Virus record (IMG/VR): IMGVR_UViG_3300022602_000036
Span: 62,001 to 126,000 of that record
DNA length: 64,000 bases
Strand: one strand, 5' to 3'
Source: a virus
Both the position numbers and the translations under genes were made by a program. Positions 1 to 64,000 of this stretch are shown piece after piece. Position 1 is the stretch's first letter. Each line of letters opens with the position of its first letter. The notes under the pieces were generated by a model that made no database searches, was not told where the DNA came from, and was given only the letters and a program-made list of their open reading frames with translations.

Positions 1-1065
1 CTGATCTTGCCAATTGGCATCAACCCAATCAAATGTAGTTTGAATAGTCTCTTTTGTTTCGTGCGGTAATCCAACAATAAAACTCATTACCCCATGATAT
101 GGAACATATTGTTTGAACCACTGCTTGGCTTCTAACAATCCCTGAGTTAACTTTTCAGTAGGCATGCCTTTGCCTATGCTTTTAGCTGACTGCCAGTTAA
201 GACTTTCTACACCATAGTGATGCATAAAAAATCTCATTCTCAGTAGATGTTCCCAATCTTCACGACGCGACACTAGCAAATCAGGGCGTATGAATCCCAT
301 AAAGGTAGGATTAAAGTTTAAATTTTCAACAGCATCTGCAAATTTAATAATTTTTTCTGTGCGATCATTGAATGTTTCATCAGCGGCATAATAATGGCTG
401 ACTCCCCATTGATCATAATTGTCCTGAAGTTCTTGTTGAAAATCATCTGCGGCTCTAGAATAATCACCTTTGACTCCCAGTATAGGATAAGCGCAGAAGT
501 CACACTTAAATTTACAACCTCGCCCAATCTCAATACCTAGCCATTCAAATTCACGTATAAAATCTCTAGCTTCGTACTGCACACGCAGACTAGACATTGG
601 ATAAGCTGGATAGCTGTGTATGGCATTGATAAATTTCTTGCCGTTGTTCCATAGAGAGTATTTGACTTTGTTATTATTACCCAACAGATGAGCTATTACT
701 TCTAAGATAGCATGTTCGCCATATCCTTCAATGTACCAATCAGCAGGTATAATAATACGTCCTAGGCTTTGCCCGCCCACAACCAGTTTAATTTTAGGAT
801 ATGTTGCCTTAATCCATATAAACAATTTTTGTATTAATGGACTAGAATAAGAAAATGTTGTGCTACACCCAACAAATACTGTGCGATCATTAAGACGTTC
901 GCGACAAAGTTCTTGTAATTCTTCTAAAGTCCAAAATTCAATAAAGTCAATTACTTCGGCATCCCATCCTTGTTCACGTAGCCAAGAGGCTATACGATGA
1001 CCGCCTAGACTTCTGCGATATTCTGGTTGATAAGAGCTTAAATTGAAAATTAACGTATGGTGCAC
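1..1065 (-). CDS. B12-binding/radical SAM domain protein, 3' end cut off
   Basis: An open frame of 355 codons runs from a GTG at 1065 to the left window edge, so the C terminus is missing. Residues about 20-130 look like a cobalamin-binding-type Rossmann domain (VFVGCSTTFSY, KLVVGGQS). A radical SAM core follows, with the 4Fe-4S motif C184-x3-C188-x2-C191 in GRGCKFKCDFC. Enzymes of this architecture cleave S-adenosylmethionine to start radical chemistry, often methylation; the substrate is unknown. The frame starts 8 nt after the stop of the upstream minus-strand gene, so the two are probably co-transcribed. No ATG lies near the N terminus, so the GTG start is a choice by position. A second B12/radical SAM gene lies at 46811-48790. 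Confidence 0.8.
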   Translation of the reverse strand, partial: MHHTLIFNLSSYQPEYRRSLGGHRIASWLREQGWDAEVIDFIEFWTLEELQELCRERLNDRTVFVGCSTTFSYSSPLIQKLFIWIKATYPKIKLVVGGQSLGRIIIPADWYIEGYGEHAILEVIAHLLGNNNKVKYSLWNNGKKFINAIHSYPAYPMSSLRVQYEARDFIREFEWLGIEIGRGCKFKCDFCAYPILGVKGDYSRAADDFQQELQDNYDQWGVSHYYAADETFNDRTEKIIKFADAVENLNFNPTFMGFIRPDLLVSRREDWEHLLRMRFFMHHYGVESLNWQSAKSIGKGMPTEKLTQGLLEAKQWFKQYVPYHGVMSFIVGLPHETKETIQTTFDWVDANWQDQ

Positions 1066-1073
1066 ACTAGTAT

Positions 1074-2126
1074 TTAAACTATAATTGCGCCAAGAGAATT
1101 TAAAAATTCTCCATACCAATCAGTACCTAACATCAAACTTTGGTTATGCTTTGTTATTGGACTAATTTTAGCTAAAAGTTCTTTCTGAGGTTGACCAGCT
1201 AAGAATTTTATCTGTTCACCAATCATTTGGCATCTGATTTTATAATCAGGTTCTAGATCATAACTTTCATCTATGACCGTGTCAAATGTACGAAATCCCA
1301 ATGCACGTAAGTTACGTAGATAGTATTGATTGCTGGCCACTAAAAATAACCTTTCAGCTAGAATAGGTTTGACGATTTTTTCAGTGTTAAAGGTAAAGCG
1401 ATTATCAATCCCCCATGTTTCTGCTACTACTGTGTAGGCTGTTTGGTTATAAATGCTCAATGGAATGATCTGGCTTAATGAAATTATTTGATTGTAGTAT
1501 TTTACTGGGCGTATAGTATGCCTAATAGGCCAATCAGGAATTTCTAATCCTTCACTTTCCCATTGCCACTCAGTGGCGGATTTTTCTTGAAAACTTTCTG
1601 TTATACTAGATATATAGGTTAGAATAACTTTGTCATCTAGGTTATTGTGTTTGATATAAGAAAATATTTCATCACGATGTTTTCTTTCTTGTCCTAATAA
1701 TATGTCAAAATATTTAGGTTTAGCAGTATAAGGAGTTAACTTGTCTAGTAGAAACTGATTATTTTTATAAAACAACGTAGTAGACTCAAACCAATGATGG
1801 TAGTGATAGTAGGTAGCATGATCTAGTTTGAAATTTAAATCACCATTTAAGAACAGGACTATTTTAGGGCGATCAAACTTTTCAATGAAATCTACAGTGA
1901 CATCGTGTAGTTCTGTGACCAGTAGTATTATCTGCTCACTAGAATCATATATTTGGTTGAAAGTTTCTTCTAAATGATCAAAATCTGAATACCTAGGAAA
2001 GGGCGCATGAAATACTGCGGTTTTTGGCCCTGGCGAATCCATATAAACATTAATATTTTTTACTATGGTAATGTTAGGTAATTCTGCCCAACTATCGCAA
2101 ACACTGGTATCACTATAGATAATCAT
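1074..2126 (-). CDS. Glycosyltransferase-like phage protein
   Basis: This encodes 350 aa from the ATG at 2126 (MIIYSDTSVCDSW). An upstream in-frame start at 2183 would run through the divergent promoter at 2150-2178 and is less likely. The C-terminal third carries FNTEKIVKPILAERLFLVAS and LRALGFRTFDTVIDESYD. I recall this pattern from phage proteins related to fucosyl/glycosyltransferases, where the EK..KPI segment lies in the nucleotide-sugar domain. There is no signal peptide or membrane segment. No ribosome binding site precedes the ATG; an AT-rich ATTAAATA stretch lies 5 nt upstream. The activity is inferred from pattern only. Confidence 0.6.
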   Translation of the reverse strand: MIIYSDTSVCDSWAELPNITIVKNINVYMDSPGPKTAVFHAPFPRYSDFDHLEETFNQIYDSSEQIILLVTELHDVTVDFIEKFDRPKIVLFLNGDLNFKLDHATYYHYHHWFESTTLFYKNNQFLLDKLTPYTAKPKYFDILLGQERKHRDEIFSYIKHNNLDDKVILTYISSITESFQEKSATEWQWESEGLEIPDWPIRHTIRPVKYYNQIISLSQIIPLSIYNQTAYTVVAETWGIDNRFTFNTEKIVKPILAERLFLVASNQYYLRNLRALGFRTFDTVIDESYDLEPDYKIRCQMIGEQIKFLAGQPQKELLAKISPITKHNQSLMLGTDWYGEFLNSLGAIIV

Positions 2127-2149
2127 TTTAATATTTAATGAAATTTTGG

Positions 2150-2178
2150 TTGACACAACCATAAACTGATAGTATAAT
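2150..2178 (+). promoter_or_regulatory. Sigma70-type promoter
   Basis: TTGACA at 2150-2155 and TATAAT at 2173-2178 are separated by 17 bp. Transcription would start near 2185, upstream of the gene at 2212. It is preceded by the ATTTTGG block also seen at 4903, 5252 and 5841. Confidence 0.85.
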
Positions 2179-2211
2179 AACACTTATGTTTTTAAGTATG
2201 AAAGGTCAATC

Positions 2212-2628
2212 ATGGGTTTAGACATGTATGCTTACGTTGCTGCCAAAGCAGGTCAAAATAGTGAATATTGGGACACCTGTGAGTTCAACGAAGAAACTGG
2301 TGAGTATGTTAATCCCAAAGTAAGTAAACCTATTGAAATCGCCTACTGGCGCAAGCATCCAAACCTACATGGTTGGATGTACAATCTCTGGGTCAGTAAA
2401 GGCAATGAAGGTGAGTTCAACGGTGATGAACTAGAGCTGACCTGGGAAGACATTGACCAACTTGAAGAAGATCTCAAACGAGGTCGTGTTAAAGGTGTTG
2501 AAGCAACGGGGTTCTTCTGGGGTGATCCAAGTGATGATTACTACTACGAAGATGATTTAAAATTTATCAAGGAGGCACGCAGCCAGTTGTTCTTAGGCCT
2601 AAAAGTGTTTTATAATAGTTCATGGTAG
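2212..2628 (+). CDS. Conserved phage protein, MGLDMY family
   Basis: 138 aa. The N terminus MGLDMYAYV and the aromatic-rich core (EIAYWRKHPNLHGWM, WVSKGNEGEFN) match a small phage family that I recognise by its MGLDMY start but whose function is unknown. The protein is acidic and has no membrane segment. It is the first gene after a strong sigma70-type promoter, which suggests early expression. It overlaps the next gene by 7 nt. Confidence 0.7.
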   Translation: MGLDMYAYVAAKAGQNSEYWDTCEFNEETGEYVNPKVSKPIEIAYWRKHPNLHGWMYNLWVSKGNEGEFNGDELELTWEDIDQLEEDLKRGRVKGVEATGFFWGDPSDDYYYEDDLKFIKEARSQLFLGLKVFYNSSW

Positions 2629-2819
2629 ATAAAAATAAATTAGAAGAATTACAGACCCAAATTGGGCTAGTACACGATATCATCAGACACACTGATGTTA
2701 AAGATCCTCGTATGGAAAGTCTGCGAGGACTTTTAGCTACAATGTATCAGAAGTTAAGTGAGTTAGAACCGCCCAGAGATAAATTAGATAAACCGCTACT
2801 AAGTGAAGACAGCCTATGA
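2622..2819 (+). CDS. Small hypothetical protein
   Basis: 65 aa, mostly helical, with charged residues (KNKLEELQTQIGLVHDIIRHTD). I do not recognise the family. It overlaps both neighbours (7 nt upstream, ATGA downstream), which indicates translational coupling in the 2212-4875 operon. Confidence 0.65.
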   Translation: MVDKNKLEELQTQIGLVHDIIRHTDVKDPRMESLRGLLATMYQKLSELEPPRDKLDKPLLSEDSL

Positions 2820-3082
2820 CCGTAAAAGAAATCCAAATAAACGACGACTTCGTGTACAATAACGAAGAAGAAGCCGAAATGGGGCAGTTACATGCCATCC
2901 ACAACAACATGAATGCTATCGCTAACGTGCGCCGCCAATTAGAACAGCAAGCGGCGCAACCAAGCCTTACGCACTGTGAAGAGTGCGGAGATGAAATTCC
3001 AGAAAAGCGTAGGTCAGCTATTCGCGGAGTCAAGCTCTGCGTATTTTGTCAAGAATTACAAGAACGAACAAAAGGAAGATAA
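2816..3082 (+). CDS. TraR/DksA-type zinc finger protein
   Basis: 88 aa. The C-terminal half has C54-x2-C57 ... C75-x2-C78 (HCEECGDEIPEKRR ... GVKLCVFCQE), the four-cysteine zinc finger of the TraR/DksA family. Short phage and plasmid TraR proteins bind the RNA polymerase secondary channel and mimic DksA plus ppGpp. The N-terminal part (about 50 aa) is acidic and helical, with the DD and EEEAE residues expected at the tip of such proteins. A role in redirecting host transcription is plausible. It overlaps its upstream gene (ATGA) and abuts clpP. Confidence 0.75.
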   Translation: MTVKEIQINDDFVYNNEEEAEMGQLHAIHNNMNAIANVRRQLEQQAAQPSLTHCEECGDEIPEKRRSAIRGVKLCVFCQELQERTKGR

Positions 3083-3703
3083 ATGTCAAATTTAGTCCCA
3101 ATGGTAGTAGAACGTACAAGTCAAGGCGAACGTGCCTATGACATTTATTCACGTCTACTTAAAGATCGTATCGTGATGTTAGATACTGATGTTAATGAAC
3201 ATACAGCCAGTTCAATCGTAGCACAGATGTTATACCTAGAAGCAGAAAATTCAGAAGCAGACATCTTATTCTATATCAACAGTCCAGGTGGCAGTGTAAC
3301 TGCTGGCTTGGCTATCTATGATACTATGCAGTTTATCCGTCCAGATGTGCGTACTATTGTTCTTGGGCAGGCATGTAGTATGGGTAGTTTCCTTGCTCAA
3401 GCAGGTCATCCAGGCAAGCGTTTTGTCTTACCAGAAGCACGTACAATGATCCATCGTGTTAGTTCAGGTACTCCTGGCACACGTGGTAGTGTACACGTAC
3501 AAGATCTACAGTTTGAAGATGCTAAACGTAGTTTTGAAGAAAGTGTGCGCATTAACAAACGTCTAACTGAACTCTATGTCAAACATAATACGCAAGGTAA
3601 GACCTACGAAGAATTGTTTGACACTATGAAGTTTGATACATTCTTATCAGCAGAAGAAGCAGTGGCCTATGGGCTTGCTGACGAGGTGATTACAAAAAGA
3701 TAA
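3083..3703 (+). CDS. clpP: ATP-dependent Clp protease proteolytic subunit ClpP
   Basis: 206 aa, a full-length ClpP. The serine protease triad is visible: S99 in [10 protein letters not shown]124 in TMIHR and D185 in [11 protein letters not shown]. The oxyanion-hole segment is SPGGS at 67-71. ClpP forms a 14-subunit barrel that degrades proteins fed in by ClpA or ClpX. The same window encodes a ClpA-like unfoldase at 55734 and a tmRNA at 7600, so it may be part of a phage tag-and-degrade route. It starts directly after the zinc-finger gene (AGGAAG ribosome binding site) and its stop overlaps the next start (TAATG). Confidence 0.96.
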
Positions 3704-4875
3704 TGTTTTTTCACATTAGCAAAACTGCACAGACTAATTTTAAACATAACTATCAAACTGATCATTTTGTTATAAATTTAGATGATGGGTGGACACAGGT
3801 ACAAGACTACCACGGTGATCTTGTATGGTACAAGGGATATTTAGACAACGCAGATCTAAGTCATTTTGCTGTAAGAATCAGTGAAGAAATATCTCCCACC
3901 CATAGCGGCAATTTTTGTATTATCAAAGTCACTGACAGTGGCCTGCTGATAAGAACTGATAATCTCAGAAGTTTTCCAATTTGGTATGACTATGATCTTG
4001 GATTAACAAATCTGAGAGAAATAGGCAAGTTGCAGTACACTGATGGAATAGTTGGTCTTACCAATAACCTAGAATTAATCCATACTGCATTTGACCCAAT
4101 TGGCTCAATTGACGATTCGCCTGTGTCATTTGATCAGGCAGTTGATCAAATTGACCTTATACTGAAATCAAAAGTTCAACAGTTTATTGAATACAATAGA
4201 CTGCCTTTGCGTGTATTTTTAAGTGGTGGCGTGGATACCGCTCTGCTGTTTTCATATATAAAAAACTACACTGACGACTACCATATAGTTACAAATGGGT
4301 ATATAGAACACGATTATTTTTATCTTAAAAATCACGGGCATTTGAGTAGATTTTGGGCATATAACCAAATTCACTATTGGGCAGAAAATTGTGTGTTGGC
4401 CAGCGGAGCTCCTGGTGATGAATTTACTGCCAGAAATCCTGTAACAGTTGATCAGCTATTGCAGGCCCACGGCTCTTCATTTGTCAAAGTAATGTCTGAG
4501 GAAAGATTTAAAAATAGTCTTAATTATGATTTTTTTAAACGTAGTTACATAGAAAAATTATCCAACACACCCGCACAATCTGCAACACTAGCCGAAGCTA
4601 TAAAACAGTGTTGCGAATACAATGCCAATGACTGGCAACACTGGCATTTAGGAAAAACATTAACTTGGACTCCGTTCAGAGATATGAATATGTTTAAGTT
4701 AGTGGCCAGACTGCCCTTAGAAGATCTCAAACACCAACTAATGGATAGTAGTATTCAAATTGAATTAATACGTAGAAATAGTCCAGAACTGTTGTCTGTA
4801 CTTTCATCTCAAAAAAATGCCCTAAATTACATGGAAAATGTAGTTGGCTATCTACAAAAAATCAAAGACTTATAA
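3703..4875 (+). CDS. Asparagine-synthetase-like PP-loop protein
   Basis: 390 aa. Residues 174-179 (SGGVDT) in LRVFLSGGVDTALLF form the PP-loop that binds ATP in asparagine synthetases and related amidotransferases. The N-terminal ~130 aa resemble the lid/glutaminase-like region in position, but there is no N-terminal Cys2, so glutamine hydrolysis is unlikely. Phages and surface-polysaccharide clusters carry such proteins; the substrate here is unknown. It overlaps clpP by one base. Confidence 0.75.
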   Translation: MFFHISKTAQTNFKHNYQTDHFVINLDDGWTQVQDYHGDLVWYKGYLDNADLSHFAVRISEEISPTHSGNFCIIKVTDSGLLIRTDNLRSFPIWYDYDLGLTNLREIGKLQYTDGIVGLTNNLELIHTAFDPIGSIDDSPVSFDQAVDQIDLILKSKVQQFIEYNRLPLRVFLSGGVDTALLFSYIKNYTDDYHIVTNGYIEHDYFYLKNHGHLSRFWAYNQIHYWAENCVLASGAPGDEFTARNPVTVDQLLQAHGSSFVKVMSEERFKNSLNYDFFKRSYIEKLSNTPAQSATLAEAIKQCCEYNANDWQHWHLGKTLTWTPFRDMNMFKLVARLPLEDLKHQLMDSSIQIELIRRNSPELLSVLSSQKNALNYMENVVGYLQKIKDL

Positions 4876-4909
4876 GTCACTGATATTTTCCCTTTTCTGC
4901 TGATTTTGG

Positions 4910-4938
4910 TTGACTTTTTGGTTAAGTGACTGTATAAT
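4910..4938 (+). promoter_or_regulatory. Sigma70-type promoter
   Basis: TTGACT at 4910-4915 and TATAAT at 4933-4938 are separated by 17 bp. The spacer contains TTTTTGGTTAA, shared with the promoter at 5259. It drives the gene at 4970. Confidence 0.88.
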
Positions 4939-4969
4939 ATACACATATTAACAATAAGGAACTAGACAA

Positions 4970-5245
4970 ATGCAACTAATTAAACATGATTATCAAGTAG
5001 GCGATGATGTTAGTTACGGTTTCAATGGTGATTGGTATTACGCAGGTAAGGTTGCTCGTATCACTAAAAAGTATCTGACTACATTCACAGGCCATAAGTT
5101 TTATCTAAAAGAATTCCGTTCACGTGTGTATGACTCTGCTACATTTGACTATGTAGATGTTATGAAAGAATACTTTGTCAGTGTGGGCAATGGCACTTGG
5201 ACACTTACCAAAGGCCGCAAAGAAGAGTTGAACCCACACTTTTAA
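4970..5245 (+). CDS. Small hypothetical phage protein
   Basis: 91 aa, rich in aromatic residues (DVSYGFNGDWYYAGKVARITKKY, GNGTWTLTKGRKEE). The first half looks like a small beta-barrel, but I do not recognise a family. It is a single gene between two sigma70-type promoters, with an AAGGAA ribosome binding site before the ATG. Confidence 0.7.
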   Translation: MQLIKHDYQVGDDVSYGFNGDWYYAGKVARITKKYLTTFTGHKFYLKEFRSRVYDSATFDYVDVMKEYFVSVGNGTWTLTKGRKEELNPHF

Positions 5246-5258
5246 GATTAGATTTTGG

Positions 5259-5287
5259 TTGACTTTTTGGTTAAAAGAATGTATAAT
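5259..5287 (+). promoter_or_regulatory. Sigma70-type promoter
   Basis: TTGACT at 5259-5264 and TATAAT at 5282-5287 are separated by 17 bp. Its upstream half is nearly identical to the promoter at 4910. It drives 5321-5841. Confidence 0.88.
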
Positions 5288-5320
5288 GTTACACATACAC
5301 TAACAACACAGGAGCAATAA

Positions 5321-5641
5321 ATGGACATTCAAGCTATTAAAAATGAAGCACAAACAGCCGCAATTACAGCAGAACAAGCATTTATTGCCCAGCATGGTGA
5401 AATGGCCTACTGTGGTTTTGCTTGGGTAGATGTGTTTGTATCGCGTACTAATTCAAAAGAAGCCAAAGCACTAGCTGAAATGGGCTTTAAGAAAAGCTAT
5501 CGTCCAAAAACAATGAACCTATGGACTTGTGGTAGCTACAATGGTCAAAGCATGGATGTTAAAGAAGCAGGTGCACGTGCTTACGCAGATGTGTTAACCA
5601 AACATGGTTTCCGTGCTTACATGGGTTCACGTGCAGACTAA
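5321..5641 (+). CDS. Hypothetical phage protein
   Basis: 106 aa. It has an alpha/beta composition with HGEMAYCGFAWVDVFVSR and a C-terminal KHGFRAYMGSRAD. I do not assign a function. It is preceded by an AGGAG ribosome binding site and followed 14 nt later by another small gene. Confidence 0.7.
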   Translation: MDIQAIKNEAQTAAITAEQAFIAQHGEMAYCGFAWVDVFVSRTNSKEAKALAEMGFKKSYRPKTMNLWTCGSYNGQSMDVKEAGARAYADVLTKHGFRAYMGSRAD

Positions 5642-5655
5642 CTAAGGAGCAAACA

Positions 5656-5841
5656 ATGGATAAGGCAATGAAAGTAATTCAGGGCGTTGGTGAAGTTGGT
5701 ATTGATACAGAAGCAAGTCCGGGTAATGGTCGTTGGTATGTCAAGCACTATGCTACTGGGTATGATGTCTGTGGCTTTGACAGTGAACAAGAAGCCTTAG
5801 ATGAACTTGAATATGTTGAAAATGACACTGTAGCGGTATAA
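5656..5841 (+). CDS. Small hypothetical protein
   Basis: 61 aa (GNGRWYVKHYATGYDVCGFDSEQEALDELE). The pattern resembles a small modifier-like beta-alpha fold, but no family is recognised. AAGGAG precedes the ATG. It is cotranscribed with 5321-5641. Confidence 0.65.
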   Translation: MDKAMKVIQGVGEVGIDTEASPGNGRWYVKHYATGYDVCGFDSEQEALDELEYVENDTVAV

Positions 5842-5847
5842 TTTTGG

Positions 5848-5876
5848 TTGACAATCAAATCAAAAGGTGCTATAAT
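5848..5876 (+). promoter_or_regulatory. Sigma70-type promoter giving a probable leaderless mRNA
   Basis: TTGACA at 5848-5853 and TATAAT at 5871-5876 are separated by 17 bp, with an extended -10 TG. The ATG at 5883 lies 6 nt after the -10 box, at the expected transcription start, so there is no room for a leader. Confidence 0.82.
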
Positions 5877-5882
5877 AGCTTT

Positions 5883-6089
5883 ATGAAATACAATAATTTA
5901 ACAAGAATTTGTGGTGGCAACATCACTCCGCAGGCACTCAAAGGAGTGTTTGCTGATCTAGAATTTCAAACTACTGCCGTAAAGCAAGAGTTTTGGGAGT
6001 ACATGTTTGAGATGGGTGAAGCCTTTGGAGACATTCAAAGCTTCGTAGTTCAAGATAGACAACAACAAGAAGGAGTAGTAAATGTTTAA
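5883..6089 (+). CDS. Small hypothetical protein, likely leaderless mRNA
   Basis: 68 aa (MKYNNLTRICGGNITPQALKG...). The start is set by the promoter: upstream in-frame codons lie inside the -35/-10 region, so the ATG at 5883 is the first possible codon of the transcript. There is no ribosome binding site. It is helical and acidic, with no recognised family. It overlaps the next gene by 8 nt. Confidence 0.65.
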   Translation: MKYNNLTRICGGNITPQALKGVFADLEFQTTAVKQEFWEYMFEMGEAFGDIQSFVVQDRQQQEGVVNV

Positions 6090-6393
6090 AGTAACAGGTA
6101 TTTCAACGTTAAATGGTAAGACCAAGGTTCGTTTTGCTAATGATCTAGTTAGCCGTGTTAAAATCTTAAACAAAGATGGTCACACAGACATTAACCTTAT
6201 CGAGTTACCAACAGCTATGTCTAAGTTAGACGCTGTAAACTACTTGAAAACCACAGACCTTTACAGTAAATTTGCAGCAGCAATTGACGCGGCAGATGAA
6301 AAGTATGCAGGTCTTGGCACTGTTAAAGTTACTAAGCCTAGCCTAGAAGCAATCAAGGCTCGTGCTGGTATCACTGAAACAGAAGCTGCCTGA
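6082..6393 (+). CDS. Small hypothetical phage protein
   Basis: 103 aa. It begins with a small beta-strand segment (MFKVTGISTLNGKTKVRFANDL) and ends in a helical, alanine-rich tail (GLGTVKVTKPSLEAIKARAG, then ITETEAA). The C-terminal LGTVKV...TEAA pattern resembles the reading frame of the tmRNA tag at 7740-7856. AGAAGGAG precedes the ATG. A strong terminator follows. Confidence 0.68.
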   Translation: MFKVTGISTLNGKTKVRFANDLVSRVKILNKDGHTDINLIELPTAMSKLDAVNYLKTTDLYSKFAAAIDAADEKYAGLGTVKVTKPSLEAIKARAGITETEAA

Positions 6394-6407
6394 GTGGAGC
6401 AGGACCT

Positions 6408-6435
6408 AAAAAGCCCGCTCTGACGCGGGCTTTTT
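6408..6435 (+). terminator. Rho-independent terminator
   Basis: Inverted repeat AAAAAGCCCGC / GCGGGCTTTTT with a 6-nt loop, followed by ATTTT. It ends the 5848 transcript. Confidence 0.9.
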
Positions 6436-6504
6436 ATTTTAGAGTAAATACTGGTGTAAGCGATCTCTTCATAATGATCTGACCGCTAATATGAGGAGAG
6501 TAAA

Positions 6505-6909
6505 ATGCTTAAACACTTAGCGGTTATCAGTCTTTTTGTGTCTTCTACAGCATTAGCAGACACAGTAGTTCAAGAATTATACATGCCTAATGACGCAGGT
6601 GGTTATGTAACGTTAACCATGGATGAATGCAAGTTGGGTGACAGAGTCAAAAAAGATTATCCTTTCCGAACCTATGCTACAGAAGATGAAGAAGGTAAGA
6701 TCAAGCATGAAGGGTGTTGGATACGTCCAAGCACAGATGATGCACCAAAGGTTCAGGGTATGACTATTATTCCGTTGGTTAATACCTATTGGGAAGGTGG
6801 CGATCGTGCTACATTCCAAGCCAGCCAATTTGGACCAATTAAACAGCGTTGGGATTTTAAGCTACCCCCAATAGAAGTTAAGCCAGAACATATACCAAAT
6901 TCAATTTAA
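6505..6909 (+). CDS. Exported hypothetical protein
   Basis: 134 aa with an N-terminal signal peptide (MLKHLAVISLFVSSTALA, cleavage before DTV). The mature part has two cysteines (DECKLGD, EGCWIRPS), which could form a disulfide in the periplasm. No family is recognised. A phage product sent to the host envelope could act in exclusion or lysis control, but that is speculation. GAGGAG precedes the ATG. Confidence 0.72.
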   Translation: MLKHLAVISLFVSSTALADTVVQELYMPNDAGGYVTLTMDECKLGDRVKKDYPFRTYATEDEEGKIKHEGCWIRPSTDDAPKVQGMTIIPLVNTYWEGGDRATFQASQFGPIKQRWDFKLPPIEVKPEHIPNSI

Positions 6910-6911
6910 TG

Positions 6912-6927
6912 TATGGGCATACCCATA
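6912..6927. repeat. Small hairpin
   Basis: TATGGG-CATA-CCCATA is a perfect 6-bp stem with a 4-nt loop, between the exported-protein gene and the late-type promoter. It may be a transcript end or a processing site. Confidence 0.4.
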
Positions 6928-6931
6928 TGAT

Positions 6932-6939
6932 AATAAATA
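6932..6939 (+). promoter_or_regulatory. T4-type late promoter motif
   Basis: AATAAATA, 4 nt before the ATG at 6944. The spacing suggests a leaderless or near-leaderless message. Confidence 0.45.
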
Positions 6940-6943
6940 TGGT

Positions 6944-7096
6944 ATGGACATTAAAGACTATACTGATGTTGGCGTAACTGAACAGGATTTGAGTAAGGTC
7001 CTCGTCAGTAATGAGCCAACCAACGGTGAACAACAACTTAACAAGGCAACTGGGCAAGTTGAAGTTTACTATAACGGCATGTGGTGCGTACGATGA
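6944..7096 (+). CDS. Small phage protein with YNGMW motif
   Basis: 50 aa (MDIKDYTDVGVTEQDLSKVL ... TGQVEVYYNGMWCVR). The end matches the NxxTxxMEVYDGSMWQ pattern in the protein at 28610, a motif frequent in tail-associated proteins. The stop overlaps the next ATG (ATGA). A late-type AATAAATA lies just upstream, consistent with a virion role. Confidence 0.6.
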   Translation: MDIKDYTDVGVTEQDLSKVLVSNEPTNGEQQLNKATGQVEVYYNGMWCVR

Positions 7097-7203
7097 CTTT
7101 TGGCGAAATATTTACTGTTGGGGTAGTGGTGATTATCGTCTGTGTCATGCTAGATGAATTTTTAACAGCCTATGAAGAATACATGGGCAGTGATGACGAA
7201 TAG
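7093..7203 (+). CDS. Small single-pass membrane protein
   Basis: 36 aa (MTFGEIFTVGVVVIIVCVML then an acidic tail EEYMGSDDE). Residues about 7-20 form one membrane segment. It overlaps the preceding gene by ATGA, which supports its being translated. Function unknown. Confidence 0.55.
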   Translation: MTFGEIFTVGVVVIIVCVMLDEFLTAYEEYMGSDDE

Positions 7204-7269
7204 AGATTAACATGAAAACAATGTACATGGAGACTGTTATGCGATCGTAAACTTTACGAGGAGCATAAT

Positions 7270-7587
7270 ATGTCTAGAACACGTAGACGTAAGCGTGGCG
7301 ACCACACTGATCTAGCTTGGCAAACTAGAGAAATGATCAAAGTCCCAGGCAGATTAATTTGGGTGCCAATGGACCCAAAAACCAAGCAGTATAAACGAGT
7401 AGTAAACAAGTATCACAGTGATGCAGGCACACATAAGTTTAACAACTGTCCACAAGGATGGTGGGTTAACATGGTAATGCAAAGACCACATCGCCGTGAT
7501 GCTAAAAGAAAAATCCAAAAATGGTTGTTGGATCCAGAGTATGAAGTTATACTAAATGCTAAGGAACCACTTCCATATTGGGATTAA
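7270..7587 (+). CDS. Basic hypothetical phage protein
   Basis: 105 aa, strongly basic at the N terminus (MSRTRRRKRGDHTD) and with PHRRDAKRKIQKWL near the C terminus. This suggests nucleic-acid binding, but no family is recognised. GAGGAG precedes the ATG. It ends 13-15 nt before the tmRNA acceptor segment; the tmRNA promoter may lie inside its 3' end. Confidence 0.68.
   Translation: MSRTRRRKRGDHTDLAWQTREMIKVPGRLIWVPMDPKTKQYKRVVNKYHSDAGTHKFNNCPQGWWVNMVMQRPHRRDAKRKIQKWLLDPEYEVILNAKEPLPYWD
7525..7553 (+). promoter_or_regulatory. Possible promoter for the tmRNA gene
   Basis: TTGTTG at 7525-7530 and TATACT at 7548-7553, 17 bp apart, lie within the end of the preceding gene. The start would fall near 7560, upstream of the acceptor piece. 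Confidence 0.4.
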
Positions 7588-7626
7588 AGAATTGTTGTAT
7601 GAAGCGAGTCCAAAAACGGACAAGAC

Positions 7627-7654
7627 ACGGGTTCGACTCCCGTCGCCTCCACCA
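7627..7654 (+). ncRNA. tmRNA acceptor piece: T arm and CCA end
   Basis: 5-bp T stem (ACGGG/CCCGT) with TTCGACT loop, acceptor strand, discriminator A and encoded CCA. No matching 5' acceptor strand lies upstream, which rules out an ordinary tRNA. The partner lies downstream at 7683-7689. A short GTCC/GGAC hairpin (about 7608-7622) precedes it. Confidence 0.88.
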
Positions 7655-7739
7655 AAGCATTTTTGAAAGAGAGTTTTTCGTTGGGGGTGCCATGGTATCG
7701 ATTGACGGCTTAGTAGGCAAGTGGACAACACAGTAGGCG

Positions 7740-7856
7740 ATGACTGTAAATCAAGCAAAATCCGTAAATGCAAAAGCATCTACACTTGGTACTGTAAAAG
7801 TATCTATGGGCCGCGGTTTCCGCTTTGCTCGTGGTACAGAAGCAGTAGCTGCCTAA
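7740..7856 (+). other. tmRNA tag reading frame
   Basis: Frame MTVNQAKSVNAKAS... ending FARGTEAVAA with TAA at 7854. In a tmRNA only the part after the resume codon (about 7755 or 7770) is translated. The hydrophobic AVAA end fits a ClpA/ClpX-type degradation signal. It could also be read as a 38-aa gene from the ATG at 7740, but that ATG has no ribosome binding site. Confidence 0.65.
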
Positions 7857-7902
7857 GAAACAGCAACCACGGGGCAGTTATGCCTTGTTACCCAAAATAA
7901 CC

Positions 7903-7922
7903 AAACCCGCTTCGGCGGGTTT
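7903..7922 (+). terminator. Terminator hairpin after tmRNA
   Basis: AAACCCGC-TTCG-GCGGGTTT, an 8-bp stem with a stable TTCG tetraloop. There is no long T tract; a second small CCTCTAAAAAGAGG hairpin follows. Confidence 0.75.
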
Positions 7923-7940
7923 GCTACCTCTAAAAAGAGG

Positions 7941-7969
7941 TTGACAACAATACCAAATGATACTATAAT
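7941..7969 (+). promoter_or_regulatory. Sigma70-type promoter
   Basis: TTGACA at 7941-7946 and TATAAT at 7964-7969, 17 bp apart. It drives the two-gene operon at 8037-9757, leaving about a 60-nt leader. Confidence 0.88.
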
Positions 7970-8036
7970 AGTAACTAGTATGTCGTAGTTGGTTCTACGC
8001 ATACGTTAATTCAACTTTAGGACAAAGGAGAAATAT

Positions 8037-9335
8037 ATGTCACAAGCAACATCTTGGGTTAATCACTTGGCTGCTAACCCTGACCCAAAATATCCTAATC
8101 AAGGATACCCAGAAGTAATTGCTCAACGTTTTGGTAAAGATTTGGACCAAATACTTGGACCAGTATCCCAACGACGACCATATGACCAAATTAGTCAAAC
8201 AGAAGTAGAAAGCAGACTTGAATTAGTTGACGAAAAACTATTCCTTGCTAATATGCGTGGGGGCAAACAGCAACTTCTACAAACATTTTATGATTTGTTA
8301 GAGCACTTAGAAGATACTAAAGCATTATGGGGTATTGATATTCCTTTGATGAATATCATGCCAATGGAAGGCGTTGAACGCCACGCTGTAGAAAAGTTAT
8401 GGATTAACTATCGTTCACAGCGTACATTATATGCACGTCACATTGTTCAGATTGTTTTTAAATTTGATCCATGGAGTGTGTTTAATGGCATTGGGCGCAT
8501 GACTAAAGATTTAAAACGACTGTTTATCAATGATGCCCAACACCGTACTATTGCTTGTATGATTTTTGGTATTAGATATATGTCTGTACAATATCGCATC
8601 AGTGACGATGAAAACGTAGACATTGATCAGTTCTGTGCTTGTAATGTAGATAACCTACCGTCAGAAGCATACGATAACTATCGCAACCGTAAAGAACGTT
8701 GTGATGCTTATATCCAGGCTGATCGTCCACCGATCCGTGAAGATAAGTTTATGTGGGATATCGCACAATGGGCTCAACGTTGGGCTGTTAATATTTGTCG
8801 TGTAGGGGATCCTGTAGCTAACGGTGCAAGAGGTATTAGCCACATGGCAGATTTGTATAAATCTGCACGCATGGGATTTGACGTAATGGACGCTGCGGCA
8901 GCAGTGCTAGTTAAAGTTTACCCAAATGATCCAATGAAGTCAGCAAACTTAGTTGGACTATGCGAGTTATTGAAACAACAAGAACCCGAGTGGTTAGATG
9001 TAGACTACCAAGGTCCAAATAATTCAATCCTAAATCCTAAACTAGAGGATCTAGCTGAGATAATTGGAAAACGTTTTGGTAATGTAAACAAAGGTCAAAA
9101 TTCTGGTACATATCACGACCAATGTAAGCAAGCAATTAACAATTGGTATAAGGAAGCGTTTAATACTTTAAGTAACCCAAGTGGTATTGCACCTGAGGTA
9201 AAAGTTGCACACGCTACATATCACGTATATGATTCTTACAGTACCAAATATAAACTTACTGTGCCTAAAACAGAAAAAGGTGAGACATACAAAGTATTGT
9301 TATCATTCACAGAAGGATACAAAAAATGGATGTAG
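8037..9335 (+). CDS. DGQHR/ParB-like domain protein
   Basis: 432 aa. Residues about 155-195 (MTKDLKRLFINDAQHRTIACMIFG...) place an N-D-A-Q-H-R motif in a strand-helix setting like the DGQHR/ParB-type nuclease or NTPase fold of DndB- and ParB-like proteins. The rest is helical, without a second recognisable domain. It overlaps the HNH gene downstream by 10 nt, so the two are co-expressed from the promoter at 7941. AAAGGAG precedes the ATG. The role (nuclease, sensor or partner of the HNH protein) is not known; the fold call is tentative. Confidence 0.6.
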   Translation: MSQATSWVNHLAANPDPKYPNQGYPEVIAQRFGKDLDQILGPVSQRRPYDQISQTEVESRLELVDEKLFLANMRGGKQQLLQTFYDLLEHLEDTKALWGIDIPLMNIMPMEGVERHAVEKLWINYRSQRTLYARHIVQIVFKFDPWSVFNGIGRMTKDLKRLFINDAQHRTIACMIFGIRYMSVQYRISDDENVDIDQFCACNVDNLPSEAYDNYRNRKERCDAYIQADRPPIREDKFMWDIAQWAQRWAVNICRVGDPVANGARGISHMADLYKSARMGFDVMDAAAAVLVKVYPNDPMKSANLVGLCELLKQQEPEWLDVDYQGPNNSILNPKLEDLAEIIGKRFGNVNKGQNSGTYHDQCKQAINNWYKEAFNTLSNPSGIAPEVKVAHATYHVYDSYSTKYKLTVPKTEKGETYKVLLSFTEGYKKWM

Positions 9336-9757
9336 AACTAATTAACCAAAAGATTATTGAAGTAGAAAATAATCCATATCCGGATATGGATGAAGCAACT
9401 TATCTTAATAAAGATATTTGGTTTAAGGTAATTACAGGTAAAATGGATCTTAAAATGGTACAATGTATCTACTGGAGTATGCAACCGGAGTACGATGCAA
9501 CTCCGGAAGAGTTGTACAATATTAGTCCTGATTATCATAATGGTTTTAAGTTTTGTTATGGCCGCGGTAAGAATAGAGTAACTAGTGATGATATATTCTT
9601 ACCTAGTCCAGACCATGTGATTCCGCAAAAACACAACGGTCCGTCTACTATAGACAATCTTAAAATTGTTCCAAAGAAATATAATATTTGGAAACGAGAT
9701 ATGCTTAAAGAGGAATGGAATGACTTTAAAGTATGGATGGATAATCATTTAGAGTAG
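9326..9757 (+). CDS. HNH endonuclease-like protein
   Basis: 143 aa. The C-terminal half carries an HNH-type motif: D96-H97 in LPSPDHVIPQ, N111 in TIDNLKIVP and N120 in KKYNIWKRD. There are no clear zinc cysteines. It could be a homing-type or toxic nuclease, or the effector of a two-gene module with the overlapping upstream gene. It ends just before the groES promoter. Confidence 0.72.
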   Translation: MDVELINQKIIEVENNPYPDMDEATYLNKDIWFKVITGKMDLKMVQCIYWSMQPEYDATPEELYNISPDYHNGFKFCYGRGKNRVTSDDIFLPSPDHVIPQKHNGPSTIDNLKIVPKKYNIWKRDMLKEEWNDFKVWMDNHLE

Positions 9758-9764
9758 AAAACAC

Positions 9765-9794
9765 TTGACATAAATAATTCTGCTAGTGTATACT
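9765..9794 (+). promoter_or_regulatory. Sigma70-type promoter of groESL
   Basis: TTGACA at 9765-9770 and TATACT at 9789-9794, 18 bp apart. It is followed by the palindrome AGTATATACT (9804-9813). No CIRCE element is seen. Confidence 0.8.
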
Positions 9795-9817
9795 GTATTA
9801 TCAAGTATATACTAGTA

Positions 9818-9840
9818 GTTTTGTGCCTTCGGGGCAAAAC
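9818..9840 (+). promoter_or_regulatory. Leader hairpin upstream of groES
   Basis: GTTTTGTGCC-TTCG-GGGCAAAAC forms a long stem with one bulge in the 5' leader, ending about 33 nt before the groES ATG. It resembles an attenuator or mRNA-stabilising hairpin. No poly-T tract follows. Confidence 0.55.
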
Positions 9841-9873
9841 ATTTTACTTGCTTAATTAAGGAGAAATAAAATC

Positions 9874-11795
<1,922 letters not shown>

Positions 11796-11822
11796 TTAAC
11801 TACCCAGTTAATTGCTTAAAAG

Positions 11823-11851
11823 AATAGCACCTTCGGGTGCTATTTTTTTGT
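11823..11851 (+). terminator. Rho-independent terminator of groESL
   Basis: AATAGCACC-TTCG-GGTGCTATT followed by a run of T. Confidence 0.92.
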
Positions 11852-11873
11852 CTTGAACTTTTCAATTCTCTAG

Positions 11874-11881
11874 GATAAATA
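11874..11881 (+). promoter_or_regulatory. T4-type late promoter motif
   Basis: GATAAATA, 45 nt before the first tail gene (11926). It marks the start of the 11926-18305 virion operon. Confidence 0.65.
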
Positions 11882-11925
11882 ACTTAAAGCAAGTAATCAT
11901 TTAACCTTGGGGAATATGGAACCAA

Positions 11926-12168
11926 ATGGCTAACACCAACTTTGTAGTTCAGAACGGCTTAACAGTCGGACCATTAACGATAGATGCAGCAACAGGTAGT
12001 ATTACCACAACAGGTAACTTGTCAGTTGCAGGTCTTACAGCTAATACCACACAAGAAACCCTTACAGCTAATACCGTATCAGTAACGCACGCGGCAGGAT
12101 TAACCATCAATGGAGTCCAAGCCGCCACAGTATCAGATGCGCAAGCATTTGCAATCGCATTAAGTTAA
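11926..12168 (+). CDS. Small tail-fibre-like virion protein
   Basis: 80 aa (MANTNFVVQNGLTVGPLTID...ITTTGNLSVAGLT). Gly/Thr/Asn-rich short beta repeats are the same type as those in the large fibre proteins downstream. It probably belongs to a fibre or its base. It is the first gene of a late operon. Confidence 0.7.
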   Translation: MANTNFVVQNGLTVGPLTIDAATGSITTTGNLSVAGLTANTTQETLTANTVSVTHAAGLTINGVQAATVSDAQAFAIALS

Positions 12169-12182
12169 TAGGATAACATAAA

Positions 12183-12536
12183 ATGGCAAGTAATTTTTAT
12201 TTAAAAACAAGCAAAAACGCTGGTAACACATGGTCACTGGTAGGTAACTACACTGTAAGTAGCACTGTGTTATCTTCAGTAATACTAGGCATAGCAGTTG
12301 CTAATACCACAGGCTCTACTATTAGTGCCAACGTTGGTATATTCACTGGCAACTATGCCGCTGGTAGTAGTGCAAATATCTATTTGATTTATAATGCACC
12401 TATTTCAGCAGGCGGTACACTAATTCCAGTTGGTGTTGACCAAAAGGTAGTATTACAATCTAATAATGCAGTTTTTGTTCAGACTTCAGCTGCTAACTCA
12501 GCTGACGTAGTAATGAGCGTTTTGGAGCTTTCATAA
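12183..12536 (+). CDS. Small virion protein
   Basis: 117 aa, an all-beta composition (NTWSLVGNYTVSSTVLSSVIL...YLIYNAPISAGGTLIPVG). It resembles small phage proteins encoded between fibre genes, perhaps a tail or neck decoration. It ends 1 nt before the next ATG. Confidence 0.65.
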   Translation: MASNFYLKTSKNAGNTWSLVGNYTVSSTVLSSVILGIAVANTTGSTISANVGIFTGNYAAGSSANIYLIYNAPISAGGTLIPVGVDQKVVLQSNNAVFVQTSAANSADVVMSVLELS

Positions 12537-12537
12537 C

Positions 12538-14010
12538 ATGGCATACGTAGGTATACAACCAATTACCCAAACCCTGGCTACTAGTAACCAGTTTTTTAGT
12601 GGTGATGGTACAACCGTAAACTTTACTCTACAACAAAGTGTTGGTAGAGCTTCTGACTTGATTGTACAGGTTGGCAGTACCTTACAAGTTCCATTTACCA
12701 ACTATGTAGCCGCAGGATCAAGTTTAACTTTTGTTACCGCACCAACTGCTGGTACAAACAATATTTCAGTAACATATCTAGCTGGCGCACTTAACACTAT
12801 CAACTTAACAGCCAACGTTTATCCATTGGGCACTAACGTTGCTCCAAGTATTTCAGGCATTGGTGCAAGTACCACAGGTATTTACTGGCCAACAACTACA
12901 TCTTTAGGTGTAACTGCCGCAGGTCAAAATACTATTGTATTTTCAGGCACTCCAACAGCAACCAGCACTACCTCAGGTGCACTACAGGTCAAAGGTGGCG
13001 TTGGTATTACAGGTGCAACTTATGTGGGTGGTACTATATATGCTACCAGCACAACTGGTTCAACTAACCAATCAACTGGCGCACTGGTAGTATCAGGTGG
13101 GGTTGGCGTAACTGGATCTATGTATCTAGGCGGGTCAATGACTGTAGCTGGATCATTTACAGTTGCTGGTGCGTTTAATACCACAGCTACTAACAGTTTA
13201 ACAGTTAACGATCCATTCTTATTCTTAGCTAATACCAACGTAGGTAACGCAGTTGATATTGGTATTGCTGGTACATACAATGATGGTACAGCGCAACGCT
13301 ACACAGGCCTATACAAAACAGCGGCAGACGGTCGTTGGAGATTGTTCAGTAACTTAGTTACTCCTCCAGGCACAACAGTTACTACCAGTGATGGTAGTTA
13401 TGTTTATGCTGACTTGTGGATTGGTAATGCTAACGTTACACAAACTAGTACTTCGACCAGCAGTCAAACAGGCGCACTACAGGTTATGGGTGGCGCGGGT
13501 ATTCGCGGAGCTATCTATGTCAACAGTTTAAACAATGCTATTGCTATTGGTAACGGTGGCACAGCTGGTCAAGGCAATATCGGTACAAGTGGCGCTGGCT
13601 TTAATATTATCTACGCACAGGCAACCACAGCACAATACGCTGACTTGGCAGAAAAATATTTAGCTGATGCCAAATATGCTCCAGGCACAGTGGTATCATT
13701 TGGTGGTGAACAAGAAGTCACACAATCAACAGTTAACATGGACACACGTATAGCTGGTGTAGTGTCTACACAACCAGGATACATCATGAACGAAGGTTTA
13801 GAAGGTAACTATGTAAGTACAGTTGCACTTTATGGTCGTGTTCCTTGTAAGGTTCAAGGTCATATTAACAAAGGTGATATGTTAGTTTCAGCAGGTAACG
13901 GATATGCACGTGCAGAATCTAATCCAGTTGTAGGGTCAGTAATTGGTAAGGCCTTAGAAAGTCACAATGACTTAGAAGGTGTTATTGAAGTAGTAGTGGG
14001 TAGAAACTAG
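12538..14010 (+). CDS. Tail fibre protein with conserved C-terminal domain
   Basis: 490 aa. N-terminal MAYVGIQPITQTLATSNQFFSGDG is typical of phage fibre attachment regions. The middle has repeated GALQVKGGVGITGATYVGG / GALVVSGGVGVTGSMYLGG / GALQVMGGAGIRGAIYV units. From about residue 365 a C-terminal domain begins (QYADLAEKYLADAKYAPGTVV ... TRIAGVVSTQPGYIMN ... YGRVPCKVQG), shared with the protein at 21485. This domain is common at the end of marine phage tail proteins and may be involved in trimerisation or self-processing. Confidence 0.8.
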   Translation: MAYVGIQPITQTLATSNQFFSGDGTTVNFTLQQSVGRASDLIVQVGSTLQVPFTNYVAAGSSLTFVTAPTAGTNNISVTYLAGALNTINLTANVYPLGTNVAPSISGIGASTTGIYWPTTTSLGVTAAGQNTIVFSGTPTATSTTSGALQVKGGVGITGATYVGGTIYATSTTGSTNQSTGALVVSGGVGVTGSMYLGGSMTVAGSFTVAGAFNTTATNSLTVNDPFLFLANTNVGNAVDIGIAGTYNDGTAQRYTGLYKTAADGRWRLFSNLVTPPGTTVTTSDGSYVYADLWIGNANVTQTSTSTSSQTGALQVMGGAGIRGAIYVNSLNNAIAIGNGGTAGQGNIGTSGAGFNIIYAQATTAQYADLAEKYLADAKYAPGTVVSFGGEQEVTQSTVNMDTRIAGVVSTQPGYIMNEGLEGNYVSTVALYGRVPCKVQGHINKGDMLVSAGNGYARAESNPVVGSVIGKALESHNDLEGVIEVVVGRN

Positions 14011-14018
14011 GAGATAGT

Positions 14019-14423
14019 ATGTCATACATTGGACAAAGACCACAAGTAGGTAATTTCGTTAAAATTGACGATATTAGTTCACAATTTAACGGTGTTACTG
14101 TGACATTTAACGTTACAGTATCAGGTGCACCATACACACCAGGTAACCCAAACGCTACTATTGTTGGCCTTGGGGGTGCAATACAAAACCCAGGGGTTGA
14201 CTATTTCTTCAGCGGCAGTACTATATCATTTGCTATAGCACCAACTAGTGCCAACAACGGTAAATTTTTCTGTTTGGTATTAGGGGATGTATTAAGCATT
14301 GGTACACCTAGCAACAACAGTATTACAAATGCAATGTTCCAAGCAAACACAATTCAATATGGTTCATTTGCATCAACGACAAAAGCTACACTGTTAGCTA
14401 ATTCATTATTATTTGGGGCATAA
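14019..14423 (+). CDS. Tail-fibre-associated virion protein
   Basis: 134 aa beginning MSYIGQRPQVGNFVKIDDISS, with beta-rich GVTVTFNVTVSG and PGVDYFFSGSTISFAIAPT. This is an N-terminal fibre domain seen at the head of phage tail-fibre genes; here it stands alone. It sits between two fibre genes of the late operon. Confidence 0.72.
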   Translation: MSYIGQRPQVGNFVKIDDISSQFNGVTVTFNVTVSGAPYTPGNPNATIVGLGGAIQNPGVDYFFSGSTISFAIAPTSANNGKFFCLVLGDVLSIGTPSNNSITNAMFQANTIQYGSFASTTKATLLANSLLFGA

Positions 14424-14426
14424 AAC

Positions 14427-17400
14427 ATGGCAAGACAAGCAATTAAACAATACATATTTGTACCAGGCAACTCAGGGGTTGGCTATGTGCAGATACCTGG
14501 CAACTATTCAAATGGTCAGGTCATAGCGATCTTAGATGCTACAGCACAGACATTCCTTTACAACTTTGCTGATGCAACTTTACAGGGTGTGATTACTTGG
14601 ACACAAGGTCCAAACAGTAACTTCCCAACTAGTATTGATGGTGTAACTACTATTACTTTAAACCTTAATACTACACAATATCCTAGTACTGATAAATTAG
14701 CCGTTTACGTTGAAGCTCCATATCAAGTAGATCGCCCATTTGCTCGTGATGCAGTTGAACGTTTACGTGTAGCTAACCCACAGTCACTAATTGACGCTGA
14801 CTTTGAGTACGGCTTACAAAACACTAAATGGCAAAGTCTATTTACTAACAATGATAACCCAAGTATCTATGAAGTTCCAGGTTCAGACGTTTATGCTAAC
14901 ACAATTTCATACATTAGTTTCTTAGGTAACAGCCTAACATCAGGTGCGGTGGCAGCTGGTTCAAGTAACGTACAGATTATTTCAAACGGCTTTTCACAAG
15001 CAGGTCCAGGTAACAACCAACCTAACTGGACACAAAATGACTTTGCACTATTATTAAACAGTGACCCTGTGGGCAAACCAACACTGACCACATACTTAAC
15101 AACCAACGTAGCTTCGCAGAACCAACGTGGTCTAACAGTGGTTAGCTCAACTGGATTTAATCCAGGTGATAACGTTGTATTGATTTATGCTAATGCACAA
15201 GGTGTTACAGCAACTACATCAACAACTAGTAGCTTGACAGCTGGTCAAACAGCGTTAGCAGTAGCTTCAGGTACACCTATTGTCAACGGTAGTATGATTG
15301 CTGTTAACACTGGTAACATACAATATCCAGTAGAATTGATGGTAGTTACAGCAGGTGGCGGCACAAGTTCGCTAACAGTGGTGCGTAACAGATGGAACAC
15401 TAACTCAGCCAACATTGCTATTGCTTCAGGCGCAGGTATTAGTGTGGTTGGTCAAGCAGAAATGGCCAACGTGGTCAGCGTGCCAAACTCAACAACTATT
15501 AACGTTAACCGTGGCTACCAAAATACATCACCACAAGACAGTATGTACGCTAATACTATTATTACCAAAGCCTACTGGGACGCAGGTGGAGTAAGTGGTA
15601 CCAACGTTGAAATTGTACAGATGACAACAATTGGTACAGCACAGGCTAACATTGCGCAGTTTACACGTGGTGCGATGGGCACAACTCCAATAGCACAAGC
15701 AGGTGCAGGCAGTTTAGTTTTACGTTTATCAGGTATATTCACAGCTGGTAATACTAGTGTTCCATTGGTGGCTATGAACTTAAAAGGTCATAGTTTCAAT
15801 AAATTCTCAGCTATTAGCACACAAAACCACTATACTCCTGTAACAGAAGGACAATATCAAGTCAGTGATGTGTATACTAACTATCTAGACTATGTACCTA
15901 AGAACCCACCAAATACAGCAATTGGTTATCAAGTTAACCGTTGGGACACTTATATTCGTTATGCAGGCTTCTACGGTACAGCTAGCTTGCCACAACTTTC
16001 ATTTACCACAGATGGTGCTAACCCAAGTACAATTACAGCTACTAGTGCTTATGCACATGGTCTATCACCAGGTACACCAATCTTAGCTAACATAGCCGCT
16101 TCAGGCGGTACAGTATTTGGTTTTGGTCCAGCGGTGATTCAGACTATTCCAAGTGCAACCACGTTTACATTTGTGGCCAGAGGTACTGTTACGGGACCTG
16201 TTACAGGTGCTTGTTATGTACGTCCAAACTCATTCTTCACACACCGTGCGGCAGACGGTGGGGTTAACCTAGGTACTGGTACACCACACCATGGTGCGGC
16301 AGCAGCTAGACAGACTAAGAAATATTTCCGTTACCAATCTGGTAAAGGTATTATGTGGACATCAGGTACACTGTTAGGCAGTAACTTTGACATTACCAGC
16401 ATCTCTGCTACAGGTACAGGCGTTGGTAACGTTATTAACATTACCACAGACACAGAACATCAACTACAAATTGGTGCTAATGTTTTAGTGCAACAAATCA
16501 ACACTCTAGGCTATAATGGCTACTATCTAGTACAACAGGTTACTGGATTTAATAGCTTCCAATGTAACGTAACCACACCTTTAGGTAGTACTACTCCGGT
16601 AGTGGGTAACCAACCTAAAATAGCTACAGTTACCTGGGCAGGTGCGAGTGTACGTGCTGGTTTGTTTGATGATCAAAACGGCGTGTACTGGGAAAACAAC
16701 GGAGTAACAATCAGTGTAGTCCTACGTGCAGCTACATTCTATATGACAGGCACAGTGTCAGTTGAGGTTGCTACTAACTTGTGTGCAGGTGACGGTACTT
16801 GCTTGTTTACACAACAGTTTGTTGCAGGTGATAAAATTATCCTACGCGGTATGACACACACTGTAACATCAGTTATTGACGACAACAACCTAACAATTAG
16901 TCCAGTATGGCGCGGCTTAACTAACCAAGTGCGTATTAAACCAAGTAAAGTTATTGAACAACGTTATCCACAAAAATATTGGAACCTTGATCGTCTAGAC
17001 GGCACAGGTCCAAGTGGTTACTTGTTAGATGGCACTAAGATGCAGATGTTGATGATTCAGTACACATGGTACGGTGCTGGTTTCATTGACTTTGGTGTTC
17101 GTGGCCCACGTGGTGATTATATTTTCTGCCATAGAATTATGAACAACAACTTTAACTATCAAGCATATATGCGTTCAGGTAACTTACCGGCACGTTATCA
17201 AGCGATTAATGATACACCATATCAAATCTTGTTAGGTAACAGTGCTACCTATGGTGCTAACTATAGTGGCATTACATCAAGTGATACGACATTCTATATA
17301 CAAGATGCTACACACTTCCCAACACCAACACCAACGCAACCAGTGTGGGTATTGATTGATAACGAAATATTAAAATGTACAGGTATTACCTACGGTAACA

Positions 17401-18305
17401 TTGTTTACTCACCAACTACTTACAGTAACGTACAACCAGCTACAGTAACAGGTGTGACACGTGCAGCTAGCTTTAACCTGTTCCAAGACGGTAAAAACAC
17501 TACATTCTCAGCAGGTAATGCTCAGCCACATAGTGCTAACGTTTCAGTACGTGTAATTAACAGTACATCAGCACCGAGCTTGAACCACTGGGGTAGTGCA
17601 GTTATCCTAGACGGCGGCTTTGACACTGACCGCGGTTACGCTTATACGTACTCAGTAGCTAACGTTGCGTTCCCAACAGGTAGTTCAGCAACATCTAGCA
17701 CTATTACAGCGTTTGCAATGCGTCTAGCACCAAGCGTAAGTAATCAAATTCCAGGTGACTTAGGTACACGTGATCTAGTTAATCGTGCGCAGTTGATTCT
17801 ACAAAACATGATTATTAACTTCTCTGGTAACAACGTCAGCCAAACAACTGGTGCACGTTACCTAGTTGAAGGTATTCTAAATCCAAATAATATCAGTACT
17901 ACCAGCACAACTTGGAGTTACTTATACAACCAGGCATTTAACGCACAGAACAATCCATCAAGTGCTATTCAACCAAGCTACACACAGGTGGCTTCAGGTA
18001 ATATCTTAGGCGCAGCTCAATACACTGGTTCATTGAGTTTCAATGGTTACAGTTACGCTAGTGGTGGTACAAGTTGGGCCACAGGTGGTGAACGTTTGTT
18101 TGCGATTCCAGTTAACTATACCAACTCAGGTCAGCTAGACTTGAGTCAAGTTAAACAGATTGGTAACAGTGGTATTCCAGGATTTAACATCTATCCAGAC
18201 GGTCCAGAGTTACTAGCTATTAACGTTACTGCTCTAGTACCAACAGCAGCTGGTGTTAACGTTACAGGTGAAATTCAAGTTCAGTGGAACGAATCACAAG
18301 CATAA
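14427..18305 (+). CDS. Very large tail/baseplate virion protein
   Basis: 1292 aa, beta-rich throughout, with many Gly, Asn and Thr residues and few charged ones. No enzyme motif is seen. FRYQSGKGIMWTSGTLLGSNFD near residue 635 matches a segment I recall from large marine T4-like tail proteins. The likely role is a long fibre or baseplate appendage that contacts the host. It is the last gene of the 11926 operon, followed by a strong terminator. Confidence 0.75.
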   Translation: MARQAIKQYIFVPGNSGVGYVQIPGNYSNGQVIAILDATAQTFLYNFADATLQGVITWTQGPNSNFPTSIDGVTTITLNLNTTQYPSTDKLAVYVEAPYQVDRPFARDAVERLRVANPQSLIDADFEYGLQNTKWQSLFTNNDNPSIYEVPGSDVYANTISYISFLGNSLTSGAVAAGSSNVQIISNGFSQAGPGNNQPNWTQNDFALLLNSDPVGKPTLTTYLTTNVASQNQRGLTVVSSTGFNPGDNVVLIYANAQGVTATTSTTSSLTAGQTALAVASGTPIVNGSMIAVNTGNIQYPVELMVVTAGGGTSSLTVVRNRWNTNSANIAIASGAGISVVGQAEMANVVSVPNSTTINVNRGYQNTSPQDSMYANTIITKAYWDAGGVSGTNVEIVQMTTIGTAQANIAQFTRGAMGTTPIAQAGAGSLVLRLSGIFTAGNTSVPLVAMNLKGHSFNKFSAISTQNHYTPVTEGQYQVSDVYTNYLDYVPKNPPNTAIGYQVNRWDTYIRYAGFYGTASLPQLSFTTDGANPSTITATSAYAHGLSPGTPILANIAASGGTVFGFGPAVIQTIPSATTFTFVARGTVTGPVTGACYVRPNSFFTHRAADGGVNLGTGTPHHGAAAARQTKKYFRYQSGKGIMWTSGTLLGSNFDITSISATGTGVGNVINITTDTEHQLQIGANVLVQQINTLGYNGYYLVQQVTGFNSFQCNVTTPLGSTTPVVGNQPKIATVTWAGASVRAGLFDDQNGVYWENNGVTISVVLRAATFYMTGTVSVEVATNLCAGDGTCLFTQQFVAGDKIILRGMTHTVTSVIDDNNLTISPVWRGLTNQVRIKPSKVIEQRYPQKYWNLDRLDGTGPSGYLLDGTKMQMLMIQYTWYGAGFIDFGVRGPRGDYIFCHRIMNNNFNYQAYMRSGNLPARYQAINDTPYQILLGNSATYGANYSGITSSDTTFYIQDATHFPTPTPTQPVWVLIDNEILKCTGITYGNIVYSPTTYSNVQPATVTGVTRAASFNLFQDGKNTTFSAGNAQPHSANVSVRVINSTSAPSLNHWGSAVILDGGFDTDRGYAYTYSVANVAFPTGSSATSSTITAFAMRLAPSVSNQIPGDLGTRDLVNRAQLILQNMIINFSGNNVSQTTGARYLVEGILNPNNISTTSTTWSYLYNQAFNAQNNPSSAIQPSYTQVASGNILGAAQYTGSLSFNGYSYASGGTSWATGGERLFAIPVNYTNSGQLDLSQVKQIGNSGIPGFNIYPDGPELLAINVTALVPTAAGVNVTGEIQVQWNESQA

Positions 18306-18324
18306 TTGCAGTATTGTGTTAAAA

Positions 18325-18350
18325 GAAATAGGACCTCAGGGTCCTATTTT
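18325..18350 (+). terminator. Rho-independent terminator
   Basis: AAATAGGACC / GGTCCTATTT with a short TCAG loop, followed by TCTTG. Confidence 0.88.
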
Positions 18351-18353
18351 CTT

Positions 18354-18361
18354 GATAAATA
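18354..18361 (+). promoter_or_regulatory. T4-type late promoter motif
   Basis: GATAAATA in the context GATAAATACTAGATAATTAA, identical over 20 nt to the motif at 35781. It lies 22 nt before the ATG at 18383. Confidence 0.7.
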
Positions 18362-18382
18362 CTAGATAATTAAGAGAGCATT

Positions 18383-20536
18383 ATGGCGTTAACCAGAATT
18401 AATCAGGCACAGGTTTTTAACGACGAGTGGAAACAACCAGTCAATGTGGCCACTACCGCTGACGTTGGTAACCTATATCTAGGTAACACACAACCTAATA
18501 CTGTTGATGGAGTATCAACATTCAACGGTATGCGTATTCTAGTAAAAAATCAAACCACAGGATCACAAAATGGTATCTGGGACGTTGTAACTCCTGGTTC
18601 TGGATCAAATGGTTGGTGGATACGCACCACAGACGCCAGCAGTAATCTGTTTATCAAGAGTGGTATGACTGTGGTATCTACACAGGGCAATACCTATGCT
18701 GGTCAAGAATTTCGTTTAACCACAGCTGATCCTATAGTACTAAACAACACAAGTTTAACATTTCAACTGGTGTCAGGTATTCCTGGCGGTGGCAACACAC
18801 AGGTACAGTTTAATGACACCGGATTCCTAAGTGGGACAACAGCATTTACCTACAATAAAGTGTCAAACGTAGTAACGGTCTCTGGTAATCTAACTGTTGG
18901 CAATGTTTATAATCAGGGTAGCGAAACTATTCTTGGTCAGCTGTCAGTTGGCAGTACCATCACTGTCACAGGCAATATATTACCCAGTGCCAACGTTACC
19001 TACAACCTAGGATCGCCAACACAGAAATTTAAGAGTGCTTACTTTAGTGGCAACACTGTGTACATTGGCAGTGAGTCGATGGGCGTTGACCCAAGCGGTA
19101 CTTGGCAGTTTAGCAGTAATGGATCCACAGTAACTTTAGGTGCCAACGCTACATTCAACCCGCCAAGTATTAACGTAACTGGTAATGTATCATCAGCTAT
19201 CGATAACACAGGATTATTAAATTCATCAGGTAACGTCTTAGCCAATACTGTTTCAGCTTATGCATTAAGTGGCTTAATTACCACAGCTGGTCAGACTAAT
19301 ATCACTTCAATTGGTAATCTAACATCATTGAGTGTAGGCGGCACTAGTACCTTTTACTCAGCCCCAATTATTACCCCAACTACTAATGCCACTACCTTAG
19401 GCACAGGTGCACTAATTGTACAAGGTGGTGCTAGCTTTGCTAAAGACGTATATATTGGCGGTAACTTATATGCGGCTAACGTAGTTAGTATAAATTATAG
19501 TTACTTAACAGTCAACGATCCGTTGATCTACCTTCAAGGTAACGTATATCCCTATAACTTTAGTATTGGATTCTATGGTCACTTTATTGGCGGGCCTGCC
19601 AACACATACGCACATACTGGATTTGTACGTTCGTGGACTAATAATGCTTGGTACTTGTTTAGTAATATCGCTGAACCTATTGCAGGCAATGTCAACGTCA
19701 GTGATGGTAATATAATATATGATCCTATTTACACAGGTTCACATACTGTGGTTGGATTTATTAATGCTAATGGTAATGTCTCAGCTAGTACAGTCAACGC
19801 TGGGCAAATTAATACCACAGGTAATGTACTAGCCACTAACGCAGTACTTAACGCATTGACAGTTAATGGTGTGATTAATGCCAGTGGTAACATCTTAGCT
19901 GGCTTTGGTGTGTTCAATGGATTAACTACCAATAACGGTTTAACTGTAAACGGCGGTTGGATTAATAATGCCGGCAATATTGTAGCCACAGGCGGTATCT
20001 TTAACTCTCTAACAGTTAATGGGTTGATCACACAAGGTATTACCACAGCCAATACCGCAACTGCAATATTTACACACGGTAATGATACTAACTTCCAATT
20101 AACAGCACAGAATGGTGTATTATCAAATGCAACCGGTTCAGAAGTAGCACGCTTTGGTATTAACTACAATACAGCAGGTTGGGATAGCTTTACACAATAT
20201 GTACGTGGGGCGTCAAGTCAAAATGGTTACCTAAGTTTCTGGGCAGCTAACGCACCAATAGCTAATGTACAGTCTACTGGCTTAACTGTAACAGGTGTTA
20301 TAAACGCATCAGGTAACATATTATCAACTGGTGCCGTACACAATACCCTAACAGTCAACGGTACAGCAAGCACCAACGTAGCTTCAGTGGCTTCTACAAT
20401 ACTTGCTGGTGCTGTTGGTGTTACTGGTAACATTATTGCCAATGCCAGTGTTATCTATGGTAACACTTCAGGTGGCTATGGTGTGCGTCAATTCTTTAAT
20501 CCTATAACAAATAGTCTAGACACGGTGTTTGGCTAA
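18383..20536 (+). CDS. Tail fibre protein with tandem LTVNG repeats
   Basis: 717 aa. The N-terminal domain has DGVSTFNGMRILVKNQTTG followed by SQNGIWDVV, a recognised phage fibre attachment motif. From about residue 470 a ~20-residue repeat recurs (for example INTTGNVLATNAVLNALTVN, INASGNILAGFGVFNGLTTN, INASGNILSTGAVHNTLTVN), probably a beta-solenoid shaft. It ends by a TAATG overlap with a lectin-like gene, so the two products probably work together. Confidence 0.82.
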   Translation: MALTRINQAQVFNDEWKQPVNVATTADVGNLYLGNTQPNTVDGVSTFNGMRILVKNQTTGSQNGIWDVVTPGSGSNGWWIRTTDASSNLFIKSGMTVVSTQGNTYAGQEFRLTTADPIVLNNTSLTFQLVSGIPGGGNTQVQFNDTGFLSGTTAFTYNKVSNVVTVSGNLTVGNVYNQGSETILGQLSVGSTITVTGNILPSANVTYNLGSPTQKFKSAYFSGNTVYIGSESMGVDPSGTWQFSSNGSTVTLGANATFNPPSINVTGNVSSAIDNTGLLNSSGNVLANTVSAYALSGLITTAGQTNITSIGNLTSLSVGGTSTFYSAPIITPTTNATTLGTGALIVQGGASFAKDVYIGGNLYAANVVSINYSYLTVNDPLIYLQGNVYPYNFSIGFYGHFIGGPANTYAHTGFVRSWTNNAWYLFSNIAEPIAGNVNVSDGNIIYDPIYTGSHTVVGFINANGNVSASTVNAGQINTTGNVLATNAVLNALTVNGVINASGNILAGFGVFNGLTTNNGLTVNGGWINNAGNIVATGGIFNSLTVNGLITQGITTANTATAIFTHGNDTNFQLTAQNGVLSNATGSEVARFGINYNTAGWDSFTQYVRGASSQNGYLSFWAANAPIANVQSTGLTVTGVINASGNILSTGAVHNTLTVNGTASTNVASVASTILAGAVGVTGNIIANASVIYGNTSGGYGVRQFFNPITNSLDTVFG

Positions 20537-21474
20537 TGGTAACACTGGTTAGTCGTATATCTAGTACTGGTGTTTATTCAACTAATGCTAACTCTACTGT
20601 GGGCATTTTTGACGAAGTTTCTAATGCTGGAGTAAGTAAAAAAGTGTTTGCTAATGGTATGATAATGACCAGTGGCATCTTAGATGAAACTAGTATTGCG
20701 GGCTCAGCTACAGCAATGAGCGAATATCCTAACGGCAACATAGCAGTATCAGGATACTTTGATGAAGTAACAGGTGGGTTGGTAACTAATGGCTTACTGG
20801 CCTACATAGATGCCAGCAAACAAGAAAGCTATGTTAGATCAGGCACTAAAATATTTGATCTAGTCAACCCTGCTAATCCAGCAACTTTAAACGGTGCAGT
20901 TACCTGGGTAGCCAATGGTGCTAATAATAGTAGTAGCTACTGGTGGTGGCCAAGTCAAGCATCAACAAATTACATATCCAGTACAATTACACAAAACTAT
21001 TTAGATTTTACTATTGTTTTCCAACCAGATTTCACACTTAATTCAAATTCTGCACTTGTGGGACTAATTGCTGCAAGCAACGATACTACCACCTATGATG
21101 AAAGTTTGAGATTAAGCGGTGCTAACGGCACAGGACCTTGGACCTTAATTAATCCCGACAATCAAAATGGATGGGCCAATGTTGCTACTACTTTTTATAT
21201 CAATGGAGTGACTAGTACTACCAACGGAGCGGCTATAAATGCAGGTTGGAATGTCTTAGGTGGATATCGTACTAATCAGACCAGCACATTAGCTAATGGT
21301 ACCTTTGGGCCGTTTAGTTATTTCTTAGGCACAGAAGGATACAGCACAGTACGTGACTTTCGCGGCAACATAGCCGCAGTGGCCTTATACAACCGCCAAC
21401 TATCAGCTGGTGAACAGATTAACAATTACAATTATTTTGCAGGTCGTTTTGGCCTACCATACATTGGCAGATAA
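20536..21474 (+). CDS. LamG/concanavalin-like lectin domain tail protein
   Basis: 312 aa. After ~90 residues of fibre-like sequence, residues about 95-312 (GLLAYIDASKQESYV ... FTIVFQPDF ... NGWANVATTFYING ... RDFRGNIAAVALYNRQLSAG) fit a laminin-G/concanavalin-A jelly roll with the typical C-terminal ALYNRQLS.GEQINNYNYF. Such domains bind surface glycans, so it is a candidate receptor-binding tip. Confidence 0.78.
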   Translation: MVTLVSRISSTGVYSTNANSTVGIFDEVSNAGVSKKVFANGMIMTSGILDETSIAGSATAMSEYPNGNIAVSGYFDEVTGGLVTNGLLAYIDASKQESYVRSGTKIFDLVNPANPATLNGAVTWVANGANNSSSYWWWPSQASTNYISSTITQNYLDFTIVFQPDFTLNSNSALVGLIAASNDTTTYDESLRLSGANGTGPWTLINPDNQNGWANVATTFYINGVTSTTNGAAINAGWNVLGGYRTNQTSTLANGTFGPFSYFLGTEGYSTVRDFRGNIAAVALYNRQLSAGEQINNYNYFAGRFGLPYIGR

Positions 21475-21477
21475 ATA
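21470..21477 (+). promoter_or_regulatory. T4-type late promoter motif
   Basis: GATAAATA, with the ATG at 21485 only 7 nt later. This spacing suggests a leaderless message, or the motif is a chance match. Confidence 0.5.
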
Positions 21478-21484
21478 CTAAACT

Positions 21485-22942
21485 ATGGCTAAACTACAAT
21501 CAGGTACAGTAGTCTACGGTAACTTAACTGTAAACACATTTGCAAATATTAACGGTAACCTTATCTTAGGTGCGCAGATATATGCCGCAGGTTCACCTGG
21601 CGTTAACGGACAGGTCCTACAAAATGTAGGCGGTACTGGAGTAGCATGGGCTAACCCTAGTTCAGGCTCTAGTATCTTTAACGGTACTAGTAACGTAACA
21701 GTATTATCATCAGGCAGTAACGTAGTTGTTTCAGTAGCAGGTGCTATTATTGCCAACATTGGCTCAAGTGGTATGACCATTATAGGTGGCTTATCAGCAG
21801 GTTCTATCACAGGTAACGGTGCAGCCTTAACTGGATTGCCTGCAGGTTATAGTAACGTTAATGCCGCAACATATTTGCCAATTTACTCAGGTACGGTGGG
21901 TGCTAGTTTTGTTAACTCAACAGGTAACGTTCTAGCGCAAGCTGGTGTATTTAACGCTCTTGGTATTAACGGTGCTATCACTGGTACTGGCTATATTAAT
22001 ACCACAGCTAATATTTCAACAGCACAACTTAATGCTGGTCAGATTAACACAACTGGCAATATTTTATCAACTGGTGCTGTGCATAACGCACTCACAGTTA
22101 ACGGTGCAACTACTGTAACAGGTAATATTTCAGCTCCTACTATGAATGTTACACATACCACTATAGGTAGTACATACGGAAACCAATCAATTATTGGGGT
22201 ATGGAGTGGAAGTGATGGCAGTAATAACGAATTTTTAGAATTAACTAATACACGTACTGCAGCAGGGTCAACCTGGACTACAGCAGGTTACCGACTACAA
22301 CAAAAAATTGATGCTACATGGATGGGTTATGTACAGTTTAACGGTGCGTCAACTAACGGTGGCATTGCGTTTGGTACTGGTACTAATACTACTAACGCAG
22401 TATCAGTTACAGATAGTGTAAGGATTGACACCAACGGTGTAACCATTGTTGGTCTCAAAAATCAAACAGTAGCAATATCAAACGGTGGCACTAGCGGCGT
22501 AGGTAATATTGGTGCTGCAGGTGCTGTATTTAATACCATATTCGGTAAAGCAACCACAGCACAATACGCTGACTTGGCTGAGATCTATACCAGTGACTTT
22601 GACTATGAACCCGGTACAGTGGTCATCTTTGGCGGCACAGCAGAAGTCACAGTATCAACTCTAAGTCACGACACACGCATAGCTGGAGTGGTAAGTACAA
22701 ACCCAGCATACTTGATGAACAGCACAGAAACTGGCGTAGAAGTAGCACTAATGGGGCGAGTACCTTGCTCTGTACTAGGTCCTGTGGCCAAAGGTGATCG
22801 TCTAGTTGCTAGCCAAACAGCAGGTGTTGCTCAACGACTTAACACCAATTTATACCAACCAGGTTGCATCATTGGCAAGGCCTTAGAAGCCATTGATTCT
22901 GCAACAATTTCAACCATAGAAGTAGTAGTAGGACGCTTATAA
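21485..22942 (+). CDS. Tail fibre protein with conserved C-terminal domain
   Basis: 485 aa. The middle has the LTVNG-type repeats (INTTGNILSTGAVHNALTVN). The C-terminal ~130 residues (QYADLAEIYTSDFDYEPGTVV ... TRIAGVVSTNPAYLMN ... MGRVPCSVLGPVAKGDRLVA) match the C-terminal domain of the protein at 12538. It is probably a fibre trimer or its adaptor. It is the end of the first virion block. Confidence 0.8.
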   Translation: MAKLQSGTVVYGNLTVNTFANINGNLILGAQIYAAGSPGVNGQVLQNVGGTGVAWANPSSGSSIFNGTSNVTVLSSGSNVVVSVAGAIIANIGSSGMTIIGGLSAGSITGNGAALTGLPAGYSNVNAATYLPIYSGTVGASFVNSTGNVLAQAGVFNALGINGAITGTGYINTTANISTAQLNAGQINTTGNILSTGAVHNALTVNGATTVTGNISAPTMNVTHTTIGSTYGNQSIIGVWSGSDGSNNEFLELTNTRTAAGSTWTTAGYRLQQKIDATWMGYVQFNGASTNGGIAFGTGTNTTNAVSVTDSVRIDTNGVTIVGLKNQTVAISNGGTSGVGNIGAAGAVFNTIFGKATTAQYADLAEIYTSDFDYEPGTVVIFGGTAEVTVSTLSHDTRIAGVVSTNPAYLMNSTETGVEVALMGRVPCSVLGPVAKGDRLVASQTAGVAQRLNTNLYQPGCIIGKALEAIDSATISTIEVVVGRL

Positions 22943-22947
22943 ATCAC

Positions 22948-22976
22948 TTGACTTTTTAACCAAAAGACTGTATAAT
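22948..22976 (+). promoter_or_regulatory. Sigma70-type promoter
   Basis: TTGACT at 22948-22953 and TATAAT at 22971-22976, 17 bp apart, with spacer motif TTAACCAAAAGA shared with 29322. It drives the 23008-25524 group. Confidence 0.88.
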
Positions 22977-23007
22977 ACAGTTATAAATTAGTTAAAAAGG
23001 TCCAAGT

Positions 23008-23376
23008 TTGAATCAAGTTACTGTTAGAACCCGCTTGTATCAGCCTAGTTTTCACCGTGCAGACTCTTACTGCGAGCACGAAATAACTGGCGAATTACTC
23101 AACACTGTCAAGTGGTTAAAGCCTGACGAATTAGCTATAACGAACCCCCAACACCCAAACGGATTCAGTATCATACAAAAGAAAAATATTCTATGGATGC
23201 GAGATCTAGCTGGTAAAAAATCCACAGTAACAGTAGATCCAGACTATCAGCAGTGGACTGTCAAAGGGTCAAAAGGCAATGAATATCTTGTAATTCGTCA
23301 AAAAGGCCAGTATAATTGTACATGTCCAGGCTTTACATATCGCCATAATTGTCGTCACATCACGGAGGTCCAATGA
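23008..23376 (+). CDS. SWIM-type zinc-finger protein
   Basis: 122 aa from a TTG at 23008, supported by AAAAGG 7 nt upstream and the position of the promoter. The C terminus has the SWIM signature CxCx(n)CxH (YNCTCPGFTYRHNCRHI), a zinc fold that binds DNA or protein. It overlaps the DNA ligase start by 4 nt (coupled translation), so a DNA repair or replication link is likely. Confidence 0.7.
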   Translation: MNQVTVRTRLYQPSFHRADSYCEHEITGELLNTVKWLKPDELAITNPQHPNGFSIIQKKNILWMRDLAGKKSTVTVDPDYQQWTVKGSKGNEYLVIRQKGQYNCTCPGFTYRHNCRHITEVQ

Positions 23377-24686
23377 ATAATCCTTGGGATATAATCCAAG
23401 AACTAGAATCAGATAACAGTCGCTTGGCTAAAGAAGCAGTCATTGAGCACGAAGCACTAGCAGACAATGTAGAATTCTTTGCTGGCTGTCGTTTGGCATT
23501 AGATGCTATGATTACCTTTGGTGTTAAAAAGGTAGACGAAACTGACTCAGATGGATTTGGATTAACTTGGGCAGAGTTCGCTCAACTAGCTGATGCACTG
23601 GCCAATCGTGAACTAACAGGCAACAATGCACAGTCAGCTATAGAACAAGCACGCAAAAGTTCTACTAAGCTACAATGGAATCTTTGGTATCGTCGTATCT
23701 TAATCAAAGACCTACGCTGTGGAGTCAGTGAAAAAACTGTAAACACTGTGATCAAACGAGCTAAGAAACCTGCTTATGAGATTCCTGTATTCAGTTGTCA
23801 ACTAGCGCATGACTCAGCTAATCATGATGGTAAACTTGCCGGTGCTAAATTAATTGAAGTTAAACTAGATGGTGTTCGTGTAATTACCATTGTTTACCCA
23901 AATGGACAAGTAGATCAATACAGTCGCAATGGTAAAGAGCTGGTAAACTTTCCACACATCAAACAACAGATTGCTTTGCACGCTGATTCATTTAAGGAAC
24001 CTATGGTGCTTGATGGCGAAGTCATGTCAGCTAGTTTCCAAGATCTAATGAAAATGGTACATCGTAAGAGTGATGTTAAAAGCAATGATGCTGTGCTGAA
24101 TTTGTTTGATGTTATTACTCTTAAAGAGTTCCAAGCAGGACAAGGCATTCATAGACAAATTGATCGTAGCATAAGTTTGGCCGCTTGGTATAGTCAAGTA
24201 GCTGATGATATGCCTAATGTTACTGTAGTAGGTCAAGAGCAGGTTAACCTAGATATACCAGCTGGGCAAGCTCGTTTCCTACAGATCAATCAAGAAGCTA
24301 TTGATGGTGGGTACGAAGGTATTATGGTTAAGAATCCATTAGGGATTTATGAATGTAAACGCACTATCAATTGGTTAAAATTAAAACCATTTATTGAAGT
24401 AAGTTTGGAGGTAACAGATGTCGAAGAAGGTACAGGCCGTAACCAAGGCCGTTTGGGGGCTTTGGTATGTAGTGGCCAAGACAATGGCCGTAATATTACT
24501 GTTAACTGCGGTAGCGGGTTTACTGATAACGATCGCGGAGTATTTTGGGCCAACCGTGACAAGTTGGTTGGGCAAGTAGTTGAGGTACGTGCTGATGCTG
24601 TTACGCAAAATCAAGACGGTTCTTACTCCTTACGCTTTCCTAGGTTCTTGCGTTTTAGGGGGTTTGAAGTTGGCGAAAAACTATAA
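23373..24686 (+). CDS. ATP-dependent DNA ligase
   Basis: 437 aa from the ATG at 23373, which has GGAGG 4 nt upstream. The nucleotidyl-transfer lysine is K164 in IEVKLDGVRV; other ligase motifs include VLDGEVM, GYEGIMVKN and WLKLKP. The C-terminal OB fold (LEVTDVEEGTG ... VEVRADAV) is complete. It seals nicks in phage DNA, like T4 gp30 (487 aa). It overlaps the SWIM gene upstream, and the next small gene starts inside its end. Confidence 0.93.
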   Translation: MNNPWDIIQELESDNSRLAKEAVIEHEALADNVEFFAGCRLALDAMITFGVKKVDETDSDGFGLTWAEFAQLADALANRELTGNNAQSAIEQARKSSTKLQWNLWYRRILIKDLRCGVSEKTVNTVIKRAKKPAYEIPVFSCQLAHDSANHDGKLAGAKLIEVKLDGVRVITIVYPNGQVDQYSRNGKELVNFPHIKQQIALHADSFKEPMVLDGEVMSASFQDLMKMVHRKSDVKSNDAVLNLFDVITLKEFQAGQGIHRQIDRSISLAAWYSQVADDMPNVTVVGQEQVNLDIPAGQARFLQINQEAIDGGYEGIMVKNPLGIYECKRTINWLKLKPFIEVSLEVTDVEEGTGRNQGRLGALVCSGQDNGRNITVNCGSGFTDNDRGVFWANRDKLVGQVVEVRADAVTQNQDGSYSLRFPRFLRFRGFEVGEKL

Positions 24687-24930
24687 GTTAGCTCAAGAAG
24701 CTGACAAAGATAAAGTCTACGGTGCTCTTAAAGAGTTCACTCGCAACTCTCGTCTATGGCGTTCAAGTCCAGTTGGTCGTGAATATTGCCACTTGACAGA
24801 AGAAGGCAGAGAAGTTATCATAGACATGATGCAGGATATGTTGCGTACTATTGATATATTAGAACGTAAGGCATTTGATCAACGTGCTAAAGAAATTGTG
24901 TTTGAAACACTGAAAGGTAAAGGTGAATAA
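24670..24930 (+). CDS. Small hypothetical helical protein
   Basis: 86 aa if it starts at the TTG at 24670; a second TTG at 24664 is possible and no ATG is near. GGGGG upstream could serve as the ribosome binding site. Sequence AKNYKLAQEADKDKVYGALK... is helical and charged, with LTEEGREVIIDMMQDML. It overlaps the ligase gene and the next start (TAATG). Function unknown. Confidence 0.55.
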   Translation: MAKNYKLAQEADKDKVYGALKEFTRNSRLWRSSPVGREYCHLTEEGREVIIDMMQDMLRTIDILERKAFDQRAKEIVFETLKGKGE

Positions 24931-25268
24931 TGGTTGCTGGTATGCGGCGTGATTTCGTAGAAGAACAGAGCGATACTAATCCTGTGGTATACTGTAAGGA
25001 CTGCAAATATTACTATCGTACGTTTGGTATGTGGATGGCTCAAACGGAAGCACGATGTACTCGCGGTCGTCAACCTAAAGTCAATCTTGTCACAGGTAAA
25101 ATAGGGCCGCTTGATTACTATAACTTAGAACGTTGTCAACGTGAGCGGACTAATGAGTATATTGTTAATTGCGGCGAAGAAGGCAAATTTTGGTCTCCTC
25201 GCAAGCCTTCGCCAGAAACCACAATGTTAATGTTAAAAAGAAAGGTACCAAATGATTCTAACTCGTAA
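24930..25268 (+). CDS. Cysteine-rich, probably zinc-binding phage protein
   Basis: 112 aa. Cysteines occur as CKDC (about 22-25), C43, C69 and C81 with basic surroundings, suggesting one metal site. I recall similar small proteins in marine T4-like phages without a known role. It overlaps both neighbours. Confidence 0.65.
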   Translation: MVAGMRRDFVEEQSDTNPVVYCKDCKYYYRTFGMWMAQTEARCTRGRQPKVNLVTGKIGPLDYYNLERCQRERTNEYIVNCGEEGKFWSPRKPSPETTMLMLKRKVPNDSNS

Positions 25269-25524
25269 TGAACTTATTGAATCACTACAAGATGGTATTG
25301 TAACTGTAACTTTTACCAAAGTAAATGGTGAGGTTCGTACTATGCCTTGTACTCTGCGTGAAGATATTGTTCCACCTAGGCCTACACCTGCTGAAGGTGC
25401 AGAAACTAAAACTAAGAAAAAGAATGATGGTGTAATTAGTGCGTGGTGCATTGATAAAGGTGCATGGCGCAGTTTTCGCTATGATAGTATTGTTAGTCTA
25501 CAGTTTGATGGCAGTGGACAGTAA
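25252..25524 (+). CDS. WYL_2/DUF2693-like small protein
   Basis: 90 aa. LIESLQDGIVTVTFTKVNGE, then RTMPCTLRED and a C-terminal KGAWRSFRYDSIVSLQ match the SH3-like DUF2693 (WYL_2) family found in many phages. Function unknown; the fold suggests nucleic-acid or protein binding. It overlaps the preceding gene by 17 nt. Confidence 0.75.
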   Translation: MILTRNELIESLQDGIVTVTFTKVNGEVRTMPCTLREDIVPPRPTPAEGAETKTKKKNDGVISAWCIDKGAWRSFRYDSIVSLQFDGSGQ

Positions 25525-25539
25525 TTTAACCAAAATAGG

Positions 25540-25568
25540 TTGACATGTGCGTATTTTTCCGCTATTAT
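25540..25568 (+). promoter_or_regulatory. Sigma70-type promoter
   Basis: TTGACA at 25540-25545 and TATTAT at 25563-25568, 17 bp apart. It drives the gene at 25625. Confidence 0.78.
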
Positions 25569-25624
25569 ATATGTTCATGCTGTATTTTAAATAGCAAACT
25601 TTTAACTCTATGGAGAAGTAACAA

Positions 25625-26011
25625 ATGGCAAAAACTACTAAAGTAACAATGGCAACAGCACCAGCTAAGAAAGCACCTGCTAAGGCTCCAGCAAAAGCAC
25701 CTGCTAAGGCTCCAGCAAAAGCACCTGCTAAGGCACCAGCTAAGGCTCCTAAAAAAGCTTCAGTTAACCTAGCTAAGGTAACTAACCAAAAAGCGTTCTT
25801 AGAAAAATACCTACGTGGTACAGGTCGTACCTTATCAGTAGCGCAAGCAAAAGCTAACTACGGTATTGCAAAATTGTCAGCACGTATTAGTGAAATGCGC
25901 GATGCTGGTTTAGTAATCTACACAGATGAAAACACCTCAGGTAAAGCAACTTACCGTATCGTTGCTCGTGACGTTGCAGGTTCACGTGCTAAAGTGTTTT
26001 CAGCAAACTAA
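25625..26011 (+). CDS. PAKA-repeat, histone-H1-like protein with winged-helix-like end
   Basis: 128 aa. Residues about 12-47 are tandem PAKA/APAK units with a strong positive charge, like the tails of histone H1, HctB or AlgP. Residues about 55-115 (FLEKYLRGTGRTLSVAQAKA, then NYGIAKLSARISEMRDAGLV and a YRIV strand) resemble a winged helix-turn-helix. The protein probably binds DNA, perhaps the host nucleoid or phage DNA. It has its own sigma70-type promoter and terminator, so expression is likely early and strong. Confidence 0.75.
   Translation: MAKTTKVTMATAPAKKAPAKAPAKAPAKAPAKAPAKAPAKAPKKASVNLAKVTNQKAFLEKYLRGTGRTLSVAQAKANYGIAKLSARISEMRDAGLVIYTDENTSGKATYRIVARDVAGSRAKVFSAN
25673..25750 (+). 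repeat. 24-nt tandem DNA repeat encoding PAKA units
   Basis: The 24-nt unit GCACCTGCTAAGGCTCCAGC plus AAAA occurs exactly at 25673-25696 and 25697-25720, with a diverged third copy from 25721. Copy number could vary by slippage. Confidence 0.85.
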
Positions 26012-26035
26012 TATCTAGGTAGATTTACCAAAGAT

Positions 26036-26062
26036 AAAAAAAGCCCCGTTTGGGGCTTTTTT
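26036..26062. terminator. Bidirectional terminator
   Basis: AAAAAAAGCCCC-GTTT-GGGGCTTTTTT. It has a T tract on both strands and serves the plus gene at 25625 and the minus gene at 26077. Confidence 0.92.
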
Positions 26063-26076
26063 GTTGGCTATAGATG

Positions 26077-26397
26077 TTAATTAACAATAGTGGCTAAATC
26101 AATAACGGTTTCATTAGTCCAATTAGTGGTATATGTTATACTGTGTGCTGATTTCCATGCATTGATATCTGCTATTAGCCCTGCGTCTGTTAAAGTATAA
26201 GTTGATACAAAAGAATTAGCTGCATCTGTATTGCTAAAAATCAAAATAGTTTTAGTAGTTGTGCCTGTTTTTTGGTTTAAAGAATTTGCTTCTAAGTAGG
26301 TTGCGATATTTTTAGCCCAATCACTAGCAGTGACTGATGGTGGAAATGGTCCAACGTTATTTGGATCTTCTACTGTAAAAGTATATACTACTGACAT
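26077..26397 (-). CDS. Hypothetical virion-type protein
   Basis: 106 aa (MSVVYTFTVEDPNNVGPFPP ... TKTILIFSNTDAANSFVSTY). It has no cysteines, a mixed alpha/beta composition, and DAGLIADINAWKSAH near the end. AAGGAA lies before the ATG and a late-type motif GATAAATA (26433-26426) upstream, so a structural role is likely, although no family is recognised. Confidence 0.65.
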   Translation of the reverse strand: MSVVYTFTVEDPNNVGPFPPSVTASDWAKNIATYLEANSLNQKTGTTTKTILIFSNTDAANSFVSTYTLTDAGLIADINAWKSAHSITYTTNWTNETVIDLATIVN

Positions 26398-26425
26398 ATG
26401 GTATTCCTTATTAAACTGTTATAGT

Positions 26426-26433
26426 TATTTATC
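26426..26433 (-). promoter_or_regulatory. T4-type late promoter motif (minus strand)
   Basis: GATAAATA on the minus strand, 28 nt before the ATG at 26397. Confidence 0.6.
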
Positions 26434-26436
26434 TGA

Positions 26437-26465
26437 TTGACAAACAAATCAAAAGATGTTATAAT
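26437..26465 (+). promoter_or_regulatory. Sigma70-type promoter
   Basis: TTGACA at 26437-26442 and TATAAT at 26460-26465, 17 bp apart, with spacer AAATCAAAAGATG. It drives 26498 onward, divergent from the late motif at 26426. Confidence 0.87.
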
Positions 26466-26497
26466 ATACGCATATTAAACAATAAAGAAAGCGAACA

Positions 26498-27076
26498 ATG
26501 AGTACTCGTTTATACGTAGGACTTGGGGCAGCAATTTTTGTAGGTAATATAATCTATGCTCAATATGAAGATAGTCGTATTAGTAGCATAGAAGATAGTG
26601 TTATCCAAATTGGCAGTGATGTAGCAGAAATCAAACAGGCAGTGTTAGAACAACAAACAACGTCAATCAAATACACTAAAAAAGATGTTGAATGCCTAGC
26701 ACGCAATATCTACTACGAAGCAGGTGTAGAGCCGTTAATGGGCAAATATGCTGTGGCCAATGTAACTATTAACCGTGTTAAAAGCGGCTATTGGGGCTCG
26801 CATGTATGTGATGTAGTCTACGCCAAAGACCAGTTTAGTTGGACCAAAGAGAAAAAGCGTGCTTGGATACAACTAAAAGGCAGTAATTGGGCAACTAGCC
26901 GTGCAGTGGCAGAGTCTGCACTAACACAGGGCATTCGTGTTAAGCAATTGAAGCACGCATTATTCTATCACGCAGATTACGTTAGTCCTACTTGGCGTGA
27001 TCGTACTAAACAAGTACTTAAAGTAGGGCAACATATTTTTTACTCACAAGCAAAGGGCAGTAATTTATCAATATGA
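26498..27076 (+). CDS. SleB-type cell wall hydrolase, membrane-anchored
   Basis: 192 aa. Residues about 5-21 are a membrane anchor or uncleaved signal (LYVGLGAAIFVGNIIYA), followed by a helical stalk and a C-terminal Hydrolase_2/SleB domain (VECLARNIYYEAGVEP, AVANVTINRVKSGYWG, VCDVVYAKDQFSW). SleB enzymes are peptidoglycan lytic transglycosylases; the glutamate of YYEAG is the expected catalytic residue. It is driven by a sigma70-type promoter and lies far from the lysis cassette at 51451, so it may act outside classical lysis. It overlaps the next gene by 4 nt. Confidence 0.85.
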   Translation: MSTRLYVGLGAAIFVGNIIYAQYEDSRISSIEDSVIQIGSDVAEIKQAVLEQQTTSIKYTKKDVECLARNIYYEAGVEPLMGKYAVANVTINRVKSGYWGSHVCDVVYAKDQFSWTKEKKRAWIQLKGSNWATSRAVAESALTQGIRVKQLKHALFYHADYVSPTWRDRTKQVLKVGQHIFYSQAKGSNLSI

Positions 27077-27537
27077 AATATTTTAGTTATGGTATGAACA
27101 CAAACTTGGCCAGTATGGCAGTACGCTGCCCAAGTGCTCAGAGTCTAGGAGCTGCTGTTCTACCGCATTATGAATTTGAATTCAAATCATTTGCTACAAT
27201 CTCACCTAAAATGGGCGCAGAAACCCACGGAGTTCTTTGGGAAATCACCCCCGAGTGCGAAAAGAGTTTGGACCGCTTAGAAGGATATCCCGTATACTAC
27301 GGTAAAATTATTGTATGGGTTGAACACAATGGTATGTTGACTCCGGCAATGACCTACCTAATGTATCCAGAAGAAGAACCTAACTATCCAAGTAATAGCT
27401 ATGTGCGTATGTTAGAGGAAGGTTACACAGCACACGGCGTCAGCACAGATCAAATTAATCAAGCATTAGATCATTTAAATAACCACTTTGGTTTGACATC
27501 TGGTCTCAATGACACTACACTATACTCATACACCTAA
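27073..27537 (+). CDS. Gamma-glutamylcyclotransferase-like (AIG2/GGCT) protein
   Basis: 154 aa. The N-terminal YFSYGMNTN corresponds to the substrate-loop YGSN motif, and GVLWEITPECEKSLDRLEGY to the conserved core of the family. GGCT enzymes release 5-oxoproline from gamma-glutamyl peptides; phage homologues are common, but their substrates are unknown. The usual catalytic glutamate is a candidate in the EITPECEKSLDRLE segment. Confidence 0.78.
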   Translation: MKYFSYGMNTNLASMAVRCPSAQSLGAAVLPHYEFEFKSFATISPKMGAETHGVLWEITPECEKSLDRLEGYPVYYGKIIVWVEHNGMLTPAMTYLMYPEEEPNYPSNSYVRMLEEGYTAHGVSTDQINQALDHLNNHFGLTSGLNDTTLYSYT

Positions 27538-27548
27538 GGAGAAGCAAC

Positions 27549-28052
27549 ATGGCAATTTGGACCGTTAGTACCTATCATAAAAAATCTTGTCAAGAAACTG
27601 AACATTGGGTTCAGGACGAAGGCGAAGGCAGCATCACTGTTAGGAATGGTTTCCGTTATGGCGAGTGGACTGTAGAAACAGATGACGACAACCCTCCAGA
27701 ATTTGAATTTACAGAAGTACCTGGTGGTGATGGTCGTAAAGACAGTATCAATATGTTGGACTGCGAAGTCAATAATATTGAAAGCGTTGAGCTTGTTGAA
27801 ATGTTTGATGGCGGTTGCTGGTATGATATTACCATTGAAGGGCTTGACGAGGAAGCTGAGGAAGAACTACAAGAGTTTATTGATGAAAACAGCATTTATG
27901 ATCTAGAAGGCCGTGAAGACGACTCTTGGAGCCAAGATGATAGCGAATGGTGGATCTGGGGTCCAATTGAAATTAAAAACGAAGCTGGTGAACGTGTACG
28001 TATTATCTGTGCAGATGATGCTGGTAATACCGTTGACTTTGTGGAAGAATAA
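27549..28052 (+). CDS. Highly acidic hypothetical protein
   Basis: 167 aa with an extreme excess of Asp and Glu (EGLDEEAEEELQEFIDENS, EDDSWSQDDSEWWIWG). Its charge suggests possible DNA mimicry or binding to a basic partner, but there is no family match. AAGGAG precedes the ATG; the stop overlaps the next ATG (TAATG). Confidence 0.68.
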   Translation: MAIWTVSTYHKKSCQETEHWVQDEGEGSITVRNGFRYGEWTVETDDDNPPEFEFTEVPGGDGRKDSINMLDCEVNNIESVELVEMFDGGCWYDITIEGLDEEAEEELQEFIDENSIYDLEGREDDSWSQDDSEWWIWGPIEIKNEAGERVRIICADDAGNTVDFVEE

Positions 28053-28219
28053 TGTCCAATAATAGTTCTTACGTTGGCATAAAAGTAGAATGCCCAAATG
28101 GCATTATTGGTACAGTTACTCACGAAAACGACGAGTGGATTATTATCCAAGATGATGCTGGTACTGGTGAATATATGTTTACCAAACTTGGTTGCAAAGT
28201 ATTAAAGGATACAGAATAA
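28052..28219 (+). CDS. Small hypothetical protein
   Basis: 55 aa (MSNNSSYVGIKVECPNGIIG ... GEYMFTKLGCKVLKDTE). It is probably a small SH3-like beta barrel (VECPNGIIGTVTHENDEW). It overlaps the upstream stop and the downstream start (TAATG on both sides), which supports it as a real gene. Confidence 0.62.
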   Translation: MSNNSSYVGIKVECPNGIIGTVTHENDEWIIIQDDAGTGEYMFTKLGCKVLKDTE

Positions 28220-28635
28220 TGTCAGTCCACGTACCTAGTCAAGGTAATTACGGTAATATTACTATAGGTGCTGGTGTTATGTCTACTGCTGGGTCAGCTG
28301 GGTCAGGCACACATACTATCAGTATAACCAATGGTGGTAGTGGGTATCCAAATAGTGTGCTAACCGCCACTGGTACAGGAGCCACTACTTGGGCCAATAA
28401 CACCAGTACTAAAATGAATGTAAAAGGTCAGCTTAACCTAGATGGAGAAGGTGCTGACATTGTTATGAATGGTGTTAGCCTTAAAGGTATCTTAAATGGT
28501 ATCACTGATCGTTTAAGTATCCTACAGCCCAAACCAGATATGTTGGAAAAATATGACAACCTACGTCAGGCCTACGAACACTATAAAACTTTAGAAGCAT
28601 TATTATACGATGATCAAGAACCTAGCAACAAGTAG
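28219..28635 (+). CDS. Virion-type small protein with C-terminal helical motif
   Basis: 138 aa from the ATG at 28219. The N-terminal half is Gly/Ser/Thr-rich (GAGVMSTAGSAGSGTHTISI), then LNLDGEGADIVMNGVSLKGI. The C terminus (LEKYDNLRQAYEHYKTLEAL) contains a motif shared with the next two genes. It overlaps the next gene by 26 nt. Confidence 0.68.
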   Translation: MSVHVPSQGNYGNITIGAGVMSTAGSAGSGTHTISITNGGSGYPNSVLTATGTGATTWANNTSTKMNVKGQLNLDGEGADIVMNGVSLKGILNGITDRLSILQPKPDMLEKYDNLRQAYEHYKTLEALLYDDQEPSNK

Positions 28636-28954
28636 TGCCTATGTAACAGTAACAGGAAACTATCCTCCAAACATTTACAATAATGGTATGTTAAATGTTG
28701 GGCAGATAAGATACAATCCTACCAATCAAAACATGGAAGTCTATGATGGCAGCATGTGGCAAGTAATGAGTCAGGGCGTGACTGTTGGCTTAAGTTGGGA
28801 CGCTGATAGTGCTATTCGTTGGGCCATTGAAAAACAGCGAGAAGAAGCTACTCTTAAAGAGCGCATGGAAAAACATCCTGGGCTTAAAGATGCTTATGAG
28901 AAATTTCAAGTGATGGATATTCTTACCAGGGAAGAAGATGGCAAACCCGCGTAA
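28610..28954 (+). CDS. Virion-type protein with MEVYDGSMW motif
   Basis: 114 aa. NVGQIRYNPTNQNMEVYDGS, then MWQVM, is a recurrent tail-protein motif. The C terminus HPGLKDAYEKFQVMDILTRE repeats the helical motif of the two adjacent genes. It overlaps both neighbours. Function unknown. Confidence 0.7.
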   Translation: MIKNLATSSAYVTVTGNYPPNIYNNGMLNVGQIRYNPTNQNMEVYDGSMWQVMSQGVTVGLSWDADSAIRWAIEKQREEATLKERMEKHPGLKDAYEKFQVMDILTREEDGKPA

Positions 28955-29141
28955 TGGATCATACAATACTGTTGGCCCTGCTGGTTCAGGTGGCAGTGTT
29001 CATCCCACTAACTTTAAGCTAGTAGCAGAAAAACTAGTAGAGTGGGAATGGTACGAACGATTTATAGCACAAAATCCAGATCTTAAACTTCGTTGGGAAC
29101 AACATAAAACATATGAGATATTAAACAATGAGCAAGAGTAA
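28938..29141 (+). CDS. Small protein with shared C-terminal motif
   Basis: 67 aa. The N terminus is Gly/Ser-rich and the C terminus NPDLKLRWEQHKTYEILNNE carries the same helical motif as 28219 and 28610. It overlaps the preceding and following genes. Confidence 0.62.
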   Translation: MANPRNGSYNTVGPAGSGGSVHPTNFKLVAEKLVEWEWYERFIAQNPDLKLRWEQHKTYEILNNEQE

Positions 29142-29316
29142 ACTAACTATTCGCGTCACAAATCTTGACAAGATCAACAGCATTGCCAATTGGTGCAAGG
29201 CCAATTTAGACCATCACGAATGGGATATGACTCCTATACATATATTCAAACCAGACTATAAATTCCACTTTGAATGTGAGCAAACTCGCTTACAAGTAAT
29301 ACTTCAACACCTATAA
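29128..29316 (+). CDS. Small hypothetical phage protein
   Basis: 62 aa (SKLTIRVTNLDKINSIANWC ... HHEWDMTPIHIF). It has an alpha/beta pattern and no recognised family. It overlaps the gene before by 14 nt. Confidence 0.62.
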   Translation: MSKSKLTIRVTNLDKINSIANWCKANLDHHEWDMTPIHIFKPDYKFHFECEQTRLQVILQHL

Positions 29317-29321
29317 ACCAC

Positions 29322-29350
29322 TTGACAATTTAACCAAAAGATGCTATAAT
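29322..29350 (+). promoter_or_regulatory. Sigma70-type promoter
   Basis: TTGACA at 29322-29327 and TATAAT at 29345-29350, 17 bp apart, with spacer TTTAACCAAAAGATG. It drives 29384 onward. Confidence 0.88.
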
Positions 29351-29383
29351 TATACATATAATAACAATTTAGGCATAGATTAT

Positions 29384-29686
29384 ATGGAAATTTTAAAAGC
29401 ATTTTTAACGGTTTACTGTATTATATCAGTTACGTTTACTACCTTTTTCCTAATTAATTTATTTAGAAATATTCGCAAAGAACTTGACATTGCCAAAGGT
29501 GTAGACACTGTTAAGAAAACTATGAAGTTAGTCTATGTAGAAGAAGTATGCGGTATGTTTCATATGTATGATATTGCCACCCATACATTTATCTGTCAAG
29601 CATACACTGAAGAAGAATTGTGGACTACGGCAAAAACTAAATTTCCAGACATGAAAGTAGTTAGTTTAGAAAAGGACAGCAAATGA
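29384..29686 (+). CDS. Single-pass membrane protein
   Basis: 100 aa. Residues 5-27 (KAFLTVYCIISVTFTTFFLI) form a membrane helix, followed by a cytoplasmic-type charged region. No family is recognised. It overlaps the next start (ATGA). Confidence 0.68.
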   Translation: MEILKAFLTVYCIISVTFTTFFLINLFRNIRKELDIAKGVDTVKKTMKLVYVEEVCGMFHMYDIATHTFICQAYTEEELWTTAKTKFPDMKVVSLEKDSK

Positions 29687-30096
29687 CCATGCACATGTTA
29701 CCGCCTATGTATTCAACAACAGGCAAGAAAAAAGGTAAACAGAAATTCCGTACAGCAGAACAGGCTAACAAAGCTCGTCGTAACGCAGAATCGTGGCAAC
29801 AATTATTGGAGAAATATGATGCTAAAGTGGTGGTGGACAAATCTAAGTCCAACAGAAAAAATACTAGTAAAAGTGTGGTTACTAGTGGGAGTGATTGGCG
29901 TAGCCGTGTTGACCCTAGCCGCCTTACTGATCATATACCAAGTCGTGACACAGGTGTCGCTGTAGCCGCTCGCCCAGCAGACAAAGTCTACACAGGTGAT
30001 GCTATGATTGGTATTGGACAACTACATAAGTCAAACGGTATTCCTGTATTCCGTCAAGAAGATGCTGTCGATGTTAGTAAAATGAGAAGAGGATAA
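29683..30096 (+). CDS. Conserved T4-like phage protein, basic
   Basis: 137 aa. The N-terminal MLPPMYSTTGKKKGKQKFRT, then AEQANKARRNAESWQQLLEKY, matches a family I recall in marine T4-like phages, where the first ~50 residues are a lysine-rich conserved block. Function unknown. Confidence 0.68.
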   Translation: MTMHMLPPMYSTTGKKKGKQKFRTAEQANKARRNAESWQQLLEKYDAKVVVDKSKSNRKNTSKSVVTSGSDWRSRVDPSRLTDHIPSRDTGVAVAARPADKVYTGDAMIGIGQLHKSNGIPVFRQEDAVDVSKMRRG

Positions 30097-30097
30097 T

Positions 30098-30592
30098 ATG
30101 AACCAAGAATTAATTAATATGGCATTTACTCGTAATCAACTTAGTAAGACTATGACGTTAAATGAAGCATTTTTTCTTTTTCATAAGGAGAATCTTTTAA
30201 ACGTAGGAGAATTAACTGAACGTGCTATTGTAAAACAAGGCAAATTAACACAGCATTCAAAAAACTTTAAAGGTAGTGATTTTAAAGAAGACAACAGCGA
30301 TAGTAAATATGTTCAGGTTCGCTATTATTCTACAGCTTATGCTACTATTGCCGGAATTCAAAATAAAATAGGAACATTGCGGGTTTTGTGTTTTGAACCT
30401 AAACAAAATAAAAATTATTATTTCTTAATTCCTTACAAAGTGTATGCTCCTTACACTTCAGCCAATGATTCATTAAAAATCTATTTTGATATGGAAGGCA
30501 ATCCTAGAAGTCCTAAACGGTCGAATCGTCGATACGATTTATGGGATTATGTATGTACTAAAAAAGAATGGTATAAAAAATTAGCAAAATGA
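30098..30592 (+). CDS. Hypothetical protein
   Basis: 164 aa, basic, with aromatic-rich beta segments (KYVQVRYYSTAYATIAGIQN, KNYYFLIPYKVYAPY). No family is recognised. It overlaps the next gene by 4 nt. Confidence 0.62.
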   Translation: MNQELINMAFTRNQLSKTMTLNEAFFLFHKENLLNVGELTERAIVKQGKLTQHSKNFKGSDFKEDNSDSKYVQVRYYSTAYATIAGIQNKIGTLRVLCFEPKQNKNYYFLIPYKVYAPYTSANDSLKIYFDMEGNPRSPKRSNRRYDLWDYVCTKKEWYKKLAK

Positions 30593-30774
30593 AAAAAATA
30601 ATTGGATATATTCTAAGTTGGACATTATATTGGCTAGGTGACTTTACTAGTAAACCTATGCACTACTTTGATTGGGGTTGGTTATATCCTGTGTATAATC
30701 ATCTAATGATTTGGAGCACTGACGTACAAGATTGGTCAGGGTGTGATGGCCCGTGGGGAGAAGTCAATGGGTGA
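30589..30774 (+). CDS. Small membrane-associated phage protein
   Basis: 61 aa with many tryptophans and a hydrophobic start (MKKIIGYILSWTLYWLGDFT), then DWGWLYPVYNHLMIWSTDVQ. This LYPVYN..M..S.D.QDW pattern occurs in small T4-like phage proteins of unknown role. Confidence 0.68.
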   Translation: MKKIIGYILSWTLYWLGDFTSKPMHYFDWGWLYPVYNHLMIWSTDVQDWSGCDGPWGEVNG

Positions 30775-31051
30775 TGAAAGTCAATGGTATTGGAATGATT
30801 GGAAAGACTACCAATACGCAGTTAAAAAAGACCTTAACGTCGAGTATGAACTTTGGGAAAATACACCTAAAAATAACACTGTTATCTTTAATGCTGGCAC
30901 AGATGACGAAATGCTTAAAATTACTCCTGATGGTTTTTATGTTCGTGGAGTAAAGGTAGAACAAGGCCCAGAGGAAGCAGAAGCAGTATACAAAGCGTTT
31001 AAAGAGTTTATGACTTGGGCTATTATCAGCAGGCCCGAAGAAGAGCAATAA
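30767..31051 (+). CDS. Hypothetical phage protein
   Basis: 94 aa from the ATG at 30767, which has GGGGAG 7 nt upstream. It contains NAGTDDEMLKITPDGFYVRG, a pattern I recall in small phage proteins. It overlaps the preceding gene by 8 nt. Confidence 0.66.
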   Translation: MGDESQWYWNDWKDYQYAVKKDLNVEYELWENTPKNNTVIFNAGTDDEMLKITPDGFYVRGVKVEQGPEEAEAVYKAFKEFMTWAIISRPEEEQ

Positions 31052-31054
31052 ATA
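31047..31054 (+). promoter_or_regulatory. T4-type late promoter motif
   Basis: AATAAATA, 23 nt before the IF-1 start. If active, IF-1 would be made late. Confidence 0.45.
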
Positions 31055-31076
31055 GTATATTAAAGGAAAGGATCAA

Positions 31077-31292
31077 TTGGCAAAAGAAGACGTTATAAAA
31101 CTATCAGGAACCGTAGAAGAAGTCTTAGGTAACAGTATGTTCCGTGTGAAATTAGAAAACAATCACATTGTTACCGCATATATTGGAGGTAAACTCCGTA
31201 TGCACACAATTAAGATTATCATGGGTGACGTAGTTGACGTTGAAATGACGCCATATGATTTAACCAAAGCCCGTATTACTTACAGACGATAA
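31077..31292 (+). CDS. infA: Translation initiation factor IF-1
   Basis: 71 aa, the normal IF-1 length (E. coli 72). It starts at TTG 31077 with AAGGAAAGGA upstream. [40 protein letters not shown] and [15 protein letters not shown] match bacterial IF-1 almost end to end. IF-1 is an S1-like OB fold that binds the ribosomal A site on 30S and works with IF-2 and IF-3. A phage copy could bias initiation toward phage messages, including leaderless or TTG-started ones. Confidence 0.94.
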
Positions 31293-31293
31293 G

Positions 31294-31394
31294 CGTCCAG
31301 CACCAATTTACCTTTAAGCCACATTGGCTGTGCTGTGCAAAAACAAGGAAAGTTCACAACTAGGGGTCCTTGGTAGCCTTGTTGACGACTGGAC
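31294..31394 (+). ncRNA. Candidate structured RNA between infA and sodB
   Basis: The ~120-nt gap after infA is not coding. GTCCAG (31295-31300) can pair with CTGGAC (31389-31394), closing the element. Inside, AGCAC...GTGCT (31299-31303 / 31330-31334) with CAAT/ATTG forms one hairpin. CAAGGA (31344-31349) can pair with TCCTTG (31367-31372), or AACAAGG (31342-31348) with CCTTGTT (31377-31383); these pairings exclude each other, as in a switch. I do not match it to a known riboswitch or ribozyme. Confidence 0.5.
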
Positions 31395-31414
31395 ATAGAT
31401 ATTTATGGAAAATT

Positions 31415-31960
31415 ATGTATAACTTTATTAAATGGACATTAAACGAAGGCAAGGAGCCTAAAACACTTACCCAAACTCCACTGCCTTATGATCGTGGTGC
31501 TCTAGGTAAAAGTCTAAGCAAGGCCACATTAGACTATCACTATGGTAGCCTATACAAAGGCTATGTTGATCGCTACAACAAGGGCGAAGGTGATGCAGAC
31601 TTCAACGAAGCAGGCGCTTTCTTACATGACTTATACTTCACACAATTCCGTGCGCCAAAAAGCTCAAATCTACCCGTAGGTAAAAGTCTAGAGTTAATCA
31701 ATGAACATTTTACAAGTTTTGATAAATTCAAAGAAGCTTTTGAAAAAGAAGCTATGAAGATACAGGGTTCAGGGTGGATCTATCTTTCATACCGTGGCGA
31801 GATTAAAACAATTAAAAATCACGAAGTTAGACGAGATATCGCACTGTTAGTTGACTGGTGGGAGCATGCATGGGCTCTTGACTATAAAGCAGATAAAAAA
31901 GGCTACTTAACTAATCAATGGAAAATCATTGATTGGGACATTATTAATCAAAGGATCTAA
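31415..31960 (+). CDS. Iron/manganese superoxide dismutase
   Basis: 181 aa from the ATG at 31415; upstream in-frame codons lie in the structured RNA. Metal ligands are visible: H42 (LDYHYGSLY), H71 (FLHDLYF), D147 and H151 (LLVDWWEHAW). The DYHYG start and the length resemble SodB-type enzymes. It converts superoxide to peroxide and oxygen, protecting iron-sulfur enzymes during infection. It abuts the acyltransferase gene downstream. Confidence 0.92.
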   Translation: MYNFIKWTLNEGKEPKTLTQTPLPYDRGALGKSLSKATLDYHYGSLYKGYVDRYNKGEGDADFNEAGAFLHDLYFTQFRAPKSSNLPVGKSLELINEHFTSFDKFKEAFEKEAMKIQGSGWIYLSYRGEIKTIKNHEVRRDIALLVDWWEHAWALDYKADKKGYLTNQWKIIDWDIINQRI

Positions 31961-32719
31961 ATGCGAACTCCTCTTGTACTAGTTGGTACACGATACAACA
32001 TCTTACCTTTATTAGAAATAGCTGAAGCAACTAATTACGAAGTAATTGGAATTTTAGATCGTTTTTATGTAGGACAGAAATTTGAAGGTATAGATGTTAT
32101 AGGATCTGATCTAGATCTACTAGACAAAGAAAATCAAACCATACAGGATCTTATTAGCACAGCTGAATTTTTTGTCTGTACCTATTTTCCAGGTTATACC
32201 AATACCGATAATCCCAACGAAAACACATTCTTATTAAGATTGCAACGCATTGATTTAGTTAAGCGTGCTGGATGTCAGTTGGCGAATCTAATACACCCCA
32301 AAGCAGATATCAGCAAATATGCCACTGTTGGTAAAAATACGCTAGCACTGTTAAACTCGTATGTTGAGCCTAGATCCACCGTTGAGGATTTTTGTACCCT
32401 TATGCAAGGAGTTGGTATTGGGCACAACAGTATTGTAGGGGAAAATTGTTCATTCTCTGGTGATGGTGGAGTCGCAGGCAGTGTGACCATGGGCAAAAAT
32501 GTCTACGTAGGTGTTAACGTTCGTATATTAAATACCATGGAAAAGAATGTCACAGTAGGTGACAATGTTATTATTGGCCCAGGACTAATAATTATGAAAG
32601 ACATACCTGCAGATACTATTGTGTATCCAAATGGTAAAATGGTTCCTAACTGTGATTTTGATCCAAAAAAATACGAAGGGAACGGAATATTCCCTTCGTA
32701 CCAGCGACTAACTTCTTAA
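31961..32719 (+). CDS. Hexapeptide-repeat sugar O-/N-acyltransferase (PglD/NeuD-like)
   Basis: 252 aa. It has an N-terminal Rossmann-like domain (RTPLVLVGTRYNILPLLEIA), then left-handed beta-helix hexapeptide repeats from about 110 (LIHPKADISKYATVGKNTLA, VGIGHNSIVGENCSFSG). The architecture matches PglD/NeuD acetyltransferases that modify amino sugars. It starts right after sodB (TAA ATG). Confidence 0.82.
   Translation: MRTPLVLVGTRYNILPLLEIAEATNYEVIGILDRFYVGQKFEGIDVIGSDLDLLDKENQTIQDLISTAEFFVCTYFPGYTNTDNPNENTFLLRLQRIDLVKRAGCQLANLIHPKADISKYATVGKNTLALLNSYVEPRSTVEDFCTLMQGVGIGHNSIVGENCSFSGDGGVAGSVTMGKNVYVGVNVRILNTMEKNVTVGDNVIIGPGLIIMKDIPADTIVYPNGKMVPNCDFDPKKYEGNGIFPSYQRLTS
32672..32700. terminator. 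Inverted repeat inside the acyltransferase end
   Basis: TACGAAGGGAA / TTCCCTTCGTA, an 11-bp perfect stem with a 7-nt loop, within the last codons. It lies between convergent genes and could stop transcription from both sides, although T tracts are poor. Confidence 0.5.
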
Positions 32720-32721
32720 AC

Positions 32722-33768
32722 TTACATCACTTCAATATCAGCAGTGGCAATAGGGAATAGATCAACTCTATGCTTGCGTTCTTGATTGTATTCGTCTTGT
32801 GCAAATGGTAGGTATTCACCTGCTAGTTTATCATAATCAAATTGTAAACGTAGACCTACTCTGTCAGGTAAACGTCCCTTTGCAGGTTCAATTAGTCTAC
32901 GATGTAAGGTAATTGAATTATCAAATATCATAAGGTCACGATCACCTTTGTACCAATGATCATACATGTACTCTGGAACAAAAATACCTTTTTTAATAGT
33001 TTCAAATATCTTTGTGCTTTCTTCTCTAGACATGCCCTCAATATAGTCAAGCGTGGTGATGCCTAAGTGAATACCTTTTACCCCACCAGGGCTAGTAATA
33101 ACCAACGGTACTTTCATATCTGGCTCAGGGCATTGGTTTTCTTTATAAAATGCTTCTTGATCTGGTACTACTTCTGGGTGAACTCCTTTTTCGTGATAGT
33201 TATGTACTACTACCATTTCATCTAGTTCACTGCGGAAACTTTCACTAAGTGATTCATAATAGTCAGTGGTTGTACAAAACCCTGTAGCAGATCCTACGAA
33301 GTTTTCCCATCCCATCAAAGACACTCCAGGAGCAAAACTAACATCTGAACAGGCATTGCTGTGCCAATTCAACTCACCATCTCCAAAGATGCCAATAGAT
33401 TGTCCACGACGATTTTTCTTAGGTGTTACGCGAACTAGTTGCATGTGCTTGTCAATTAACCAACGGCGAGCATTTTGAACTGATTCCATTTCTTCTGCAT
33501 TGAGCTCATTGTTGAATATTAATTCTTTCAATGGCTTTCCATATTTTAAATATAGATTCACTGGACGCGGAAATCTTGGCGTGCCCCATTTTAACATTAG
33601 TTCATTATAACGTGGATAGTCAAGAGTATTACCGCGAATAATAGTAACTAATCCCTGAAGATGTAAATTGCCAATTTCCATCCATTCTTCGTCAGAAATG
33701 GTATTTAAATCTACATCATCAATAAAATGGCCAAACCTTCCCAGGCCAGGAATTTTAGTAATTTTCAT
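32722..33768 (-). CDS. TauD/TfdA-family dioxygenase-like protein
   Basis: 348 aa. The family fold is suggested by GELNWHSNACSD (133-142), STGFCTTTDYYES, FDNSITLHRR with the distal H289, and RVGLRLQF with an arginine for 2-oxoglutarate. The usual iron motif HxD reads H136-S137-N138, so the aspartate ligand is replaced by Asn in this alignment. Enzymes of this family hydroxylate small molecules using Fe(II) and 2-oxoglutarate. Similar genes occur in marine phages. GAGGAA lies before the ATG. Confidence 0.78.
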   Translation of the reverse strand: MKITKIPGLGRFGHFIDDVDLNTISDEEWMEIGNLHLQGLVTIIRGNTLDYPRYNELMLKWGTPRFPRPVNLYLKYGKPLKELIFNNELNAEEMESVQNARRWLIDKHMQLVRVTPKKNRRGQSIGIFGDGELNWHSNACSDVSFAPGVSLMGWENFVGSATGFCTTTDYYESLSESFRSELDEMVVVHNYHEKGVHPEVVPDQEAFYKENQCPEPDMKVPLVITSPGGVKGIHLGITTLDYIEGMSREESTKIFETIKKGIFVPEYMYDHWYKGDRDLMIFDNSITLHRRLIEPAKGRLPDRVGLRLQFDYDKLAGEYLPFAQDEYNQERKHRVDLFPIATADIEVM

Positions 33769-33914
33769 AAATTTTCCTCAAATAAATTTTAATTAGATTT
33801 TATTGCTAGTGAGAAATCACACACGGAAGGCGTTCTAATTTAACAAATTAGTAAAAGGATTATTATCCCAGGCGTCTTAGTTTTCCGACGTCGATGAATA
33901 TCGGCGCTGCATAA

Positions 33915-34517
33915 TTATTTATGTTGTTTATAAACGCCAGCTAAATTATACATAGGTTCTGTGCCTAAGTTAAGCATAGCATAGTCATGTACACCTTCGT
34001 TTAGGCAATATGCATGACCCATTTTAGGTTCAAAGTATCCGCGGTTCTCAACAGCAAAATACCTTTCAGCAACATAATTCAAAGGAATCCAAAATATATT
34101 AAATCCTGCATTGATAGAATCTGTAGGCATGTGATATCTATCTTCAATCCTGGTGTGATTGTCAAAGAATCCCAAAGGATTCATTTTAATAATGCGTAGC
34201 CCCAGGGGAGTAATACCTAATTTTTCAATTGTTTCTTTAAAAATTACAGTACTACTATCCCACTCAACAGTACAGGGATCTTGGTCAAAACTAAAACTAC
34301 CATTATGTGAATAAATTAATTTATACTCCATATTACCAATGCTGTTTTCTTTAGGACGAGTAAATACTGATAACTCAATAGTCTGACAGAGTTGATATAA
34401 CATACTGGTTGTATCAGCATCAATGTCTGCTATAGGGCGCATGAAATCATTTTCAACTAATGATTGATCTATTTCAGATAGCTTAGAAAAGAAATTATAA
34501 GTAGCAAGGCTAGGCAT
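33915..34517 (-). CDS. Oxygenase-like (cupin-type) hypothetical protein
   Basis: 200 aa. The second half (FFDNHTRIEDRYHMPTDSIN ... FWIPLN ... YAMLNLGTEPMYNLAGVY) looks like a double-stranded beta-helix fold of aspartyl-hydroxylase-like oxygenases, but iron ligands are not certain. There is no ribosome binding site; a late-type motif sits 6 nt before the ATG, so the message may be leaderless. Confidence 0.58.
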   Translation of the reverse strand: MPSLATYNFFSKLSEIDQSLVENDFMRPIADIDADTTSMLYQLCQTIELSVFTRPKENSIGNMEYKLIYSHNGSFSFDQDPCTVEWDSSTVIFKETIEKLGITPLGLRIIKMNPLGFFDNHTRIEDRYHMPTDSINAGFNIFWIPLNYVAERYFAVENRGYFEPKMGHAYCLNEGVHDYAMLNLGTEPMYNLAGVYKQHK

Positions 34518-34523
34518 ACTTGA

Positions 34524-34531
34524 TATTTATT
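34524..34531 (-). promoter_or_regulatory. T4-type late promoter motif (minus strand)
   Basis: AATAAATA on the minus strand, 6 nt from the ATG at 34517. Confidence 0.5.
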
Positions 34532-34574
34532 CTAATATATGCTATTATAATATAAATATCTTAAAGGACCTAAT

Positions 34575-34907
34575 ATGGACTCATTTGTAACTGTAAAACC
34601 TGGTGCTATTGCTAAAGTTAAAGAACTCATAGCAGAAGAAAACAATCCTAATCTCAAATTGCGTATGTTTGTTAGCGGTGGTGGATGCAGTGGATTCCAA
34701 TATGGTTTTACTTTTGAAGAAGAAACCAATGACGATGATTGGAGTTTTGACTTTGATGGTGTTACACTAGTAATAGACAGCATGAGCAGTCAATATCTGC
34801 AAGGCGCTGAAGTAGACTATACAGAAAGTCTACACGGTAGTCAATTTAGTATTAAAAATCCAAATGCGCAAACTACCTGTGGATGTGGTAGTAGTTTTTC
34901 AATTTAA
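34575..34907 (+). CDS. Iron-sulfur cluster carrier, ErpA/IscA (HesB) family
   Basis: 110 aa. The three conserved cysteines are C38 ([11 protein letters not shown]), C102 and C104 (TTCGCGSSF). A-type carriers deliver Fe-S clusters to apoproteins. They are recurrent in marine phages. AAAGGACC precedes the ATG. A role in supporting the phage radical SAM enzymes is plausible but inferred. Confidence 0.93.
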
Positions 34908-34916
34908 AGGGTTTCA

Positions 34917-35780
34917 ATGAGAATAGCACTTTGTTTTAGCGGGCAGAACCGCACAGGACATGTCACAGCAGAAAATATCAAACGTTATGTAGGCGACCTA
35001 CTACCCGACTGTGATGTATTTGCACACTTTTGGGACAGCGAAACCCGCGGTACCAACTTTGCTAACCGTGAAGGTGCGGCCAGTACAGGTAATGATTGGC
35101 ATGATGCACAACTGTCCAGCAAAGACAAATTTGTCAAATTCTACAGTGAATGGATGCCACGTACTATCATGGTAGAAGAGTATGACCTACAGCCTAGCAA
35201 AAAACTTTGGGGTGGTCGTCGTTGGGATCCTGTAGCAGGCAAATATCAAGTCAGCATGTGGCGCAGTGTTTACGAAGCCAACAAGCTAAAAATGGACTAC
35301 GCTCAAAAGAATCAGATTGTGTACGACTACGCAGTGCGATTACGTAGCGACATTGTATTTGATTCAAGCAAAAGTCTAGCAGAAGACCTAAAAGAAATTC
35401 CTAATAATCAAACCATGTTACACGGAGATCATTATCATGTTTGGGATTATGATGGACATACCAGAGTAGAAGATATCTTTTGGTTAGGATCTAGTTCTTT
35501 AATGGATCAAGTATCAACTTATTGTTTTGCTCATTCTAACACTGTAGCTAATATAGACGACCCTACACAACCTGGATATGAAGATTGGCAATGGCATAGC
35601 TGTGCGTGGATTACCAAAACCCTAGGCTATAAAATCAACGCATTAACCAACAACATGATGCGTATCTACACAGAACAGGATATAACTTCTGGCACTGATC
35701 CTTTAAACCCAGGATGGGGTCGTGCACCACTCTACGGTGCTTACAACGATAAAAACATAGAGAAAATCCGCCGTTGGTAA
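34917..35780 (+). CDS. Glycosyltransferase-like phage protein
   Basis: 287 aa (MRIALCFSGQNRTGHVTAEN ... RLRSDIVFD). The N-terminal RIALCFSGQ.R and DYAVRLRSDIVF (DxD-like) pattern belongs to a family seen in viral and bacterial surface-glycan clusters. It probably transfers sugar to virion or host polysaccharide; the substrate is unknown. Confidence 0.68.
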   Translation: MRIALCFSGQNRTGHVTAENIKRYVGDLLPDCDVFAHFWDSETRGTNFANREGAASTGNDWHDAQLSSKDKFVKFYSEWMPRTIMVEEYDLQPSKKLWGGRRWDPVAGKYQVSMWRSVYEANKLKMDYAQKNQIVYDYAVRLRSDIVFDSSKSLAEDLKEIPNNQTMLHGDHYHVWDYDGHTRVEDIFWLGSSSLMDQVSTYCFAHSNTVANIDDPTQPGYEDWQWHSCAWITKTLGYKINALTNNMMRIYTEQDITSGTDPLNPGWGRAPLYGAYNDKNIEKIRRW

Positions 35781-35788
35781 GATAAATA
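35781..35788 (+). promoter_or_regulatory. T4-type late promoter motif
   Basis: GATAAATA with the same 20-nt context as 18354 (GATAAATACTAGATAATTAA). It lies 22 nt before the ATG at 35811. Confidence 0.7.
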
Positions 35789-35810
35789 CTAGATAATTAA
35801 GAGGTCTAGT

Positions 35811-36089
35811 ATGTCAATAACATTAGCAAACGTAAACTTAGGTACAGGTCCTGGTGCAGGCAATGGTGATCCATTACGTACCGCATTCAGCACCATCAAC
35901 AATAATTTTGCTGTCATACAGGCCAATATCAACAGTCCAGGAGTAACACCAGTAACACTAGTTAGCCCAGGACCAACACACAGCAACAGTTCAGGATCTT
36001 CAGGACAAGTAGCCGTAACTGGCGGTAATTTATACCTTTGCATTGCTCCTAACACCTGGGTCAAAACTTCAGTTATCACGTCATTCTAG
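35811..36089 (+). CDS. Small tail-fibre N-terminal-type protein
   Basis: 92 aa (GTGPGAGNGDPLRTAFSTIN, NNFAVIQANI). The G.GDPLR.AF..IN.NF motif is the tail-fibre attachment motif repeated at 36142 and, loosely, at 41129. Here it stands as a small separate protein. Confidence 0.72.
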   Translation: MSITLANVNLGTGPGAGNGDPLRTAFSTINNNFAVIQANINSPGVTPVTLVSPGPTHSNSSGSSGQVAVTGGNLYLCIAPNTWVKTSVITSF

Positions 36090-36102
36090 TTTCTTAACCC
36101 TA

Positions 36103-36110
36103 GATAAATA
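36103..36110 (+). promoter_or_regulatory. T4-type late promoter motif
   Basis: GATAAATA, 31 nt before the ATG at 36142. Confidence 0.65.
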
Positions 36111-36141
36111 CTACAATATAGGATTCTTCTAGGTTACAATT

Positions 36142-36816
36142 ATGACTATTACCACAGTATCATTTAATACAGTAAACGTAGGTGCCGCGCCAAACGATGG
36201 CACAGGTGATGATCTACGTGATGCCTTTATCAAGGTAAACACTAACTTTTCAGACATTTCAACCATCGGGTTTAATGCGGCCAACATTTATGCTCCTTCA
36301 GGTACTGTGCAAGCTAGATACTTTATAGGCGATGGTAGCCAATTAACTAACTTACTAGCTAGTCCTAGCGCATACAGTAACGTCAACGTAGCCGCATACC
36401 TAACCACTGGACTGGTTACTACTGTTAATACATCAGGTAACATCCTAAGTGCTGGTGCAACCCATAATTTATTAACTGTTAATGGGCCATTGATCACCGC
36501 AGGTGCTAGAATTGTTGCAGGATACCAATACAGCAACGTATTAGCTAACGTTGGTATTACTATTGGTAACAGTGTAGAACGTTTGGTTTTAGATCCAACA
36601 CAGGTTATCAGCGATTATGTTACGGTAATTTTACCAAGTGCTAACGTTGATGCTACTTTGGTCACAGTCAGCACAACACAGACAATCCAATTCCTAAATG
36701 TTGTAGCTAACCCAGGAACAACATTACTTAACAGTGGTAATATCACATTAGCAGCAGGAACCAAAGCAGAATACTTCTATCATGCGGTAGAAAGTAAATG
36801 GTATAAAGTAGGATAA
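36142..36816 (+). CDS. Tail fibre protein, short
   Basis: 224 aa. The N terminus has VGAAPNDGTGDDLRDAFIKV, then NTNFSDI; the middle has one LTVNG-type repeat (VNTSGNILSAGATHNLLTVN). The C-terminal ~100 residues (GARIVAGYQYSNV ... VERLVLDP ... LPSANVDATLVTVS ... KAEYFYHAVESKWYKVG) are a paralogue of the end of the protein at 41129. Confidence 0.78.
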   Translation: MTITTVSFNTVNVGAAPNDGTGDDLRDAFIKVNTNFSDISTIGFNAANIYAPSGTVQARYFIGDGSQLTNLLASPSAYSNVNVAAYLTTGLVTTVNTSGNILSAGATHNLLTVNGPLITAGARIVAGYQYSNVLANVGITIGNSVERLVLDPTQVISDYVTVILPSANVDATLVTVSTTQTIQFLNVVANPGTTLLNSGNITLAAGTKAEYFYHAVESKWYKVG

Positions 36817-36819
36817 CAC

Positions 36820-39800
36820 ATGGCATATCCAGTCTGGATAACACCTGCAGGTAATTTAGGCATAGTACCTGAAGAAGAGTTCTATCAACTGCCTCTTGAC
36901 GCATTTGATGCCGCAGGTGGGCAACTAAAATTTTTCCAAGTGTCAGGTACTCTTCCGCCAGGTATGCAGGTAGTATCTGATACGGCCAATTCTAAAGGAT
37001 ACGTACAGGGTATTCCAGTAAGCACAGCAGGCCCTGATCAAAATCAAGAATACTCATTTACTGTGCGTGTACAGAATCTCAGTGATGGTGGCCTAGCTGA
37101 TCGAAGTTTTACTTTAACAATCACCAACGTTGCTCCTCCTATTATTGTTCCACGTAATGTTGATCTTGGCACATACTTTGATGGTAGTTACGTCAACATA
37201 CAATTAGAAGCACCAGAATATATTGTAGGTGCAATAGAAACTTGGACTGTTAAAACTGGTACACTACCTCCAGGGTTAACTTTAACAACATCAGGCCTAT
37301 TGTCAGGATATCTGCAACCAATTCCAGCAAATGGCTACGCAGGTGAGCCAGGTTGGGACGACACACCCTGGGATGATCTAGGCTGGCAATTTCCTCTAGG
37401 GTCAATTAGTAAAAACTTTGACTTTAGTATAGAAGTATTTGATGGTGCTAACTATGATCTAAGCACTTATAAGATGTTAGTAGAGCCACGTGCTTATCTG
37501 ACAGATGACAGCACATTGCTGACAGTTGATGCTACAACAGTCAATGGTAAACCACTAACCGTGGATACTGGTGCTAGACATTTTCCAATTATCACAACTA
37601 CACAAGCTGACTTTGTTCCAGAACGTCAGGGTGGTTGGTTTAGCCAACAGATACAGGCCATTGACCTTGACAGTGATGTTTTGCAGTATGTTATCCCAAC
37701 ACTAGACGCTGGGTCGTTTGATGAACAGAATATAGTCAGTGAACCATCATATATCGATGCAGTGGTTACTAATAACAGTATCACTGTGGGTACTAGCTCA
37801 TTGGTTACTCCTACTATTGCACCATTGACCAACGGCACACAAATACAGGTCTTACAAAACTACACAGACCCAGACTCAGAGCAAACTAGTCTAGTTTGGT
37901 ACAATGCCACTGTTAATAATTATACCACAGTCCAATTGACTGGTAATACTATTGTTCGCGGTAATGTTGGTGACTACATCACACAGGCCAGCAGTGGCGC
38001 TAATGCCACTATCAGTAATGTTAGTACAACTACAGGTTTTATGACCTTGGGCGGAGCCAGCTTAACAGGAACTATTGCTCTAGCAGGCGGGGTACTAACA
38101 GCGACCAAAGGCAGTTATATCACACAAACTATCAGTGGTAATACTGCTAATGCTGTAGTAACTGGTAACGTAACCAATACCCTTGTTGTACCTGTGCAGT
38201 TTTTAACTGGCGGGTTTGTAACTACAACCAATAGCTATCTACAATTAAACGGCAGCAATCTTACAGTTTGGCCATTAACAGTGACTATTTCACCAACTAG
38301 CGTAACATTCAATGCTAATATTGGTGACTATATCACACAACCTAGCACTGGTGCCAATGCTACTGTAATTGATCCGCATGGCACAATTGACACTGACGGA
38401 TGGAGTTCAAATGTTGTAAACCCATTTGTTCTAGCTGTACAATATACGTCAGGCACGTTTAACGTTGGTGCAGGTAACATACAGATCAATGGTAGTAATG
38501 TCAGCATATATCCAACCAGCGTGAGCTGTGTAACATCAGTAGCGGCACAGTACAACTCAGCAAATGCGTTTAGATTAATCAGTGGCAGTTATGCTTATAT
38601 TAAAGGTGCCAATACCCGTAGTATCCCAACTAGTATCACTAGCGTAGGGGTAACTGTTGATGGTAGTCCAAATACACAAGGTGCAGGCTTTGACGCAGGA
38701 TATTTTGATCAAGGTAGTTTACAACTACCATCAACCTTATCTTGCGATGTTAATTCAGGGTGGATCACTGGATCTTTACCTGTGCAGATAGCCAATGAAA
38801 CAACTTATAATTTCTCAATTGAAGTTTACAAACGAGATTATCCAGGATACATTACCAAACAACTATATACACTGACTATCTTAGGCGATTTGTACAACAA
38901 CATTGAATGGCTAACCCCTAGTTATTTGGGCACTATTGAAAATGGTGCAGTCAGTGATCTTAGCATCACAGCACTCAGCAGTGAAGGTAAGTCAGTTTAC
39001 TATACCTATACACCAGGAGCATATCTCAGCTTACCACAGGGACTAGAACTACAACCAGACGGATTAATTTCAGGTCGTGTGAGTTTTGAGCTGTTTAGTT
39101 TAGACAATGGATACACTACATTTGATGTTAATAATGTTGCTGTAGCGAATCCCACTACATTTGACCACACATTTAACTTTAGTGTTGATGCTATTGCCTT
39201 TGATCAAACTGCACGTGCTACGCAGACATTTAGTATTGTAGTCAGAGAAAGAAATACTAAACCATATGAGAATCTGTATCTCAAAGCATACTTAACTCCA
39301 TACCAACGCAGAGAATTCCAAACTATCATGTTAGATTCTAGCGTGTTTCCGCCTGATGCAATCTACAGACACACTGACCCTTGGTTTGGTCGTAGTAAAG
39401 ACATTAAAACTCTATTCCTAGCTGGGCTTAACCCTAGCACTGCTGCAGAATATGCTAACGCAGTTAAAACCAATCACTTTGGTAAACGCCTGCTGTTTGG
39501 TAATGTAAAAAGCGCCGTGGCTAGAACTGACAACGTCTATGACGTAACAGACAATAACACAGGCGCAGTAGTTGGTACTTGGAATCAAACTACTTTGGTT
39601 TTTGTGCCTACTGATTATAGTTTAGGCTACACTGTATCTAATCAAATTCCAAACGGCACTACCATTGGTCAACAGCATATCAAGTATGATGTTGTTTATG
39701 TTGAAATCCAAGACGAAAATACTCCTCCTGTAGGACAAAATCGCGACAGTATCAACCTAACAGGTGTTATTGCTAATCCTTACTATGACACAGCCGGTAA

Positions 39801-41067
39801 CGCATTTATCATTGCTACACCCAATTCATTTACTAACCTAGATGATGCTGTGGTCAATAACATTGGCTATGCTAACAAGGGTGCTTTGCCAGACTGGATG
39901 ACCAGTGTGCAACCAAACGGCAAACAACTAGGATTTGTTCGCGCAGTGGTCTTGGCTTATGTAGAACCAGGCATGGGCGACACTGTAGCTTGGCGTTTCC
40001 AACAACAGGGATATGACCTAAATGATCTCAACTTTGTTGTTGATCGCTACTTACTTGACAACAATTACACTGCTAACTACGATATTACAGCCAATGCATT
40101 TATACCTAGCCGTGAAACTACATTTGATCGCTACCCAGCACTGAATACTATATTCACTGACGTTGGCACAGTTGACTATGCAGTTAACACATCGTTTGAA
40201 ATTATCAATGAACGCAGTGTGTTAGAAATCAACAGTAGTGGTGGCCTTGACGGTATTACTTCATACTCTAGCGGACAAACCTTAGTGTTCTACCGTCAAG
40301 AATTTGGCACAACTGGTACTAACTCATACAATCAAGGCTGGAGTGATAGCCTAGCACCGTGGGATGGCCCAACGCCAGCCAGTGAGTGGGACTATCAAGG
40401 TTCAGAAGGTTGGGATGCTTCAACTTATGTACCAGGATACAAAGAATGGATTGACAATAGAGTTACCTCTGGAGTTACACACTATCCTACCTTAAACCAA
40501 CGCATTGGCATTTGGACTGTGAACATTGACAGCAATGACTATGTGACTCTAACACCTACACTATTCCCTAGCTCAACTAGTAGCAGTATCACAGGCAATG
40601 TGTTGACTGTTGGTGGTACAGTTACAGCAACATTCTATGTAGGTATGGAAATATACGGTAATGCTATTGCAGGTGGCACTAGCGTGATCACAACTAATAC
40701 ATATATCACTAGTCAATTGACATCTGCTGAACCTGGTGGTTCCCTAGGAAAACGTGGTACTTATCGTGTTAGCCAATACTACACTGTACCAACAGGCAGT
40801 ATACAGATCTATCAAGATATGATCTATAACAATGCACTGTATGTACGCCAAGGGTACACACATGGTGGTACACACATTTATTATGACCCTGTGATTAAAA
40901 CTGGTGCAACTTTACCAAATTACAGTGTTATTCCGCAACAGATTAAAACAGTCAATACAGAATTTGACGGAAATGGTACTAAATTCTATGACTACAGAGA
41001 CAAATACAGCATACCAGAATCTGGTGATAGTTACGTAATATTCCCGCATCAGAATGTTTTTAACTAG
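36820..41067 (+). CDS. Giant tail protein with Ig/cadherin-like (He_PIG) repeats
   Basis: 1415 aa. Several LPPG...LxxxGLxSGxx motifs (LPPGMQV, LPPGLTLTTSGLLSGYLQ, LPQGLELQPDGLISGRV) are typical of putative Ig-like He_PIG domains used in adhesion. Between them are repeated GDYITQxSxGANATxxxxxT units. The C-terminal third is Asp/Tyr-rich with no known enzyme motif. It is probably a baseplate or fibre protein that spans to the host surface. Confidence 0.78.
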   Translation: MAYPVWITPAGNLGIVPEEEFYQLPLDAFDAAGGQLKFFQVSGTLPPGMQVVSDTANSKGYVQGIPVSTAGPDQNQEYSFTVRVQNLSDGGLADRSFTLTITNVAPPIIVPRNVDLGTYFDGSYVNIQLEAPEYIVGAIETWTVKTGTLPPGLTLTTSGLLSGYLQPIPANGYAGEPGWDDTPWDDLGWQFPLGSISKNFDFSIEVFDGANYDLSTYKMLVEPRAYLTDDSTLLTVDATTVNGKPLTVDTGARHFPIITTTQADFVPERQGGWFSQQIQAIDLDSDVLQYVIPTLDAGSFDEQNIVSEPSYIDAVVTNNSITVGTSSLVTPTIAPLTNGTQIQVLQNYTDPDSEQTSLVWYNATVNNYTTVQLTGNTIVRGNVGDYITQASSGANATISNVSTTTGFMTLGGASLTGTIALAGGVLTATKGSYITQTISGNTANAVVTGNVTNTLVVPVQFLTGGFVTTTNSYLQLNGSNLTVWPLTVTISPTSVTFNANIGDYITQPSTGANATVIDPHGTIDTDGWSSNVVNPFVLAVQYTSGTFNVGAGNIQINGSNVSIYPTSVSCVTSVAAQYNSANAFRLISGSYAYIKGANTRSIPTSITSVGVTVDGSPNTQGAGFDAGYFDQGSLQLPSTLSCDVNSGWITGSLPVQIANETTYNFSIEVYKRDYPGYITKQLYTLTILGDLYNNIEWLTPSYLGTIENGAVSDLSITALSSEGKSVYYTYTPGAYLSLPQGLELQPDGLISGRVSFELFSLDNGYTTFDVNNVAVANPTTFDHTFNFSVDAIAFDQTARATQTFSIVVRERNTKPYENLYLKAYLTPYQRREFQTIMLDSSVFPPDAIYRHTDPWFGRSKDIKTLFLAGLNPSTAAEYANAVKTNHFGKRLLFGNVKSAVARTDNVYDVTDNNTGAVVGTWNQTTLVFVPTDYSLGYTVSNQIPNGTTIGQQHIKYDVVYVEIQDENTPPVGQNRDSINLTGVIANPYYDTAGNAFIIATPNSFTNLDDAVVNNIGYANKGALPDWMTSVQPNGKQLGFVRAVVLAYVEPGMGDTVAWRFQQQGYDLNDLNFVVDRYLLDNNYTANYDITANAFIPSRETTFDRYPALNTIFTDVGTVDYAVNTSFEIINERSVLEINSSGGLDGITSYSSGQTLVFYRQEFGTTGTNSYNQGWSDSLAPWDGPTPASEWDYQGSEGWDASTYVPGYKEWIDNRVTSGVTHYPTLNQRIGIWTVNIDSNDYVTLTPTLFPSSTSSSITGNVLTVGGTVTATFYVGMEIYGNAIAGGTSVITTNTYITSQLTSAEPGGSLGKRGTYRVSQYYTVPTGSIQIYQDMIYNNALYVRQGYTHGGTHIYYDPVIKTGATLPNYSVIPQQIKTVNTEFDGNGTKFYDYRDKYSIPESGDSYVIFPHQNVFN

Positions 41068-41078
41068 GTACAAAATGC

Positions 41079-41086
41079 TATAAATA
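41079..41086 (+). promoter_or_regulatory. Exact T4 late promoter match
   Basis: TATAAATA, the T4 consensus, 42 nt before the ATG at 41129. A second GATAAATA is at 41099-41106. Confidence 0.7.
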
Positions 41087-41098
41087 CACTTGTAGTCT

Positions 41099-41106
41099 GA
41101 TAAATA
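41099..41106 (+). promoter_or_regulatory. T4-type late promoter motif
   Basis: GATAAATA, 22 nt before the ATG at 41129, in tandem with 41079. Confidence 0.6.
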
Positions 41107-41128
41107 AACACATAACGAGAGATTTTAA

Positions 41129-42286
41129 ATGAGTAATATTAATCCACAAAATATTGACGGAACATACCCAATAGCTGGGCAGGACAACAACAGCCAAGGT
41201 TTCCGCGATAATTTTACTAATACTGTCAATAACTTTACTTTTGCGGCTGCAGAATTAACAGATTTACAGACTTATGCTGTGTTAAAAGGACCATTAGGTT
41301 CAGTAGGTCAAAGCGGTACACCTACTAACACAATGAACTATACCTATATTACACAACCACAACTATTACAAGCTGTTGAAACCAAATATGATTTTGGTAC
41401 TATTTCAACAGGTGCAAGTTTTACAGTTGATTGGACTCAAGGACATTTCCAAACAGTAGCAGTCAGTGGTACAGCTACAATGGCATTTGCGGCTACTTGG
41501 CCAACAACTAATTTATACACACGACTAAGATTACAAGTTACTACAGCTAACACTACAGTATTGACCTTACCAAGCTCAATTACCAACGTTAGCACATTAC
41601 AAGGTTATACAAGTGGCACATCAGTTTCGTTGCCAGCTAGCACATACGTATTTGAATTTAGCACATACAACGCTGGCAGCACAGTGTTAATTAACGATGT
41701 ACTACGTAACTATAACGTAGAAATTGCAGGTAACGTAGGCAACTTTACTACTGCTAATATTACTGGTAATCTAAGTGTCAATGGTAGTATTATTACCTGG
41801 GCAGGCAGTGGTGCTAATATCACACTTGATCCAGATGGCACAGCAGATGTTGTATTAACCAATAACACAGCATTATGGCTATTAGACACAACACCAACAA
41901 CGGGCCCAAATACAGGTACATTGATCAACTACGGTGGTGCAAGTATTGGTGGTAACTTATACACAGGTGGTGCTAGAATTATTGGTGGATATCAATATAG
42001 CTCACCAACTAGCGGATTTAGTGTTACTATTAACAACAACGTTGAACGTTTGATTATTGATCCAAGTACAAACAACGTACTAGCAACTGGTACTATTACA
42101 CTACCAAGTGCTAACGTTGATGCTACATTGGTTACTGTCAGCTCAACATATGGTATTACGGCATTGACTGTAAATCCAAATCCTGGCACAGTAGTTAAAC
42201 CAAGTGGTACTATTACCTTAGCTAATAGCACTACTATTTCGTTCTTCTACCATTCAAGTGAATCAACTTGGTATAGATTAAGTTAA
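41129..42286 (+). CDS. Tail fibre protein
   Basis: 385 aa. N-terminal NPQNIDGTYPIAGQDNNSQG, then FRDNFTNTVNNF, is a fibre attachment motif. The C-terminal ~100 residues (GARIIGGYQYSS ... VERLIIDP ... LPSANVDATLVTVS ... FFYHSSESTWYRLS) are a paralogue of the C terminus at 36142, suggesting that the two fibres share a partner or chaperone. Confidence 0.78.
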   Translation: MSNINPQNIDGTYPIAGQDNNSQGFRDNFTNTVNNFTFAAAELTDLQTYAVLKGPLGSVGQSGTPTNTMNYTYITQPQLLQAVETKYDFGTISTGASFTVDWTQGHFQTVAVSGTATMAFAATWPTTNLYTRLRLQVTTANTTVLTLPSSITNVSTLQGYTSGTSVSLPASTYVFEFSTYNAGSTVLINDVLRNYNVEIAGNVGNFTTANITGNLSVNGSIITWAGSGANITLDPDGTADVVLTNNTALWLLDTTPTTGPNTGTLINYGGASIGGNLYTGGARIIGGYQYSSPTSGFSVTINNNVERLIIDPSTNNVLATGTITLPSANVDATLVTVSSTYGITALTVNPNPGTVVKPSGTITLANSTTISFFYHSSESTWYRLS

Positions 42287-42301
42287 TATCTACCAAAATC
42301 A

Positions 42302-42331
42302 TTGACTCCTTATGCTGCATTAATATATAAT
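42302..42331 (+). promoter_or_regulatory. Sigma70-type promoter
   Basis: TTGACT at 42302-42307 and TATAAT at 42326-42331, 18 bp apart. It drives 42354-43108. Confidence 0.75.
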
Positions 42332-42353
42332 GTAGTATAAGGAGTTTTCTTTT

Positions 42354-42596
42354 ATGCATCCATTAAGTCCAGATTTATCAAAATTATCAGATGAAGAGTT
42401 ACACAGTAAACGAGCTGAGCTGCAGAATCGTCTAGGCTATGCTTACCGTATTGGTAGCGCAGACATGGTAAATCAATTAAATTTATTAATTCAAGACTAT
42501 GCCCTAGAAGTAGAAGCACGTAATAAAAAAATGATGCAGGACGCTCAAAAATCAGGCAGACTAGGACCAGATGGTCCTAAGGATATTACCTACTAA
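42354..42596 (+). CDS. Small conserved phage protein, helical
   Basis: 80 aa, helical (LSDEELHSKRAELQNRLGYA, then YRIGSADMVNQLNLL). I recall similar proteins in marine T4-like phages. Function unknown. It overlaps the next start (TAATG). Confidence 0.66.
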   Translation: MHPLSPDLSKLSDEELHSKRAELQNRLGYAYRIGSADMVNQLNLLIQDYALEVEARNKKMMQDAQKSGRLGPDGPKDITY

Positions 42597-43108
42597 TGAA
42601 GTACGATCAATACGGCAGAAGGTATACGGATAGTAACGAATTGTGTAACTTACTGTATAGTAATCCCAACTTGGATTTGAGTCTCTTTCAGGTCGAAGAT
42701 CCGCAAGAGTACAATAAAAGTCGTGATGAATTACACGCAGAAGTTCCTTGGCTACGTGGATATGTTGAGCTTGGCGAAACAGTTAGTTTCTTTGACAATC
42801 GTTGGCAAAGCCACTGGCGCATGCCAGATGAATACAAAGAACTAGACATTGCTGCTTATGTTCTAGGCCTATGTACACAAGACTATGAACTACAGCGAGT
42901 GGGCGAAGAATTACTGTTATTCCAAGAACGTGATGCTTTTAATTTGTTACGTTATATGAAATATCTAGTAGACACCTTACGTAAGAATAATGTAGTCTGG
43001 GGAGTAGGACGTGGGTCAAGTGTAGCAAGTTACGTATTGTTCTTATTAGGTGTACATAAAATCAACAGTATCTATTATAATTTAGACATAGAAGAATTCC
43101 TCAAATAA
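42596..43108 (+). CDS. DNA polymerase III alpha-like fragment protein
   Basis: 170 aa. The C-terminal VVWGVGRGSSVASYVLFLLG, then HKINSIYYNLDIEEFLK, matches the palm-domain entry of bacterial DnaE (GRGSSAGSLVAYLLGIT..DPL.YNLLFERFL). The rest of DnaE (PHP domain, catalytic aspartates) is absent, so it cannot be a polymerase by itself. It may be a decoy or a processivity-clamp/polymerase-interacting factor. It is expressed from a sigma70-type promoter. Confidence 0.72.
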   Translation: MKYDQYGRRYTDSNELCNLLYSNPNLDLSLFQVEDPQEYNKSRDELHAEVPWLRGYVELGETVSFFDNRWQSHWRMPDEYKELDIAAYVLGLCTQDYELQRVGEELLLFQERDAFNLLRYMKYLVDTLRKNNVVWGVGRGSSVASYVLFLLGVHKINSIYYNLDIEEFLK

Positions 43109-43111
43109 ATA
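43104..43111 (+). promoter_or_regulatory. T4-type late promoter motif
   Basis: AATAAATA, 24 nt before the ATG at 43136. Confidence 0.6.
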
Positions 43112-43135
43112 CGCATATATTAGGAGAAACAAAAG

Positions 43136-43576
43136 ATGGCAACAAATCACAGAACAGCCAGAGGTGTGCCAATTGACATGGATAGAATTCGTTTGTCAAA
43201 CGAAACTACCATTGCTGTAGGCAATATGAATGTTAATGCCCGCGGTGATCAATTAGGACCAGGTGGCAAAATTATCAAAACTCGCGCACAGATCATGGCT
43301 GACGCAAATAAATTACACAACAGCCCTTTGGCAGATGAAACTCCAATAAGTGAATCTGCTGATGCTGATCCAACTACACCACAACCAGCAGTACTACAAC
43401 CCACAGTAGATCACGACACCCCAGTTGTAGAGTCAAATGATCCTCCTGCGTATGTTAAACCTCGTGGCAGTTTTGCTGACAGCGTGGCTAATCAAGCAGA
43501 TGTTACTCAAGAACTATTAGATCCAAGTGTTATTGGATTGGGTGATAAAAAATCTAACGGACCACAAAGGCTATAA
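43136..43576 (+). CDS. Conserved T4-like virion-type protein
   Basis: 146 aa. The N-terminal MATNHRTARGVPIDMDRIRL ... NMNVNARGDQLGPGGKI motif is a pattern I recall in marine T4-like phages; the C-terminal half is Pro/Asp-rich and probably disordered. Likely a structural or assembly protein. Confidence 0.7.
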   Translation: MATNHRTARGVPIDMDRIRLSNETTIAVGNMNVNARGDQLGPGGKIIKTRAQIMADANKLHNSPLADETPISESADADPTTPQPAVLQPTVDHDTPVVESNDPPAYVKPRGSFADSVANQADVTQELLDPSVIGLGDKKSNGPQRL

Positions 43577-43577
43577 C

Positions 43578-43931
43578 ATGAGTGTATATGACGCAAAGAA
43601 AATTACCAAGTTTACTGCAATAAAAAATTATGTTGTTGTAACTGACATGAATTTCAAAGAAAAAATATCGCACGGTGGAATCATTATTCCACACAGTGAC
43701 GGTAAACTAGAAGGTGTTCACCCACGCTGGGGTAAGGTCTATGCTATTGGCCCTAACCAAAAAGATGTCAAGGTTGGCCAATATGTTCTAGTCAAACACG
43801 GTCGTTGGACCAGAGGTATATTAATTGAAGATACAGAAGGTGAGAAAACCATCCGCCGTATTGACGATGCAGACATTCTAATGGTCAGCGATGAACCTAT
43901 GCAAGACGAAACAATTGGTCGCGGCTTGTAA
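43578..43931 (+). CDS. GroES/gp31-like co-chaperonin
   Basis: 117 aa from the ATG at 43578. The mobile-loop-like segment (MNFKEKISHGGIIIPHSDGK) and the GroES core (GKVYAIGPNQKDVKVGQYVL, RRIDDADILMV) are visible. T4 gp31 replaces host GroES to fold the T4 capsid protein. This genome also encodes a normal GroES at 9874. It lies in a late-type operon with 43136. Confidence 0.85.
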   Translation: MSVYDAKKITKFTAIKNYVVVTDMNFKEKISHGGIIIPHSDGKLEGVHPRWGKVYAIGPNQKDVKVGQYVLVKHGRWTRGILIEDTEGEKTIRRIDDADILMVSDEPMQDETIGRGL

Positions 43932-44159
43932 TTGGAAGACACACCCTTTATCCCCCACGAAGTAGTAAGCGCAATCAGGAAGCTGGCTCGTATGGCCAGC
44001 GATCCTCATTCTGACGGATTTACTCAATGCACTTACAAACATGATCTTTATGTGTTAAAATGTTTTATAGAAGATGAATATAAACGCTGTCCAGACTTCC
44101 CACAGCAAGAAGCAGAGTGGGAGCGAGATCGTTTAATGGAGATACTCAAAAGAAAATGA
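43932..44159 (+). CDS. Small hypothetical phage protein
   Basis: 75 aa from the TTG at 43932 directly after the preceding stop. Helical and charged (HEVVSAIRKLARMASDPHSD, CPDFPQQEAEWERDRLMEIL). Two cysteines. No family recognised. The stop overlaps the next ATG (ATGA). Confidence 0.62.
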   Translation: MEDTPFIPHEVVSAIRKLARMASDPHSDGFTQCTYKHDLYVLKCFIEDEYKRCPDFPQQEAEWERDRLMEILKRK

Positions 44160-44287
44160 TGATATTGACCTTGATTGTTTTGTTAGCATTTGTTATACTA
44201 GTACTATTAAACATTGGCAAGGACCGCAGTTGCTCAGGCAGTTGCTGTCAAGGCCGTAAACCATGTGATTGCAAGGATAACAAATGA
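44156..44287 (+). CDS. Tiny Cys-rich membrane protein
   Basis: 43 aa. Residues 2-19 are a membrane helix (MILTLIVLLAFVILVLLN) and the tail has five cysteines (DRSCSGSCCQGRKPCDCKD), a possible metal or Fe-S site. It overlaps both neighbours, which supports it as a real gene. Confidence 0.6.
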   Translation: MMILTLIVLLAFVILVLLNIGKDRSCSGSCCQGRKPCDCKDNK

Positions 44288-45207
44288 AAGATTTATGGGT
44301 AGAAAAGTATAGACCAAAAACACTAGATGGCTATGTGTTTGTGGATAATCATCAACGTGACCAAGTTGCTAGCTGGATCAAAGCTGGGACCATTCCGCAC
44401 TTGATGTTTCACGGTGGTCCAGGAACAGGCAAGACCACACTGGCACGTATGCTGATTAATGAACTTGGTGTAGATGACTATGACGTACTTACTGCTAACG
44501 GAAGTAAAGAAGCACGTAAAGTAGAATGGATTGACAAACTTATTAATTTTTGTCAGACTATGCCATATGGTGCTTTTAAGGTAGTATTAATTGACGAAGC
44601 TGACTATATGAATCCTGTGTCAGTACAACCAGCACTGCGTAATCTAATGGAAGAATACAGTCAAAGTGTACGCTTTATCTTAACCTGTAACTATCCTAAC
44701 AAGATTCTTCCTCCAATACACAGTCGTTGTCAAACCTTACAGATTGCCAAGGCAGATCATACAGAGTTCACAGCCAGAGTTGCTACAGTATTGGTCACAG
44801 AAGGCGTTGAATTTGATTTAGATAACCTAGACAGCTATGTCAAAGCTACCTATCCAGACCTACGTAAATGTTTGAATCTAGTGCAACAAAATAGCCAAGT
44901 TGGAGTACTACGTAAACCTAGCGATGGTGATGGTGCAGTAGGTGATTGGCGATTAGATGCTGTAGATTTATTCAAAGCAGGTAAAATCAAAGAAGCTCGT
45001 ACACTGATCTGTAGTCAAGCAGCCGCAGAAGACATGGACGGTATGTATCGTTGGATGTATGACAATCTTGACATTTGGGGTAAAACCCCAGAGCAACAAG
45101 ATGAAGCTATTGTTATTATTCGCAAAGGTCTAGTAAATGTACCTTTGGTTGCTGATCAAGAAATCAATTTAAGTGCAACACTTGTGGAGTTAACACAAAT
45201 TGCTTAA
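44284..45207 (+). CDS. Sliding clamp loader subunit, gp44/RFC type
   Basis: 307 aa. Walker A GGPGTGKTT (44-52), Walker B VLIDEAD (101-107), sensor-1 region LTCNYP, and the arginine-finger SRC motif (147-149) are typical of the RFC/gp44 AAA+ family (T4 gp44 319 aa). It loads the sliding clamp for replication and, in T4, for late transcription. No gp62 or gp45 partner lies in this window. It overlaps 44156 and the next TTG start. Confidence 0.92.
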   Translation: MKDLWVEKYRPKTLDGYVFVDNHQRDQVASWIKAGTIPHLMFHGGPGTGKTTLARMLINELGVDDYDVLTANGSKEARKVEWIDKLINFCQTMPYGAFKVVLIDEADYMNPVSVQPALRNLMEEYSQSVRFILTCNYPNKILPPIHSRCQTLQIAKADHTEFTARVATVLVTEGVEFDLDNLDSYVKATYPDLRKCLNLVQQNSQVGVLRKPSDGDGAVGDWRLDAVDLFKAGKIKEARTLICSQAAAEDMDGMYRWMYDNLDIWGKTPEQQDEAIVIIRKGLVNVPLVADQEINLSATLVELTQIA

Positions 45208-46210
45208 TTACTCTGGAAGACTGTTTACCTTTGGGTGCAGTTTTACAAATTATGATTGGCCCACATGGGCAGATATCTTAGGGCGCAAATTTTCATATTA
45301 CGAAAATTGGGGGCATGCTGGAGGTGGAAACCAATATATTTTTAATTCAGTAATAGAAGCTAATTTAAGAAATAAATTTACTGCCGACGATACCATCATC
45401 ATTATGTGGACATCTGTTACTAGGAATGACAGTTATTCAAAAGGTAATTGGATTTTCGACCCTGATCATATGGGAGATACTGCTGATTATCGTGGATTAC
45501 TTATAAGAGATCTAGCATCAATTACTGCTATTAGTAATCTTCTTGAATCATTGGGCGTGTGTTATGAGTTCTTATCAATGCTTCCATTGACATTAAGTCC
45601 GAATTTTGATCTATCCACTAGTAATTTCGAATTAACTGAATTTAATGACGAAGTTACTGATGTTATTGCATTATACTCCGAGACCGTAGATAAAATAAAA
45701 CCAAGCTATTATGAGTTGGTAGCAAAGTTTGACTGGTTTAGTGGGCAAGGATTAACTCTAGATTACTTACCAACAGACCTTGAATTAACTAGATTAGTCA
45801 AGGATACTGTAGATCTTCCTGGAGAATATTATAAATTTGTAGGAACTAATTTTCCTTCGTTTGAAGAATACTATTTTAATAATTATGATCATTACCCAGA
45901 TTTCGTTAAAAAAGAAATTAAAAAGTTTGACAAAATTAAAAAATCAATTTATGATCAAAACAAAAAAGAATTATTAAAATTAATCGATTATCGGACTGGA
46001 TTAGTTCTAAAAAAACTTAAAAAATATCCCCGAGATCCACATCCTACCCCCAGTGAACATTTACGATATTTAGAAATGGTATTCCCTAAATTACATGTCG
46101 ACTCTGAAACCAGATATTGGGTTAGTGAATATAACACAAAAGTATTAAGTTATGAAATAGTTAGTATTTGGCAACAGTGGCAATCTCAAATACCAAAAAT
46201 TAGATTATAG
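45200..46210 (+). CDS. SGNH/GDSL-like hydrolase family protein
   Basis: 336 aa from the TTG at 45200 (GGAG 11 nt upstream). Block I-like FTFGCSFTNYDWPTWADIL, the Gly block GHAGGGNQYIFN and IIIMWTSVTRND suggest an SGNH fold with Ser in GCSF. This kind of protein is frequent in marine T4-like phages; it may deacylate polysaccharide. The catalytic D/H pair is not clear in the C-terminal half, which is Lys/Tyr-rich. Confidence 0.68.
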   Translation: MLNYSGRLFTFGCSFTNYDWPTWADILGRKFSYYENWGHAGGGNQYIFNSVIEANLRNKFTADDTIIIMWTSVTRNDSYSKGNWIFDPDHMGDTADYRGLLIRDLASITAISNLLESLGVCYEFLSMLPLTLSPNFDLSTSNFELTEFNDEVTDVIALYSETVDKIKPSYYELVAKFDWFSGQGLTLDYLPTDLELTRLVKDTVDLPGEYYKFVGTNFPSFEEYYFNNYDHYPDFVKKEIKKFDKIKKSIYDQNKKELLKLIDYRTGLVLKKLKKYPRDPHPTPSEHLRYLEMVFPKLHVDSETRYWVSEYNTKVLSYEIVSIWQQWQSQIPKIRL

Positions 46211-46220
46211 GAATTTTACC

Positions 46221-46535
46221 ATGGCAAATTTAAACATTTATCTAGTAGCTCAATATGTAGCTAGACCTAAAGACTCCACTAAAACAGCTCAACCTGGTTA
46301 TATGACAAATCCTGAGAATATTGAGTGGGATGAGCGTATGTATATCACGCAAGGTATACGTAAAAAAGATGAACAAATGAACGTGATTTTAGACCTAACC
46401 GAAGAGAAAATCATTAAAAATAGCTTCGAAAGTGGCAAGAAATTTAATGAGATGTTTGAATACTTCTACGAGGCTTATGGCAATTATATCGACGAGTGCA
46501 TAACTACTATCAATGAAACGAACAACCTTAAATAA
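46221..46535 (+). CDS. Conserved phage protein
   Basis: 104 aa (MANLNIYLVAQYVARPKDST ... MYITQGIRKKDEQMNVILDL). I recall this family from T4-like phages. Function unknown. It overlaps the next gene by 23 nt. Confidence 0.66.
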   Translation: MANLNIYLVAQYVARPKDSTKTAQPGYMTNPENIEWDERMYITQGIRKKDEQMNVILDLTEEKIIKNSFESGKKFNEMFEYFYEAYGNYIDECITTINETNNLK

Positions 46536-46833
46536 TTGCGGAGCCCGTGGTTGGTTTATAGGCAACTTCGATGGTGCTGTGCATCGGACCACTGATTTCG
46601 AAATATGTTACCAAAAGAATCCACGTGGGCAAACTGCTAGCCATATTCATAAACTGGCTTACGAAATAACTCTGGTTATTAGTGGTCGACAAATTTGCAA
46701 TGGGCAAATGTTCACTGCCGGAGAAATTTGCGTGTTAGAGCCCGGTGATATTAGTCAAATCGAATACCTTGAAGAAACTGAAGTAGTTACTATTAAAACT
46801 CCTAGCATACCTACTGACAAGCATTATCTATAA
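46513..46833 (+). CDS. Cupin-domain protein
   Basis: 106 aa. The cupin motif 1 appears as SHIHKLAYEITLVISGRQIC and motif 2 as LEPGDISQIEYLEETEV. A small metal-binding beta barrel; possibly sugar epimerase-like or regulatory. It overlaps the convergent radical SAM gene at its end by 23 nt. Confidence 0.75.
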   Translation: MKRTTLNNCGARGWFIGNFDGAVHRTTDFEICYQKNPRGQTASHIHKLAYEITLVISGRQICNGQMFTAGEICVLEPGDISQIEYLEETEVVTIKTPSIPTDKHYL

Positions 46834-48790
46834 CTATTTCTATGACTTTGTTTTTAACTAGAATATTCTTATAGAAAGCAGATCGTTTAGCCGAACTTCG
46901 ATTTTTTAAACTATCCATTCCTTGAAATTTTATATACAACGGGCGAGTTATAGTTAATTCTTTTTGTTTTGCGTTTATAGTTATTCTATTGTCTGTAAAT
47001 GATAAGTTTGATCGATAATCGACTGATTCAGTTGACCCCGGTAGTGCTAAACATCCAATCGTAATAGCCTGTTCCATATGTTCATGCATATGACCTACCA
47101 TTGATAATAGATCTGAAACTAAACTGCCTTGATTAAATTTACTAATTACTCGTTCTATCAAAACCTCATCGGCAGTAATGTGTGACTTGCCCACTGAATT
47201 ATACATAGCACCATGCATAATCCAATCAGTAACTGATTTTCTAGATATATCAACATTTAACCAAGATCTATCTGTTAAGAATCGATTAACTATGGGTTGA
47301 TAAAATTCATAAGCAGTATATCCGTTAAGTTTTGCTAATTGCCTAGCCATTTTAAGCACATAAAATTCTTCTAAGAATTTTAAGAAATTATGCATAACTA
47401 TTTGATTTATTAAATCATCAACAGTAAAAGAACTACAACTTTTAATATATCTAATTTGACTTGTATATTTTGGAGTAATACCAGCTTCACCACCAAACTC
47501 TAAAAAACTTCTTTTACTATAAAACCATTCAATTGAATTGTCGTTGACAAATGCAGGTTCACTCATTGGCGCCTGTGGGCTGACTTCTAACATATGACAT
47601 TGTGTATGTCCTTCAACATCGTAGTATCTACAATGACTGGTTAATTCTATAGAAGAATTGCTACCTGGAAGACCTAGAATAATTTGGAACTTTATTGGCC
47701 AAGGTTCGTTTTCATAATCATAATAGCCAGCAAGTTTTTCTGGACTTAATTGTACTCGTTTGATTGCTTGTAAAACTCCTTCGTCAGCATTCTGCATAGG
47801 AATATATTTTTGATTATTGTCTGCTATGTCGTGATCAAACTCACTGGCCTGATATTTGTTAAAAATATCTAAGATTTTTTTGACTCTGTCAGGGTTATTT
47901 TTTGCAAAACTACCGTAAATTAAGTAAGATTTCTTGTTGTACTTGTTTAATAGTTGATCCAATGTACAGGTAATTTGATAGTCTTCTTCAAAAATACCAA
48001 AATTTGCATCACTTAAAAATAATCCTGGCCAATACTTGACTATGAGTTCAATTTCTTGTTCTAGATGCTGATGATTTCTACGTCTGACTTTTTGTTGTAT
48101 ACCACCACCCCAGTCACAGAAAACACAACCATATGGACATCCACGTGCAGTTTGCCAATAAAACATGGTATGTGTAAATGTTGGCGATTGTTTTTCTTTG
48201 TCTACATCAGTTAATATTTCATTGATGTTTTCCAATAAACAACTGTAAGAAACATAAGTGAATCCCAACATATTCTTAGAACCTTTTCCGTTTGAATATG
48301 CAATTCTACTGGCTAAATTTGTTGGTTTAATAAAAGAATCATTTTTTCTTAGCCATAGTCCATCTATGTTATCAATTGGCAAATGGTCATGATATCTGTC
48401 AATTAACTCTGTGATTGGGACTTCACCTTCACCTTCAATTATTCCCAAGACGTTTGAAAGAGATAACATTTCTGAATGGTCATTTAAATCAATATCAGGT
48501 CCACCACAGAATACAGGAACGTTAGGCCAAACACTATGGCATAGATTAATGAGATCTAACATAAATGCCTTGTTCCACACATATAGGCTTAAGAAGATAA
48601 TATCAGGCGGAGTATCACATAAATTAATAATATCTTGTGGCGATTCGTGATAAAGAGGACAGATTTTCATCCAATTTATGTCGTCAGGGTATTGACCGTA
48701 ATGTTTGTAGTGAGTTTTAAAAAGGTAATATATTTCACTAAACCCTTGATGATCTGTACACAAAGGGCGGCCATAAATTAATACATTCAT
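46811..48790 (-). CDS. B12-binding radical SAM protein
   Basis: 659 aa. The N-terminal ~160 residues are a cobalamin-binding-type Rossmann domain (PPDIIFLSLYVWNKAFML, VPVFCGGPDIDLND, GIIEGEGEVPITELI). The radical SAM motif is C218-x3-C222-x2-C225 (ARGCPYGCVFCDWGG), and the long C-terminal region has LGLPG typical of the barrel. Probably a B12-dependent methylase or ring-forming enzyme; the substrate is unknown. The ribosome binding site is weak (GGAGCGG, far upstream). Confidence 0.85.
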   Translation of the reverse strand: MNVLIYGRPLCTDHQGFSEIYYLFKTHYKHYGQYPDDINWMKICPLYHESPQDIINLCDTPPDIIFLSLYVWNKAFMLDLINLCHSVWPNVPVFCGGPDIDLNDHSEMLSLSNVLGIIEGEGEVPITELIDRYHDHLPIDNIDGLWLRKNDSFIKPTNLASRIAYSNGKGSKNMLGFTYVSYSCLLENINEILTDVDKEKQSPTFTHTMFYWQTARGCPYGCVFCDWGGGIQQKVRRRNHQHLEQEIELIVKYWPGLFLSDANFGIFEEDYQITCTLDQLLNKYNKKSYLIYGSFAKNNPDRVKKILDIFNKYQASEFDHDIADNNQKYIPMQNADEGVLQAIKRVQLSPEKLAGYYDYENEPWPIKFQIILGLPGSNSSIELTSHCRYYDVEGHTQCHMLEVSPQAPMSEPAFVNDNSIEWFYSKRSFLEFGGEAGITPKYTSQIRYIKSCSSFTVDDLINQIVMHNFLKFLEEFYVLKMARQLAKLNGYTAYEFYQPIVNRFLTDRSWLNVDISRKSVTDWIMHGAMYNSVGKSHITADEVLIERVISKFNQGSLVSDLLSMVGHMHEHMEQAITIGCLALPGSTESVDYRSNLSFTDNRITINAKQKELTITRPLYIKFQGMDSLKNRSSAKRSAFYKNILVKNKVIEIVIDNACQ

Positions 48791-48817
48791 ATTTTTATTT
48801 AACGATAATACCGCTCC

Positions 48818-48825
48818 TATAAATA
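48818..48825 (+). promoter_or_regulatory. Exact T4 late promoter match
   Basis: TATAAATA, with the ATG of the next gene 6 nt later, suggesting a leaderless message. Confidence 0.6.
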
Positions 48826-48831
48826 ATTTAT

Positions 48832-49440
48832 ATGACTCCTAACAGACCCTCATGGTTTTTTAAACCAATTAACATCCCAGAACTAGATGCTATTCAACAA
48901 GAATTTATAAAGTTGTTTGATCAACATTATTCACATATATTTGATGAACACAAAGCAAATTTTGTACACATAGATGTGGAACTAATCAAACAAAACTGCC
49001 CTACATTTATTAGTTTACTTACACGTTTAAATCTATTAGATCGTTGGTATAGTATTATCTGGGCTGGAACAAATAAAGCAGGTGCAGAAGCCTGTATACA
49101 TGTTGACGAAATTAAATGGTGGGAAAGATGTATGGCCTTGAACATTCCTATACAAAACTACCATGATAGCTATACTGTATGGTACGATGCTGATATTGAA
49201 GCTGGAATCCCTGGGTATAGTACCAGTGCTAGATATCCTGGATCATTAGGATGGCCTGAAGAAATAACTAGGGGAGAAGCGGCACGATTGCCAGTATCAC
49301 AACCAGCATTTGTTAATAATGGTTTACCTCATCGCCCAATAACTAACCACAATGAACCTAGGCTGATAATTTCAGCCCGGTTCAGTCCTGAATTATTTGA
49401 TTACGATTTTGATCGTTTAGATTTCGCCATAGATCGATAG
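48832..49440 (+). CDS. Fe(II)/2OG oxygenase-like phage protein
   Basis: 202 aa. A possible iron triad is H90-x-D92 (CIHVDEIKWW) and H167 (GLPHRPI), with R177 in NEPRLIISARF as the 2-oxoglutarate anchor. The small-oxygenase fold recurs in marine phages. There is no ribosome binding site and the late promoter is 6 nt upstream, so the mRNA is probably leaderless. It overlaps phoH (convergent) by 24 nt. Confidence 0.68.
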   Translation: MTPNRPSWFFKPINIPELDAIQQEFIKLFDQHYSHIFDEHKANFVHIDVELIKQNCPTFISLLTRLNLLDRWYSIIWAGTNKAGAEACIHVDEIKWWERCMALNIPIQNYHDSYTVWYDADIEAGIPGYSTSARYPGSLGWPEEITRGEAARLPVSQPAFVNNGLPHRPITNHNEPRLIISARFSPELFDYDFDRLDFAIDR

Positions 49441-50151
49441 AATCTCCTTTACAGCTGGGTGACGAGCTATGTCTCTAGATTGGAATTCAACACCGGCCAC
49501 GTACTTACTTTGTTGGTATCGTTCAACAAGATGTTTGAAATCTAGTAATCCGTTGTCACTATCACTACGGTCTGCCTGACGTGTATCACCTGTTACTACT
49601 ATTTTAGAACCTTCACCGAGTCGCGTTAGGAGCATCTTTATCTGTCCAGGGGTGGCGTTTTGCATTTCATCTGCAACGACCCAACTTCCCTTAAATGTGC
49701 GACCTCTCATGAATGCTAGTGGAGAAATCTCAATTATCTGTTCTTCTAGCATACGGGCTACTTCTCTAGGACTATAGTACTCTTGTATAACATCAAACAA
49801 GGGTTTAGTCCATGGTTCCATCTTAGCATTAATATTACCTGGTAGGAAGCCGTGCTTTTCATCGTCCACTCCTACCGCTGGACGTGTTAGAATTAGTTTG
49901 CTTACTGATCCTTCTTTGTAGGCTTTAATACCAGCCAGCATGGCCAGCATGGTTTTACCTGTGCCCGCAGGGCCTGTAGCAAATACTATGTGTTTGGTTT
50001 CGTCTGTGAGTAATTCTATATATGTTTCTTGATTGAGGCTTTTGGGTATTAAATGTACTGTCTTTCTCTGTTGAACGTATTGGTTAAAACTAAGTGTATT
50101 GTTTGTTTCTACTGCTGCTAGGTGTCTACTGCTAGTTCTACGTTTTGGCAT
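49417..50151 (-). CDS. phoH: PhoH-like ATPase
   Basis: 244 aa. Walker A GPAGTGKT (60-67), RPAVGVDDEKHGFLPGNINA and the Walker B VVADEMQNATPGQIKM with VTGDTRQAD are hallmarks of PhoH. It is a common marker in marine phages; the function is probably RNA-helicase-like. AGGGAGC precedes the ATG. Confidence 0.94.
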   Translation of the reverse strand: MPKRRTSSRHLAAVETNNTLSFNQYVQQRKTVHLIPKSLNQETYIELLTDETKHIVFATGPAGTGKTMLAMLAGIKAYKEGSVSKLILTRPAVGVDDEKHGFLPGNINAKMEPWTKPLFDVIQEYYSPREVARMLEEQIIEISPLAFMRGRTFKGSWVVADEMQNATPGQIKMLLTRLGEGSKIVVTGDTRQADRSDSDNGLLDFKHLVERYQQSKYVAGVEFQSRDIARHPAVKEILSIYGEI

Positions 50152-50223
50152 AATGCTCCCTGTTGAAGTGTCGGTAGATTAAAGGCATCTACAAAGGTAT
50201 TTAAGAGAAGGTTTTTTGTTTTT

Positions 50224-50256
50224 TAGTGACTAGTTAAATTTTATTTCTAGTGACTA
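50224..50256. repeat. TAGTGACTA direct repeat
   Basis: TAGTGACTA at 50224-50232 and 50248-50256, separated by an AT-rich stretch, in the 185-nt intergenic region between phoH and 50337. A related TTTTATTGCTAGTGA is at 33797-33812. Confidence 0.5.
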
Positions 50257-50308
50257 AATATTAAGCTGTCTTCACAACTATCCTTTCATAACTCAATCCT
50301 ATAATCTG

Positions 50309-50316
50309 CATAAATA
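50309..50316 (+). promoter_or_regulatory. T4-type late promoter motif
   Basis: CATAAATA, 20 nt before the ATG at 50337. Confidence 0.5.
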
Positions 50317-50336
50317 ATACAAAAGAGCAGGATCAT

Positions 50337-50879
50337 ATGAGTAAAGCCATACACGACGTAATAGAAAACACTAAAGAAATCTTTATGACAGATTCAAGTC
50401 TTAGCACCCTCTGTGACTTTGAGCGTGTGTTAGATGAACTTGATACCTATGTTTTTGCCCACTGGAAAGAAGGCGAACTAGTAGAAGGCCCAATTTACGA
50501 AAAATACTTTGTAACCTGTACTTTTATGTGGCCTTATAAAATGATGCCAGATCCACGCGGCGGTGAACGTCTACTAGACTATGACTGCGAAGTATACTAC
50601 AGTAAAGATATTTTAGAATATCCTATGAAAGTAGAAAAGCCAGAAGATTTTGAACCAGGCACTAAGATGCCTAAACTAAAGAAAACTCCTGTTTGGTTAG
50701 TTAAAATTGTAATGCCTAAAAAGCTCATGCAAGAAATTCAACAGGGTAGTTTGGAACTAGAAGGTGAAAACCTAGACCTAGAAGACATCAACAACGCCTA
50801 TGAAGAAGGCGATGATCAAGCACAATTTAATCAAGACGAACAACAAGAACAATCACAAAATGCCGAACCACAATTCTAG
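50337..50879 (+). CDS. Conserved T4-like phage protein
   Basis: 180 aa. FERVLDELDTYVFAHWKEGE, then LVEGP, and VTCTFMWPYKMMPDPRGGER, then LLDYD are a pattern I recall from marine T4-like phages. The C terminus is Gln/Asp-rich and probably disordered. Function unknown, likely structural or assembly. GAGCAGGA precedes the ATG; the next gene overlaps by 20 nt. Confidence 0.72.
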   Translation: MSKAIHDVIENTKEIFMTDSSLSTLCDFERVLDELDTYVFAHWKEGELVEGPIYEKYFVTCTFMWPYKMMPDPRGGERLLDYDCEVYYSKDILEYPMKVEKPEDFEPGTKMPKLKKTPVWLVKIVMPKKLMQEIQQGSLELEGENLDLEDINNAYEEGDDQAQFNQDEQQEQSQNAEPQF

Positions 50880-51426
50880 ACTATTAAGAGAAAATCTTGA
50901 AATGGGCGATTTAAAACGCCTAGTTCACAACGAACTGCACATTGACGAATACAAAAGTAAAATGGGCAGTGATGCTGACGTTGTTGTAGTCAGTTTCAAA
51001 GTTGCAGGCAAAGAGCCAAGTGCTGACTTGGTTAGTTTTGTAGAAAAAGGCTATGACTACGTATTAGACGCAGACGTTAGCTCAGGTGAAAAAGAAGGTG
51101 GTGACTATCTGGTGTTCATTGAAGTAGAACGTACAGCAGAACTTCCAGAACAACTAGTGCAGATGATGGAAGATCTAATGAACCTAACAGAACAAAAGAT
51201 TGAAGATTGGCGTGTTAGATATCAAAAATCAAGCAAGGATCATCCTATGACTGTTGATACTATAAAAAGTATTGTACCACTAACTCCAGAAGAGTATGAA
51301 AAGAAATACGGTGACATCCATGCTGAACTTGACAGTATGAAAGCCATAGCCGGAGTACCAGTAACAACTAAAGCACCTAAGAATGAATACACGGAGAGCT
51401 TAAGAGTAGCCGCAGGCATTAAATAG
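50860..51426 (+). CDS. Conserved T4-like phage protein
   Basis: 188 aa from the ATG at 50860 (MPNHNSRLLRENLEMGDLKR). The core VVVVSFKVAGKEPSADLVSF, GYDYVLDADVSSGEKEGGDY, LVFIEVERT is a family repeatedly seen next to the preceding gene in T4-like phages. Function unknown. It overlaps 50337 by 20 nt. Confidence 0.72.
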   Translation: MPNHNSRLLRENLEMGDLKRLVHNELHIDEYKSKMGSDADVVVVSFKVAGKEPSADLVSFVEKGYDYVLDADVSSGEKEGGDYLVFIEVERTAELPEQLVQMMEDLMNLTEQKIEDWRVRYQKSSKDHPMTVDTIKSIVPLTPEEYEKKYGDIHAELDSMKAIAGVPVTTKAPKNEYTESLRVAAGIK

Positions 51427-51450
51427 TAATATAATTGAAAGGAATCAACA

Positions 51451-52062
51451 ATGGAAATCACAGCAGACTTAATCAAATCACTTTACCCGCAGTACAAATA
51501 TCCACAAGACCTTGCAGAGGTCCTAACAGAACAATTTCAAAAATATGAAATCAACACTGTTAATCGTGCCGCAGGATTCCTAGCACAATGTGGACATGAA
51601 TCAAACGGATTTACAGTATTAAAAGAAAACCTAAACTATTCAGCAGAAGGACTTAACAAGATATTCCATAAGTACTTCCCAACTGTAGCAGATGCTCAAC
51701 CATATGCACGTAATCCTGAAAAGATTGCTAACCGAGTCTATGCTAACCGCATGGGCAATGGTCCAGAATCATCAGGTGATGGTTACAAATTCCGTGGACG
51801 TGGTGCTATCCAATTAACAGGTCATGACAACTACAGCAAATTTGCTGCCAGTGTTGGTTATAGCCTAGATGACTGTGTTGCTGACTTAGAAACACTTGAC
51901 GGTGCAATTGAATCAGCCTGTTGGTTTTGGGAAACCAACGGGTTAAATGCTATCTGTGATGCAGATGATATTGTACACATGACTAAAAAGATCAATGGTG
52001 GTACTATTGGCCTAGATGATCGCAAAGCACACTATGAAAAAGCCAAAGGACTATTAGGATAA
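51451..52062 (+). CDS. GH19 chitinase-type endolysin
   Basis: 203 aa. The catalytic glutamate E50 is in AQCGHESNGF and the substrate motif is FRGRGAIQLTGHDNY, typical of GH19-fold lysozymes that cut host peptidoglycan. There is no signal peptide, so it depends on the holin. It is the first gene of the lysis cassette (52062-54017), and its stop overlaps the next ATG (TAATG). Confidence 0.9.
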   Translation: MEITADLIKSLYPQYKYPQDLAEVLTEQFQKYEINTVNRAAGFLAQCGHESNGFTVLKENLNYSAEGLNKIFHKYFPTVADAQPYARNPEKIANRVYANRMGNGPESSGDGYKFRGRGAIQLTGHDNYSKFAASVGYSLDDCVADLETLDGAIESACWFWETNGLNAICDADDIVHMTKKINGGTIGLDDRKAHYEKAKGLLG

Positions 52063-52520
52063 TGTGGTTATTACATTTTATCCCTGACAGCCTAATAGTA
52101 CTAGTTATCAATGTTATATTATTAGGTGGCGTCGGCCTTACTGTTGGCAGTTTGTTTATGGGATTTATTCCATTTATTAAACAATACAAATTCCCATTGG
52201 AAGCCATTGGTATATCATTATTAGTAGTAGGTGCTTACCTCAAAGGTGGGTTTGGCGTAGATGCAGAAATGCGTGAGCAGGTCAAAGAACTAGAAGCCAA
52301 AATAGCAGTCGCTGAACAAAAATCTAATGCTGCTAATGCGCAAGTGCAGACTAAAATTGTCACTAAAATTCTTAAAATACATGACAAGGCCAATGCTGCT
52401 AAAGAAACAATACGCAGAAATAAAGACACAATTAATGCAGGATGCACTTTATCTGACGAAGCAATTGATGCTTACAATTACAGTATTACAAAAACTAAAA
52501 CACCAACGGAGACAAAATAA
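52062..52520 (+). CDS. Membrane protein with coiled coil (spanin/holin-like)
   Basis: 152 aa. Two hydrophobic segments, about 6-38 (LIVLVINVILLGGVGLTVGS) and 48-60, then a coiled coil (EMREQVKELEAKIAVAEQKS). The topology fits a holin or inner-membrane spanin; exact function unclear. It overlaps the endolysin and the following lipoprotein gene by one base each. Confidence 0.68.
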   Translation: MWLLHFIPDSLIVLVINVILLGGVGLTVGSLFMGFIPFIKQYKFPLEAIGISLLVVGAYLKGGFGVDAEMREQVKELEAKIAVAEQKSNAANAQVQTKIVTKILKIHDKANAAKETIRRNKDTINAGCTLSDEAIDAYNYSITKTKTPTETK

Positions 52521-52786
52521 TGCGCAAACTATTATTAATCTCTATACTGGCATTAACTGGATGTGCTACTAGCATTCCGGTCAAAATGAGTTTTCCACAA
52601 ATTCCAGAGGCATTAAGTAAACCATGTGATCGTTTATTGCCCTTAGAACAAGGCAAGAAACAGCTCACAGACCTATTAGAAAATACAGTTGATAACTATG
52701 CCAAGGCAAAAGAATGTTATGCTAAAGATCAAGCATGGCAAGAATGGTATGCAACACAGAAACAAATTTTTGAGGAAGTCAAATGA
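52520..52786 (+). CDS. Lipoprotein, outer-spanin-like
   Basis: 88 aa. Signal peptide with lipobox LTGC (C15). The mature part is short and helical (KQLTDLLENTVDNYAKAKEC). Its place directly after the coiled-coil membrane gene fits an i-spanin/o-spanin pair, although the two are not embedded in one another. Confidence 0.7.
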   Translation: MRKLLLISILALTGCATSIPVKMSFPQIPEALSKPCDRLLPLEQGKKQLTDLLENTVDNYAKAKECYAKDQAWQEWYATQKQIFEEVK

Positions 52787-53202
52787 AAAAATTACTAATT
52801 GCATTGGCTATTGTATCACTGACTGGCTGTGCTACTATTCAACAAACTACTATCTACAAAGCTATTGTTATGGCTAAGTTTGACAACAATGAATACAGTC
52901 AAATCAACAGCATTCGTACACAGGCTAATCTAGGTGCAGCTAAATGCGGCACGCCAGAGGTAGTACCTGTAGTAGAAAACTTATACTATAAATCAGTAGA
53001 ATTAAAAAATTACTCAGCTAGTATTCCGCATAATGAAGAAGCAACCAAGATGGGCGCAGAACTTGCTGAAATAGTCAAAGGACTAAATGAAAGATATCAC
53101 GGCACAGAACCTGTAAGCTCTGGCTATTGTACTCTTAAATTTGGTACTATTGAGAAAAATGCAGTAACCATTCAAAATGTTATAGGAGCGAAACCAAGAT
53201 GA
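52783..53202 (+). CDS. Lipoprotein of the lysis region
   Basis: 139 aa. Lipobox SLTGC (C16). Two other cysteines (AKCGT, GYCTL). No family recognised. It overlaps both neighbours by 4 nt. Confidence 0.68.
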   Translation: MKKLLIALAIVSLTGCATIQQTTIYKAIVMAKFDNNEYSQINSIRTQANLGAAKCGTPEVVPVVENLYYKSVELKNYSASIPHNEEATKMGAELAEIVKGLNERYHGTEPVSSGYCTLKFGTIEKNAVTIQNVIGAKPR

Positions 53203-53393
53203 GTACCATAGCACAAGCACAGGAATTAGAAGCACAACACAATGCTGGACAATTATCATCCAGTGAATATAAAGAATTATTAGAAGACTTACAACACACT
53301 GCCGCTGTAGAAGAAGCCGCAGGTGACATGGCAAAATTAACTCAGATACACCAAGTAATAGAAGGATTAAAAGTAGCCGCTGGTCTAGTTTAA
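53199..53393 (+). CDS. Small helical protein of lysis region
   Basis: 64 aa, helical (AQELEAQHNAGQLSSSEYKE, LLEDLQHTAAVEEAAGDMAK). It overlaps the preceding lipoprotein gene. The segment LSSSEYKELLEDL resembles short SHOCT-like helical hairpins; function unknown. Confidence 0.62.
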   Translation: MSTIAQAQELEAQHNAGQLSSSEYKELLEDLQHTAAVEEAAGDMAKLTQIHQVIEGLKVAAGLV

Positions 53394-53402
53394 TCCAAAA
53401 TC

Positions 53403-53410
53403 AATAAATA
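53403..53410 (+). promoter_or_regulatory. T4-type late promoter motif
   Basis: AATAAATA, 31 nt before the ATG of the holin gene at 53442. Confidence 0.6.
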
Positions 53411-53441
53411 CTATTATAATCAAGCATTAGGAGCTTAGACA

Positions 53442-54017
53442 ATGACAACAAAAGTAGAAAAACCAAAAGAAGATTTTATGACCAGCAAGTGGCGCCCAAT
53501 GATGGCTATGACATACATGGCTACTATTTGGTTTGACTTTATCTTAGGTCCAATTTTATTCAACATTTTACAGTATTACAATCCAGGACAAGCAGTTACT
53601 AGTTGGACACCGTTGACCTTACAAGGTGGTGGCCTATATCACTTGGCAATGGGTACTATTTTAGGTATCTCAGCATACACACGTGGTAAAGAAAAAGTAG
53701 CGGCTATTGAGAACGAAAAACCTTTTAGTGAAGGGTTTGGAGGCACCCCAGTAGCAAGTCCTTCAGCAGAGCCACAATGGGTTAGTGCTCCGCCGCAACA
53801 AGGCATTACTCCACAACAAACATGGGCTCAGCCAGCAGCACCTGTAGCAGATCCAACACCTGCTCCAGTGGTTCCAGCACCAACAACACCAACACCTGCT
53901 CCAGTAGACACTGGTCCTGCTCCAGTAGACAACAGTGTAGTTAGTGATGCACCAGCAGCTGCACCAGCAGTAGATCCAACAGACCCAGATCGTCCACTAC
54001 GTCGCGTAAAAAAATAA
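53442..54017 (+). CDS. Holin-like membrane protein with Pro-rich tail
   Basis: 191 aa. KWRPMMAMTYMATIWFDFIL, GPILFNILQYY and LYHLAMGTILGISAYTRGKE fit the 3TM holin family found in phages and gene transfer agents. The C-terminal ~90 residues are Pro/Ala-rich (TPAPVVPAPTTPTPAPVD), longer than usual for such holins. It has its own late-type promoter, so timing of lysis could be set independently. Confidence 0.75.
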   Translation: MTTKVEKPKEDFMTSKWRPMMAMTYMATIWFDFILGPILFNILQYYNPGQAVTSWTPLTLQGGGLYHLAMGTILGISAYTRGKEKVAAIENEKPFSEGFGGTPVASPSAEPQWVSAPPQQGITPQQTWAQPAAPVADPTPAPVVPAPTTPTPAPVDTGPAPVDNSVVSDAPAAAPAVDPTDPDRPLRRVKK

Positions 54018-54029
54018 ACTAGACATTAG

Positions 54030-54058
54030 TTGACATTAAATAAAAGGTAAGCTATAAT
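54030..54058 (+). promoter_or_regulatory. Sigma70-type promoter
   Basis: TTGACA at 54030-54035 and TATAAT at 54053-54058, 17 bp apart. It is followed by AGGTAAGCTATAATAACATA and a complementary AGTTTACCTTTTTTT, which might also act as a weak terminator for the holin gene. Confidence 0.86.
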
Positions 54059-54098
54059 AACATATAGTTTACCTTTTTTTATCAATCAGGAGTTTGGA

Positions 54099-54815
54099 AT
54101 GTTACAAGGCGAAGAGCAAGGACCTCTATTAGAAAGTCTAATCTATTTAAATCAAAGTAAAGTTATCGTAGAGGTAGGCGTTGCTGAAGCTAAATCTACA
54201 CACTTCTTATGCGAAGGTGCTAAGGCAGTTGGTGGATTTGTATATGGTTATGATCTATGGGACACACATGGATTAAACAATCAATTTGAACATTGGTCTA
54301 GCAAAGAAAAATGTGAAGATTACCTAAAATCAAAAGGTCATGTAAATTTTGAACTCACTAAGATCAACAGCAAAACTCCTGAGTTTCATGAATTAATTAA
54401 GTCAAAGCATCCACGTATTGATCTAGCATTCATTGATGGATGTCACAGCTATGAAGGTATCTTAAATGACTTTAATGCAATCTACCCACAACTAAGTGAA
54501 ACTGGTGTTATTGTATTCCATGATACTATGAGTATTGACGGTTGCAGAGAATTAATGATTGACCTACGTACTAAATTCTTTGATGGTACATTTGATTTAA
54601 TCACATTCCCGTATGGTAGTATGGTCTATGGGGATGGCAACAAAGTTGATCGCCGCACAGGCATCAGCGTACTGGCCAAACGTGGATTTGCTACAATACC
54701 ACAGGCCTGTGACGAAATCTGTAACCTAGATGATCATACACAAGATATCTATGTTAAAGAAGAAGAGTGGTATGAGTCAGAGCTTAAAAAAGCTAAAAAA
54801 GTAAAAACTAAATAA
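54099..54815 (+). CDS. Class I SAM-dependent methyltransferase-like
   Basis: 238 aa. SAM-binding motif I IVEVGVAEAKST, plus GYDLW and LAFIDGCHSYEGILNDF, then YPQLSETGVIVFHDT, as in the Methyltransf_24 / cephalosporin-hydroxylase-like group often found near glycan genes. Its target is unknown. It has its own sigma70-type promoter. Confidence 0.78.
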   Translation: MLQGEEQGPLLESLIYLNQSKVIVEVGVAEAKSTHFLCEGAKAVGGFVYGYDLWDTHGLNNQFEHWSSKEKCEDYLKSKGHVNFELTKINSKTPEFHELIKSKHPRIDLAFIDGCHSYEGILNDFNAIYPQLSETGVIVFHDTMSIDGCRELMIDLRTKFFDGTFDLITFPYGSMVYGDGNKVDRRTGISVLAKRGFATIPQACDEICNLDDHTQDIYVKEEEWYESELKKAKKVKTK

Positions 54816-54817
54816 TA

Positions 54818-54846
54818 TTGACAAAACCTTAATTTTATTGTAATAT
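54818..54846 (+). promoter_or_regulatory. Sigma70-type promoter of dnaJ, probable leaderless start
   Basis: TTGACA at 54818-54823 and TAATAT at 54841-54846, 17 bp apart. The ATG at 54853 lies 6 nt later, at the expected transcript start. Confidence 0.7.
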
Positions 54847-54852
54847 AATAAT

Positions 54853-55710
54853 ATGGCAAACGCATATGAAATATTAGGAGTGCCTAAAGGGGCTTCTGAT
54901 TCAGACATTAAAAAGGCTTACCGCAGGCTTGCGGGCCAACATCACCCTGACAAAGGTGGTGATACAGCCAAATTCCAAGAAATACAAAATGCTTATGAAA
55001 CCCTAAGCGATCCTCAAAAACGTGCTCAACATGATAATCCAAATCCATTTGGGCACGGATTCCAAGGGCATCCAGGTGGCAGTCATTTTGAATTCCACTT
55101 TGGTGGAGGTGGTCCAGAAGACATATTCCAACAGTTTTTTAACCAAGGATTTGGCGGACATAACCCATTTCAAAGACATCAACAACCCCGTCGTAATAAA
55201 GATCTACGTGTGCAATTGACTATTAGTCTAGCCAGCACCTTAGAACAACAAAAGAAAACAATCTCAGTACAGACTACCAAAGGCGATCGTTACAATGTAG
55301 ATGTTGATATCCCTAGAGGTATTAACAATGGCACTACTATCAAGTACACTCAATTGGGTGATAACATGTTTGATACCTTGACAAGAGGTGATTTATATGT
55401 TATAATTAACGTAGAAAATGACAGTCGCTTTGAGATACATGGTATCAACCTAGTAGCTAATTTGGAAATAAACAGCATAGAAGCTATGCTAGGTGTAGAT
55501 AAAATTGTCCAAGGCGTTGATGGAAAAGAGTACGCAGTTAAAATTCCACAAGGCTGTCAATACGGTACTAAATTTGGCCTACAAGGTCAAGGCTTATATC
55601 AAATGAACACACAACATCGTGGGGATTTGATTGTTAACGTTGTAGTTAAGACTCCAGTATTATCTGAACTACAATTAAACATGCTTAGAAACATTAACAT
55701 CATTCAATAA
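54853..55710 (+). CDS. DnaJ-type co-chaperone (no zinc finger)
   Basis: 285 aa. J domain at 1-65 with the HPD motif (31-33, QHHPDKGG), a Gly/Phe-rich linker ([20 protein letters not shown]) and two C-terminal beta domains. The Cys-rich zinc finger of DnaJ is absent, as in CbpA/type II proteins. It stimulates Hsp70 ATPase; the phage has no DnaK in this window, so it would use the host's. The clpA gene follows after 23 nt with a late-type motif between. Confidence 0.92.
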
Positions 55711-55713
55711 ATA
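55706..55713 (+). promoter_or_regulatory. T4-type late promoter motif
   Basis: AATAAATA overlapping the dnaJ stop, 20 nt before the clpA start at 55734. Confidence 0.55.
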
Positions 55714-55733
55714 TTTTTATATAGGACATAATC

Positions 55734-58037
55734 TTGGCTGACATGCAAAACAATCCTGAGATAGAACACATCATTAACACTGCCTGTGTTCTAGCCAAAG
55801 ACTACAAACATGAATATGTTACACTAGAACATCTATTAATTGCCTTAATAGAATCTAAAAACTTTAACAAGTTAGTCACTGACTATGGTGTTGATGTAGA
55901 AAATCTTCTACGCGACTTATATGATTATATTGGTCGTCAAACACATCTAGTCAACGAAATTAAACCAGATCTAACCCCAATGCGTACACACAGCCTAGAG
56001 CGTGTGTTTAATCGTGCATTTACACAGGTCTTGTTTAGTGCTCGTGATCAAATGGAACCTATTGATTTATTCTTGAGCATTAGTCAAGAACCTAATAGCC
56101 ATGCAGCATACTTTATGCTCAAATGGGGTATTAACCGCAAACAACTAATTGACTTTTTTGCAGAACAAAACAGCGATCGTTTTAATCGTGCTAAGAAAGT
56201 TGAAAGTACTAAGAAAGACTTTGCTGATAAGATTCTAGCAGAATACTGCACAGACTTAAACGCACAGGTCGTAGAAGGTAAGATTGATCCCGTAATTGGT
56301 CGTGCTTATGAATTAGAAGAAATTGCACAGGTTCTAGCACGTCGTAATAAATCCAATGTACTTATGATTGGTGATCCTGGTGTGGGCAAGACTGCTATTG
56401 CAGAAGGCCTAGCATATAAGATTGTCAATGGTGAAGTACCAGAATATTTAAAACCTTACACAGTATTCAACTTAGAAATTGGCAGTTTACTAGCTGGTAG
56501 TAAGTATCGTGGCGAGTTTGAAGAAAAACTCAAAGATGTACTACACGCCCTAGGTCAAAAAGGCAACTCAATCTTGTTTATTGATGAAGCACATCAAATG
56601 CAAGGTGCTGGGTCAGGTGGCTCTAGTCAAGTAGACTTTGCTAATATGCTTAAACCAGCATTGGCCAAGGGCAAGATTAAAGTTATTGCATCAACTACGT
56701 TTGAAGAGTATACTCAATCGTTTGAAAAAGATCGTGCGCTAATGCGCAGATTCTACAAACTAAATGTAGATGAACCTACGCCAGCTGTGGCCAAAGATAT
56801 CTTGTACGGATTAAGAACACACTTTGAAAAATTCCACGGCGGGGTTATCACAGATGATGCTATTGAAGCCGCAGTGGATCTAAGTGTACGTTATCAAACA
56901 GACAAACGTTTGCCAGACAAGGCCATTGATTTGATTGACATGAGTTCAGCTAAACTTAAGATTCAAAATCCAGACTTTGTAGTTACTAAACTAGACATTG
57001 TTGATACTATCAGCAAAGCCACTAAGATTCCTAAAGAGAATTTGTTAAGTGAAAAAGCCACAGAAAGTCTAGTTAACCTTGAAGCTACAATCAAGGACAA
57101 ACTATACGGCCAAGATAGTGCTGTAGATCAAGTATTAGAAAAGATCTATGTTGCCAAAGCTGGTATGAAATCACACAACAAGCCTGTAGGTAACTTCTTG
57201 TTCCTAGGACCAACTGGTACTGGTAAAACAGAACTATGTAAACTACTCAGCGAATCGTTGAGCATGAAACTCTTACGCTTTGATATGAGTGAATATCAAG
57301 AGAAGCATGCTATGGCTAAACTTATTGGTGCTCCCCCAGGCTATGTTGGCTATGAAGACGGCAATCTAGGTGGTGGCTTATTGATCAGTGAAATTGAACG
57401 TAACCCACATGCTATTATCTTGTTAGATGAAATTGAAAAAGCACACCCAGATATCAGTAACTTATTGTTACAGATCATGGATGAGGGCTACATTACAGGA
57501 TCTAACGGTAAGAAAGCAGATGCACGTCACTGTATCCTTATCCTTACTTCAAATCTAGGTGCTGCAGATGGTGAACAAAATGCTATTGGTTTTGGTAGAT
57601 CATTGCAAAAAGAAGGCACAGATGACGAAGCGGCTAAGAAGTTCTTTAAACCAGAATTCCGTAACAGACTTGATGCTGTAGTTAAGTTTGGTAAACTTGA
57701 TAAATTGGCTATGAAGAAAATTGTTGTCAAATTCTTAAATGAATTAAATGACCTACTAGAAGAAAAGAATATCAAAGTTCGTTCATCAGAAGCCCTAGTA
57801 GATCACTTAACAGAAGTTGGATTTGATCCTGCAATGGGCGCACGCCCGCTAGCACGTAAGATTAACGAACTTATCAAAGTACCGCTAAGTAAGAAAATCT
57901 TATTTGAGCACATAGAATCTGGTAGTGTAGTTACCGCTGATTACAGTGAAGATGTTGTTAAATTTATTGTAATTCCGCCTGCACTTGATCTATTAGAAAA
58001 CAAAACCGTTGACGAAAACGGCTACATTGTAGCATAA
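55734..58037 (+). CDS. clpA: ClpA-type AAA+ unfoldase
   Basis: 767 aa from TTG 55734 (AGGA 7 nt upstream). Two AAA+ modules: Walker A GDPGVGKT (213-220) and B LFIDEA (281-286), then GPTGTGKT (492-499) and B ILLDEI (562-567). The N domain is a Clp_N repeat. There is no middle coiled coil, which excludes ClpB, and the ClpP-docking loop IGF is at 618-620 (NAIGFGRS). It unfolds and feeds substrates, including tmRNA-tagged proteins, to ClpP. The length compares with E. coli ClpA (758). Confidence 0.93.
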
Positions 58038-58097
58038 TAATTTTAGCCGTGAATTTTGCCCTGGTAAATAATAGCATATTATTTAGGAATTATAATC

Positions 58098-58262
58098 GTG
58101 GCAAAATTACATGAAGAAACCGTAGTAATCACAGTGAGTAAACTGCTAAAGAATGACGAAGATGCTTCAGAAATCTTAACCAGTGACACTGTAGCAAGTC
58201 TAGAGGCAGTAGTAGCAGAACTCGCTGGCGCAGGTGCGTTAGTAGAAATAACAGTAGCATAA
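58098..58262 (+). CDS. Small conserved T4-like protein
   Basis: 54 aa from the GTG at 58098 (MAKLHEETVVITVSKLLKND). AGGA lies 9 nt upstream. The MAKLHEE..VI.VS.L pattern and C-terminal LAGAGALVEI are a family I recall in marine T4-like phages. Function unknown; it precedes the glycosyltransferase gene. Confidence 0.7.
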   Translation: MAKLHEETVVITVSKLLKNDEDASEILTSDTVASLEAVVAELAGAGALVEITVA

Positions 58263-58286
58263 TTCAATTTAAAAGAGAGATTTTCA

Positions 58287-59129
58287 ATGAGCAAACAATC
58301 AAAACGTATCAAACCTAACTCACCTAAAATGATGCAGGTTAATGTTCCAGCAGCAAATGCACAATCACAAGCGCAATCTGGACAATTTGACTTTAGTAAA
58401 GTACATGTCCACTTTGGTATCCCAGCATATGGCGGTATGATTACAGAACCTTGCTTTACTAGTTTCTTACGTTTTATCTTAATGGCAAGTAAGATGAACC
58501 TACAATGGTCATTAGACACTATGGTTAATGAGTCATTGGTTACACGTGCTCGTAACAACTTGATGGCTAAGATGATGACCAACACTGCGGCCACACACTT
58601 TATGTTCATTGACGCAGACATCCGCTTCCAACCAGAAGCTATCTTTATGATGCTGGCCACTGATAAAGATGTTATTGGTGGATTGTATCCTAAGAAAGCA
58701 CTACCAATTAGCTATGTAATTAACGTTAAACCTGGTACAATGATTCAAAATGATATTTTCCCAGTAGACACAATGGGCACAGGCTTTATGATGTTCAAAC
58801 GTCATGTATATGAAAAACTATGTGCTGCACATCCAGAAACAAAATACGTGGATGATGTGGGTCTAGGTAAACAATACGAGCCAACCATGTATGCTATCTT
58901 TGACTGTGAGATTGATGAAAAAGGTCACTATCTAAGTGAAGATTGGACATTCTGTCGTCGTTGGGCTAAACTAGGTGGTGAGATCTATGCTCACGCTAAA
59001 GTGTTACTAAACCACAGTGGTCACTATGAGTTTGCAGGTGATCTAAGTGTGTTAACTGGTGGTAAACCAACAATGCCTGATATTACTCCAGACCAAATAG
59101 CTGCAAAACAAGCACAACAAGCAGCCTAA
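58287..59129 (+). CDS. GT-A type glycosyltransferase-like protein
   Basis: 280 aa. FMFIDADIRF (DxD-like metal/nucleotide-sugar motif) and VIGGLYPKK, MGTGFMMFKR, then ISEDWTF-like LSEDWTFCRR fit GT-A glycosyltransferase folds common in T4-like marine phages. It may modify phage DNA, virion or host surface glycan. TAATG overlap to the next gene. Confidence 0.78.
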   Translation: MSKQSKRIKPNSPKMMQVNVPAANAQSQAQSGQFDFSKVHVHFGIPAYGGMITEPCFTSFLRFILMASKMNLQWSLDTMVNESLVTRARNNLMAKMMTNTAATHFMFIDADIRFQPEAIFMMLATDKDVIGGLYPKKALPISYVINVKPGTMIQNDIFPVDTMGTGFMMFKRHVYEKLCAAHPETKYVDDVGLGKQYEPTMYAIFDCEIDEKGHYLSEDWTFCRRWAKLGGEIYAHAKVLLNHSGHYEFAGDLSVLTGGKPTMPDITPDQIAAKQAQQAA

Positions 59130-59575
59130 TGACCGAAGAAAAACTGAGTTTCGTAGTAACCCTTAGTGGTACATTTTGGGAGAAACGACCTCAGTTTTCT
59201 ATTTGGCTTGATGATCACATTGTCATACAGAGTGAAATTCCTGATTCTGCTCAACACCTTATAAAGTTTGAGCATACAATTGGTGAAGGCCCACATAGTC
59301 TTAAAATTCGTTTAGAAAACAAGACCAATGATGACACTGTAATTGAGAATGGTGAAGTCATTAAAGATATGTTGCTGAACATAGATGACATTACCATTGA
59401 TGATATTAGCCTTGGCAATCTATTATGGACTGCTGAATACAAATTAGACAAACCCCAACAATATAATAATCAAACTATTGATCATTTAGATAGCTGTGTT
59501 AATCTAGGGTGGAATGGTACTTACATTCTTAATTTTAGTAGTCCGTTTTACATCTGGTTACTTGAGAAACTCTAA
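59129..59575 (+). CDS. Beta-sandwich carbohydrate-binding-like protein
   Basis: 148 aa. Beta strands with WLDDHIVIQSEI, HSLKIRLENKTND, and WNGTYILNFSSPFYIWLLEK. It resembles small phage proteins whose partner is at 60400 (shared layout RLYVNDDLITERTW ... HTVRIE). Perhaps a carbohydrate-binding or tail-decorating fold. Confidence 0.62.
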   Translation: MTEEKLSFVVTLSGTFWEKRPQFSIWLDDHIVIQSEIPDSAQHLIKFEHTIGEGPHSLKIRLENKTNDDTVIENGEVIKDMLLNIDDITIDDISLGNLLWTAEYKLDKPQQYNNQTIDHLDSCVNLGWNGTYILNFSSPFYIWLLEKL

Positions 59576-59583
59576 GATAAATA
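59576..59583 (+). promoter_or_regulatory. T4-type late promoter motif
   Basis: GATAAATA, 22 nt before the ATG at 59606. Confidence 0.65.
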
Positions 59584-59605
59584 TAGTAACATCTACGGAT
59601 TTACT

Positions 59606-60397
59606 ATGTTATTAACTGAATTATACGAAACTAAACAACCCAAGCATGCAGCATTTTGTTTTGGCCGCATGAACCCGCCTACCATTGGTCACGCTCAACT
59701 AATGGCCACCACACAAAAAGCTGGTAAAGGTGGTGACTATTACATATTCCTTAGTCACACACAAGATCGCAAAGACAATCCCCTAGACTACGATACTAAA
59801 ATCAAATTTATTAAACAGATGTTTCCTAAATATGCTGGCCATGTTAGCACAACTGAGTTACGCACTATCATAGAAATAGCTGGATTTTTATATGATCATG
59901 GATACACACATGTTACCTTTGTAGCGGGTAGTGATAGACTAGAAGCATTCCAAAAACTACTCACCAGTTATAATGGTGTAGAAGGCAAGAAAACCTACTA
60001 TAAATTTGCTAATATTGATTTTGTATCAAGTGGCGAACGTGAAGACGGTGCAGAAGGCGTAGAAGGCGTTAGTGCTAGTCAAGCACGTGCGGCCGCAATG
60101 GCCAATAATATGCAGGCTTTTTCACAGGCCACAGGTGCAGGTAAATTTGCACAGTCACTATTCCAAGCAGTTAGAGCTGGTATGGGTCTAACTGAAAATA
60201 TTGCTGAAGCAGGTGGAGTGGGTGTAGTTAAAGGTGGCGATCGTAGATATAATAACAGTCTAACAGTAGATGTAAAACCTAACACACTTGGTAAAGAAAT
60301 GAAAGCATTTGGTCTAGTAGGCCGCAAAAATCCAGGTGCACCAACACGACAAATTCCAGTTGGTAAGAATGTAGGCAAAGGCAAGAAACCTGTTTAA
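59606..60397 (+). CDS. Nucleotidylyltransferase (NMNAT/cytidylyltransferase-like)
   Basis: 263 aa. FGRMNPPTIGH (19-29) is the adenylyl/cytidylyltransferase H-x-G-H-type motif and SASQAR matches the second ISSTxxR-type motif. Such T4-like proteins are called NMN adenylyltransferase-like. The C-terminal ~90 residues are basic (GKNVGKGKKP) and not part of the core. Confidence 0.82.
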   Translation: MLLTELYETKQPKHAAFCFGRMNPPTIGHAQLMATTQKAGKGGDYYIFLSHTQDRKDNPLDYDTKIKFIKQMFPKYAGHVSTTELRTIIEIAGFLYDHGYTHVTFVAGSDRLEAFQKLLTSYNGVEGKKTYYKFANIDFVSSGEREDGAEGVEGVSASQARAAAMANNMQAFSQATGAGKFAQSLFQAVRAGMGLTENIAEAGGVGVVKGGDRRYNNSLTVDVKPNTLGKEMKAFGLVGRKNPGAPTRQIPVGKNVGKGKKPV

Positions 60398-60399
60398 TC

Positions 60400-60714
60400 A
60401 TGGCAGAAGTTAGTCTGAGTGTACAAGTGCAGGTACTGCAGCCTAGATGGATTGATCATGAACGTAATCGTTATCGCTTGTATGTCAATGATGATCTAAT
60501 TACAGAACGTACTTGGATTTGGAACATAGACACTGTAATTGAAGAAAATATACTAGTTGATGTTCCCCCACACCTATCACATACTGTTAGAATAGAACCT
60601 ATCCTAGAACCTAGGTCTATAGCACAATTTGGCCTACGTAATTTCAAAGTAAACAATTGGCCTAAACCAGATTGGGGTGGTGCGAAGACTCAACTAAGTT
60701 TTATTATAGAATAA
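60400..60714 (+). CDS. Beta-sandwich small protein
   Basis: 104 aa. YRLYVNDDLITERTWIWNID ... HTVRIEPILEP fits the beta-sandwich layout seen at 59129. A small fibre-linked or carbohydrate-binding type protein; function unknown. Confidence 0.62.
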   Translation: MAEVSLSVQVQVLQPRWIDHERNRYRLYVNDDLITERTWIWNIDTVIEENILVDVPPHLSHTVRIEPILEPRSIAQFGLRNFKVNNWPKPDWGGAKTQLSFIIE

Positions 60715-60717
60715 ATA
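60710..60717 (+). promoter_or_regulatory. T4-type late promoter motif
   Basis: AATAAATA, 20 nt before the ATG at 60738. Confidence 0.6.
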
Positions 60718-60737
60718 CACTATATTAGGAAATTATT

Positions 60738-61133
60738 ATGAAACCATCAGAATTTATTAAAGAAGAATTTGACAGCAAAGAATACAATGATGAAGCAGGT
60801 ATGGTAGAAAACAACCTTGTAACTATCATGCGTTCATTAGTAGACTTGGCCAATCACATCAAACACGATGACAATCTACCTGAATGGTGCCAAGAAAAAA
60901 TCGCCGCAGTTAAGGGTATGATGGTTAGTGTTAGTGATTATATTGTCAGTCAAAAATCATTAGGTATTGATCCTAAAGTAGACCAAGTATCAGAAGATGC
61001 CAGTGGCGGTGGTACATCAAGCGGTGGTATTGCTACTACTCCTATGGGTGGCATGGCTAAACGTAGCCAAGTAGGTAGCTTGTTTGGTGGCACTTACCAA
61101 CAACCTAAAAAAAGCAAGGCTAAAAAGAAATAA
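60738..61133 (+). CDS. Conserved phage protein
   Basis: 131 aa. Helical N-terminal two thirds (MKPSEFIKEEFDSKEYNDEA ... VTIMRSLVDLANHIKHDDNL) followed by a Gly/Ser-rich stretch and a Lys-rich C terminus (KKSKAKKK). I recall similar proteins in T4-like phages near the Dps gene; function unknown. It overlaps the next ATG by one base. Confidence 0.66.
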   Translation: MKPSEFIKEEFDSKEYNDEAGMVENNLVTIMRSLVDLANHIKHDDNLPEWCQEKIAAVKGMMVSVSDYIVSQKSLGIDPKVDQVSEDASGGGTSSGGIATTPMGGMAKRSQVGSLFGGTYQQPKKSKAKKK

Positions 61134-61573
61134 TGGATAAGTTTTCAACGCAGTTAAAGATTGCTTTTGCTAGCCAATATGCGTTTGCTATCAAAGCACA
61201 GAACTTTCACTGGAACGTGGAAGGTCCAGAGTTCTATCAACTGCATTTGTTGTTTGAAACAATCTACAACGAAGTCTACGGTGCCGTGGATGATTTTGCA
61301 GAAAATATCCGTAAGATCAAAGCCTATACTCCAGCAAGCCTAGAACGTTTTTCATCATTGACCGCAGTTGATGATGAACTAGCAGTTTTAGATCCACAGG
61401 CTATGGTAGCAGAATTATTGGGCGATGCTGAAAAAATGCAAGAAATTATGAAAGTGTTGTTTGTTGAAGCTGAAAGTCTTGGGCATCACGGCCTAAGCAA
61501 CTTCCTAGCAGATCGTCAAGATGCATTTGCTAAACACGCTTGGTTCTTACGTGCAACACTTAAAGGTAACTAA
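61133..61573 (+). CDS. Dps/ferritin-like protein
   Basis: 146 aa. NFHWNVEGPEFYQLHLLFET, then YNEVYGAVDDFAENIR carries the ferroxidase-centre residues of Dps (H, D, E). Dps cages store iron and protect DNA from peroxide. No long DNA-binding tail is seen. It fits with the SOD and ErpA genes as an iron/oxidative-stress set. Confidence 0.88.
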   Translation: MDKFSTQLKIAFASQYAFAIKAQNFHWNVEGPEFYQLHLLFETIYNEVYGAVDDFAENIRKIKAYTPASLERFSSLTAVDDELAVLDPQAMVAELLGDAEKMQEIMKVLFVEAESLGHHGLSNFLADRQDAFAKHAWFLRATLKGN

Positions 61574-61575
61574 TT

Positions 61576-63528
61576 ATGGACATGAAAAAACTTTTAGAAT
61601 CAATTACTAGACTAGAAGGCAAAGAGTCTATGAAGGGTGCCGAAAAGGCGCCTACAGGCCCTAAGTTTACAGGCTATTGGAAAGGCACAGACTCAGCAAC
61701 ACCAGGTAACAAAATGGTAGGCGGTGGTGCAGAAGAATATGACGAAAGTATTCTAAAAGACCTAAGCAAAGGTCCTAAGGCCAAAACCGTTGAAGAAGAA
61801 CTAGCAGAAGCCTATGCACAGTTTATGGAAGATGACCTAGGTGTAGAACCTAAACGTCCAAGTCGCAAAGGCAGTCGCCCGGAACGTGAATATACTAAAC
61901 ACGGTAAACCAAGTAAACGTTATAAAGAAGTTAGCGTAAATGAACATGGAGATCAAGAAGATTACAAACCATGGGGATCACAGGATTTAGAGCCAGGACA
62001 AAAAGCTGTTCAAGGTAAACCTGTAAAAGATACTAAAAAATTTACTAAAGATCTAGCTAAAGATTTTGGCAAACATTTAGGTCAAGATGACGACGACTTA
62101 GAAGAAGGTGTTGCTGATCGTGTTTATACTGTAAACATTGTGCGCCGCAGTAGTTTTGGTGGCGAAGATAGAACACGTTCAACATCAGGTACTATTCCAG
62201 AATTGCTAGACTATTTTGGCTACACATTAGAAACAGGCAAATCATACGAACACGAACGTGGTCGTTACAAAATCAACATGGCACCTAAGAACATTAAGAG
62301 TCTAGTTGACAACTTAAACAAAGCCGCAAGTAACGCTGCCAGAAATGGACACAGTAGTACATATTACGAAGTAGGCAGTGAAGAACAACAAGTCACAGAA
62401 GGTCGTGTTAAAGACGTTGCCATTGACCTCAAAGAACTATCTGACGAAGAATTTCTTAAAAAATACAAAAAAACCAAAGCAGAAATGCGTTCAGCACTAA
62501 GTGAAGCAATCAATCCAGCACAGCAAGCGGCTATTGCTATTTCAATGAAGAAAGCTCATAAGAAACCTAAAAATGAAGGTTGGGGTGCTGATGCGGCCAA
62601 TGCTCGTCACGCAGAACAACAAAGTGACTGGGACAAAACTTTAGAAAAATACAAAAACGATCCTAAAATGACCAGTAGATTAAAACATCTACGTAGTTGG
62701 AAAGCTAGTGAAGCTGAAAAAGCCGCACACGCTGGCGAATACGTTGTTCGTGGTCGTGGACATAAATTCCCAGGTGAAGACTTAGATGAAGCTACATCTA
62801 CTGTAAAATACGGTGTGTTTGCCAAAGGTGGTAGCGTTGGTAGTGATAACAGCAAACCATACAAGGTATTTGACACTAAAGAAGAAGCCCTTGCTTGTGC
62901 TAAAAGATATCGTTCACAGTTAACACCAGGTGAACGTGACTACTATAAAATGGGCTTTGTAACCAAGGCTATTAAAGAAAGTAGCGGACATAAAGTAATT
63001 GATAAGAAATTAAAGGATCGTGACAGTTGGCAACGTTTCTTAGATCAAACTCCAGAAGAACGTGCTGCTCACGAAAAGAAAAATGCAGAGATTGCAAAAA
63101 AATTAGCCAAAGACTACAAAAGTCCATTCAAACATTCAATCTGGAAAGATGAAGTAGAAGAAGACATTGTGCCAATGGCTAATCCACAGTCTACTGGTTC
63201 TGTTAATCCAGCCAATCAACCTACAGATCAACAAGCTGAACAAGATCCTAAAACAGCGGCACAGACTGCTATTGCATTAAACACTCTTAAATCTGCTGCA
63301 GGAATCACAGCACAGCCAAAAGATATTGCCAAAGCACTAGATGATGTTAGCCAAGGTAAACAGGTTAATCAACAGGATATGACTAAACTTAAACCTATGA
63401 TGGATGTGATGAAAACTGCTGGCACTGACCCAAAGGTTGCACAACAGTTTAAAAATCTATCAACACAGGCCAAGCAAACACAGCTACAACAACAGCAACA
63501 ACAGGCCAAACAACAACCTAAGACTTAG
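61576..63528 (+). CDS. Large charged phage protein
   Basis: 650 aa, very rich in Lys, Glu and Asp, with disordered stretches. From about residue 178, ADRVYTVNIVRRSSFGGEDR ... YEHERGRYKINMAPKNIKSL is a folded domain that I recall in T4-like marine phage proteins. The C terminus is Gln-rich (QTQLQQQQQQAKQQ). It may be a virion or internal-head protein; not certain. It overlaps the minus-strand gene by 4 nt. Confidence 0.68.
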   Translation: MDMKKLLESITRLEGKESMKGAEKAPTGPKFTGYWKGTDSATPGNKMVGGGAEEYDESILKDLSKGPKAKTVEEELAEAYAQFMEDDLGVEPKRPSRKGSRPEREYTKHGKPSKRYKEVSVNEHGDQEDYKPWGSQDLEPGQKAVQGKPVKDTKKFTKDLAKDFGKHLGQDDDDLEEGVADRVYTVNIVRRSSFGGEDRTRSTSGTIPELLDYFGYTLETGKSYEHERGRYKINMAPKNIKSLVDNLNKAASNAARNGHSSTYYEVGSEEQQVTEGRVKDVAIDLKELSDEEFLKKYKKTKAEMRSALSEAINPAQQAAIAISMKKAHKKPKNEGWGADAANARHAEQQSDWDKTLEKYKNDPKMTSRLKHLRSWKASEAEKAAHAGEYVVRGRGHKFPGEDLDEATSTVKYGVFAKGGSVGSDNSKPYKVFDTKEEALACAKRYRSQLTPGERDYYKMGFVTKAIKESSGHKVIDKKLKDRDSWQRFLDQTPEERAAHEKKNAEIAKKLAKDYKSPFKHSIWKDEVEEDIVPMANPQSTGSVNPANQPTDQQAEQDPKTAAQTAIALNTLKSAAGITAQPKDIAKALDDVSQGKQVNQQDMTKLKPMMDVMKTAGTDPKVAQQFKNLSTQAKQTQLQQQQQQAKQQPKT

Positions 63529-63971
63529 TCATCTAGGTCTTCTGGTTCTTGCCCAGCTGATTGCAGTTCCTTGTCTAGCTTTTTAATTGCTGATTTTACA
63601 CTTGCTAGTTTATTAAACAGTTTAGCACCGCGTTTACCATTGATGTACAAGCAGAACTTACCAGTTAGGTCTGCTTTGACTTCTGCTAGCATATCACCTT
63701 TAAATCCAATCTTAGCAGTGTATACTGGAGCAACATCAGCTAGAGTGTCAAACCCTAGTAGAATACTGTCACCTTGAGCACCAATCTTAACTAATCGTTG
63801 ATCAAATACGCCACTTGAATTAGCTTTACGCATGATCATAGCAGCTACTCGAACATTGTTTTCTGCTACTTGAATAGTACCATCATCGTCAATCCAAAAA
63901 TCTTCACCTTCAAATGGCCCGTCAAACGGATCTGAAATAATGTTGGTTAACTGTTTGTTGAATGTAGTCAT
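63525..63971 (-). CDS. Conserved phage protein
   Basis: 148 aa from the ATG at 63971 (AGGTG 9 nt upstream; a GTG at 63983 is possible). EGEDFWIDDDGTIQVAENNV, then RVAAMIMRKAN, and LYINGKRGAKLFNKLASVKS are beta-rich. No family assigned. Convergent with 61576. Confidence 0.66.
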   Translation of the reverse strand: MTTFNKQLTNIISDPFDGPFEGEDFWIDDDGTIQVAENNVRVAAMIMRKANSSGVFDQRLVKIGAQGDSILLGFDTLADVAPVYTAKIGFKGDMLAEVKADLTGKFCLYINGKRGAKLFNKLASVKSAIKKLDKELQSAGQEPEDLDD

Positions 63972-64000
63972 TGTTGGGTTCACCTAATGGTTAATAATAC

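Follow-up and report, generated by a model that had tools for sequence, protein, structure and literature searches.

The window analysed here, 64,000 nucleotides long, corresponds to positions 62001-126000 of the viral record IMGVR_UViG_3300022602_000036 (149,159 bases). On its plus strand lies a permuted tmRNA gene (7593..7925, bounded by the long-helix strand and the 3' hairpin), delimited by the covariance models RF04321 and RF01850 and by ARAGORN, with the 3' end placed by reading. Its acceptor and T-arm half precedes its 5' half: the 5' strand of a long helix (7593..7597), which in the structure line of the RF04321 alignment pairs with the 3' strand at 7726..7730, is followed by a T-arm ACGGG/TTCGACT/CCCGT (7627..7643; sequence reading and comparison with relatives) and by the acceptor 3' half (7644..7654), made up of CGCCTCC at 7644-7650, A7651 and an encoded CCA at 7652-7654. 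A 28-nt spacer (7655..7682), presumably removed as in the rest of the family, leads to the acceptor 5' half GGGGGTG (7683..7689), which bears the G of the G3-U70 pair, and to the D-loop region CCATGGTATCGA (7690..7701; RF04321 alignment and loop comparison); across the 15 parsed genes of the motif-tag group described below the spacer measures 26-194 nt. Further downstream are the tag frame AKASTLGTVKVSMGRGFRFARGTEAVAA with its stop TAA (7770..7856; ARAGORN and tag comparison), the conserved motif KVSMGRGFRF inside it (7797..7826; pattern scans and alignment), a 3' element CGGGGCAGTTATGCCTTGTTACCC (7870..7893) with a hairpin conserved in the 16-gene alignment and a likely, predicted pseudoknot, and on the 3' side of the gene a G+C-rich hairpin (7902..7923) that scans as terminator-like on the minus strand only. 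No promoter-like site was found on the plus strand between 7000 and 7590; a perfect TTGACA-17-TATAAT stands just 3' of the tmRNA at 7941-7969 (+), ahead of an open reading frame at 8037-9335.

A first-pass annotation had read this locus as a phage-borne circularly permuted tmRNA and had proposed covariance-model and permuted-mode ARAGORN searches as the check. Those searches agree with it: RF04321 (tmRNA_permuted) matches 7593-7856 over its full model length at 112.8 bits (E 3e-21; gathering cut-off 47 bits), RF01850 (beta_tmRNA) matches 7539-7890 at 98 bits (cut-off 84 bits) with a poorly aligned part after the tag, and the single gene that ARAGORN calls in the window is a permuted tmRNA at 7562-7947. 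The coordinates it had assigned to the two acceptor strands are likewise exact, with 7/7 positions paired and a G.U at pair 3 (G7685-U7648). Fully paired 7/7 acceptor stems recur in 15 of 16 distinct related genes, in six sequence types and with G3-U70 every time (the sixteenth gene, L204, was left out of the stem parse and its pairing is by reading only); judged from sequence, a stem compensated across six types is more than chance pairing would give. The tag frame opens at a GCN codon and closes at a stop after a hydrophobic-alanine end. In light of these results the locus is almost certainly a permuted tmRNA gene, very probably one employed in trans-translation. That it is instead a decayed or captured remnant without function, as the poor fit of the beta_tmRNA model past the tag might suggest, is extremely improbable in view of the RF04321 score, the compensated stems in 15/16 relatives and a tag that is open and stop-ended in 24/24 motif loci.

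The carrier belongs to the jumbo phages and to the wider T4 group. Its DNA polymerase is nearest to those of jumbo phages (Phosso 52%, Atu_ph07 47%, GAP32, CBB and PBECO4 42-44%), and the record also encodes a phrog_168 clamp loader, which we take to be of the T4 gp44 type; the earlier label 'T4-like' is a loose one. Also present are 28 tRNA genes at 40-49 kb of the record, GroES and GroEL (9874..11795, +; profile matches) and a 1292-aa virion structural protein (14427-18305, +) that is in part 43% identical to its counterpart in Synechococcus phage S-CAM1; a capsid candidate (L011:523-2439) was without match in named phages. Relatives of the record reach 320-357 kb, and the record may therefore be a fragment. 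Several of the IMG datasets presumably derive from freshwater lakes and bogs.

As a kind, a permuted tmRNA in such a phage is ordinary. The first-pass annotation knew of no well-described case, a statement that does not stand: the available text of PMC9004378 prints a two-piece tmRNA for the myophage Melnitz, beside T4-like transcription and replication genes, and Stenotrophomonas phage Marzo carries an annotated one, which together rule out the permuted phage tmRNA as a novelty. The same text counts 53 two-piece molecules among 133 unique phage tmRNA structures, drawn from 402 phages in 18,146 genomes, with 50 of the 53 of marine or aquatic origin. The accessible parts of PMC11915505 report an Rfam permuted model together with 79 unique bacteriophage tmRNA sequences and give 10 aa as the commonest tag length, and PMC4131195, as far as available, lists the phage tmRNAs known by 2014. 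For 23 records, either named phages or relatives picked through ClpA, ClpP or the motif, RF04321 gives a score over its cut-off in 19 and a match at E<=0.001 in 20. Eight of these viral records (G012-G019) had been represented by a tmRNA-free fetched locus; six of them exceed the RF04321 cut-off, G013 shows two weaker matches that belong to one tmRNA interrupted by an inserted reading frame, and a search of the G019 record with RF04321 gave no match.

The present gene shares with bacterial permuted tmRNAs (RF04321, RF01850) the order of the halves, the G3-U70 stem, the T-arm, the long helix and the tag frame, but differs from them in a 28-aa tag with a fixed inner block and in a 3' domain that fits RF01850 poorly. 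Melnitz and related marine phages resemble it in that a myophage bearing T4-like genes has a permuted tmRNA, yet their description includes a glutamine riboswitch and an affinity to alphaproteobacteria, and the available text mentions no inner tag motif (PMC9004378). Marzo, with T4-related genes and an RF04321 match of 119 bits, differs in its ARAGORN tag VAANDDSYTVRIAA and in having no ClpA, ClpP, ClpS or ClpX match. What is new at the locus is a constrained decapeptide within the tag, beside a phage-encoded Clp set.

The relatives provide a further view of the split architecture. Of 33 parsed tmRNAs, 26 combine a T-loop beginning with TTC with a D-loop whose TCGA region is preceded by GG, whereas in the remaining seven (L195, L214, L215, L220, L312, L313 and L314) the second T-loop base is G, with GGCAG, GGCGG or TGCGA replacing TTCGA, and always together with AG in the D-loop (Fisher 2e-7, ancestry ignored; L204 is outside the 33). 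Since the two loops lie in separate gene halves, their covariation supports the meeting of the halves, and the linked change amounts to a natural double check of tmRNA architecture. Three of these variant-elbow contigs (L312, in G013 at 218519-219064, L313 and L314) have a 342-nt spacer with a 101-aa frame at locus positions 1501-1806, separating the acceptor half from the 5' half. The frames are 74-100% identical, third codon positions account for 21/30 and 45/74 of the base differences, the viral-contig scan returned the protein from these three loci only, and PHROGs and named phages gave no match; by reading, the corresponding tags are ANDEQFALAA, ANDSLYAIAA and ANDSQYLVAVNA. A putative protein gene sits in the spacer of a split tmRNA in three contigs.

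Other relatives show their own departures. Sinorhizobium phage Phosso (PV764938.1, 349596-350198, minus strand; L214, L315) has a permuted tmRNA with a spacer of ~410 nt at a site that is unannotated. In L094 and L205 ACTG follows the acceptor, so that CCA is not encoded; the 194-nt spacer of L191 holds an open frame of ~70 aa extending into the 5' half, and the L204 spacer a 36-aa frame, both without a PHROGs match.

The tag itself has 28 residues and a net charge of +4. It opens with a hydrophilic segment, continues with the fixed block KVSMGRGFRF and finishes with a variable linker whose small hydrophobic end here reads AVAA. Among 80 ClpP-neighbour loci, chosen regardless of tags, ARAGORN found a tmRNA in 11, seven with KVSMGRGFRF (six distinct tags) and four with short tags; around ClpA relatives it found none in 80 loci. 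A strict DNA pattern for the block, with the serine alone left free, recovers 24 stretches in viral contigs, every one of which reads as a tmRNA tag (19 called by ARAGORN, four sharing a core that scores 91.6 bits in G001, and L204 by reading); they represent 15 distinct cores and 12 distinct tags. A thirteenth tag, AKASTTESAVKVTKARGFRFGGARVAAADAAFA, comes from an RF04321 match in a 355-kb contig reached via ClpA, in a diverged gene that retains KV-T-x-x-RGFRF. Relaxing the pattern, with CGN still demanded for the first arginine, raises the viral count to 34 stretches: the same 24, the diverged gene and nine frames without a called tmRNA. The strict pattern is absent from the prokaryote collection, where the relaxed one has 48 matches, with an ARAGORN tmRNA in 0/48 loci, bearing in mind that ARAGORN misses some variants (L195).

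Searches for the peptide outside tmRNA tags were negative. KVSMGRGFRF has no match in the PDB and the tag none among named phages (tblastn, E<=10), short peptides being hard to detect in either way, and 'GRGFRF' is not mentioned in the open-licence literature searched. A copy of the motif from a protein was rejected, the best other six-frame window of the record scoring 27 against 60, as was the general explanation by an internal start at the ATG of the motif, because AAA stands at that site in the diverged gene. Two further kinds of tag were observed. L175 (IMGVR 3300026200_000139) and L184 carry another long tag, unrelated to the present one, ADFKANGNVTFVNFGAKLPTNEEFALAA, in a permuted tmRNA found by DNA pattern, and the tags of L113, L116 and L221 (G010, G011, G016), ANDSQFLMVA and ANDEQFLMVA, are unusual in ending in MVA and are followed by a double stop.

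When 16 genes are aligned, the highest conservation of any 30-nt window falls on the motif (7797-7826), with a mean pairwise identity of 0.93, whereas windows over the T-arm and acceptor, printed every 10 nt, reach 0.75 at most. Residues differ in the motif in 45 of 1095 comparisons (4%) as against 48% and 45% in the two flanks, and where residues agree, synonymous differences amount to 14% as against 21% and 29%. Because nine of the 16 genes were found through the motif itself, only the set of seven found without it is free of motif bias; there, residue differences are 9% versus 58% and 55%, and synonymous differences 20% versus 30% and 44%. By these sequence comparisons the inner block is strongly constrained, mainly on the peptide, and we consider it likely that the motif is selected as a peptide; we weigh constraint on the peptide over constraint on the RNA at about three to one, and both may act.

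The RNA side of that balance deserves attention. Were the motif mainly an RNA element, it would form a hairpin within the mRNA-like domain, serving to hold or shield the tag frame, and the peptide itself would be incidental. Several observations fit: a two-helix hairpin spanning the motif pairs in 94.8% of cells and shows two both-sided changes, values above those of slid controls; 99% of synonymous redraws of the motif fold less stably than the sequence present in the window; and the motif retains TCT, TTC and CGC, which are minor codons of the phage. As the hairpin overlaps the block and phage-rare codons are retained, part of the conservation may indeed be RNA. Residue change, however, is down about tenfold while synonymous change falls only to about half to two thirds of that in the flanks, whole-tag folding is unremarkable in 14/16 genes, the diverged gene alters bases but retains KV and RGFRF, and a helix between the two tag flanks is unsupported (354 of 2000 permutations reach it), all of which makes a primarily RNA-based role distinctly unlikely. 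Recent shared ancestry, or exchange of one tag block without selection, would also yield a conserved motif: the motif is carried by a single group of related viruses, whose tags in the alignment are joined to different tRNA-like parts in an exchange-like manner. The flanks of the same block nevertheless differ at 45-48% of residues, and synonymous sites within the motif vary, so that we regard this explanation as very improbable.

A peptide under selection invites the question of what might read it, and the same record encodes ClpA, ClpP and ClpS. ClpP (3083..3703, +; 206 aa) matches PF00574 at 217 bits (cut-off 20.2) and PRK00277.1 at 251 bits (cut-off 249), and falls below the TIGR00493 cut-off; the ClpA-like unfoldase (55734..58037, +; 767 aa) matches TIGR02639 at 822.7 bits, below its NCBIfam cut-off of 993, and its residues 7-736 align to E. 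coli ClpA; ClpS is encoded at record position 29705-29941. In alignment IGL of E. coli ClpA is replaced by IGF in the phage protein, at a site which we take to be the ClpP-docking loop, and the phage ClpP retains Ser, His and Asp, presumably the catalytic triad. ClpA and ClpX are readers of ssrA ends, and ClpS redirects ClpA. In the 23 related records, selected through ClpA, ClpP or the motif, ClpP occurs in 21, ClpA, always scoring under the NCBIfam cut-off, in 20, and ClpS in 19; the corresponding figures for the nine related canonical-motif records are 9/9, 7/9 and 7/9. All three are present also in records with short ordinary tags.

ClpX exceeds its cut-off in 10 of 24 records, namely G010-G016 and the three named jumbo phages, and in none of the 10 canonical-motif records (G000-G009), G017-G019 or Marzo. 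The association of the motif with ClpX absence is imperfect, since ordinary tags also accompany a lack of ClpX (G017 and G018) and the variant motif occurs together with ClpX in G015; ancestry confounds it, and the incompleteness of contigs weakens it. A search for SmpB gave nothing in the record itself (0/1) or in the 23 related ones (0/23), with positive controls detected, and host SmpB would therefore have to serve; as viral records may be fragments, the absences of SmpB and ClpX are weak ones. The jumbo phages PA5oct, Phosso and Atu_ph07 similarly encode their own ClpA, ClpP and ClpS (ClpA 40-43% and ClpP 54-62% identical to those of the present phage), but they encode ClpX as well, and PA5oct and Atu_ph07 have no RF04321 match; Phosso has one, with tag ANDNVSTKVALAA. 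Elsewhere, the freshwater phage P26059A has ClpP according to the available text of PMC5964084, and pf16, considered as a possible tmRNA phage, was dropped because PMC5587285, as far as available, reports an SspB analogue and no ssrA-like element.

The long ssrA tag of Mesoplasma and Mycoplasma is another comparable system. Work by Gur and Sauer in 2008 is said to have described it as adapted to Lon. It resembles the phage tag in being long, and there the tag diverged to suit a particular protease; it differs in belonging to a bacterial one-piece tmRNA and in its peptide, and the reader of the phage tag is only putative.

In light of the above, we propose that the locus encodes a working permuted tmRNA with a phage-specific tag whose inner block may act as a docking site, and give this reading a probability of roughly 0.65. 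By analogy with the family, the precursor would be cut at both spacer edges to yield a CCA-ended acceptor piece and an mRNA-like piece starting at 7683, the two being joined by the acceptor stem and the long helix. Host AlaRS would charge the molecule through G3-U70, host SmpB would deliver it to stalled ribosomes, and translation would restart at GCA 7770 and append the 28-aa tag. The inner block could then dock a phage-encoded partner, the simplest candidate being the phage ClpA-ClpP pair with ClpS, whereby products of stalled ribosomes would pass to a phage protease. That the motif is read by phage ClpAP(S) is nonetheless somewhat unlikely in our estimate, the link to ClpA being guilt by association, and the full private tag-and-destroy circuit, in which the phage tmRNA writes KVSMGRGFRF plus an end degron and phage ClpA-ClpP-ClpS reads them, is a shade less likely still.

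The tag may also be an ordinary one, whose hydrophobic-alanine end is read by host ClpXP or ClpAP, with the motif acting, for example, on the ribosome exit tunnel, on nucleic acid or on a protein of the host. In each of the 13 distinct tags a small hydrophobic stretch and an alanine form the end (AVAA, ALAA, VLA, TFA or AFA), the short-tag relatives indicate that the motif is dispensable for a phage tmRNA, and the motif is basic and aromatic; against this, neither a known partner nor a similar peptide was found in the six frames of the record, the prokaryote collection, named phages or the PDB, and we hold this possibility to be less likely than not.

In the motif group, conservation of the tag peptide above that of the tRNA-like core suggests that the tag itself is under selection. 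If a private circuit does operate, ribosome rescue in the infected cell would feed a phage-controlled protease, and a tag read by phage ClpAP would represent a virus-owned route of protein quality control and a possible orthogonal degradation tag for use in bacteria.

Follow-up and report, generated by a model that had tools for sequence, protein, structure and literature searches.

The window analysed here, a 64,000-nt stretch of a 149 kb phage record, contains infA (IF-1; 31077..31292, plus strand; Pfam PF01176, E 7.6e-24) and sodB (Fe/Mn superoxide dismutase; 31415..31960, plus strand; Pfam PF02777, E 1e-22). A T4-type DNA polymerase and clamp loader were found in this phage. The gap between infA and sodB of this freshwater T4-type phage is the site of a small, folded, conserved RNA. 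This structured RNA occupies 31295..31394 on the minus strand, measured from one strand of helix P1 to the other, with its 5' end at about 31394 and its 3' end at about 31295. infA lies outside the RNA and is convergent with it, and sodB is divergent from it. Besides infA and sodB, the window carries a set of stress and translation genes (9874-11795, 34575-34907, 54853-55710, 55743-58037, and 61133-61573) that includes a Clp-type ATPase (phrog_4871), a Dps-like protein (phrog_3636), and genes that, from reading their translations, we take to be GroES/GroEL-like, IscA-like, and DnaJ-like. A tmRNA gene is present at 7539-7947, where both Rfam beta_tmRNA and tmRNA_permuted scored above threshold and ARAGORN made the same call; a tmRNA match was also seen in six of 10 related large contigs, four of them above threshold.

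Homologues were collected with pattern scans that were not conditioned on sodB and with a sodB-anchored scan, and two covariance models (R1 and R2) served as confirmation. R1 matched the window at 31288-31407 on the minus strand with 120.8 bits, and the 149 kb record holds no second copy. The RNA was likewise present once in each of 15 large contigs, and contigs without the RNA at sodB had no copy at other places either. The family comprises 84 IMG/VR contigs when counted over the scan lists, and some of these contigs represent a single virus recovered in several samples. There were 53 distinct RNA sequences in the main set and several more from a later scan. The element is 99-111 nt long in the relatives, and the distance from P1 to P1 is 99-103 nt in 44 of 47. 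Identity between members is as low as 48%, and the window member is 60-83% identical to the others. Most members have stops in all frames, and the RNA is non-coding. The earlier note had placed the element in the infA-sodB gap. This gap was absent in most of 50 infA relatives from IMG/VR; one of the 50, L005, carried a diverged form of it in which both stems had compensatory changes.

Searches outside this family gave little. The covariance models did not bear out the pattern matches seen in 19 bacterial contigs, and the element was in none of 200 genomes from the same order as one of these contigs. Two weak R1 matches were dismissed, one in a contig that is present in several copies (E 2) and the other in a contig (E 0.4) where the stretch appears to hold a tRNA. 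Pseudomonas phage Callisto, one Vibrio phage, and one freshwater phage have no such element around their sodB genes. When three members were compared with cultured phages by BLAST, and the window member with plasmids, the only matches were short ones of 19-43 nt that we attribute to chance. The Rfam search that the earlier note had proposed also returned nothing: no Rfam 15 family, riboswitches and self-cleaving ribozymes included, reached the gathering threshold at the element in the window, L119, or 12 other loci, and a relaxed search (E 10) had one chance snoRNA (E 6.9) as its sole match. A literature search of openly accessible papers found nothing matching the element or a sodB-linked phage RNA. 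We take the RNA to define a new family of small, structured RNAs in phages.

Folding of the window sequence by itself was uninformative, with energies no better than those of shuffled sequences on either strand (z of -0.04 on plus and -0.49 on minus). Because of this and the blank Rfam result at the element, the homologues were decisive. Pair statistics were calculated on 47 distinct sequences for the 24 pairs of P1, P2, a pseudoknot, and P4, leaving out P3, which was misaligned by MAFFT. Over these pairs, 97.1% of cells were paired as compared with a shuffle mean of 89.9, and 18 of the 24 pairs had changes on both sides where the shuffle mean was 7.2. The covariation score was 0.309, whereas shuffles gave 0.169 and slid partners reached no more than 0.064, so that sliding destroys the signal. 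It is the homologues that establish the fold; the window alone proves nothing. We also applied a tree-based null with a purpose-written, APC-corrected G statistic and 100 simulated alignments, which is distinct from R-scape. With this null, column pairs 37-115 in P2 and 27-65 in the pseudoknot (both E=0.00) and 17-122 in P1 (E=0.01) ranked within the first four of 6555 column pairs. Pairs 16-123 in P1, 85-91 in P4, and 28-64 in the pseudoknot were suggestive at E 0.10-0.36, and one pair outside the model, 57-69, also had E=0.00. Covariation supports P1, P2, the pseudoknot, and hairpin P4, and P3 is a fifth, variable helix. Covariation in homologues was the test that the earlier note had itself put forward for a structured RNA, and these 47 sequences provide it.

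The closing stem GTCCAG/CTGGAC described in the earlier note is present at 31295-31300 and 31389-31394 and belongs to P1. On the minus strand, the 5' strand of P1 (GTCCAGTC, 31387..31394) pairs with its 3' strand (31295..31302), with the six outer pairs Watson-Crick in the window and all eight pairs changed on both sides among relatives. The 5' strand of P2 (CCAA, 31370..31373, minus strand; CCGA in 20 of 47 relatives) pairs with TTGG (31303..31306, minus strand), as supported by covariation and alignment. P2 alternates between CCAA/UUGG and CCGA/UCGG, and in L158 its first pair is replaced by U-A. One P2 pair is A-U in 27, G-C in 19, and G-U in 1, with E=0.00 under the tree-based null. The inner pairs of P2 join CC (31364..31365, minus strand) to GG (31311-31312) and are C-G in 46 and U-A in 1. 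The two parts of P2 are separated by a conserved GGAY/YRAA internal loop that could contain stacked purine mismatches. P3 in the window pairs GTTGTG (31355..31360) with CACAGC (31332..31337), both on the minus strand. We judged this helix sequence by sequence, and it re-forms in most members with another sequence and register (ACTACG/CGTAGT, GTCTAG/CTAGAC, ATCACT/AGTGAT, and others). P4 (AGCC-AATGT-GGCT, 31317..31329, minus strand) is the hairpin AGCC(acatt)GGCT that the earlier note had correctly identified, and its stem changes among GCC/GGC, GCU/AGC, and GUC/GAC in relatives. In a subfamily (L082, L088, and L092), a longer GUAG...CUAC hairpin takes the place of P4 with the rest of the RNA kept.

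The pseudoknot joins ACAAGG at the P1/P2 junction (31377..31382, minus strand) to CCTTGT in the P3 loop (31343..31348, minus strand), the strand that takes part in the 27-65 covariation. It is 98.9% paired with changes from CG to UA, AU to UA, and GC to AU and the reverse. Reading the plus strand, the earlier note had seen CAAGG at 31344-31348 as a segment with two mutually exclusive pairings. One of these, with CCTTG at 31377-31381, is this pseudoknot and was kept at 94-100% with compensatory changes. The alternative, with TCCTTG at 31368-31373, is not conserved: the central pair of CAAGGA/TCCTTG is standard in 4% of relatives and the two outer pairs in 66-83%. Because the second pairing is absent in relatives, there is no switch, and the CAAGGA/TCCTTG pairing is due to chance in the window member.

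When read on the minus strand, the modelled pairs contained 40 G.U cells in 12 pairs versus 3 A.C cells in 2 pairs. This asymmetry places the RNA on the minus strand. RNAalifold agrees, with energies of -18.7 on minus and -11.6 on plus, as does a late promoter box upstream on the same strand. This wobble-pair test matters; read on the wrong strand, the RNA resembles a sodB riboswitch. The box is a predicted T4-type late promoter, CATAAATA (family consensus NNTAAATA), at 31400..31407 on the minus strand, 5 nt before P1 in the window. Its TAAATA was invariant in all 47 aligned relatives, and the spacing from TAAATA to P1 was 4 nt in 36, 5 nt in nine, 6 nt in one, and 8 nt in one, so that the register of promoter and P1 is fixed at 4-5 nt in 45 of 47. 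In the 64-kb window, NATAAATA occurs 18 times on the plus strand and four times on the minus strand, following the strand of the genes. In T4, the late promoter box is described as lying roughly one turn of the helix ahead of the transcription start (PMC2988020). From the spacing of the box, transcription would start at or within 1-2 bases of the first P1 nucleotide. No late sigma factor gp55 was recognised among the candidate ORFs scanned. A T-run of at least four was present near the 3' end of the RNA in 30 of 49. P2, P3, the late promoter, and the correct strand were all absent from the earlier note.

Wherever a contig extends far enough, the RNA lies next to the start of sodB, its one constant neighbour; the exception is L213, in which about 500 nt separate the two. 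Of 27 sodB-anchored members, 24 have the RNA divergent from sodB, and it is on the opposite strand in the window too. In the other three it is co-directional and lies between the late promoter box and sodB. On the sodB tree these three group together as a single clade (99/86, one change); orientation to sodB flipped once, and promoter and RNA moved together. By contrast, the gene 3' of the RNA varies and is often convergent: it is infA in the window, what we take from its sequence to be an nrdA-like gene in L065 and L085, and others elsewhere. With one flip relative to sodB and varied 3' neighbours, the conserved structure is independent of the neighbouring genes. Many sodB-bearing relatives do not have the RNA, including L103, whose sodB is nearest to that of the window and is abutted by infA. 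Presence of the RNA is patchy on the sodB tree with 8-9 changes, which is fewer than in all shuffles. At sodB loci without the RNA (L104, L123, L153, and many more), the sodB ATG is often about 5 nt after a RATAAATA box, so that sodB mRNA would be almost leaderless there. A gene that, from its sequence, is presumably a UvdE-like endonuclease often adjoins sodB and the RNA (L073, L075, L092, and others).

These observations bear on what kind of element this is. One reading offered in the earlier note was a metal- or redox-sensing leader of sodB on the plus strand that switches between two pairings. The location before sodB and the ability of CAAGG to pair twice in the window sequence agree with such a leader, but the G.U evidence points to the other strand, the second pairing is missing from relatives, orientation to sodB flips, many sodB loci have no RNA, and no downstream gene is conserved. 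We consider this explanation extremely improbable. A leader on the minus strand, acting in cis as a riboswitch-like or regulatory 5' UTR for the next co-directional gene, or for sodB in the inverted clade, is unlikely rather than implausible. In many relatives a co-directional ORF begins 1-70 nt past the RNA, in five sodB itself is directly next, and in L092 and L114 nothing but a ribosome-binding site separates the RNA from that ORF, so that a leader role is possible in those two. However, the window and more than 11 relatives have a convergent gene after the RNA, the downstream genes are unrelated, and several of the co-directional genes have their own late-promoter-like box after the RNA.

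A self-cleaving ribozyme, which the earlier note had also listed, would fit the compact pseudoknotted fold, the invariant core nucleotides, and the location in a phage, phages being known carriers of ribozymes. However, none of the ribozyme families in Rfam matches, we recognised no conserved context for a cleavage site, and, with the promoter abutting P1, cleavage at the 5' side would leave hardly any leader. We consider a ribozyme very unlikely. An element acting as DNA, whether inverted repeats, a protein site, or a recombination site, is scarcely credible; the stems are inverted repeats and a comparison of L003 with the window shows a precise gain or loss of the element between infA and sodB, but wobble pairs that differ between the strands, a pseudoknot, and a promoter on one strand are what an RNA would be expected to show. 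The last option in the earlier note, an independent small RNA, is supported by the RNA having its own promoter box and varied 3' neighbours. Together, these data indicate that the element is most probably a stand-alone small structured RNA gene on the minus strand (31394-31295) of a family of large freshwater T4-type phages. This level of confidence applies to the stand-alone, minus-strand structured RNA; the binding mechanism is outside it.

For this stand-alone RNA, the late promoter would fire at or next to the first base of P1, and the transcript would end just past P1, often at a U-rich stretch. In the fold conserved by covariation, P1 closes the structure, P2 stacks above P1 across the GGAY/YRAA loop, the P3 loop forms the pseudoknot with the P1/P2 junction, and P4 is a hairpin. 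The RNA may accumulate late in infection as a compact species of about 100 nt. Its most likely mode of action, to which we give about an even chance, is that the folded RNA binds a protein, the ribosome, or a ligand. Action as a base-pairing regulator seems rather less likely. In our judgement, binding is favoured because it is the folded core that is conserved and we saw no invariant seed left exposed. The constant linkage to sodB hints at a shared stress role. A broader proposal, which we regard as possible but doubtful, is that these RNAs belong to a class not described before in phages, with a pseudoknotted core that either is catalytic or binds a specific target of the host or the phage, and that their function is coupled to that of the superoxide dismutase they stay beside even after inversion.

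Few structured phage RNAs besides tRNAs are understood. This family offers a well-supported fold, likely late expression, a constant neighbour, and natural knock-outs in the form of sodB loci without the RNA, and its function is therefore directly testable. THF and ZTP riboswitches contain a junction-to-loop pseudoknot, and the RNA described here is similar in that a hairpin loop pairs back to a helical junction. It differs from them in the order of elements and in having no expression platform, no fixed downstream gene, and no Rfam match. As a comparison, T4 late promoters have a gp55-dependent TATAAATA box (PMC2988020); the NNTAAATA box is like these, and the motif also occurs upstream of genes here. 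Unlike T4 late promoters, it is predicted to drive an RNA of about 100 nt and no virion gene, and gp55 was not identified among the ORFs scanned. Leaders of wcaG, manA, and glnA and an abiF sRNA, all Rfam families, have been reported in the T4-like cyanophage S-CREM1 (PMC9964418). The RNA in the window differs from these in its sequence, in its sodB locus, and in being the leader of no fixed gene, but it resembles them in being small, structured, carried by T4-type genomes, and defined by covariance models.
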